NCBI GenBank assembly: GCA_029264035.1
Contig: JARICS010000070.1
Location: forward strand, 1 to 37,027
Direction of reading: 5' to 3'
Length of the DNA: 37,027 nt
DNA from: Dysgonamonadaceae bacterium
GTDB taxonomy: Bacteria; Bacteroidota; Bacteroidia; Bacteroidales; Dysgonomonadaceae
Each line of letters starts with the position of its first letter. Position 1 is the first letter of the stretch. The position numbers and the translations under genes are program-made. The notes below the pieces were generated by a model. That model did no database searches, was not told the DNA's origin, and saw nothing but the letters and a program-made list of their open reading frames with translations. This document shows, piece by piece, positions 1 through 37,027 of this stretch.

Positions 1-63
1 AGAGTAGAGGTTTATATTCTTCCAAATGCTAAGATGATTCAAGACGCTAAGCAGGGTAAATAA
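1..63 (+). CDS. C-terminal end of a truncated CDS (…RVEVYILPNAKMIQDAKQGK*), probably an OmpA-family outer membrane protein
   Basis: Open frame 1 from the window edge to TAA at 61-63; the RVEVYILPN tail resembles the end of OmpA-like C-terminal domains in Bacteroidales. Confidence 0.55.
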   Translation, partial: RVEVYILPNAKMIQDAKQGK

Positions 64-93
64 TAAGGTAAATAATATTTACATTATACATTC

Positions 94-136
94 AAAGAGT
101 CATTTTACGTATAATCGTAAAATGACTCTTTTCATT
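94..136 (+). terminator. Rho-independent terminator-like hairpin after the OmpA-like gene
   Basis: AAAGAGTCATTTTACG (94-109), loop TATAAT, CGTAAAATGACTCTTT (116-131): 16-bp perfect stem followed by a T-rich tract. Confidence 0.85.
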
Positions 137-235
137 TTAATGCTTTTAGTTTTCACTATTGCCATGTTAATAAAGTGTTTTTTTGTAGGTTTGATTTAAG
201 ATCAAATAGACTTGGTGTATTTTCACGTAAATTAT

Positions 236-555
236 GAGATTTGCATCCACGACGGTGAAAATCTTTAAAAGAGATGAAACTTACATCTACGACGGGGAAA
301 ATGTTCTCCACCTCATTATTTTCTTTTTGTTGCCCTATTATGGGACATTTATGCTATAAAAACCCAGTTTGCAAAATAGAATTTTCATCAAATCTTCTGA
401 ATTTTCAATCTCGGGTTTATTTTTCTCTTTTCATGACATTTTTCTCCCAGTTTTGCCTAAAATAAAACTATTCTTACTTTATAAAACATTTCCACGACCG
501 TGGATTCAATTTTCATGACATGAACGTTCAATTGCAGACCGCTGATTTGATTTCC
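236..555. repeat. Intergenic element copy A: two direct units in the 5' arm (236-262, 273-307) and two inverted units in the 3' arm (481-519, 521-555)
   Basis: 5' unit GATGAAACTTACATCTACGACGGGGAAAATGTTCT resembles the reverse complement of the 3' arm (GTCATGAAAATTGAATCCACGGTCGTGGAAATGTTTTAT). A homologous element lies at 36437-36770. Confidence 0.7.
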
Positions 556-730
556 AACTCTTTTATGGATCATTTTCGTGTAAAATGAAATAAATGTGGG
601 TTTGTTTTTTGCAAATTGATAAAAGAGGGGCTACTGTGCTATGTCTAAAGAGTTCCTTTCAAGAATTCCTATACTGCGAACCCAATTATATATATGATAC
701 CAAGAAATATAGAGTTAATTATATTTTCTC

Positions 731-738
731 TATATTTG
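731..738 (+). promoter_or_regulatory. Bacteroidetes -7 element TATATTTG upstream of the fRMsr gene
   Basis: Matches TAnnTTTG, ~40 bp before ATG 779. Confidence 0.5.
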
Positions 739-778
739 CATGATATTAAAATTACGCATTTAATAAAACTGTAAAATA

Positions 779-1258
779 ATGGCAGAACAACTTATATTTT
801 CCGACGATATAATAAGCAAAGAAGATAAATATATTTCTTTGTTTCCACAGATATATGCATTAATTGAAGGTGAAACAGATCTCATAGCAAATTTAGCAAA
901 TGTATCTGCAGCTTTAAAAGAAGCATTTAATTTCTTTTGGGTGGGTTTTTATATTGTTAAAAAGGATCAGTTGGTTTTAGGTCCTTTTCAAGGTCCTATA
1001 GCTTGTACAAGAATAGGTTATGGAAAAGGAGTCTGTGGAACTTCATGGAAGGAAAATAGAGCAATTGTAGTAGCTGATGTTGATCAATTTCCTGGACATA
1101 TTGCCTGTAGCTCATTGTCTCAATCAGAAATTGTTATACCCATAGTGAAGGACAACCAAGTTGTGGCTGTTTTGGATGTTGACAGCGAACATTTGAATCA
1201 TTTTGATGATATAGATCAAAAATACCTATCAAAAATAGTAGATCAGCTCAAATTTTGA
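779..1258 (+). CDS. msrC: GAF-domain free methionine-(R)-sulfoxide reductase
   Basis: 159 aa; FQGPIACTRIGYGKGVCGTSW…DVDQFPGHIACSSLSQSEIVIP is the fRMsr cysteine signature. Confidence 0.88.
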   Translation: MAEQLIFSDDIISKEDKYISLFPQIYALIEGETDLIANLANVSAALKEAFNFFWVGFYIVKKDQLVLGPFQGPIACTRIGYGKGVCGTSWKENRAIVVADVDQFPGHIACSSLSQSEIVIPIVKDNQVVAVLDVDSEHLNHFDDIDQKYLSKIVDQLKF

Positions 1259-1267
1259 TTTTTTTAT

Positions 1268-1298
1268 TTTGGTAAATCAAAAGTTCATTCTATCTTTG
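1268..1298 (+). promoter_or_regulatory. Promoter TTTG-N19-TATCTTTG driving the tRNA-Gly region
   Basis: TTTG 1268-1271, 19-nt spacer, TATCTTTG 1291-1298; matches the Bacteroidetes -33/-7 consensus. Confidence 0.7.
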
Positions 1299-1337
1299 CA
1301 CTTCAATTGTGAAAATAACGTCAGTTGATACTCAATT

Positions 1338-1373
1338 GCGAAAGTAGCTCAGTTGGTAGAGCATAACCTTGCC
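1338..1373 (+). pseudogene. Truncated 5'-half duplicate of the tRNA-Gly gene
   Basis: GCGAAAGTAGCTCAGTTGGTAGAGCATAACCTTGCC is identical to 1458-1493 of the intact tRNA-Gly; the 3' half is absent. Confidence 0.9.
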
Positions 1374-1457
1374 CCAAAAGGATAGACAATGAAACCTAAC
1401 CTTGGCAAGATTCAAATTAAACAAACGAGTTTAATATCCAACAACAACATTTCAATT

Positions 1458-1530
1458 GCGAAAGTAGCTCAGTTGGTAGAGCATAACCTTGCCAAGGTTA
1501 GGGTCGCGAGTTCGAGTCTCGTCTTTCGCT
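1458..1530 (+). tRNA. tRNA-Gly (GCC anticodon)
   Basis: Acceptor GCGAAAG/CTTTCGC, D-arm GCTC…GAGC, anticodon arm TAACC-TTGCCAA-GGTTA, T-arm GCGAG-TTCGAGT-CTCGT. Confidence 0.95.
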
Positions 1531-1566
1531 CAATATCATCAAACAATATTATTATATAAATTAAGA

Positions 1567-1582
1567 GCTGAGACAACTCAGC
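1567..1582. other. Small hairpin in the spacer between the two tRNAs (GCTGAG-ACAA-CTCAGC)
   Basis: 6-bp perfect stem, 4-nt loop, no T tract. Confidence 0.5.
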
Positions 1583-1614
1583 GTAAATTGTTTGTGCATA
1601 TATATACAACAGTG

Positions 1615-1698
1615 GCGCAGGTGGTGAAATTGGTATACACGCTACCTTGAGGTGGTAGTGCCGGAAACGGTGTGTGAGTTCGAGTCTCATCCTGCGCA
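1615..1698 (+). tRNA. tRNA-Leu (GAG anticodon)
   Basis: Acceptor GCGCAGG/CCTGCGC, anticodon arm CTACC-TTGAGGT-GGTAG, long variable arm, TTCGAGT T-loop. Confidence 0.94.
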
Positions 1699-1798
1699 CA
1701 ATTTGAAGAAGTATTCACATTAAAAGTGGATACTTTTTTTATTTTCAAGACAAAATGATTATTTTTACGTGAATACAAACTTAATCTCACAATGCGTC

Positions 1799-3322
1799 AT
1801 GAAAATACTAACCGCAAATGCTATTAGAGCTGTAGATGCTAAAACCATTGAATACAACGAAATCTTCTCACACGAACTGATGGAGATGGCTGCAAGAGCC
1901 TTCTTTTACCACTTTGCAAGCAAATACAGTTGTCATACAAACGTAGTAACCCTGTTTTGTGGAACAGGAAACAATGGCGGAGATGGCATTGCAGTAGCCC
2001 GTATGTTGCATACGGTTGGCTATTCTGTCAAGCTTTTTATTGTAGAGATAAGCAATAACTACTCTGACGATTGTGCTCTGAATATCGAGAGAGCCGAAAA
2101 AGCTGGTGTAGATATCACCACAATTACTTCCGTAGATCAGATTCCCTCACTGGATAATGTAAATGTGATTATCGATGCAATTTTAGGTACAGGACTGTCA
2201 CGTCCCTTAAATGGATTAGCAAAAGATGTACTTGAAATAATAAATAGAGCGCAAAAAATAGTTGTAAGCTTAGATATTCCCAGTGGACTGTTTATGGATA
2301 AACCTACCTCATTGGCTATTAATGCTACCGAAACTGTTACATTTCAGATACCAAAGTTAGCGCTTTTTCATCCACTCAATGATCAGTTTGTTGGTCTATT
2401 ATCTATTGTGGATATAGGTCTCGACTCAAAAGCTATTACTGAGGCAGATACAGATATGTATTACCTAACCGATGCTTCTATGGCAGACAAATTAGTGCCA
2501 TTGGCTAAATATTCTCACAAAGGTACACAAGGACATGCTTTAATTATTGGAGGAAGTATTGGCAAGATAGGTTCTATTACTTTGGCTTTGAAGGCTGCAT
2601 TGAAGAGTGGCTGTGGATTGGTTACAGCTTTAGTTCCCCAATGTGGTGTGAGTGTCATTCAAAGTTCCTTTCCTGAGGCAATGGTTGTGCAAGATAAAAA
2701 TCAAACTCATCTATCATCTATCTCTTATGATATTAATCCTTCGGCCATAGCAATTGGAATGGGCATGGGGCAACATAATGATACAAAGAAGGCTTTAGGT
2801 CTCTTTTTACAAAATACTTCTATTCCAATGGTTATAGATGCTGATGCTCTGAATATTTTGGCTGATAATTATGATTGGATAAGCTACTTGAAACCCAATA
2901 CTATACTCACTCCACATCCAGGAGAATTATCACGCCTAATTGGAAATTGGGATGATGACTTTCATAAAATAGCATTAACCCGTGAGTTTGCACGTAAATA
3001 CAATCTGATTGTTGTTATTAAAGGAGCGCACAGTTTAATTATAGATTCCAATAATTTATATGTAAACAGCAGTGGAACACCAGCCTTAGCAACTGCCGGT
3101 AGTGGCGATGTATTGTCGGGTATAATAGCGGGACTACTTGCGCAAGGATATGAGGCAATCATCGCAACGCAGTTGGGGATTTATATTCATGGCATGACAG
3201 CCAATATTACTTCAGACACAATTAATGCACGCTCTTTTATTGCATCCGATATTATAGACAACATTGGTAAAGTGTATGATAGAATGAATGTTGTGAAGAA
3301 TACTGATGATTTAGTTTTGTAA
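1799..3322 (+). CDS. nnr: Bifunctional NAD(P)H-hydrate repair enzyme (epimerase + ADP/ATP-dependent dehydratase)
   Basis: N-terminal FCGTGNNGGDGIAVARML (epimerase) and C-terminal GTPALATAGSGDVLSGIIAGLLAQG (dehydratase). Start 1799 (MKILTANAIRAVD) preferred over 1769. Confidence 0.92.
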   Translation: MKILTANAIRAVDAKTIEYNEIFSHELMEMAARAFFYHFASKYSCHTNVVTLFCGTGNNGGDGIAVARMLHTVGYSVKLFIVEISNNYSDDCALNIERAEKAGVDITTITSVDQIPSLDNVNVIIDAILGTGLSRPLNGLAKDVLEIINRAQKIVVSLDIPSGLFMDKPTSLAINATETVTFQIPKLALFHPLNDQFVGLLSIVDIGLDSKAITEADTDMYYLTDASMADKLVPLAKYSHKGTQGHALIIGGSIGKIGSITLALKAALKSGCGLVTALVPQCGVSVIQSSFPEAMVVQDKNQTHLSSISYDINPSAIAIGMGMGQHNDTKKALGLFLQNTSIPMVIDADALNILADNYDWISYLKPNTILTPHPGELSRLIGNWDDDFHKIALTREFARKYNLIVVIKGAHSLIIDSNNLYVNSSGTPALATAGSGDVLSGIIAGLLAQGYEAIIATQLGIYIHGMTANITSDTINARSFIASDIIDNIGKVYDRMNVVKNTDDLVL

Positions 3323-3346
3323 GATTGAATATTTATTGTAATTTTG
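3316..3346 (+). promoter_or_regulatory. Promoter TTTG-N19-TAATTTTG for rplU-rpmA
   Basis: TTTG 3316-3319, 19-nt spacer, TAATTTTG 3339-3346, overlapping the end of nnr. Confidence 0.7.
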
Positions 3347-3428
3347 CACCTCAATTAGCTAATTGGCTTACAAAGAAGGCACAGATAGTGGCTCGCCTAA
3401 GGCTTATAACGTAAAAGTTATTTATAGT

Positions 3429-3740
3429 ATGTACGTAATAGTAGATATTCAAGGTCAACAATTTAAAGTTCAAAAAGACCAAAAATTATTTGTCCACAGA
3501 ATCGACGCCAATGAAGGTGATACAGTGGAGTTCGGAAAAGTTTTGCTAATAAGCAACGGTGACGATATCACAATCGGTTCTCCTTTAGTGGATGGAGCAA
3601 AAGTAGTTCTCGAAGTGCTTTCGCAAGTAAAAGGAGATAAAGTTCTTATTTTCAAAAAGAAAAGAAGAAAAGGTTATCGTAAGTTGAACGGTCATCGTCA
3701 GCAATTTTCACAAGTAATAGTGAAAGATATTATTTCTTAA
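3429..3740 (+). CDS. rplU: 50S ribosomal protein L21
   Basis: [25 protein letters not shown]…[16 protein letters not shown]; start 3429 rather than 3363. Confidence 0.96.
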
Positions 3741-3759
3741 TCAGTAAAAACAGAAGAAA

Positions 3760-4032
3760 ATGGCACATAAAAAAGGAGTCGGAAGTTCAAGGAACGGACG
3801 CGAATCGGAAAGTAAACGATTAGGCGTAAAAATATATGGTGGTCAAGTAGCAAAAGCAGGCAACATTCTTGTTCGTCAGCGTGGTACTTCTCATCATCCA
3901 GGAGAAAACGTAGGAATGGGAAAAGATCATACTCTATTTGCATTAATTGACGGAGAAGTAGTTTTTCGCAAAAGACGCAACAATAGATCGTTTGTATCAG
4001 TTATGCCTTTGGTAGAAGAAGCCGAAGCATAA
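3760..4032 (+). CDS. rpmA: 50S ribosomal protein L27
   Basis: [29 protein letters not shown]…[10 protein letters not shown]. Confidence 0.97.
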
Positions 4033-4097
4033 AACAAACTTCCTCTCAAAGATTAAAGTTGAATGGCGTCATGCGTTATCAACTAAGGAAATTAATA

Positions 4098-4137
4098 AGA
4101 AGCTATCTCATAAATATATGGGTTAGCTTCTTTTTTT
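4098..4137 (+). terminator. Rho-independent terminator after rpmA
   Basis: AGAAGCTA…TAGCTTCT stem followed by a T7 run. Confidence 0.85.
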
Positions 4138-4362
4138 ATACCTTAACTAAGCTTTTTCATCTTGATTATTTATATAATATCACAAATAAATTGCGAAATA
4201 GATATTAGAAAAGCATTTCTTACAATTATTGCAAACCATGTTTCCTTTGTCCTTTTCATTCAATTATCTATTTCTCTATAATCTCTCTCTTCGAAAAATG
4301 AGATACAAACGTTTATTTTGCTATCTTTATTCCATTCTTTATTATTAAACACAAAGCAAACA

Positions 4363-5142
4363 ATGACAAATAAAACAGCCCTCATCACGGGAGCTTCAAA
4401 AGGATTAGGAAGAGAGTTTGCAAAGATTCATGCTGCAAATGGAGACAACTTGGTGCTTGTTGCCCGTAGCGAAGACCAATTGCTACTGCTTAAAAATGAA
4501 TTGAAGGCGGAGCGTACAACCATTAGGGTGGAAGTCATAGTGAAAGATTTAAGTCTTCCAGACAGTGCAATAGAAGTTTACAACGAAGTGAAGAAACATA
4601 ATATTCAAATTGATTACCTCATAAATAATGCAGGAATAGGAGAGTTTGGTTTTTTTGCAGATACACTTTGGGAGAGGAATGCGCAAATGATAGATTTGAA
4701 TATAAAAGTGCTCACTCACTTGTGTCATCTTTTTATGCCACACATGATGGCTCGCAAGCAAGGCAAGATTATGAATATTTCATCTACAGCTGCTTTTCAG
4801 TCTGGACCAATGATGGCTGTTTATTTTGCCTCAAAATCCTATGTGCTGCACCTGTCTGAAGCGTTGAACAATGAGGCCAAAGACAGCGGCGTTAGTGTAA
4901 CTGCTTTTTGTCCTGGACCTACAGATACTCATTTTATGGATGACTCTAAAATGAAAGAGACAAAAGCGATTAAGAATATGAAGTTGCCTTCATCTCATGT
5001 TGTAGCTTTGGCAGGATATAAGGCTATGATGAGTGAAAAGCCTGTGAAGATACACGGTTTTATAAACAATGCAGTTGCGTTTAGCATCCGATTAGTGCCT
5101 CGTAAATGGGTAGTTGCCATTACGAGAAGGTTGGGGGCTTAA
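4363..5142 (+). CDS. SDR-family NAD(P)-dependent oxidoreductase
   Basis: TALITGASKGLGREFA; YFASK catalytic region; NNAG. Start 4363 preferred. Confidence 0.88.
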   Translation: MTNKTALITGASKGLGREFAKIHAANGDNLVLVARSEDQLLLLKNELKAERTTIRVEVIVKDLSLPDSAIEVYNEVKKHNIQIDYLINNAGIGEFGFFADTLWERNAQMIDLNIKVLTHLCHLFMPHMMARKQGKIMNISSTAAFQSGPMMAVYFASKSYVLHLSEALNNEAKDSGVSVTAFCPGPTDTHFMDDSKMKETKAIKNMKLPSSHVVALAGYKAMMSEKPVKIHGFINNAVAFSIRLVPRKWVVAITRRLGA

Positions 5143-5195
5143 GTTTATTAGCCAACTTTCCATCACGAATCTTTTAAGCAGATGTTTTTTAAACT

Positions 5196-5203
5196 TATCT
5201 TTG
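5196..5203 (+). promoter_or_regulatory. Bacteroidetes -7 element TATCTTTG upstream of nspC
   Basis: Matches TAnnTTTG 33 bp before ATG 5236. Confidence 0.5.
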
Positions 5204-5235
5204 CTTCTCAATAACAATATATAAATAGATCAACA

Positions 5236-6378
5236 ATGATAGATATAAATAAAATTCCTTCTCCATGCTATGTAATGGAGGAGCAACAACTTCGAAATAA
5301 TTTGCAATTAATTAAATCTGTAAAAGACAAAGCGGGTATAAATATCATACTTGCTTTCAAAGCTTTTGCCTTGTGGAAGTCTTTCCCAATTATCCGCGAA
5401 TATATAGGTGAGTCAACAGCCAGCTCTATAAACGAAGCTCAGCTTGCCTACGAAGAGATGGGGAGCCTTGCTCACACTTATGCTCCATCATACTCAGATG
5501 AAGATTTTCCTCTCTTTCTGAAGTACAGTAGCCATATTACATTCAACTCATTGTCGCAATTTGAACGTTTTTACCCACAAGTACTCAAATCGGGTAATGA
5601 CATTAAATGCGGTTTGCGTATCAATCCTGAGTTTTCTGTAGTAGACACAGATTTATACAACCCCAGCACACCAGGCTCGCGATTAGGGGTTACACATGGG
5701 CTTATTGGTGATAAACTACCTGAAGTAATTTCAGGTTTGCATTTGCACAACTTGTGTGAGAATAACTCATACGACTTAGAGAAAACGCTGCAAGTGGTTG
5801 AAGAAAAATTTGGCCATTTGCTTAGCAGTATAGAATGGCTCAACTTGGGAGGCGGACATCTCATGACCGATAAAAATTACAATACAGAACATCTTATCTC
5901 GCTATTGCATGCATTGAAAGAGCGTTATCCAAATTTAGATATTATCATGGAGCCTGGTAGTGCATTTGCATGGCAAACTGGTGTGCTGATTGCTACTGTT
6001 AACGACATTGTGGAAAACAATAATGTGAAAACTGCTATGCTCAATGTTTCATTTGCATGCCACATGCCCGACTGTTTGGAAATGCCATACAAACCGCGTA
6101 TTCGTGGTGCTCATCAAGAGCCAGTGGAGGGTAAACCAACTTATCGAATGGGTGGCAGCAGTTGTTTAAGTGGTGATTTTATTGGCGATTGGTCTTTCGA
6201 TGAACCATTGGAAGTGGGAGATAAGATTGTATTTGAAGATATGATTCATTATACAATCGTAAAGACCACCATGTTTAACGGTGTATCGCATCCATCGTTG
6301 GGGCTTTGGACATTGGATAACGAATTTGTAATTTATCGTAGCTTCGATTATGATGATTATAAGCACAGGATGAGTTAA
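5236..6378 (+). CDS. nspC: Carboxynorspermidine decarboxylase
   Basis: 380 aa; fold-III PLP decarboxylase; IPSPCYVMEEQQLRNNL…AFKAFALWKSFP, LNLGGGH, EPGSAFAW, SCLSGD. Confidence 0.9.
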   Translation: MIDINKIPSPCYVMEEQQLRNNLQLIKSVKDKAGINIILAFKAFALWKSFPIIREYIGESTASSINEAQLAYEEMGSLAHTYAPSYSDEDFPLFLKYSSHITFNSLSQFERFYPQVLKSGNDIKCGLRINPEFSVVDTDLYNPSTPGSRLGVTHGLIGDKLPEVISGLHLHNLCENNSYDLEKTLQVVEEKFGHLLSSIEWLNLGGGHLMTDKNYNTEHLISLLHALKERYPNLDIIMEPGSAFAWQTGVLIATVNDIVENNNVKTAMLNVSFACHMPDCLEMPYKPRIRGAHQEPVEGKPTYRMGGSSCLSGDFIGDWSFDEPLEVGDKIVFEDMIHYTIVKTTMFNGVSHPSLGLWTLDNEFVIYRSFDYDDYKHRMS

Positions 6379-6504
6379 TAGACCAATAACTAAATATACA
6401 GCTTTAGAGATTAAACAATATAGACTATCAACTGTTAATATAGCATCAGTGAAATTATTTCATATAAATAGTTTCTATTATTAATCATTAAAAAAAATAA
6501 TTTT

Positions 6505-6759
6505 ATGGACGGAAGTATAGGTTGGTTATGGTTTATTATAATCGGGATATTAGCTGGTTTTGTTGCTGGTAGATTGATGAGAGGTGGAGGCTTTGGCTTA
6601 GTTGTAAACCTTGTTGTGGGAGTAATCGGAGCCGTACTTGGCGGATGGGTTTTTGGTCTTTTAGGTATTTCAGCTGGTGGTATTATTGGAAGCCTTGTAA
6701 CTGCAACTGTAGGAGCCATCATCTTACTATGGATTATCTCCTTGTTTCAACGTTCCTAA
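6505..6759 (+). CDS. GlsB/YeaQ/YmgE-family stress response membrane protein
   Basis: 84 aa Gly-rich, three TM segments; IGWLWFIIIGILAGFVAGRLMRGGGFG. Confidence 0.85.
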   Translation: MDGSIGWLWFIIIGILAGFVAGRLMRGGGFGLVVNLVVGVIGAVLGGWVFGLLGISAGGIIGSLVTATVGAIILLWIISLFQRS

Positions 6760-6792
6760 ATTAAGATATTTAAAAAACAAAATATTCAATAT

Positions 6793-6833
6793 AAGTCGAT
6801 GTCTTCGGTAAAAACGAACATCGACTTTTATTA
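6793..6833 (+). terminator. Terminator-like hairpin between the YeaQ-like gene and nadD
   Basis: AAGTCGATGT…ACATCGACTT stem followed by a TTTATTAT tract. Confidence 0.65.
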
Positions 6834-6843
6834 TATCAAATAG

Positions 6844-7443
6844 ATGAACAAACAAAAGATTGCTAAAAAGCAGGTAGGCATATTTTCAGGATCGTTCAAT
6901 CCCATCCATATAGGGCATGTAATACTGGCCAACTACCTAACTGAGTTTACATATATAGATGAAGTTTGGTTTGTGATTACACCTCACAACCCACTCAAAC
7001 AGATCAATGGGCTGGCAGATGAAAACTCGCGATTACAGATGTGTCAAATAGCTTTGCAAGGAATGGAGAAACTGAGAGTTTCTGATATAGAGTTTTCGAT
7101 GCCTAAACCCTCATATACTATCAATACACTTGATAGACTGAGAAAAGATTATCCCAATTTAGATTTCAGTTTAATAATAGGCGCTGATAATTGGAGCAAG
7201 TTTCACTTGTGGAGAGATTATGAAAAAATTAGAATCGAAAATAAAATTCTAATTTATCCACGATTGGGCGAGGAGCTTACAATAGACATACAATTCAGAG
7301 ATAACGTTCAGGTTTGCAATGCCCCTATCATAGAAATATCTTCTACTTTTGCACGCTCAAGTATTCGTGATGGTAAAAACATATCAGCATTTCTGCCCAA
7401 TGGTGTTTATGAGTATATTTCAACTCATAAACTGTATAGGTAG
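6844..7443 (+). CDS. nadD: Nicotinate-nucleotide adenylyltransferase
   Basis: GIFSGSFNPIHIGHVILANYL…ISSTFARSSIRDGKNISAFLP. Confidence 0.94.
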   Translation: MNKQKIAKKQVGIFSGSFNPIHIGHVILANYLTEFTYIDEVWFVITPHNPLKQINGLADENSRLQMCQIALQGMEKLRVSDIEFSMPKPSYTINTLDRLRKDYPNLDFSLIIGADNWSKFHLWRDYEKIRIENKILIYPRLGEELTIDIQFRDNVQVCNAPIIEISSTFARSSIRDGKNISAFLPNGVYEYISTHKLYR

Positions 7444-7448
7444 ATGTT

Positions 7449-9671
7449 TTATTCTAAGTCATATTCAATCTTGTCAAGCAGTGCAGGTATAATCTTAAGG
7501 TCTACACCAGCTTGCTGAAGCTCCTTGTAATCTCCTTTTAGAAGAGCCTTGAATGTCTTTATATTTTTGATTTTCCTTATCGATTCAGAATAATAATTCA
7601 TTGCCTCTTTCATATTTCCCAAAGCAAGTTCTACGTGTCCTGCATTTAATAAATCATGTGAGTTGGAGTTAGCTTCATCTTCTATTATCTTTAAATAATA
7701 TCTTTGCGATATATCAAACTTGTGTGATAAGAATGCACACCAGGCTATTGAACGCCATACTCGCTTATTGGTATCATCAATCCACTCAACCTTAAAGTAA
7801 TTCTTCAGTGCCTCTTCATATTCTATCAACTCTAAATAGCAATGTCCAATGTTGAGTTGAACATTTAAATCTTCGGGGTGAAGCTTCTCCAATTTTTTAT
7901 AATACTGTAGTGCCTCTTCAGGTTGTTTCAGTAGTCTATAGCATTGCGCTATGCGTCTCAAAATCCAAGTATTGTTAGACTCTATAAGCTCTGCATGCAA
8001 GTAGGCTTTTAGTGCTTCATCTATATTTGCTAGTTGTTGTTTACAATAGCCAATTTTTTGCCATACTTCAGAGTTGGCTGTATCTAATTCCGAAAGCATT
8101 TCGTAAGCTTTTAATGACTCTGGAAGATGATTCTTTTCGAAATAATAAAGCGCTATTTTCTCCAGATTCTTTGGAAGAGTAATAATGGAAGAGATAGCCT
8201 CAATTTCATGGAAGTTGAGTGGGAATGCAAATATGTCTGTAAAATCATTTTTGCGAGGGTGTATTTTATAGAATCTATATAAATCTTGAACATATTGTTT
8301 ACAAACAGCCTCTTCTTCTTGGTAGGGATTGATGGCAAACTCTTCATTGCGCATGTTTTTCAACTCTTCGCTCTCAGCTCCAAGTTGAGAACTCATCATC
8401 TTGCGATACTCTTCAGGCATCATCATTATGCTGAAGCAAAATGAATATTTATCCGAGTTGCAGATGAATGTTGCATTCGTAATTGAGTTTATAACACCTA
8501 TGTTCTCAACGTTTTCAGAGATGAAGTTTTGCAGCTCGGATTGCTGCAAACTAAAAGGAAGAAACCAATTGCTCATTTCATTGAAAAATGGGTAAGACTT
8601 TAAATTTGAAAAAGTTGAGTGAAACACATCTGCTCCTTGAAGTTGCAAATTTGAAAACTCCTCTAGTTTATCAGTAATACCAGCATCGTCAAGAATCTTT
8701 TGCCATTCAGGGTTTTTATCGTCCATACCTGTTTCGCCCATCCACTCGTCCATCTTTATTTTCTTTCCAATAATAGGACTCAGCTTCATCATCTCGGGTA
8801 GAATCTCTTCTGTTAGCTTCTTAGTAATTTTCTCTGTTTCGCGCGATTGAATGAATTCGATAATGGCTATCAAAAGTCTTCTTCTAAAATAACTCTCATC
8901 TGACAAAAGAGATAGTCTACTATTGAGCTCTGGATATAGATGCCATCTGCTATGGTATTGTTGAAGAATGGGTGTGAGCGAAATAATGGCACGCATAGAA
9001 ACATGCATATTTTCGTGCGAGCAGCATTCTAATAGAAATAATATCTTTTTTACATCAAAACGCTGCATTATATTCAACATTAGGGCAGAGATAAACATGC
9101 TCTTATCGTCAACATGAATATTCTCGTCAAATAGAAAATTGCTGTAAGCTTTTATATCATCAATATTTGCACGAGGTGCAGAGAATATGGAGTAAAACAT
9201 TTCGCTAACAATGCGTTCATGTTCTTGCTCATTGCTTTTTGTTCTATTTTTTTTCTCTTCTCCTTCTTCAAAGAGTGAAAGGAGCGAACGAGTGTCTTCT
9301 TTTTTCTTAATCTCTTCGCTGAATTCATCTAACGATAGGGGAGAGCGAACTGAAGAAACTCTTATTTTCTCAAAAAACAGTTCAGAACTTTCGCTTATCA
9401 TTGCTGTTTCGGCAGCATCAATAGTCAACTTAAAGGTGTCGCGAATTAGTTTATTATATATTTTTTCTTGTTCGGGGTCATTACTACCTTCTATTAGGTA
9501 GTGCAACATATATTTATAGTTGTTCTTAAGCTCGTTTAGTTTATCAGTAATTTTCCAATTATGCAGTTCTTCAGCAATGCTTCCAATAGAATCGAAAGCA
9601 CTTTTAAGCTCTTTTTTCTCGATTAGCTGATTGGTCCTTTGTATGAAGTCTTTTATTTGGGTACTATTCAT
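7449..9671 (-). CDS. Large tetratricopeptide-repeat protein of unknown function
   Basis: Several TPRs in the C-terminal third (e.g. AEALKAYLHAELIESNNTWILRRIAQCYRLLKQPEEALQYYKKLEKLHPED). Start 9671 (MNSTQIKDF) avoids overlap with the upstream gene. Confidence 0.85.
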   Translation of the reverse strand: MNSTQIKDFIQRTNQLIEKKELKSAFDSIGSIAEELHNWKITDKLNELKNNYKYMLHYLIEGSNDPEQEKIYNKLIRDTFKLTIDAAETAMISESSELFFEKIRVSSVRSPLSLDEFSEEIKKKEDTRSLLSLFEEGEEKKNRTKSNEQEHERIVSEMFYSIFSAPRANIDDIKAYSNFLFDENIHVDDKSMFISALMLNIMQRFDVKKILFLLECCSHENMHVSMRAIISLTPILQQYHSRWHLYPELNSRLSLLSDESYFRRRLLIAIIEFIQSRETEKITKKLTEEILPEMMKLSPIIGKKIKMDEWMGETGMDDKNPEWQKILDDAGITDKLEEFSNLQLQGADVFHSTFSNLKSYPFFNEMSNWFLPFSLQQSELQNFISENVENIGVINSITNATFICNSDKYSFCFSIMMMPEEYRKMMSSQLGAESEELKNMRNEEFAINPYQEEEAVCKQYVQDLYRFYKIHPRKNDFTDIFAFPLNFHEIEAISSIITLPKNLEKIALYYFEKNHLPESLKAYEMLSELDTANSEVWQKIGYCKQQLANIDEALKAYLHAELIESNNTWILRRIAQCYRLLKQPEEALQYYKKLEKLHPEDLNVQLNIGHCYLELIEYEEALKNYFKVEWIDDTNKRVWRSIAWCAFLSHKFDISQRYYLKIIEDEANSNSHDLLNAGHVELALGNMKEAMNYYSESIRKIKNIKTFKALLKGDYKELQQAGVDLKIIPALLDKIEYDLE

Positions 9672-9676
9672 TTTGA

Positions 9677-10561
9677 TTAAAAGATTTTTTTGCGAATTAT
9701 AAGTGTTGATGGTAGGGAATGGCTCCATGTAATAGCCGAGCTTATTAATTTAGACCATCCTTCAAAACCAATGACAACAAGATCGAGTCCTTTTATGAAA
9801 TCATATTCAATTTTCTTACAGTTATCCCACATTACCACTCGCTCATCATTGTTTTTTTGCATTATTTGGAATGCTTTTTTTAGTTCCGGAACAGATTCAA
9901 CTACTCCTATTGCATCCCACAAAGTAATTTTGGCTATTGTTTTGTCAGCTAAACGTTTTATATAATCAAATATATGGATATCATTTTTATCTAGAATAGG
10001 TATAAATATCTGGTCTATTGTTTCAAGATTGTTATCTATAAAAATGCCTGTCGTTTTATCGTTGCGTTCTAGTAAAGATGAAACTCCTTTGTAAGATAAT
10101 GTGTCAAGTGTCGAATCCGTTTTTTCAGGTGTCCCTTGATAGGATTTAAATTTTTGATAAGAGCCCCACAGTTGTGGTGTGAAAACCGTTTTTCCTATTC
10201 CAATTAAAACTAAGTTGCAGTTTAAATCTTCTGATGTTTTTAAGATTTCACTAACAAAATCTTCTGATGGTTTTACGAATGTTCGCACCATAGCAGTACT
10301 TTTCTTGCATTCATTTATTATACCATCGAAGAGAGAAGTCTTGTATTCTTCAATATTCTCTATTTTATTGTATTCTTCTTTCTCAATTAAATGCAATGAT
10401 GCTATTTGCTCATTTTTTATTTTTGAATTCATAAAATGGCTTGCAATTTTACAAAGTGCAGTCCCTGTTTCTTGTTTTGAGAAACAAATGAGAATATTTA
10501 GAGGAATATCAGATTCCTCTTCTATGATTGTCTTTTTAAGAAACTTATCTATTAATGCCAT
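9677..10561 (-). CDS. Standalone USP-like protein resembling the cytoplasmic C-terminal region of Bacteroidetes CPA2-type Na+/H+ antiporters
   Basis: 294 aa, no obvious TM segments; LNILICFSKQETGTALCKIASHFM, NCNLVLIGIGKTVF, LVVIGFEGWSKLI, PSTLIIRKK; family link from memory. Confidence 0.6.
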   Translation of the reverse strand: MALIDKFLKKTIIEEESDIPLNILICFSKQETGTALCKIASHFMNSKIKNEQIASLHLIEKEEYNKIENIEEYKTSLFDGIINECKKSTAMVRTFVKPSEDFVSEILKTSEDLNCNLVLIGIGKTVFTPQLWGSYQKFKSYQGTPEKTDSTLDTLSYKGVSSLLERNDKTTGIFIDNNLETIDQIFIPILDKNDIHIFDYIKRLADKTIAKITLWDAIGVVESVPELKKAFQIMQKNNDERVVMWDNCKKIEYDFIKGLDLVVIGFEGWSKLISSAITWSHSLPSTLIIRKKIF

Positions 10562-10580
10562 AAGAAATTATGATTAATAA

Positions 10581-11810
10581 TTATTGTAGTAACTCTCCAT
10601 CCAACATGGAATCTTTGTATCCTAAGAAATAAAGAATACCATCAATGCCTACACTTGAAAGTGATTGTTTTGCATTTTCAATAACTTTTGGTTTTGCGTG
10701 AAATGCTATTCCCAATCCAGCTGTTTCCAACATTAATAGATCATTGGCTCCGTCTCCCACAGCAACTGTTTGTCTTATATCTACTTTTTCTACTTGTGCT
10801 ATCAGTTTTAAAAGTTCAGCTTTTCTTTTTGCATCTACAATATCGCCAATGTAGTTTCCTGTAAGCTTTCCATCTTTCACTTCTAGCTCATTGGCATACA
10901 TATAATCTAGTTGGTATCTCTCTTTTAGATAATTACCAAAATAAGTAAACCCTCCAGATAAAATTGCAATTTTGAAACCAACTTTCTTCAACACAGCTAT
11001 CAATCTGTCTAAACCTTCAGTTATAGGTAGGTTTTCTACAATCTCCTGCATTACTGAAACGTCAAGCCCTTTTAAAAGTTTAACGCGTTGAATGAAACTT
11101 TCCGAAAAGTCTATTTTGCCTTGCATTGCCAACTCTGTAATTTCTTTTACTTGTTCGCCAACGCCAGCTTTCATAGCCAGTTCATCTATCACTTCTGTTT
11201 GGATGAGTGTAGAATCCATGTCAAAACATATAACTCTTCGCATTCTGCGATACATGCTCTCTTCTTGAAACGAAATATCAAAATTGAGCTCAGATGATAA
11301 TTGAAGGAATGCCTTTTGCATTCCACTTTTATCCACAGGAGTGCCTCTAACAGACAATTCTACACAAGCTTTTCTAGAACGTTGCGACTCATCAAGAGGA
11401 ATGCGCCCCGTGAGGCGATTAATATTATCGATATTCAATCCTTGGTCGGTTATAATTTGTGATACTGCTGCAATTTGCTTTGCAGTTAAAACACGTCCAA
11501 GCAGGGTGATGATAAATCTATTCTTTCCCTGCATTTTCACCCAATTGCTATACCGTTCATTGCTTATTGGAGTGAATCGTATTGTTGTATCTAGCTCATA
11601 CGCTTTAAATAACAGGTCTTTCAGAATATCGCCTCCTACATTTTGTTTTGTTTTAAACAAAATACCCAAAGATAAGTTGCGGTGTATGTCTGCCTGACCA
11701 ATATCAAGTATATCGGCATCGTGTTTGGCAAGAACTTGTGTAAGTGCAGCAGTTACGCCAGGTTTGTCTTCACCATTTATAGTTACGAGAATTATTTCTG
11801 AGTTTGTCAT
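10581..11810 (-). CDS. serB: Phosphoserine phosphatase with N-terminal ACT-like domain
   Basis: VICFDMDSTLIQTEVIDELA (HAD motif I), AILSGGFTYFG, AVGDGANDLLML. Confidence 0.95.
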   Translation of the reverse strand: MTNSEIILVTINGEDKPGVTAALTQVLAKHDADILDIGQADIHRNLSLGILFKTKQNVGGDILKDLLFKAYELDTTIRFTPISNERYSNWVKMQGKNRFIITLLGRVLTAKQIAAVSQIITDQGLNIDNINRLTGRIPLDESQRSRKACVELSVRGTPVDKSGMQKAFLQLSSELNFDISFQEESMYRRMRRVICFDMDSTLIQTEVIDELAMKAGVGEQVKEITELAMQGKIDFSESFIQRVKLLKGLDVSVMQEIVENLPITEGLDRLIAVLKKVGFKIAILSGGFTYFGNYLKERYQLDYMYANELEVKDGKLTGNYIGDIVDAKRKAELLKLIAQVEKVDIRQTVAVGDGANDLLMLETAGLGIAFHAKPKVIENAKQSLSSVGIDGILYFLGYKDSMLDGELLQ

Positions 11811-11819
11811 TTTTCTTTG

Positions 11820-12662
11820 TTATATGATAGCCATTGAAACCTGTGTGTATATGTCTTCAATGTCTTCTCGCTCTATTCTATCAAAGTCTTCTTTGCGTGG
11901 AGTTATAAACATTCCGGCCATATCTAATGCACCTGGACTCACAAGCAGTTGATCTTTGCCTTGTGCTGAATATTGCCATGGGCGATGCAGTTTTCTAGGG
12001 AATACATGAATTACATACATTCCGTTTTCCATAAACGAAATAATATTCATCATGGGTTCATCTTCTTCAGGTTGATGCGTCTTCAAGTAGTTGAAAACAT
12101 CGTAAAATTGCTCTTCGGCTTCTACTTTTGTTTCGCATTCAATTCTAAGACAAGATCGAAGAGAGTTTTCGTTACTCAAAAGAACTTTGCTCTTCAGTCC
12201 AGCTTGAAAATGAAAATGATCGGGGGCTGAGGCTCCACACTTTGGGCCATTGTAAAACACAATGTAATCTGGCAACAGTTCGGTTAGTGATAGCATATCA
12301 ACTATTTTTTTGCCTATCAACTGAGGCACATGAGTGTGCAAAGGTATGGTCAAATGATTTTGCAAGATGGGAAAAGGGTTACACAAAATCATGTATTTAT
12401 CTAAGAACGATATCCCTTTCTGTACATCAGGTCTGTTTTCGGCACATAAAAAGCATTTACGCTCTTCAATGCTTTTTTTATCTATCTTGGCCGATGCTGA
12501 AATGAGACGAGATGGATTGTATTGCAAAATCACCTCTACATCACTTCCCCAATTGATTGACCTTTCTACGATATTACTCATTTGCTTGCAATTGTCGTCA
12601 AGCAATTTCCACTCTTCTCGTTGTGTTGAAAAGAGTTCTTTTATTTCTTTCTGAAGATTCAT
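11820..12662 (-). CDS. DUF4922-type protein (GalT/HIT-like fold)
   Basis: ERKCFLCAENRP CxxC motif and CGASAPDHFHFQAG HIT-like HxHxQ motif; start 12662 (MNLQKEIKELF) fits the TACCTTTG element at 12684-12691. Confidence 0.75.
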   Translation of the reverse strand: MNLQKEIKELFSTQREEWKLLDDNCKQMSNIVERSINWGSDVEVILQYNPSRLISASAKIDKKSIEERKCFLCAENRPDVQKGISFLDKYMILCNPFPILQNHLTIPLHTHVPQLIGKKIVDMLSLTELLPDYIVFYNGPKCGASAPDHFHFQAGLKSKVLLSNENSLRSCLRIECETKVEAEEQFYDVFNYLKTHQPEEDEPMMNIISFMENGMYVIHVFPRKLHRPWQYSAQGKDQLLVSPGALDMAGMFITPRKEDFDRIEREDIEDIYTQVSMAII

Positions 12663-12683
12663 TTTTTGCATTTTTCTTATTAA

Positions 12684-12691
12684 CAAAGGTA
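12684..12691 (-). promoter_or_regulatory. Minus-strand -7 element TACCTTTG for the DUF4922-serB-USP-TPR operon
   Basis: Reverse complement of CAAAGGTA, ~22 bp upstream of start 12662. Confidence 0.5.
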
Positions 12692-12866
12692 TGAATAATT
12701 TCTTTTATTGCACCGAAATCGAGTAAAAAAGACAGTTTATGTAACATTTAGCTGAATTTCAGATGCTTTTGTCTGTTTTATGCTATTATTTTCATATTTT
12801 TGTACCCGGTAACTCAAAGTTAACTAAGGCAGTTAGGCAAAAGAGATATCGATTAAAACATAAAAG

Positions 12867-13328
12867 ATGAAAATCAAACTTTTGTTATTACTTATATTTG
12901 TTTTTTCTATCACTATTTCTTGTAATCAATTTGAAAAGAAAAAAGATAAGCAAACTGAGACTGTTAATAGCAATTTTACAGATGAGGAAGACTTTAATAC
13001 TTTCTTGCAAAACTTCAGCAAAAAACCAACATTTCAACGCCAACGTGTTTTGTTTCCATTGGATGCGACTCTACTAGACCCGTCTGAATATAGTATGCAA
13101 ACAGTGAGTGAGGAGATAAAATATAATGAGTGGCTATTACTCGACTTTTCGTATGATAGTACTTATGCTATCCGACAGATGGATAGGTATGAACAACTCA
13201 TACGTGTGTATGAAGACTCTACAATAATAGAGCACAGAGGTATTGATAATGGCATATATGCCAATTATTATTTTTTGAAGATAGATGGCAAGTGGTACCT
13301 GAAGTCTTTTACAGATACCTCATATTAG
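12867..13328 (+). CDS. Lipoprotein, DUF4348-like
   Basis: Lipobox signal peptide FSITISC; FLQNFSKKPTFQRQRVLFPL…KIDGKWYLKSFTD. Confidence 0.7.
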   Translation: MKIKLLLLLIFVFSITISCNQFEKKKDKQTETVNSNFTDEEDFNTFLQNFSKKPTFQRQRVLFPLDATLLDPSEYSMQTVSEEIKYNEWLLLDFSYDSTYAIRQMDRYEQLIRVYEDSTIIEHRGIDNGIYANYYFLKIDGKWYLKSFTDTSY

Positions 13329-13338
13329 AGTTTAGCTT

Positions 13339-13821
13339 TTAAACTAAAGCTGTTTTAGTAAAGCTCAAAGGCATTAGGCTACTCATGCTTTCTGCAACGT
13401 ATACTTCATCTTTTTTGTTGTATAACAATATCTTCACTGACGAATTGTAACGACTCTCTACCTCAAGAAGTACTTGGCGGCAGCTGCCACAAGGTGAAAT
13501 GAGATCATTTGTAAACTCTCCATTATAAAAAGCAGCTACAGCCAGAGCTTCAATTTTTTGATCGGGATATTGAGCATTGGCATAAAAAACAGCTGTACGT
13601 TCAGCACACAATCCTGAGGGGTATGCAGCATTCTCTTGATTGTTGCCAGTTATTATTTTCCCATTTTCTAAAAGGAGTGCTGCACCAACATGAAAATGAG
13701 AATAAGGGGCATATGCATTGGAAGTAGCAAGTTTTGCAGCATCAATTAGCTTTTTTTCTATCTCTGTGCATTCTTCGTAACTATAAACGGTTATCTTTGT
13801 AGTTAAATTAATTTCTTTCAT
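13339..13821 (-). CDS. cdd: Cytidine deaminase
   Basis: NAYAPYSHFHVGAALL…NAAYPSGLCAERTA…SPCGSCRQVL zinc motifs. Confidence 0.95.
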   Translation of the reverse strand: MKEINLTTKITVYSYEECTEIEKKLIDAAKLATSNAYAPYSHFHVGAALLLENGKIITGNNQENAAYPSGLCAERTAVFYANAQYPDQKIEALAVAAFYNGEFTNDLISPCGSCRQVLLEVESRYNSSVKILLYNKKDEVYVAESMSSLMPLSFTKTALV

Positions 13822-13869
13822 AAAGACTATTTTATTATTTTAGATAGTTCAAAAATACACATTTTTAGA

Positions 13870-14796
13870 ATGGCTTTCACACTAAATAGATATAAATCAC
13901 TTTTAAAGCTGCTGTTTGTACTATTATTTGCGTTTACATGCACTTTTCAGGCAGTTTCTCAAAAAAGATATAAGCTATACGAAGACTATATAGATAAATA
14001 TAGCCCCATAGCAGTTAGTCATATGCAGAAACATAAAATACCAGCATCCATAACATTGGCTCAAGGCTTATTGGAATCGGGTGCGGGGCAGAGTCAACTT
14101 ACAAAAAAGTCAAATAATCATTTTGGTATTAAGTGTCATCGCGACTGGAAGGGTGGACGAGTATTTGCTAAAGATGATACTCCAAATGATTGTTTTAGAC
14201 AATACCGTAGAGCTGAGGAATCTTTTGAAGATCACTCTCAGTTTTTGGTGCAAGGTGCAAGGTATCGACCTCTATTTACACTCTCTCCAACCGATTATAA
14301 AGGATGGGCTCGAGGATTGCAAAAATCGGGATATGCTACTGATAAAGCTTATGCAAACAAACTAATAAAACTGATTGAAGACTATGAACTTTATCGATTT
14401 GATAAAAAAAATTATAGAGGGTCAAGTATTCAAGAAGCTTCAGCTCCTCAAAATTGGTCGCATCAGCCTTTCAAAACACATGGGCTAGTCTATGTGTTGG
14501 CAATACAAGGAGATACATACGAAAGTATAGCGGCCGAATTTAACTTCAAAACCGAAGACTTGTTGAAATACAACGAAGTACCAAAAGGTTTTCCTTTGAA
14601 TGCCAAAGATATTGTCTATTTTCAAAAAAAGAAATCGCGAGCCGACAAACCTTACTTTGAACATATTGTTCAAATAGGTGAGTCAATGCACGGTATCTCT
14701 CAGAAATATGGCATGAAGGTGAAGAACCTATATAAAATGAATAAAAAAGATTACGAATACGTGCCCGAAGAAGGCGACGTGTTAAAACTAAGATAA
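13870..14796 (+). CDS. Glucosaminidase-domain peptidoglycan hydrolase with C-terminal LysM repeats
   Basis: SITLAQGLLESGAGQSQL…NNHFGIKCH; two LysM-like segments (VLAIQGDTYESIAAEFNFKTEDLLKYN; HIVQIGESMHGISQKYGMKVKNLYKMN). Confidence 0.92.
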   Translation: MAFTLNRYKSLLKLLFVLLFAFTCTFQAVSQKRYKLYEDYIDKYSPIAVSHMQKHKIPASITLAQGLLESGAGQSQLTKKSNNHFGIKCHRDWKGGRVFAKDDTPNDCFRQYRRAEESFEDHSQFLVQGARYRPLFTLSPTDYKGWARGLQKSGYATDKAYANKLIKLIEDYELYRFDKKNYRGSSIQEASAPQNWSHQPFKTHGLVYVLAIQGDTYESIAAEFNFKTEDLLKYNEVPKGFPLNAKDIVYFQKKKSRADKPYFEHIVQIGESMHGISQKYGMKVKNLYKMNKKDYEYVPEEGDVLKLR

Positions 14797-14799
14797 ACA

Positions 14800-15399
14800 A
14801 TGGAATATAACACACAACTAACAAAACTTATTTTGCCAGAATATGGCCGGAATGTTCACAACATGGTAAACTATTGTCTTGAAATTGAAGACAAAGAGGA
14901 TCGCACAAGATGTGCTTATTCACTCATAGATATAATGGGAAATATGTTCCCTCATTTGCGCAATGTAAATGATTTTAAACATATTCTATGGGATCATCTG
15001 GCCATAATGGCTGATTTTAAATTGGATATTGATTATCCATACGAGATAATCAAAAAAGAAGAGCTTATAGCTCATCCACAAAAAATTGAATATAGCAGAC
15101 CAACCATGAAATACAGACACTATGGGAAAACCCTTGAGCGAATGATTGCTTGTGCTGTAGAAATGCCTGAAGGCGAAGAGAAAGATCAGCTGATAAGCTT
15201 GCTTATAAGCCAAATGAAAAAATCGTATACACAATGGAATAGAGAAATAGATGATGCAGCTATCTTGGAAGACTTATATGAGCTTTCTGATGGGAAAATT
15301 AAACTAAATCCTGAAACATACGTGATACCTGCTTTTAAGTCGCAACCCAACATTTCAAGACATCGCACAAAATCTATAAAAAACCAAAGAAGAAGATAA
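14800..15399 (+). CDS. DUF4290 domain-containing protein
   Basis: MEYNTQLTKLILPEYGRNVHNMVNYCLEIEDKEDRTRCA…NDFKHILWDHLAIM. Confidence 0.85.
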   Translation: MEYNTQLTKLILPEYGRNVHNMVNYCLEIEDKEDRTRCAYSLIDIMGNMFPHLRNVNDFKHILWDHLAIMADFKLDIDYPYEIIKKEELIAHPQKIEYSRPTMKYRHYGKTLERMIACAVEMPEGEEKDQLISLLISQMKKSYTQWNREIDDAAILEDLYELSDGKIKLNPETYVIPAFKSQPNISRHRTKSIKNQRRR

Positions 15400-15400
15400 G

Positions 15401-15943
15401 ATGATAGAGGAAAAGAACCTTATTGAAATAGGAAAATTATTGAAGCCTCATGGTGTGAAAGGCGAGGTTACTGTTCTTTTCAATAAACCTGAGTTTGCAG
15501 ATATTGACACCAAGTTTTATTTTCTTTTTCTGGATGGCATGTATGTTCCTTTCTTTATAGAGGAGTTTATGTTTAACTCTGATGTCACTGCACGCATCAA
15601 GTTTCAGAACTTCAATTCAATAGAGCAAGCTTCTACTTTTGCAAACACTGCCATCTTTGTTCCAAGCGAATTTGTTGAAGCCTTGGAGCCAGCAGAAAAA
15701 GTATTTGATTCTGAGTGGGATCAATTCATTGGTTTCACAATAATAGATGAGTCTTCATCTACTATTGGAGTGATAAGTGGAGTGGACAGTGCTACAATGA
15801 ATGTTCTTTTTATTGTGGTGAAAGATGACGAAGAGATATTGATTCCTGCTACGGAAGACTTTATTGTGAAGATAGATAGTAATGAAAAGTGTCTTTATAT
15901 GAAACTACCCGAAGGCTTGTTGGACACTTCTTTTGAAGAGTAA
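15401..15943 (+). CDS. rimM: 16S rRNA processing protein RimM
   Basis: IEIGKLLKPHGVKGEVTVLF…WDQFIGFTIID…EEILIPATEDFIVKID. Confidence 0.93.
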   Translation: MIEEKNLIEIGKLLKPHGVKGEVTVLFNKPEFADIDTKFYFLFLDGMYVPFFIEEFMFNSDVTARIKFQNFNSIEQASTFANTAIFVPSEFVEALEPAEKVFDSEWDQFIGFTIIDESSSTIGVISGVDSATMNVLFIVVKDDEEILIPATEDFIVKIDSNEKCLYMKLPEGLLDTSFEE

Positions 15944-16011
15944 ATCAAAAATTTTTCGAATGAAGCTTTCTCTCTTTAGGTAAGAAGCCTCTTATAAATC
16001 TCCTTTCGGCT

Positions 16012-16196
16012 ACCTCCGGAACCTACTTTGCAAAAGTAAAGCTGCTTTCGTACACCTCCGGAACCTACTTTTCAAAAGTAAAGTCGCTTTCGTACACCTC
16101 CGATACCTACTTTTCAAAAGTAAAGTCGCTTTCGTACATCTCTGAAATCTACTTTGCAAAAGTAAAGTTACTTTCGTACACCTCCGGAACCCACCC
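16012..16196. repeat. 42-bp tandem repeat: four full copies (16012, 16054, 16096, 16138) plus a 17-bp partial
   Basis: Unit ACCTCCGGAACCTACTTTTCAAAAGTAAAGTCGCTTTCGTAC; all four full copies are exactly 42 bp. Confidence 0.95.
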
Positions 16197-16326
16197 AACA
16201 CATAGTAAGTTCAGTCCATAAATCTTATTGTTGTATTAACTTCGACAGTGGCATATAAATTATTGCATTAACTTGTAGCTTTCTGTCTAGCCTTGATGTA
16301 ATCACAAAAGTCATTGTTTTTTTTAT

Positions 16327-16334
16327 TATCTTTG
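16327..16334 (+). promoter_or_regulatory. Bacteroidetes -7 element TATCTTTG for dxr
   Basis: TAnnTTTG match 23 bp before ATG 16357. Confidence 0.5.
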
Positions 16335-16356
16335 CATGATTAATGCAGTTAAATAT

Positions 16357-17523
16357 ATGGAGAAAAAGAAAAAGCAAATTGCCATTTTAGGTTCCACAGG
16401 TTCCATCGGTACTCAAGCACTAGATGTGATAGCTCAACACCCTAATAAATTTGAGGTGTACGCCCTAACGGCCAACAATAATATCAATTTGCTTATAGAA
16501 CAGGCAATAAAGTTTAAGCCCGAAGTTGTAGTTATTGCAAACGACAAAAACTATTTAGTTTTGAAGGATGCTCTGCAGGATTATCCTATAAAAGTGTGGG
16601 CAGGAATAGATGCTATTTCAGATGTAGTGCAAAGCGATCACATAGACGTAGTATTGGCAGCCATGGTTGGATTCTCTGGACTTAAATCTACAATAAGTGC
16701 ACTCAAATCGGGCAAAACTGTGGCACTGGCCAACAAAGAAACCTTGGTTGTAGCTGGCGAACAGATGATTGATTTAGCACTAAAAAATGGAGCTCCCATT
16801 TTGCCAGTAGATTCTGAGCATTCAGCTATTTTTCAATGTCTGAATGGTGAGGGAGTAAACAAAATAAATAAAATATGGCTAACTGCTTCGGGTGGTCCAT
16901 TCCGTAATTTCTCTATACAACAATTGCAGCGTGTATGCAAAGAGCAAGCACTCAATCATCCCAGTTGGAGTATGGGGGCAAAAGTCACCATTGACTCTTC
17001 AACCCTTATGAACAAAGGTCTTGAGATGATAGAGGCCAAATGGTTGTTCGATGTAGACCCTTCTCAAATTGAGGTGGTGGTACATCCGCAGTCTATAGTT
17101 CACTCTATGGTAGAGTTTGAAGACACCTCGGTGATAGCACAAATGGGAGTGCCCGATATGCGTATCCCCATTCAGTATGCATTTACATATCCCTATAGGT
17201 TGAAATCGAATTTTAAGACAGTCAACTTCTTCCAACTATCCAATCTTACCTTTGAAGAGCCAGACCTAAAAGTTTTCAGAAATCTCTCTTTTGCTTACGA
17301 TGCAATAAATAAAGGAGGTAATATGCCATGCATACTCAATGCTGCAAACGAAATTGCAGTAGAAAGCTTTTTGCAAGATAAAATTTCATATCTTGGCATG
17401 AGCGATGTTTTAGAGCAAACAATGCAGAAAGTATCGTTTATACAAAAGCCTTCACTCGACGATTATTTTGAGACTGACATGGAAGCGCGCAAAATAGCAG
17501 CAGATATAATAAACAAACTATAA
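16357..17523 (+). CDS. dxr: 1-deoxy-D-xylulose-5-phosphate reductoisomerase
   Basis: KQIAILGSTGSIGTQALDVI…LANKETLVVAGE…LPVDSEHSAIFQ…SSTLMNKGLEMIEA; start 16357 preferred because of promoter position. Confidence 0.96.
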   Translation: MEKKKKQIAILGSTGSIGTQALDVIAQHPNKFEVYALTANNNINLLIEQAIKFKPEVVVIANDKNYLVLKDALQDYPIKVWAGIDAISDVVQSDHIDVVLAAMVGFSGLKSTISALKSGKTVALANKETLVVAGEQMIDLALKNGAPILPVDSEHSAIFQCLNGEGVNKINKIWLTASGGPFRNFSIQQLQRVCKEQALNHPSWSMGAKVTIDSSTLMNKGLEMIEAKWLFDVDPSQIEVVVHPQSIVHSMVEFEDTSVIAQMGVPDMRIPIQYAFTYPYRLKSNFKTVNFFQLSNLTFEEPDLKVFRNLSFAYDAINKGGNMPCILNAANEIAVESFLQDKISYLGMSDVLEQTMQKVSFIQKPSLDDYFETDMEARKIAADIINKL

Positions 17524-17566
17524 ACAAGAAAATCTCAACTTTTTCAAATAATAAGTTACACAAACA

Positions 17567-19012
17567 ATGGAAACATTTTTAATAAAAGCAATACAACTCA
17601 TCTTGAGTTTGTCCATACTCGTTATAGTGCACGAATACGGGCATTATTTATTCTCAAGATTATTCAATATAAGAGTTGAGAAATTCTATATGTTTTTCAA
17701 TCCCTCTTTTTCAATTATACGTGCTAAGAAGATAAATGGCAAATGGAGAGTAAAACTATTCTCTAAAAATACGCCTGACTTAATCCCAAAGACAGGCGAA
17801 AATAAAATAGAACAATTACCCACAAGTAAATTGCCTAGCGAAGATTGGAACAAGCATGCAGACTCCACAGAGTGGGGTGTAGGTTGGGTTCCACTGGGAG
17901 GCTATTGCAAAATATCTGGAATGATTGATGAGTCTATGGACAAAGAGCAAATGAAACTGCCCCCACAACCATGGGAGTTTCGCTCTAAGCCAGCATGGCA
18001 AAGATTGCTAGTAATGACAGGTGGCGTTATGTTCAATCTGATTCTTGCTTTTTTTATCTATTCTATGATTATATTTACGTGGGGAGACAGCTATGTTCCT
18101 CTCAAAGATGTGAGTATGGGTATGGAGTATAGCCAAACGGCCAAAGATGTAGGCTTTCAAGATGGAGACATCATATTATATGCCGATGGAAAAGAGGTGA
18201 TAGACCGATTTGATTTGGTTGACAACTTTGCTAGTCAAGTAGTAGAAGCAGATATCGTAACTGTTTTACGTGATGGAAAAGAGGTGGAAATAGCAATGCC
18301 AGACAAATTTGTGCAAAAACTGATGGAAGAGAAACAGGGTTTTGCAGGCTATCGTGTACCAACAGTGGTTCAAGATGTAGATAAAGGGGGCTCGGCCGAG
18401 ACAAGCGGACTTGTTGCTGGAGATAGTTTAGTGGCTATTAATGGCGTAATTGTACCAACATTTATAGAATTTAGAACCGAGTTAGAAAAGTATAAGAACG
18501 ATCAGATACCAATGGATTTCTATCGCGACGGTATTTTAAATACACTTCCTATTAAGGTTAGTGAAACGGGTACAATAGGGATTGCTGTAAAAAACGCCAT
18601 ACCTACTGCCCGCGATGAATATTCATTTTTTGCATCTTTCCCGCAAGGAGTCAAATTTGGATGGCGTACACTTAAAGGGTATATTGTTCAGTTCAAATAT
18701 GTATTCACACCCGAAGGGGCATCTTCTCTAGGAGGATTTGGGGCTATTGGCAACTTCTTTCCTCCAATATGGGACTGGTATGCTTTCTGGAAAATGACTG
18801 CATTCTTATCTGTCATTTTAGCATTTATGAATATACTGCCCATACCTGCACTTGACGGTGGACATGTTATGTTCTTATTGTATGAAGTGGTGAGTCGCCG
18901 AAAGCCCAACGAAAGATTTATGGAATATGCTCAGATTGTTGGAATGATCTTCTTGTTCGGGCTACTCATCTATGTGAATGGAAACGATTTGTTTAAAGCT
19001 ATCTTTAGATAA
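17567..19012 (+). CDS. rseP: RIP metalloprotease RseP (site-2 protease)
   Basis: HEYGHYLFSRLF zinc motif, PDZ-like region (GLVAGDSLVAING), NILPIPALDGGH. Confidence 0.94.
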   Translation: METFLIKAIQLILSLSILVIVHEYGHYLFSRLFNIRVEKFYMFFNPSFSIIRAKKINGKWRVKLFSKNTPDLIPKTGENKIEQLPTSKLPSEDWNKHADSTEWGVGWVPLGGYCKISGMIDESMDKEQMKLPPQPWEFRSKPAWQRLLVMTGGVMFNLILAFFIYSMIIFTWGDSYVPLKDVSMGMEYSQTAKDVGFQDGDIILYADGKEVIDRFDLVDNFASQVVEADIVTVLRDGKEVEIAMPDKFVQKLMEEKQGFAGYRVPTVVQDVDKGGSAETSGLVAGDSLVAINGVIVPTFIEFRTELEKYKNDQIPMDFYRDGILNTLPIKVSETGTIGIAVKNAIPTARDEYSFFASFPQGVKFGWRTLKGYIVQFKYVFTPEGASSLGGFGAIGNFFPPIWDWYAFWKMTAFLSVILAFMNILPIPALDGGHVMFLLYEVVSRRKPNERFMEYAQIVGMIFLFGLLIYVNGNDLFKAIFR

Positions 19013-19035
19013 GCTTCATAGAAACTTTTAATTTT

Positions 19036-19989
19036 ATGCAAGTATCAAGATTAATTAAGAACAATGAAGGGAAGACAGCTTTCTCATTCGAGTTGCTACC
19101 TCCTCTAAAAGGAAACAGCATTCAACAAGTTTTTAATGTTATTGATCGTCTTAGAGAGTTCGAACCTAAATATATTAATATAACTACGCATCATAGCGAG
19201 AATGTATTTGAAGAGGGCAAAGATGGTAATCTGATAAAGCGCAATATTCGCAAACGCCCAGGATCTGTAGCTATTGCAGCTGCCATACAAAACAGATATG
19301 GCATAACTGCCGTTCCTCATATGATAAGTAAAGGCTTTGCTAAAGAGGAGACCGAGTATGCATTGCTGGATCTCTCTTTCCTTGGTGTTCACGACTTGTT
19401 GTTGCTTAGAGGCGACACTTCAAAACTAGACGAGGAACAACTGGCCATGGATAGTCATGACCATGCAACGGGTTTGCAAACACAGGTAAACAACTTCAAC
19501 AAAGGTATTGCATTTGATGGAACACCTTTTGCTGCTCCAGAATATCCTTTTTCTTATGGAATGGCTTGCTATCCGGAGTTGCATGCAGAATCGCCCGACA
19601 TGGAGTCAGAGCTTTTTTATTTAAAAAAGAAAGTTGAGAACGGAGCAGAATACTTGGTTACACAAATGTTTTTTGATAACGAAAAGTACTTTAACTTTGT
19701 TGAGCTGTGCAGAAAAGAGGGAATAACTGTACCAATAATACCAGGTATAAAGCCTATTCACCTCAAAAATCAACTATCAATACTTCCAAAGATTTTCAAA
19801 TCAAACATTCCGGAGGCTTTGGCCAAAGAGTTGCAAAATTGTAGTAATGATGACGATGCTAAACAAGTAGGTGCTGCATGGTGTATTGAGCAATGCAAAG
19901 AATTGGTAACTCATAAAGTACCAAGTATCCATTTTTACACATACATGGCTTCCGAAATTGTATATAAAGTGGCAAGTGAAATCTATTAA
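19036..19989 (+). CDS. metF: Methylenetetrahydrofolate reductase
   Basis: FSFELLPPLKG…DLLLLRGD…YLVTQMFFDNEKYFNF…IIPGIKPI. Confidence 0.94.
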   Translation: MQVSRLIKNNEGKTAFSFELLPPLKGNSIQQVFNVIDRLREFEPKYINITTHHSENVFEEGKDGNLIKRNIRKRPGSVAIAAAIQNRYGITAVPHMISKGFAKEETEYALLDLSFLGVHDLLLLRGDTSKLDEEQLAMDSHDHATGLQTQVNNFNKGIAFDGTPFAAPEYPFSYGMACYPELHAESPDMESELFYLKKKVENGAEYLVTQMFFDNEKYFNFVELCRKEGITVPIIPGIKPIHLKNQLSILPKIFKSNIPEALAKELQNCSNDDDAKQVGAAWCIEQCKELVTHKVPSIHFYTYMASEIVYKVASEIY

Positions 19990-20045
19990 TTTAATTGATT
20001 AATTAATGGGGAGTTTTCATCGCTTCATAAAAAAACTGTAATCTT

Positions 20046-21170
20046 ATGTATTTTAGAGACATAATTGGACTAACCGATATAAAGAAACATCTTATTGAAT
20101 CAGTTCAAAAAGGCTATGTACCTCATGCTCGTATGATTTATGGAGCTGAGGGAATAGGTAAATTGCCTTTGGCTATTGCTTATTCTCGCTATCTCAATTG
20201 TCTCAATCCTCACGACACTGATTCTTGTGGTGAGTGCAGTTCGTGCTCTAAATACGATAAGTTGGCTCACCCCGACCTGCACTTTGCGTTTCCGATGGTT
20301 CAGAAAAGAGCTGAGAAGTTAATGGTGTGCGACAATTATTTACCCCAATGGAGAGCTTTCTTAACCGAGAAGACCTATTTCAATTTAGGACAGTGGCTTC
20401 AATTTATCAATGCTAAGAATGCTCAAGGCATGATATATGCTCAAGAGAGCGAAGAGATTATCAGAAAGTTAAACTTGAAGGTTTACGAAGCCAAATACAA
20501 AATAATGATCGTGTGGCTTCCCGAAAAGATGAATATTGAATGTGACAACAAACTCTTGAAAATGATTGAAGAGCCACCAGCTCACACCATTTTCTTATTA
20601 GTTTCTGAAGATTTAGACAAAGTTATACCCACCATCAAATCCCGTTGTCAACCCATCTATATCAAGCCTATTGAACATAGTGCTATGATTACCGCCATTC
20701 AGCACAATTACAACCTTACGGCTAGCGATAGCCATTCTGTAGCTCATATTGCCAATGGAAGTTTCTCAAAAGCTATTGAATTAATTGAATCGTCTGATGA
20801 TTCTCAAATGCTTCTCAATCTTTTCAGTAAGATGATGGGTGCTGCGTATTCAAAGAATATAAAGCTGATAAAAGAAGTTGCTGATGTGTTATCTAAAACT
20901 GGCAGGGAGGTTCAGAAAAGTTTTCTCATCTTCACACTACGCATGTTTAGAGAATACTTTGTAAAGAACTTCAATGTGCCCGAACTAGTATATCTTAATA
21001 GAGCCGAACAACAACTGGGACAGCAATATTCAGGTACTATAAACGAGACTAATATAGAAGTTTTGGTTGATGAGTTCTCTTTAGGACACAGACAAATAGA
21101 ACAAAATGGAAATGCTAAAATCATTTTTTTAGATTTATGTTTGAAGTTAACTATGCTAATAAAAAAATAA
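20046..21170 (+). CDS. holB: DNA polymerase III subunit delta'
   Basis: HARMIYGAEGIGKLPLAIAYSRYLNC; zinc motif CGECSSCSKYDKLAHPD; LLKMIEEPPAHTIFLLVSED; KSRCQP. Confidence 0.9.
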   Translation: MYFRDIIGLTDIKKHLIESVQKGYVPHARMIYGAEGIGKLPLAIAYSRYLNCLNPHDTDSCGECSSCSKYDKLAHPDLHFAFPMVQKRAEKLMVCDNYLPQWRAFLTEKTYFNLGQWLQFINAKNAQGMIYAQESEEIIRKLNLKVYEAKYKIMIVWLPEKMNIECDNKLLKMIEEPPAHTIFLLVSEDLDKVIPTIKSRCQPIYIKPIEHSAMITAIQHNYNLTASDSHSVAHIANGSFSKAIELIESSDDSQMLLNLFSKMMGAAYSKNIKLIKEVADVLSKTGREVQKSFLIFTLRMFREYFVKNFNVPELVYLNRAEQQLGQQYSGTINETNIEVLVDEFSLGHRQIEQNGNAKIIFLDLCLKLTMLIKK

Positions 21171-21260
21171 ATTGTTATATTGCAGTGGATTTAAACAATA
21201 AAAAGCAAAAAACCTGTTTATCAATGTTTTTATTGAAGGCGGGTTTACTATATATATATA

Positions 21261-22469
21261 ATGGAATACGAAATAGATAAAGAATCACTAGGAGCATTTA
21301 ATGCTGAGAGTGTCTTAATAAATAAAGCAAACAGAGAGCGCTTAAAATGCCGTAGTTTTAATGCAAAACTTCATACATACAATTGGCTTGAAGACTATCC
21401 CGAAATGCAGGATTTAACCAATTTAGTAGAAGTTCAGTTTAAAAACACACGCAAGTGCTTTTATGTAAATAGCAACAATATAGAGCTTACTCAAGGCGAT
21501 ATGGTTGCAGTTGAGGCTTTACCAGGCCACGATATAGGCACAGTAACACTTACAGGAAAATTGGTGTTGTTGCAAATGAAGAAAAATCATTTTCGTCCCG
21601 ACGAAAATGGACTACGACGTATTTACAGAATTGCTCGTGAGGGTGATTTAGAGAAATACAATTTGGCTAAATCTCGCGAAGAGATTACAATGATCCGTTC
21701 TAGAGAAATAGCCCAAGATCTTGGATTAGACATGAAGATTGGTGATGTAGAATATCAAGGAGACGGCAACAAGGCCATCTTTTATTACATTGCCGATGAG
21801 CGTGTCGATTTTAGAGAACTCATAAAGATCCTTGCTAGTGAGTTTAGAGTGAAAGTAGAGATGAAACAGATTGGTGCAAGACAAGAGGCTGGCCGTATAG
21901 GTGGTATTGGTCCTTGTGGGCGTCAATTGTGTTGTAGTGGATGGCTCACAAACTTTGTTTCTGTGTCAACATCTGCCGCTCGTATTCAAGAACTATCCAT
22001 CAATCCACAGAAATTAGCAGGACAATGTGCTAAGCTAAAGTGTTGTCTCAACTATGAGGTCGATTCTTATATTGAAGCTCAAAAGAAGCTTCCTTCTCGC
22101 GAGGTTCCTTTAGAAAGCAAAGACGGATTTTACTATCACTTCAAAACAGACATCTTTTCTGGAATGATGACCTATTCTATGGGTCGAAACTCATTGTCCA
22201 ATTTAGTGACAATACACAAAGATAGGGTCTTTGAAATAATCAATTTGAATAGAAAAGGCATAAAGCCCAACACTTTAATTTCCGAAACACAAGAGAGTCA
22301 AGTTCCAAAAGAAGTTTATGGAGGAAACTCTTTAAATGATGACAGCATTACCCGTTTTGACAATTCGGCGAAAAGTAATCCTAAGAAGAAAAGAAGAAAG
22401 TCATCTGTGCGTCGTCGAAACAAAAACAACCCTAATCAAAATAAAGGTCCTGCTAAGGATGATAAATAA
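21261..22469 (+). CDS. ricT: PSP1-domain regulatory protein (RicT/YaaT)
   Basis: GRIGGIGPCGRQLCCSGWL…AGQCAKLKCCLNYE cysteine signature. Confidence 0.92.
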   Translation: MEYEIDKESLGAFNAESVLINKANRERLKCRSFNAKLHTYNWLEDYPEMQDLTNLVEVQFKNTRKCFYVNSNNIELTQGDMVAVEALPGHDIGTVTLTGKLVLLQMKKNHFRPDENGLRRIYRIAREGDLEKYNLAKSREEITMIRSREIAQDLGLDMKIGDVEYQGDGNKAIFYYIADERVDFRELIKILASEFRVKVEMKQIGARQEAGRIGGIGPCGRQLCCSGWLTNFVSVSTSAARIQELSINPQKLAGQCAKLKCCLNYEVDSYIEAQKKLPSREVPLESKDGFYYHFKTDIFSGMMTYSMGRNSLSNLVTIHKDRVFEIINLNRKGIKPNTLISETQESQVPKEVYGGNSLNDDSITRFDNSAKSNPKKKRRKSSVRRRNKNNPNQNKGPAKDDK

Positions 22470-22929
22470 ATTTACTCGTTCTTTTATTGGTCTGATTTTA
22501 TTTGGTTGCATGTGTTCATGTAATCAAGGAGAAGCTTATTATCAATTCAGACAGATACCACAAAACGAATGGAGCAAAGATCAAGAACTCTTCTTCACAT
22601 TAGATTCTGTAACTATCAACCCAAAGCATAACTATGCACTATCGATAGAGATATCCCATAATATAGGCTATTCATACAAAAATTTGTTTTTATATATAGA
22701 TCACACTCTTCAAGATAGTATATTAGTGAGAGATACACTAGAGTGTATGTTGGTAGACGATTTAGGTAAATGGTATGGCAGTGGCAATGGTGCTACAAGA
22801 CAATTGTCAGTGTTGTATAAAACCAATCAAAAAATAGACACCGCATTGCACAACGAAGTTATTATTCGTCATGCAATGCAAGATCTAAAATTGAAAGGGA
22901 TAGAAAAGATTGGATTAAAAATCTATTAA
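22459..22929 (+). CDS. gldH: Gliding motility lipoprotein GldH
   Basis: Lipoprotein start MINKFTRSFIGLILFGCMCSC; overlaps the ricT end by 11 bp; position after ricT. Confidence 0.75.
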   Translation: MINKFTRSFIGLILFGCMCSCNQGEAYYQFRQIPQNEWSKDQELFFTLDSVTINPKHNYALSIEISHNIGYSYKNLFLYIDHTLQDSILVRDTLECMLVDDLGKWYGSGNGATRQLSVLYKTNQKIDTALHNEVIIRHAMQDLKLKGIEKIGLKIY

Positions 22930-22949
22930 CCTTTCTATTTATTAGTCTC

Positions 22950-24311
22950 TTACTTTTTTCCTTTCTTCTCTTTTTTAGCAGCTTCTAGAGGTTTAGCCGG
23001 TCCTACAAGCTTCTCCACATTTCTGTCAATTACTGTTTTCAGTTCAGCCTGTAACTTTTTTATTTCAAGCGCTTGATTGTTTATTGTAAGCAGAAGCGCA
23101 TTCAACTCTTCATTCTCAACTGAATCTGGATATTGAGCTTTAACTCTACCAATAAAATCGCTCAACACATTCATGTAGTTGTTAAAAGCATCGTAAGGCG
23201 ATGGATATGGGCTAAACTGAGCGTGAACTGCCCCATCTGAAAAGTGCTTGGTGGACATATAGTAAAAGTGATCGCTGGCTTGCAAGTACAACCAGTCCTG
23301 CTTTAATCGTCTATCGTTACACATGCGTAATCTTTCACCAATATTGTATAGTGTTTTATAGGCTTCTTTCTGCAGCGTATTTCCAATCCATGCGCTTAGA
23401 TCGCGCTCTTCATCGGCCCAAGAAATAGGATGCGGCACACTCAATTCACCAACAGGTTTGTGTTCATCCATTACTTCAGAAGGAGTTGCAAACTTCATTC
23501 CTTTTTCAAAAGCAAAATGGGGTAGAGCTTTCATGAATTCAAAAATGCCTGTGTGAGAAGGCTGCATGCTTCCAAAAGTCTCATAATTCATGAAAAGATT
23601 AACCACTTCTTCCTCGGCTGGCAAATCATCAATCCATTGGATAAACTTATCTGCTGTTAGTGGATATTCGCTCCAATTATAATTGGAGAAACGAAACATG
23701 ATATCGTCACTAAACCTAGAGTTCTTGAGTAGTAGTTTCAATTTTGGTTCTAGTGAAGATGTATAAACAAAATTGGAACTTTTCCAACCCAATACATGTT
23801 TGGCACCTTCAGTAATCATTTTATCATATCCCATCTCATAAACAGCCTTTCCAATATCGTCTGAGTATATTAGTTCTGTGTTTCTAAATGTAGTGGGTTT
23901 TTGATCAAACAACATTTCAATTTTATCGGCGTGTTGTTTTACTTGATTTTTGAAATCTATGGGGTCTATCATAGATGCTAGAGAGTGGGCATACGTTTCT
24001 GCAAGAAATTCTACATTCCCTGTGTTGGCTAACTGTCTTAGTCCGTCTATAACTTCTGGAGCATATATTTCCAACTGCTCTAAGGCGGTTCCCGAAATAG
24101 AAAATGCAACTTTGAAGCGTCCTTTATACTGATTGACTAAATCAAAAAGCATCCTATTGGCCGGAATAAATGAATTAGCTGCAATCTTTTGCATGATGTC
24201 TTCATTAGAAAAGTCATCGTAGTAATAGTGATCTTTACCTATATTGAAGAATCTGTATCGTTTCAACCTAAATGGTTGATGTATTTGAAAATAAAAGCAA
24301 ATTGTCTTCAT
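22950..24311 (-). CDS. Glycoside hydrolase family 57 alpha-amylase-like protein
   Basis: MKTICFYFQIHQPFRLKRY…ETYAHSL…FRNTELIYSDD…MNYETFG. Confidence 0.92.
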   Translation of the reverse strand: MKTICFYFQIHQPFRLKRYRFFNIGKDHYYYDDFSNEDIMQKIAANSFIPANRMLFDLVNQYKGRFKVAFSISGTALEQLEIYAPEVIDGLRQLANTGNVEFLAETYAHSLASMIDPIDFKNQVKQHADKIEMLFDQKPTTFRNTELIYSDDIGKAVYEMGYDKMITEGAKHVLGWKSSNFVYTSSLEPKLKLLLKNSRFSDDIMFRFSNYNWSEYPLTADKFIQWIDDLPAEEEVVNLFMNYETFGSMQPSHTGIFEFMKALPHFAFEKGMKFATPSEVMDEHKPVGELSVPHPISWADEERDLSAWIGNTLQKEAYKTLYNIGERLRMCNDRRLKQDWLYLQASDHFYYMSTKHFSDGAVHAQFSPYPSPYDAFNNYMNVLSDFIGRVKAQYPDSVENEELNALLLTINNQALEIKKLQAELKTVIDRNVEKLVGPAKPLEAAKKEKKGKK

Positions 24312-24340
24312 ATTTTATTGTTTTTCAGTCTTTGGTTTAT

Positions 24341-25600
24341 CTATTTTACAAATTTATTATAAATATCACGTACCTCTTGGCCAGCGTATTCCCATTTTAT
24401 TTCATCCACCTCTTTTTTACCTTCTACTCGTAGAAAGTCTGCCATACCTGGATATGTGCAGATAGAGTATATGGCATCAGCCATCCCATCTACATCCCAA
24501 TAATCAGTTTTGATTACATTATCCAATATTTCAGAACATCCAGATTGGTATGAAATGATGGATGGAACTCCACATTGCATTGCCTCTAAGGGCGATATGC
24601 CAAAAGGCTCTGATACGGATGGCATCACATAAACATCGCTGGAGTTGAGCATCTCGTATACCTGATTTCCTTTTAAGAACCCAGTAAAATGAAATTTATC
24701 AGCAATGCCTCTGTCTGCTACTAGTCTAACCATTTTGTCCATCATGTCTCCACTACCAGCCATAACGAAACGTATATGGTTAGAGTTTTTTAGAACCTGT
24801 GTTGCTGCATCCACAAAATATTCTGGACCTTTTTGCATGGTTATTCTTCCCAAAAAGGTTACAACCTTTTCAGGCACTTTGGTCAGTCTCTCTATGGCAA
24901 CTTTTTCAGGACTAAGGGGTTCAACCGCATTGTGCACAGTGGTTACTTTGCTTGGGTCTTGATGATACTTTTCTATAACTATTTTTCGTGTTAGATTGCT
25001 CACACAAATAATATGATCAGCATGATCCATTCCATTTTTCTCAATATTGTAAACCAAAGGGTTTACTTTACCTCCACTTCTGTCAAAATCAGTTGCATGA
25101 ACGTGTATTACGAGTGGTTTGCCTGTCACAGATTTTGCATGCAATCCAGCTGCATATGTCAACCAATCGTGTGAGTGTATGATATCAAAATCGTAGGTTC
25201 GTGCTATTACACCTGCTACTATGGAGTAATTGTTGATCTCTTCTAATAAGTTATTAGGATATTTTCCAGAAAACTCAATACACCCCAAGTCATTAGTGTT
25301 CATGTAATTGAAGTCAGCGTAAATATTATCTCTTAAATTGAAATATTCTTGCGGATCCATGAATTTCTCTAATCTATCCTTAGCTGTTTCCCATGACACA
25401 TCGCGCCAAACTATGGGGGTGTTGTTAGCTCCTATAATTTTAAGGAAGCTTTGATCTTCATCACCCCAAGGCTTCGGTATTACAAATGTGATATCCATAT
25501 CTTCTTGAGTTGACATGCCACGTGTTAATCCATAACTCGCAGTGCCAAGGCCTCCTAATATGTGGGGAGGGAATTCCCATCCAAACATGAGTGCTTTCAT
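24341..25600 (-). CDS. Glycosyltransferase, glycogen synthase-like (GT4)
   Basis: MFGWEFPPHILGGLGTASYGL…HSHDWLTYAAG…FLGRITMQKGPEYFVDA…EPFGISPLEAMQCGVP. Confidence 0.92.
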   Translation of the reverse strand: MKALMFGWEFPPHILGGLGTASYGLTRGMSTQEDMDITFVIPKPWGDEDQSFLKIIGANNTPIVWRDVSWETAKDRLEKFMDPQEYFNLRDNIYADFNYMNTNDLGCIEFSGKYPNNLLEEINNYSIVAGVIARTYDFDIIHSHDWLTYAAGLHAKSVTGKPLVIHVHATDFDRSGGKVNPLVYNIEKNGMDHADHIICVSNLTRKIVIEKYHQDPSKVTTVHNAVEPLSPEKVAIERLTKVPEKVVTFLGRITMQKGPEYFVDAATQVLKNSNHIRFVMAGSGDMMDKMVRLVADRGIADKFHFTGFLKGNQVYEMLNSSDVYVMPSVSEPFGISPLEAMQCGVPSIISYQSGCSEILDNVIKTDYWDVDGMADAIYSICTYPGMADFLRVEGKKEVDEIKWEYAGQEVRDIYNKFVK

Positions 25601-25614
25601 AATCTATCTGTTTC

Positions 25615-27555
25615 TTAGTTATATTCTTTCATTATTTTCTTTGCACGAAGTAGTTCTGCCACACTCATTGCAAATGAATATGCACCATGTGCTATAAATG
25701 GAGGACTAGAGTCGTACAATTCAGAGATGCTACCAATACAATCGTTCGACATTTCATTCTCCATATCTACCATTATTCTATCTACTAGAGACAAACCGCT
25801 ACGTTTATATACTTTGAGATATGCCTCTATATAAGGGCCTAATAGCCATGGAAAGGCTGGACCATTAAAGTAAGTATACTCTTTCTCTCCTGGATTGCTA
25901 GAAAAATAAGGTTTAAATTTCTCATCCTTGGGGCTCAAAGATCTTATACCACAGTTGGTGAGCAACTCCTTAGTCGCAAAGTCAACTATCGAACGCATTC
26001 TATGTTTCTCAAGCGGAGAGTGGTCAAGCGATACTGCAAACAGCATGTTGGGTCTTAGGCTCCAATCGGAGTGTGCACCATCTACAAAATCAAACAAATA
26101 GCCAGCACTGTTTAAAAACACTGAGGTGAAGGACTCTTTCACGATATCACTTTTTTGTGATAGTTGATACTCCATTGTTGAATCACCTTTGGTTTTGTAA
26201 ATTTCCTCACCAAATTTAAGTGCGTTGTACCACAAAGCATTAAACTCAACCAAGTAGCCCGAACGAGGTACTGCTGGTCGTCCATCTAATATCGAGTTCA
26301 TCCAACTTACAGGTCTCGAGTGTCCGTAAGTTGTTACTAAACCATTGTCTGGATCTACTCGTAAATTAAGCTGCTTATTATTCAATATGTATTCTATGAT
26401 TTCTAAAACAAGATCTGAATATTTTCGATAGAATTCTTCGGGTCTTTCTTTAGCATATTGTTGTAAAGCCCAAACAGCCCAAAGGGGTAAATCGGGATCG
26501 GTTATTTGCTTCAATAAACCATCGGAAGGTTTGCCAGCCATCACCGTTCTGATTTGAATAATAGCAGTGTCCATTATTTTTTCAAAATCATCAACACGTC
26601 CCACAGCTAGTGTGCAGCCGGGGAGCGATATAAATTGATCTCGCGCTCGCACTTTGAACCATGGGTAACCTGCAAGTAAATACTGCTCGCCTGGCTTAGG
26701 AATATAAAAGAACTGATGACTAGAGTTTTTCAAGCAGTTGTAGAATGACTTGCGTGGTGTTCTCTTTTTTATTTCATGCTCAAATTCATTCTCTAGCTCT
26801 TTTGTCTCTTTCAGGACATCACCAGCCGAGAATATAATTGAATCACCTTTCTTTATCGGCATTTCAAAATAACCAGGCACATACAAATCTTCCTTGTAAG
26901 TGTCACCCGCTTGCATATCTTGCAAATATTCAATTCCTTTGTTCCAGTGAGGTTGATACACAAAGTCCGCTTCAGTGTTGAATTGCATGTATAACTCAGG
27001 ATACCCTTCATACATACAGGTGCTAATGCCGTTTTCAATTTCCCTGTAAGATTTATCTGCTTTATCATTTTCTTGGGTCAATTTAAATACATTTCTAAAT
27101 GCTAGAAATGGTTTAAATCTAATGGTTGTAGGAGAGTGTGCTTCTATTAATTTGTAGCGTATCATCACTGAGTTGTTTTGTGATGAAAACAATATTTCTT
27201 TTGACAAAACTACCCCACCAACACGATAAATAGTTATTGGAATACTCTCGCTACTAAATTCACGAATGTATTTGTGTCCACGAGGGCTATAGTTATCTCC
27301 TGTGTATTTGTGAATTCCCAAGTTAAATTCAGCTCCATGTTGAATTACAGTCTCGTCAAATGACGACAATATCAAGTGATTATCATCATCAAGTGCTGGT
27401 ACCGGCATAACCAATAATCCCTGGTACTTAGTTGTATTGCATCCTGAAATGGATGTGTTATGATAAGCCCCTTTTCTATTAGTTCGCAACACATTGCGGT
27501 ATAATGAATATTCGAGGCTTATGATTAAATCTTTATCGAATTTAAGATAACTCAT
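25615..27555 (-). CDS. Glycogen debranching enzyme (amylo-alpha-1,6-glucosidase type)
   Basis: NRKGAYHNTSISGCNTTKYQGLLV…AGYPWFKVRARDQFISLPG…DGRPAVPRSGYLVEFNALWYNAL. Confidence 0.92.
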   Translation of the reverse strand: MSYLKFDKDLIISLEYSLYRNVLRTNRKGAYHNTSISGCNTTKYQGLLVMPVPALDDDNHLILSSFDETVIQHGAEFNLGIHKYTGDNYSPRGHKYIREFSSESIPITIYRVGGVVLSKEILFSSQNNSVMIRYKLIEAHSPTTIRFKPFLAFRNVFKLTQENDKADKSYREIENGISTCMYEGYPELYMQFNTEADFVYQPHWNKGIEYLQDMQAGDTYKEDLYVPGYFEMPIKKGDSIIFSAGDVLKETKELENEFEHEIKKRTPRKSFYNCLKNSSHQFFYIPKPGEQYLLAGYPWFKVRARDQFISLPGCTLAVGRVDDFEKIMDTAIIQIRTVMAGKPSDGLLKQITDPDLPLWAVWALQQYAKERPEEFYRKYSDLVLEIIEYILNNKQLNLRVDPDNGLVTTYGHSRPVSWMNSILDGRPAVPRSGYLVEFNALWYNALKFGEEIYKTKGDSTMEYQLSQKSDIVKESFTSVFLNSAGYLFDFVDGAHSDWSLRPNMLFAVSLDHSPLEKHRMRSIVDFATKELLTNCGIRSLSPKDEKFKPYFSSNPGEKEYTYFNGPAFPWLLGPYIEAYLKVYKRSGLSLVDRIMVDMENEMSNDCIGSISELYDSSPPFIAHGAYSFAMSVAELLRAKKIMKEYN

Positions 27556-27702
27556 ATTTCATGCGTTTTAGAATTGATTTTATTCCGAAAGATAGAAAGA
27601 TTAATAATATTAAACAAATGAAAAGTATCATATTTATATTTTAATTCAGCTTGTAGATGCGTTTTCATTTGTAAATTTGTTATCTATACAATGATTTAGT
27701 TT

Positions 27703-28440
27703 ATGAATGAAAGTCAAGAGAGCTATTTTACAATAGAGAAAAAACGGATGCGCATAGCATTTGTTCCCACTTTTGTTCTGATCTGTTTGCTATGGCTCAT
27801 CTATATATTAGACTCATCGCTAACGCTACAACTCTATCAATATGGGGTTTATCCTCTTGAAATGAAAGGGTTGCCAGGATTGTTTTTGTCGCCACTCATT
27901 CATCATTCTGCAAAGCATCTTCTGTCAAACACCCTTCCGCTTTTAGTACTTATGTGGTGTTTATACTATTTTTATAGTGCAATTGCTCACAAAACGTTTT
28001 TGCTTTTATGGTTGCTTAGCGGATTGCTCACTTGGACTATTGGGCGAGAAGCATGGCACATTGGTATTAGTGGTGTTATTTATAGTCTTTCTTTTTTTCT
28101 ATTCTTTAGTGGTATTTTTCGCAGACATATTCCACTTATTGCTATTTCTCTAATTGTTGCTTTTTTGTATGGCAGTACTGTGTGGAATATGATGCCATGG
28201 TCTATTTATTTAGATGCTAATGTTTCGTGGGAGGGTCATCTCGCCGGGGGCATTAGTGGTCTTATAATAGCACTAATATTTTATAAACACGGTCCTCAAA
28301 AGCCTCAAAAAAATTGGATTGATGAGTACGAAGATGAAGGTAATGACGTAGATACTTTTTATGGAAGTTATTGTAGAATAATAGATAGGGTAGTTATTAA
28401 GATAGACCAAGATGACGTTGAGAATGATGATAGAAGTTAA
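27703..28440 (+). CDS. Rhomboid-family intramembrane serine protease
   Basis: HLLSN (HxxxN), HIGISGVIYS (GxSG), EGHLAGGISG (catalytic His) in a multi-TM protein. Confidence 0.9.
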   Translation: MNESQESYFTIEKKRMRIAFVPTFVLICLLWLIYILDSSLTLQLYQYGVYPLEMKGLPGLFLSPLIHHSAKHLLSNTLPLLVLMWCLYYFYSAIAHKTFLLLWLLSGLLTWTIGREAWHIGISGVIYSLSFFLFFSGIFRRHIPLIAISLIVAFLYGSTVWNMMPWSIYLDANVSWEGHLAGGISGLIIALIFYKHGPQKPQKNWIDEYEDEGNDVDTFYGSYCRIIDRVVIKIDQDDVENDDRS

Positions 28441-28590
28441 ATTCGGAGTTTTCTTAGCATAGAACACGTTAAATTATCGCCTGAAAGTATTTTATCGATA
28501 AAAGCTATAATAGTAAACTGACTTTTGCGACTTCTAATTTAAAAGTTATATATTTACAAAATACTAATTTTTCAAGAATAAAAATTTACT

Positions 28591-30777
28591 ATTATCAAAA
28601 ACGGAACAAAAAATACAGCACATGGTTTAAACACCTTTGAAGGAGTCTTCACTCCCTCCATACTCACGGTTCTGGGTGTAATCATGTATCTTCGCTTTGG
28701 TTGGGTTGTTGGCAATGTGGGACTTATTGGCACACTTATCATCGTCACCTTAGCTACATCCATCACTTTTCTTACAGCTCTATCCATTGCATCTATTGCC
28801 ACCAATGCACCTGTTAAGGCAGGAGGTGCCTATTTTTTGATAAGTAGATCATTAGGTGTGGAAATGGGCGGAGCAATTGGTATTCCATTATTTCTAGCAC
28901 AAGCTTTTTCTGTAGCTCTCTATATCATGGGCTTTTCAGAAAGTATGATTGCGATATTCCCTTCACTGAATATTAAATTGGTGGGTATTGTCACAACTGT
29001 TCTTCTGAGTCTGCTTGCTATGTTTTCAACCAAAGCTGCTATTCGCGCTCAGTTTGTTATTTTAGCAGTAATCGCCTTTTCCCTTATATCGTTTTTTCTT
29101 GGGGGACCCATTGAAGATTCTCATATTGAACTATGGGGTGTTCCAGCAGCTGAGTCTGTCAACTTTTGGACTGTATTTGCAGTCTTTTTCCCTGCTGTCA
29201 CAGGTATCATGGCCGGAGTAAATATGTCGGGCGATTTGAAAGACCCTGCTAAATCTATTCCAAAAGGCACTTTTATGGCCGTGGGTGTCGGATATGTTAT
29301 CTATATGGTTGTACCCTTCTTCTTTGCTTTCAGAGCAGATGCTGCTACGTTAGTGAGCGACAATATGATTATGCAAAGAATAGCCTATTGGGGCTTTGCT
29401 ATTTTGTTGGGAATCTGGGGTGCAACTTTATCGAGTGCTGTAGGAAGTTTACTAGGTGCACCTCGAGTGTTGCAAGCTTTAAGTATAGACAAAGTATTGC
29501 CCTCAAAGCTCTCATTCTTAGGTAAAAGTTCAGGTTCCGAAAAAATACCACGAGCTGCAACCATCTTTACATCCATCATCGCACTAACACTTATCTCTTT
29601 GGGCGATTTGAATACAATTGCACCTATCTTAACTATGTTTTTCTTAACAACCTATGGCACACTCAATCTTACCTCAGGAATAGAAACATTGCTGCAGAGC
29701 CCATCATTCCGACCAAAATTCAAAGTTCACTGGATATTCTCTTTTCTTGGTACAATTGGTTGTGTGGCTGTCATGTTTCTTATAAATGCTCTTGCAACTG
29801 TTGTTGCTATGGTTTTTATTGTAGGAATATATGTATGGTTGCGTCGCCGCAGACTCAAAACAACTTTTGGAGATGTTACTCGTGGAATGTTATTGCAAAT
29901 AGTTCGCTATGCCTTGTTGAGGCTCGACTCTACAGCTGACCATGCAAAAAGCTGGCGTCCCAATATATTGGTCTTTTCGGGCATGCCCACCAAAAGGTGG
30001 CATTTAATTGATTTTGCTTATGGAATAGTGCAAGAGAAAGGTCTCATTACTGTGGCAACCATACTTCCCGAAGAAGGGGTGTCGCAAGAAAGAGTTGCCA
30101 AACACGAACGAAATATTTCGACTTACTTGAGCGGCAAAGACATTAAAACACTGGTGAGAGTAACTAGGGCTGAAAATGCTTTTACGGGCTCTAAACAATT
30201 GGTCAATTCTTATGGATTGGGTAGTGTAGTTCCAAACACTGTTTTGCTTGGAGATACCGAAGAGAACAGTCATCACGAGCCCTATTGCGATATGGTGTCG
30301 CATTTCTATAAATCGAAGAGAAATGTAATTATACTCCAGAATGATTTTAAACTTGATTATGCTGGAGTCAAAAAGATTGATCTTTGGTGGGGTGGTCTCA
30401 AAGGCAATGGTGGCCTGATGATGATAATAGCTCATTTGATAAGAACCAGTCCGCGCTGGCAAAATATAGAGGTGTGTGTCAAAATGGTAGTTGCCTCAGA
30501 GGAAGCTGCCAAAGGAACACGCGAAAACCTAAAGAACATTTTGATTGAAATGCGTGTTGCTTTCGACTATGAAATCATTGTATCTGAAGGACGAAGTTTT
30601 TGGGATATCCTTGAAACTGAGTCTAAAGATAGCACAATGGTGATGATGGGACTGAAAGTTCCAGACGAGAACTTTGCTGATTATTACAAACAATTGAAAA
30701 TAAATACTAAAGCTATTGCTAACAAGGTGTTCTTTCTCGCTGCTGAGCACATAGATTTTAAAGATGTGCTGAATTAA
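28591..30777 (+). CDS. SLC12-like amino acid/cation-chloride transporter (APC superfamily); true start upstream of first ATG 28684
   Basis: In-frame conserved sequence upstream of the ATG: KNGTKNTAHGLNTFEGVFTPSILTVLGVI-MYLRFGWVVG. Open back to TAA 28579-28581 with only ATT 28591 / ATC 28594 as near-cognate starts. Confidence 0.85.
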   Translation: MIKNGTKNTAHGLNTFEGVFTPSILTVLGVIMYLRFGWVVGNVGLIGTLIIVTLATSITFLTALSIASIATNAPVKAGGAYFLISRSLGVEMGGAIGIPLFLAQAFSVALYIMGFSESMIAIFPSLNIKLVGIVTTVLLSLLAMFSTKAAIRAQFVILAVIAFSLISFFLGGPIEDSHIELWGVPAAESVNFWTVFAVFFPAVTGIMAGVNMSGDLKDPAKSIPKGTFMAVGVGYVIYMVVPFFFAFRADAATLVSDNMIMQRIAYWGFAILLGIWGATLSSAVGSLLGAPRVLQALSIDKVLPSKLSFLGKSSGSEKIPRAATIFTSIIALTLISLGDLNTIAPILTMFFLTTYGTLNLTSGIETLLQSPSFRPKFKVHWIFSFLGTIGCVAVMFLINALATVVAMVFIVGIYVWLRRRRLKTTFGDVTRGMLLQIVRYALLRLDSTADHAKSWRPNILVFSGMPTKRWHLIDFAYGIVQEKGLITVATILPEEGVSQERVAKHERNISTYLSGKDIKTLVRVTRAENAFTGSKQLVNSYGLGSVVPNTVLLGDTEENSHHEPYCDMVSHFYKSKRNVIILQNDFKLDYAGVKKIDLWWGGLKGNGGLMMIIAHLIRTSPRWQNIEVCVKMVVASEEAAKGTRENLKNILIEMRVAFDYEIIVSEGRSFWDILETESKDSTMVMMGLKVPDENFADYYKQLKINTKAIANKVFFLAAEHIDFKDVLN

Positions 30778-30940
30778 TATTCACTGATTACGAGAAAAAC
30801 TTCTATCTTAATCAATAAGAGATTTTTTTGAACAGCATCAATAATCAATAATTAACAAGGTTTTAAATACTCTTTTAAAGAGTAATAGCAAACATATACC
30901 CTTGCAATTAATCTCTTATTTGCTTTCACTAACTAAAAAC

Positions 30941-30970
30941 CTCCCATCGTAATTGATAGGAGATTTTTTT
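30941..30970. terminator. Bidirectional terminator-like hairpin between the converging transporter and SDR genes
   Basis: CTCCCATC (30941-30948)…GATAGGAG (30955-30962), T tract on the + side and A tract on the other side. Confidence 0.8.
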
Positions 30971-31000
30971 CTTATTTCAAGGCTTGTGAATATAGTGTTT

Positions 31001-31765
31001 TTAGAATGCTGTCCATCCACTATCTGCCACTATGCACTGACCGTTTATAAAGCTAGAAGCGTCAGTTGCTAAAAACAAAGCTATTGTGGCAATCTCCTCG
31101 CTTTTACCACTTCTTGGATTTCCACATGTACTTGGCATTATTACATCAATACCTGTTTTATTCAAATCTTTCATGTACTCGCCCGATCCGACCTCTGTAT
31201 CTACACCACCTGGGCATATAGCATTGCAACGGATGTTCTTTTTAGCATACATAAATCCTGTGTTTTTAGTCAATCCTATTATTGCATGTTTTGACATAGT
31301 ATATGCTGCACCCGCTCTTGCTCCATATAAGCCACCAATAGAGCTAACATTGATGATATTGCCCCCGCCTTGTTTCAAAAAACAGTTAATGGCTTTTCGG
31401 ATGCTATAGAAAGGAGCCATAACATTTATATCTGTTAGGTTTTGCATCATTTCGTCCGAAACCTCTCCAATAGGGCTAAAGTCATCCATAACTCCTGCAT
31501 TATTTACAAGAACATCAAGTTTGCCTTGATCTTTGCAGGCAAGGTCGATAATTCGCTCTGCTTGATCTCTGTTTCTGAGATCTGCCGAGTAGGGGATTAC
31601 CTCTCCAGCGAAATCTTTTGTACACTCTTGCAGCTCTTTTAGCCGCTCTGTTCGGCGTGCAACTGCATATACCACAGCTCCTTCTTTAGCAAATAGTGTG
31701 GCAATAGCTCTGCCTATTCCCGCACTTGCTCCTGTTACAATAGCTACTTTTCCTTCTAATTTCAT
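31001..31765 (-). CDS. SDR-family oxidoreductase
   Basis: KVAIVTGASAGIGRAIATLFAKEGA; NNAGVMDD; YTMSKHAIIGLTKN. Confidence 0.92.
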   Translation of the reverse strand: MKLEGKVAIVTGASAGIGRAIATLFAKEGAVVYAVARRTERLKELQECTKDFAGEVIPYSADLRNRDQAERIIDLACKDQGKLDVLVNNAGVMDDFSPIGEVSDEMMQNLTDINVMAPFYSIRKAINCFLKQGGGNIINVSSIGGLYGARAGAAYTMSKHAIIGLTKNTGFMYAKKNIRCNAICPGGVDTEVGSGEYMKDLNKTGIDVIMPSTCGNPRSGKSEEIATIALFLATDASSFINGQCIVADSGWTAF

Positions 31766-32197
31766 GATACATTCTTTTTAGATTAAATTTGCAACTTTCC
31801 TTCATAAATTTAGGCATATATTTTGAAAAATGCAAATAAAAGTGAATAAATAGCAAGTTGGTTCTTCAGGGTCAAAGAACAAGTCACGACTTTTTACTAC
31901 AAAATGCCTTGCAATATGATTGTCAAATGATAAAGTACACAGTAGAATAAATAATTCTTAATTCTAAATTTATTTCCGCCTTTCTGGCCTTCAGTACACC
32001 GACGTTCACTTTGTCTCTCGAAGTGTTCGGAAATCGTTACAAGCAGGCCATAAGTACAACTCGCAACTTGCCCTACAATCTGTCTTGCAATAAAACACAT
32101 CTTTAATTTCAACTCATCGCTCATTACTCATCACTTAAAACATATCGAATCATCCAATAATTTTGATTATTTTTGCAACTAATAAAAACAGATTCTA

Positions 32198-33097
32198 ATG
32201 ACAAAGAAAATAAGAACAGCCATTATAGGCTACGGTAATATAGGCAAATATGTTATTGATACAATTTTACATACCCCCGATTTTGAAGTTGCAGGGATAG
32301 TTCGTCGTAACGTACAAGAGATACCCACCGAACTAAAAGAATATACTGTAACAGACTCCATCAGTAATTTATCTGATGTAGATGTAGCAATATTATGTTT
32401 GCCAAGCCGATTGTTAGAAACAGCTGCCAATGAGTGTCTTTCATTAGGAATAAACACAGTAGATAGTTTTGATATCCATTCAGATATATTGGTATTACGC
32501 AAATCGCTTGATGGTGTTGCAAAAGAACACAGTGCTGTTTCTGTTGTATCGGCTGGATGGGATCCCGGTAGCGACTCCATTGTGCGCGCTTTGATGCAGG
32601 CTATGGCGCCCAGTGGCGTCACCTATACCAATTTTGGTCCTGGCATGAGCATGGGACACTCAGTTGCAGTGAAAGCCATTAAGGGCGTCAAGGATGCTCT
32701 TTCAATAACTATCCCTACAGGAACAGGAATACATAGACGCATGGTTTATATAGAGCTTAAAAAAGGGTATCAGCTTGACAATGTGACTAAAGCCATACAA
32801 AACGATTCTTATTTCATCAATGATGAAACGCATGTGTTTCAGGTCAATGATATTAGTGAGCTCAAAGATATGGGTCACGGTGTGGAGATGGAGCGCAAAG
32901 GAGCCTCTGGTAGCACACAAAATCAGCTGTTTTCCTTCGGTATGAAAGTAAACAATCCGGCCCTGACAGCGCAAATGCTGGTGAATGCTGCACGCGCATC
33001 GCTCCTTCAACAACCAGGTGCTTACACACTCATCGAGATACCTTTAGTGGACTTCTTGCCAGGTAAGAAAGATGAATGGATACAAAAGTTGGTTTAA
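32198..33097 (+). CDS. ddh: meso-Diaminopimelate D-dehydrogenase
   Basis: IRTAIIGYGNIGKYVIDTI…AGIVRRN…SAGWDPGSDSIVRALMQAMAPSG…GPGMSMGHSVAVKAIKGVKDALS. Confidence 0.95.
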   Translation: MTKKIRTAIIGYGNIGKYVIDTILHTPDFEVAGIVRRNVQEIPTELKEYTVTDSISNLSDVDVAILCLPSRLLETAANECLSLGINTVDSFDIHSDILVLRKSLDGVAKEHSAVSVVSAGWDPGSDSIVRALMQAMAPSGVTYTNFGPGMSMGHSVAVKAIKGVKDALSITIPTGTGIHRRMVYIELKKGYQLDNVTKAIQNDSYFINDETHVFQVNDISELKDMGHGVEMERKGASGSTQNQLFSFGMKVNNPALTAQMLVNAARASLLQQPGAYTLIEIPLVDFLPGKKDEWIQKLV

Positions 33098-33148
33098 GTA
33101 TTAAAAAATCAGTATCTTTGTTTTACTAATCAATAAAAACTACGGCAC

Positions 33149-34045
33149 ATGTTATCTTTCATCACTTGGAATGTTGATCCAGAATTATTCACTTTATTCG
33201 GTAGAGAAATCAGATGGTATGGTCTTTTTTGGGTCATCGGACTTATTGTAGCTGTATATATAGTTCAGCGAATATTTGATAGGGAGAAACTTCCCGAAAA
33301 ATGGTTCGATTCACTATTTATTTACATGATGTTGGGCATCATTTTAGGTGCTCGTCTTGGACATTGTCTCTTTTATGAACCTGCCTACTATTTAGCCAAT
33401 CCGCTTGAAATTTTAAAAATATGGGAAGGTGGTTTGGCAAGTCATGGTGGGGTTGCAGGCATCATCATTGCCGTTTGGTTATACTCTAAAAATGTTACCC
33501 ATAAGAGTATGATTTGGACTTTCGATAGGGTAATAGTCCCTACAGGCTTTACAGCAGCCATGATACGTTTGGGAAATTTGATGAACCACGAGATATATGG
33601 TGCTCCTACATCACAACCTTGGGGTTTTCGCTTTATAGAAAATATTGGTGCTTGGAAGGCTGGTATGGCAGAACCCATTTTCTCTGCTCCTTCACACCCC
33701 ACACAGATATACGAAGCTCTTGTTTATTTTCTTGTCTTTGCTGTTACCATGTATCTGTTTTGGAAAACCGATGCTAAGAAAAAACAAGGTCTGCTCATTG
33801 GTATAGCCATGATTATGATTTTTGTGTCCCGATTCTTCATCGAATACATAAAAGAAGTACAAGTGGAGTCTGAGATATTGATGCGCGAAAACACAGGACT
33901 CATTCTTGGTCAGTGGCTTAGTATCCCTTTTATAATATGGGGTATATGGCTTGTATGGAATGCATTCAGAAAAAAGAATAATGACAGTGATGATCCTATT
34001 GTGCGACAGAAAAAGGGAGTAGATTCCAACTTCATCACAAAATAA
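33149..34045 (+). CDS. lgt: Prolipoprotein diacylglyceryl transferase
   Basis: IRWYGLFWVIGL…GARLGHCLFYEPAYY…GGLASHGGVAG…RLGNLMNHEIYG…HPTQIYEAL. Confidence 0.95.
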   Translation: MLSFITWNVDPELFTLFGREIRWYGLFWVIGLIVAVYIVQRIFDREKLPEKWFDSLFIYMMLGIILGARLGHCLFYEPAYYLANPLEILKIWEGGLASHGGVAGIIIAVWLYSKNVTHKSMIWTFDRVIVPTGFTAAMIRLGNLMNHEIYGAPTSQPWGFRFIENIGAWKAGMAEPIFSAPSHPTQIYEALVYFLVFAVTMYLFWKTDAKKKQGLLIGIAMIMIFVSRFFIEYIKEVQVESEILMRENTGLILGQWLSIPFIIWGIWLVWNAFRKKNNDSDDPIVRQKKGVDSNFITK

Positions 34046-34114
34046 TATTTAGAAACACAAAAGGCCAAACGAGGAAAAGATTGGTCTATTTAATAATATA
34101 TATATATATACGAT

Positions 34115-35350
34115 ATGTACAAACCAGTTGAGATTAACAAAGGTCTATTTTACGTTGGTGTAAACGACAGATCCAAAGAGCTATTCGAGAATTTATGGCC
34201 CCTTCCCAAAGGAGTGTCGTATAATTCATACCTAATTCGTGACGAAAAAGTTGCTCTTGTAGATACTGTTGATATTGCTTATACTGATGTTTTCCTAAAG
34301 AAATTAGATGTTGTTTTAGACGGCAGGTCGATAGACTATTTGGTGATAAACCACATGGAGCCCGATCATTCGGGAGCATTGCTCTTTCTTTTAAATAAAT
34401 ATCCCAACATTCAACTTGTGGGTAGTGTCCGCACAGCCGATATGCTGGAAGGCTTTTATAATATTACATCCAATATTAAGGTTGTAAAAGAGGGCGAAGA
34501 GCTTTCATTAGGTAAAAACACCTTGAAGTTCTTTATGACACCCATGGTGCACTGGCCCGAAACAATGATGACCTATGTAAAAGAAACCAAAACAGTATTT
34601 GCGGGTGATGCCTTTGGCACATTTGGTACATTAGATGGCGGAGTAACTGATTCGCAATTGAATCCTGACGTATATTGGGATGAAATGGTGCGTTATTACT
34701 CCAATATTGTTGGTAAATATGGATCGCCAGTACAAAAAGCTTTACGCAAGTTGGCCGATGTAGAGATAGAGACTATTTGTCCTACTCACGGACCTGTATG
34801 GACCGAAAAAGAAAACATCGAAAAGGTAATTGGTCTATACGACAAGATGAGTAAATATGAAGCCGACAAAGGCTTGGTAATTGCTTATGGCAGTATGTAT
34901 GGCAACACTGAGCAGTTGGCTGAGGCTATAGCATCTGAAGCTGCAGCATGTGGGGTCAAAAATATTGTGATGCACAATCTCTCAAAGAGTCATCTATCAT
35001 ATGTCATTCAAGATATTTATAAGTATAAGGCCCTTATTATAGGATCACCTACTTACGATAGCAAACTATATCCTGCAGTGCAGAGTTTGGTGAGTGCATT
35101 AGAGAACAAGAATCTAAAGAATAGATATTTCGGATACTTTGGTGGACATTCGTGGGCAGGAACCTCGGTGAGATTGCTTGGCGACTTTGCAGACAAAATG
35201 CAATTCGAAATAGTGTGCAATCCTATCGATATGAAACAGTCGCTCAAAGAGGATGTATATCAAAAAGCAATGACGTTGGGAAGCAATATGGCGAAGAAAA
35301 TTCTTTCGGACGATGAGGTAGTTCCAAACAAAACTACCGATTGTCAATAG
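34115..35350 (+). CDS. FprA-family A-type flavodiiron protein
   Basis: NHMEPDHSGALLFLL diiron motif, metallo-beta-lactamase core, C-terminal flavodoxin (IAYGSMYGNTEQLAEAIA). Confidence 0.95.
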   Translation: MYKPVEINKGLFYVGVNDRSKELFENLWPLPKGVSYNSYLIRDEKVALVDTVDIAYTDVFLKKLDVVLDGRSIDYLVINHMEPDHSGALLFLLNKYPNIQLVGSVRTADMLEGFYNITSNIKVVKEGEELSLGKNTLKFFMTPMVHWPETMMTYVKETKTVFAGDAFGTFGTLDGGVTDSQLNPDVYWDEMVRYYSNIVGKYGSPVQKALRKLADVEIETICPTHGPVWTEKENIEKVIGLYDKMSKYEADKGLVIAYGSMYGNTEQLAEAIASEAAACGVKNIVMHNLSKSHLSYVIQDIYKYKALIIGSPTYDSKLYPAVQSLVSALENKNLKNRYFGYFGGHSWAGTSVRLLGDFADKMQFEIVCNPIDMKQSLKEDVYQKAMTLGSNMAKKILSDDEVVPNKTTDCQ

Positions 35351-35423
35351 TCTCATCATACAGATGTGAGACTGATAGGTACTTAATAAAAATAATATAA
35401 CTAAATAACTAAATAATAAAAAT

Positions 35424-36233
35424 ATGAGATTAATTATTCAACCAAATGCAGATCAGATAGCAAAATGGGCTGCCAACTATGTGGTTTCTAAAATTAATAA
35501 GGCCAACCCTACACCCGAAAAGCCTTTTAAATTGGCTTTGCCAACTGGTTCATCGCCAATAAAGATGTACAAAGAGTTGATTAAACTGCACAAAGAAGGA
35601 TTGATTTCTTTCCAGAATGTAATTACTTTCAACTTAGACGAGTATATTGGTTTAGGTGCAGACCATCCTCAAAGCTACCACCATTTTATGTGGAACACTT
35701 TCTTCAATCATATCGACATTAAAAAAGAGAATGTAAACATTCCTAACGGTATGGCTCAAGATGTTGAGGCTGAGTGTGCAGCATATGATCAAAAAATTAC
35801 CGATGCAGGTGGTATCGATCTATTTTTAGGTGGAGTGGGAACTGATGGACACATTGCTTTCAATGAGCCAGGTTCGTCACTGTCGTCACGTACACGTATC
35901 AAAACGCTTACTGCAAAGACAATTGTAGCCAACTCTCGATTCTTTGACACTGTGGACGATGTTCCAAAAACTGCAATTACTGTGGGAGTAGGTACTATTT
36001 TAGAGTCAGAAGAGATATTGATATTGGTGGATGGCAGTCATAAAGCAAGAGCGCTTTACCACGCAGTGGAAGGCTCTGTAAACCAAATGTGGACAGTGAG
36101 TGCATTGCAATTGCACCGCAGGGGTATCATTGTGTGCGACTACGAGGCTTGCTCTGACTTGAGAGTAGGAACATACAAATACTTCCTCGATATTGAACAC
36201 GACAACTTAGATCCAGACTCTCTGTTGGATTAA
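35424..36233 (+). CDS. nagB: Glucosamine-6-phosphate deaminase
   Basis: [20 protein letters not shown]…[10 protein letters not shown]…[18 protein letters not shown]…SRTRIKTL. Confidence 0.97.
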
Positions 36234-36274
36234 TTTGGGGGATCTCTCTCCAATAAAAATATAAAACTAAATAA

Positions 36275-36304
36275 AAGGATGTCTGTTTCGGCATCCTTTT
36301 TTTT
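36275..36304 (+). terminator. Rho-independent terminator after nagB
   Basis: AAGGATG-TCTGTTTCGG-CATCCTT followed by T run. Confidence 0.85.
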
Positions 36305-36436
36305 AGTTTAAAACTCGACGTTTATTTGACAAAAAGCCTTGTTTTCCTGAGGTGGTTTAGGTATTGTTGCGTGTTTTGCATTTTGATATATCTTTTTCAA
36401 AACATTTTACAGAAGTACAAAATGTTTTAATCTGTT

Positions 36437-36770
36437 GAAACTTGCAATCCACGACGTAGAAAATGATTTAAACTGTTGAAACTTCCCTCCTCGACGGGGG
36501 AAATGTTTCTCAACACATTATCTTTGTTTTGTAGCCCTCATTTACACCATTTCTGTCTTTAAAATCTATTTCCCTGTTTAGGGGTTGTCTATTCAACAGT
36601 TGATTCTTCAATCTTATTCCGTTGTTCTTATTTTTAAGGCATCTTTCCTCCCATCTTAGCTAAAAAATGCTCCACTTTAGCGATTCAAAACATTTCTATG
36701 ATCGCAGATTCAATTTTCATGGCATAAACGTGTAATCCACAACCGTGGATTTGAGTTCAAACTAATTTCC
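36437..36770. repeat. Intergenic element copy B, homologous to 236-555
   Basis: Units GAAACTTGCAATCCACGACGTAGAAAAT (36437-36464) and TGAAACTTCCCTCCTCGACGGGGGAAATGTTT (~36477-36508); inverted units 36687-36722 and 36725-36770. Confidence 0.7.
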
Positions 36771-36919
36771 GCAAAAATGAATTTACTTCGTTACTTTTCA
36801 CTCAAAGCTTCTTTTACTATCTTTGTACCATCATAAAACAACGTTTACAATCCAATAAAATCAAACATCCGCCAATGATCAGGATGTAACAAAATAGAAA
36901 ACAGAAAACAGAATCGAAG

Positions 36920-37027
36920 ATGAAAACATATTCAATAGAAGAAAAAGAGAAAATAGAACGTATTTTGAAATCAGAACAGATATGTTTTGTTGGTTTTTCT
37001 GACCCTCAGGGAATATGTTTTCATCTT
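36920..37027 (+). CDS. 5' end of a truncated CDS, possibly pyridoxamine 5'-phosphate oxidase-family (FMN-binding) protein
   Basis: MKTYSIEEKEKIERILKSEQICFVGFSDPQGICFHL runs to the window edge; preceded by TATCTTTG at 36818-36825. Family call from N-terminal resemblance only. Confidence 0.5.
   Translation, partial: MKTYSIEEKEKIERILKSEQICFVGFSDPQGICFHL

What the first reader, a model, noticed from the sequence alone, without database searches (positions are those of the whole stretch)
236..555. Intergenic element with paired inverted arms (copy A), part of a dispersed family
The gap between the OmpA-like terminator and msrC holds two direct units (core CATCYACGACGGKGAAAAT) and, ~175 nt later, two inverted units (CCACGACCGTGGATTCAATTTTCAT, then a degenerate one). 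5' unit GATGAAACTTACATCTACGACGGGGAAAATGTTCT matches the reverse complement of the 3' arm closely. The layout is forward-forward-centre-inverted-inverted, with homology to 36437-36770. No plausible ORF explains it; ORF 274-465 is just an open frame through it. It could be a MITE-like or REP-like non-autonomous repeat or a large structured RNA.
Basis: seen in the sequence. Interest (0 to 1): 0.62.

Follow-up and report, generated by a model that had tools for sequence, protein, structure and literature searches.

The report
Mobile repeat carrying 41-bp palindrome array
The odd gap before msrC holds a worn copy of a small non-coding jumping DNA element, present at 42 or more places in this bacterium's genome, whose core is an evenly spaced array of palindromes, one every 41 bases (four turns of the double helix), which looks like a docking strip for an unknown DNA-binding protein.

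Summary
Window 236-555 is the interior of a dispersed non-coding family with at least 42 places in this 66%-complete Dysgonomonadaceae (Bacteroidales) genome. The two window copies span about 190-631 and 36321-36774.

Complete members are 947-951 bp. They have terminal inverted repeats (GGATCACNTGCAAAAGTATG) and 8-bp target duplications (8/8, 7/8, 7/8 and 6/8 matches). The same termini bound intact ISAon1-type (ISL3-family) insertion sequences in other Bacteroidales. The family is therefore a large MITE, very probably moved in trans by an ISAon1-type transposase.

The unexpected part is the core: a register of 41-bp units with palindrome centres 41, 82, 123, 205 or 246 bp apart. AA/TT/AT steps are phased at 10.25 bp. 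Indels are rarer than in the outer arms. Three congeners use different palindromes (CCACGGCCGTGG, CTACCGCGGTAG, CTTACGCGTAAG) in the same register. I infer a helically phased array for a species-specific dimeric DNA-binding protein; the protein is unidentified. The plasmid centromere sopC (12 x 43 bp, inverted repeats) is the nearest architectural analogue, not a shown relative.

The parts
190..631 (+). copy A: family-homologous stretch, an end-truncated member of the 0.95-kb element
   Evidence: profile match 143-584 of 707 at 190-631, E 3.5e-104 (copy A is among the sequences the profile was built from); no terminal inverted repeat found (best 10-11 mismatches of 22)
242..263 (+). 41-bp-register palindromic unit 1 (CATCCACGACGGTGAAAAT)
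   Evidence: PWM scan, centre 252
282..303 (+). unit 2, 40 bp from unit 1
   Evidence: PWM scan, centre 292
304..486 (+). central part: degenerate units in the same 41-bp register, helically phased AA/TT/AT
   Evidence: unit 2 to unit 3 = 205 bp = 5 x 41; self-identity at multiples of 41 bp and AA/TT/AT power 13.2 on copy A, 0/500 shuffles each
487..508 (-). unit 3 (CATTTCCACGACCGTGGATTCA)
   Evidence: PWM scan, centre 497
528..549 (-). unit 4, 41 bp from unit 3
   Evidence: PWM scan, centre 538
36321..36774 (+). copy B: second member of the family
   Evidence: two profile matches, 36321-36472 and 36449-36774 (L042); 67% identity to copy A
36444..36465 (+). copy B unit 1
   Evidence: PWM scan; next unit 40 bp on
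36484..36505 (+). copy B unit 2
   Evidence: PWM scan; next unit 207 bp on
36691..36712 (-). copy B unit 3
   Evidence: PWM scan; next unit 41 bp on
36732..36753 (-). copy B unit 4
   Evidence: PWM scan

Best explanation
Copy A is a worn member of a dispersed non-autonomous transposon family: a large MITE, complete length about 0.95 kb. Shown: inverted terminal repeats, 8-bp target duplications, insertion sites not shared between species, and ISAon1-type (ISL3-family) insertion sequences with the same termini. Inferred: an ISAon1-type transposase acting in trans cuts at these termini and pastes the element into intergenic DNA. Its cargo is a core of about 370-400 bp made of 41-bp units, each four helical turns long, many with a palindrome at the centre. 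All sites therefore face one side of the DNA and the A/T steps are phased at 10.25 bp. Inferred, not shown: the core is kept in register because a dimeric, sequence-specific DNA-binding protein, differing in specificity between species, binds the palindromes side by side and bends or wraps the DNA into one nucleoprotein complex.
For: Copy number: at least 42 places. Termini and duplications: inverted repeats of 23+ bp; AAGACTTT/AAGACTTT (L020), CTTTTATT/CTTTTACT (L019), ATTATGTG/ATTATATG (L023, right terminus degenerate), TCAAGCTC/TCATGTTC (C8). TIR pattern: 19 hits in this genome, 0 for the reversed control pattern. Autonomous relatives: L101 (1439 bp) and L108 (1433 bp) carry ISAon1-type ORFs between these termini; the homologous L076 ORF scores E 1.3e-37 to NF049916. 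Mobility: one flanking gene shared among 17 G002 copies, with the element in opposite orientation; orthologous genes in G001-G003 at tested loci have no element beside them. Core: 148 of 154 adjacent palindrome spacings lie within 2 bp of a multiple of 41. 10.25-bp periodicity of conservation in two species, 0/1000 surrogates each in band. AA/TT/AT phasing median 13.3 against a flank 99th percentile of 7.1. Substitution:indel ratio 46-98 in core windows, 13-20 in left arm, 29-35 in right arm. Copies keep more phasing than random placement of their own substitutions, 12.0 against 7.9 +/- 0.6, 0/300. G001's own family has a different palindrome but centres at 20.5, 266.5, 307.5, 348.5 and phasing power 19.9 at 10.25.
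Against: No ISAon1 transposase was found in this genome or G002, and only a contig-truncated one in G001. Copies A and B have lost their termini. G001 copies share the core but show no ISAon1 termini, so another vehicle or recombination is needed there. The periodicity of conservation disappears when W/S trinucleotide context is controlled (684/2000), so it is not independent of A/T phasing. No binding protein is known; a single ParB occurs in every genome tested, including G003 where no array was detected. Copy B shows the A/T phasing only weakly (39/500 shuffles as high). Spacing counts include copies related by descent.
Confidence: 0.66

Rival explanations
1. A plain MITE whose interior descends from an ancient 41-bp tandem repeat. 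The register is a fossil of how the core was built by unit duplication, with no present function.
For: MITEs with internal tandem repeats are known in Bacteroidales: BrickBuilt 23 nt and PgRS/464 with 41-nt repeats in Porphyromonas gingivalis (PMC4596501). Self-identity peaks at multiples of 41. Conservation periodicity is explained by base context.
Against: Central units have lost almost all sequence similarity yet keep register; indels are rarer in the core than in the outer arms; A/T phasing exceeds neutral placement, 0/300; palindromes change between species while spacing stays.
Confidence: 0.24
2. A dispersed structured RNA (riboswitch-like or small RNA) encoded by the core.
For: Two palindromes show modest covariation: score 0.223 against 0.156 shuffled, 0/500. 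The 491-504 hairpin looks terminator-like on both strands.
Against: RNAalifold predicts 3 pairs in 415 columns; folding z-scores -0.88 and -0.81; no Rfam match at gathering score in the region; 10.25-bp DNA periodicity; many copies have mismatched stems.
Confidence: 0.03
3. A REP/BIME-type element: clustered extragenic palindromes mobilised by a RAYT tyrosine transposase.
For: Intergenic palindromes at regular spacing; one Y1_Tnp homologue in this genome.
Against: No unpaired GTAG/CGTC foot (GTRG lies inside the palindrome); full copies have DDE-type termini and 8-bp duplications; G077 carries a copy but has no Y1_Tnp match.
Confidence: 0.03

Closest known systems
ISAon1-type insertion sequences (ISL3 family)
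   Same: Terminal inverted repeat GGATCA/GGCTCA...GCAAAAGTATGTGT; 8-bp target duplications in the MITE match what is established for ISL3 elements (own knowledge).
   Different: The IS are about 1.43 kb and carry the transposase; this element has none and carries the 41-bp array instead.
BrickBuilt and PgRS/464 MITEs of Porphyromonas gingivalis (PMC4596501)
   Same: Intergenic non-autonomous elements of the same order with internal repeats; PgRS repeats are also 41 nt.
   Different: Their termini are IS5-type (GAGAC...TGCA); BrickBuilt repeats are 23 nt. PgRS sequences could not be compared here.
F-plasmid centromere sopC/parS-F (PMC6238139)
   Same: Twelve 43-bp tandem repeats, with inverted repeats inside that bind a dimeric protein: same architecture and nearly the same period.
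   Different: A single plasmid locus next to its sopAB genes; here tens of chromosomal copies, no linked gene found, no sequence relation tested.
REP/BIME elements (PMC3733652, PMC2817692)
   Same: Multicopy extragenic palindromes at regular spacing.
   Different: REPs are 20-40 bp with an unpaired GTAG/CGTC foot and RAYT partners; these are about 0.95 kb with ISAon1-type termini.

Membership tests
MITE (non-autonomous DNA transposon) | terminal inverted repeats | tested here: met
   met in complete copies (L019, L020, C8); not found in window copies A and B, which are truncated
MITE (non-autonomous DNA transposon) | target-site duplication | tested here: met
   8/8, 7/8, 7/8 and 6/8 in four copies
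MITE (non-autonomous DNA transposon) | no transposase encoded | tested here: met
   stops in all six frames of all 28 aligned cores
MITE (non-autonomous DNA transposon) | short, usually under about 600 bp | tested here: not met
   complete copies are 947-951 bp, so it is a long MITE or a non-autonomous derivative
ISL3/ISAon1-derived element | same termini as an autonomous ISAon1 element | tested here: met
   L101, L108 and L076
ISL3/ISAon1-derived element | transposase present in the same genome | tested here: not met
   no NF049917 match in the 66%-complete assembly; absence is weak evidence
REP/BIME | unpaired GTAG or CGTC foot beside a short hairpin | tested here: not met
   unit consensus CAAATCCACGGCCGTGGATTTG is symmetric
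BrickBuilt/PgRS | IS5-type terminus GAGACCTTTGCA or GAGACTGTTGCA | tested here: not met
   terminus is GGATCACATGCAAAAGTATG
Rfam RNA family | covariance-model match at gathering score | tested here: not met
   none in the region
ParB/sopC-type centromere | tandem units of about 41-43 bp with inverted repeats | tested here: met
   (geometry only)
ParB/sopC-type centromere | cognate centromere-binding protein | tested here: inconclusive
   one ParB_N protein in every genome, including G003 without detected arrays
ParB/sopC-type centromere | binds protein and acts in segregation | not testable with these tools
   needs binding and localisation experiments

The most novel reading that the evidence does not exclude
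Tens of mobile, centromere-like arrays dispersed through a bacterial chromosome: each is a phased strip of palindromes, one per 41 bp, that loads a dedicated, fast-evolving DNA-binding protein to bend, bridge or organise the chromosome. Transposons spread the strips; the geometry is invariant while the recognition sequence changes from species to species together with the protein.
Probability: 0.15. Interest if true: 0.85.

Novelty: new variant of a known kind. Interest (0 to 1): 0.62.

Why it matters
Non-coding bacterial repeats are usually treated as decaying clutter. Here a transposon-borne repeat keeps a geometry (41 bp, 10.25 bp per turn) better than its sequence, in three congeners whose palindromes differ. 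If a protein binds it, this is a directly testable case of a mobile element spreading architectural DNA sites, and of a changing binding specificity with a fixed nucleoprotein layout.

Tried and rejected
RNA reading: Rfam search, RNAalifold and single-strand folding; only modest covariation in two palindromes. Coding: stops in all frames. REP/RAYT. A Noc/ParB paralogue tracking the arrays: no, one ParB per genome. Plasmid or phage origin: no match in the plasmid and phage collections and none in viral contigs. Wider spread: only short matches of about 25-50 bp outside the family in 393 genomes of the order; one good copy in another genus, G077. Conservation periodicity as stand-alone evidence of selection: dropped after the trinucleotide-context control. 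Avoidance of divergent gene pairs: suggestive (1 of 34 gaps against 3 of 20 controls) but not significant, p = 0.14. Literature: no paper in the held library contains ISAon1; the papers combining ISL3, Bacteroid- and miniature inverted-repeat were listed but not read.

Full report
OBSERVATION. Copy A has two forward units, a centre and two inverted units, and is homologous to copy B (67% over 332 bp, E 3e-15). Used as a query it finds 40 places in its own assembly (1.62 Mb, 145 contigs, 66% complete). That list does not include copy B or the intact copy at C8:4508-5455, so there are at least 42. Paralogues are typically 66-73% identical to copy A and nearly co-linear with it.

ORGANISM. 

ENDS AND MOBILITY. 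Extending the alignment shows that 236-555 is only the interior. A subfamily (L018, L019, L020, L023, L034 and C8) has sharp ends. The left end is GGATCACATGCAAAAGTATGTGTATG and the right end its inverted partner ...GCATACTTTTGCAGGTGATCC, 947-951 bp apart in L019, L020 and C8. Target duplications of 8 bp flank them: AAGACTTT/AAGACTTT (L020), CTTTTATT/CTTTTACT (L019), ATTATGTG/ATTATATG (L023) and TCAAGCTC/TCATGTTC (C8, 6/8). Older copies and G002 copies keep decayed termini (L015, L056, L060, L065). The terminus pattern occurs 19 times in this genome and never in the reversed control. In named Bacteroidales genomes the same terminus bounds complete IS of 1439 and 1433 bp that contain ISAon1-type transposase ORFs (L101, L108). 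In G001 it lies just upstream of ORFs that match NF049916 (E 1.3e-37) and NF049917. A second, about 310-bp element shares the termini (L087, L094, L079).

Comparing G000 with G002 (same genus), only one flanking gene is shared next to a copy, with the element in the opposite orientation. Where orthologues of flanking genes could be found in G001-G003, no element lies beside them. The element has therefore moved since these species parted. Shown: termini, duplications, lineage-specific positions and IS with the same termini. Inferred: ISAon1-type transposase acts in trans. It was not found in this incomplete assembly.

THE CORE. Among 28 copies, 2083 substitutions but only 13 indels separate the core (about 360 columns) from its consensus. 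A profile-based count that includes more copies gives 46-98 substitutions per indel in core windows, against 13-20 in the left arm and 29-35 in the right arm. The core is not coding and not a folded RNA. Information content per column is periodic at 10.25 bp in G000 and independently in G002 (0/1000 autoregressive surrogates in band for each; 20 and 58/1000 if any period is allowed). AA/TT/AT steps are phased at the same period: median power 13.3 in copies, against 2.9 (99th percentile 7.1) in flanks. Substitutions respect this phasing more than random placement would, 0/300. Caveat: the conservation periodicity is no longer significant when trinucleotide context is controlled (684/2000), so the two signals are not independent.

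A palindrome PWM finds 216 sites in the elements and 5 in twice as much flank; 148 of 154 adjacent spacings are within 2 bp of a multiple of 41. Much of this reflects shared descent, but length changes also come as whole units: G002 copies carry an extra 41-bp unit on the right (consensus). The most telling replicate is G001. Its own family, barely detectable with the G000 profile, has a different palindrome, CATTTCTTACGCGTAAGAAATG. Yet its 366-bp core has centres at 20.5, 266.5, 307.5 and 348.5, self-identity 0.413 at multiples of 41 (shuffles 0.268 +/- 0.013, 0/500) and phasing power 19.9 at 10.25 bp. Copy A of the window passes both tests on its own (0/500 each); copy B is weaker (15 and 39 of 500).

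G001 copies share the core, but their outer arms fall into unrelated classes and no ISAon1 terminus was found. The core thus seems able to sit in different vehicles, or to be exchanged by recombination.

MECHANISM. Units of 41 bp equal four turns at 10.25 bp per turn, so all palindromes lie on one face. Palindrome sequences differ between species but agree among units within a species, while spacing is fixed. The simplest reading is a cooperative array for a dimeric sequence-specific protein that bends or wraps the core. The protein is unknown. ParB-like paralogues do not track the arrays. sopC, with twelve 43-bp repeats and inverted repeats that bind ParB-F (PMC6238139), shows that such an architecture can work, but no relationship is claimed.

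PLACE AMONG KNOWN THINGS. By vehicle it is a long MITE of ISAon1/ISL3 type. By content it is unlike REP elements and differs at its termini from BrickBuilt and PgRS. The shared 41-nt period with PgRS (PMC4596501) is a lead I could not test. Outside this genus one good copy was found, in G077 of the same family; the remaining matches in the order are short.

Noticed in passing
L087 1501-1811, L094 760-1068 (G000), L079 1501-1802 (G001): A second, about 310-bp MITE with the same ISAon1-type termini; L094 has duplication ACTCTATA/ACTCCATA.
   Followed up: partly
L096 1501-1808 (G000:C63): A longer variant: ISAon1-type terminus followed by about 180 bp of other sequence before the 0.95-kb family's left arm; cut by the contig end.
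   Followed up: no
L101 907-2345: A complete ISAon1-type IS on a contig binned as Lachnospiraceae; transfer between phyla or a binning error.
   Followed up: no
L144 about 2733-3230 (G077): Single family copy in a complete genome of another genus, next to IS21-like ORFs, with a perfect hairpin AAAATCCAATTCTCGATTGAGAATTGGATTTT inside.
   Followed up: partly
L004 flanks (G000:C18): Genes on both sides of this copy end in a similar stretch (AAGCAACAAGGATTGCTTAAAT), as if the element split or bridges a duplicated gene end.
   Followed up: no
window 100-125: Terminator-like hairpin just upstream of copy A (10 pairs, T-rich tail).
   Followed up: no
window 12451-12850 and 13601-14000: AA/TT/AT phasing near 10-10.5 bp also rises here, overlapping ORFs; possibly coiled-coil coding sequence.
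   Followed up: no
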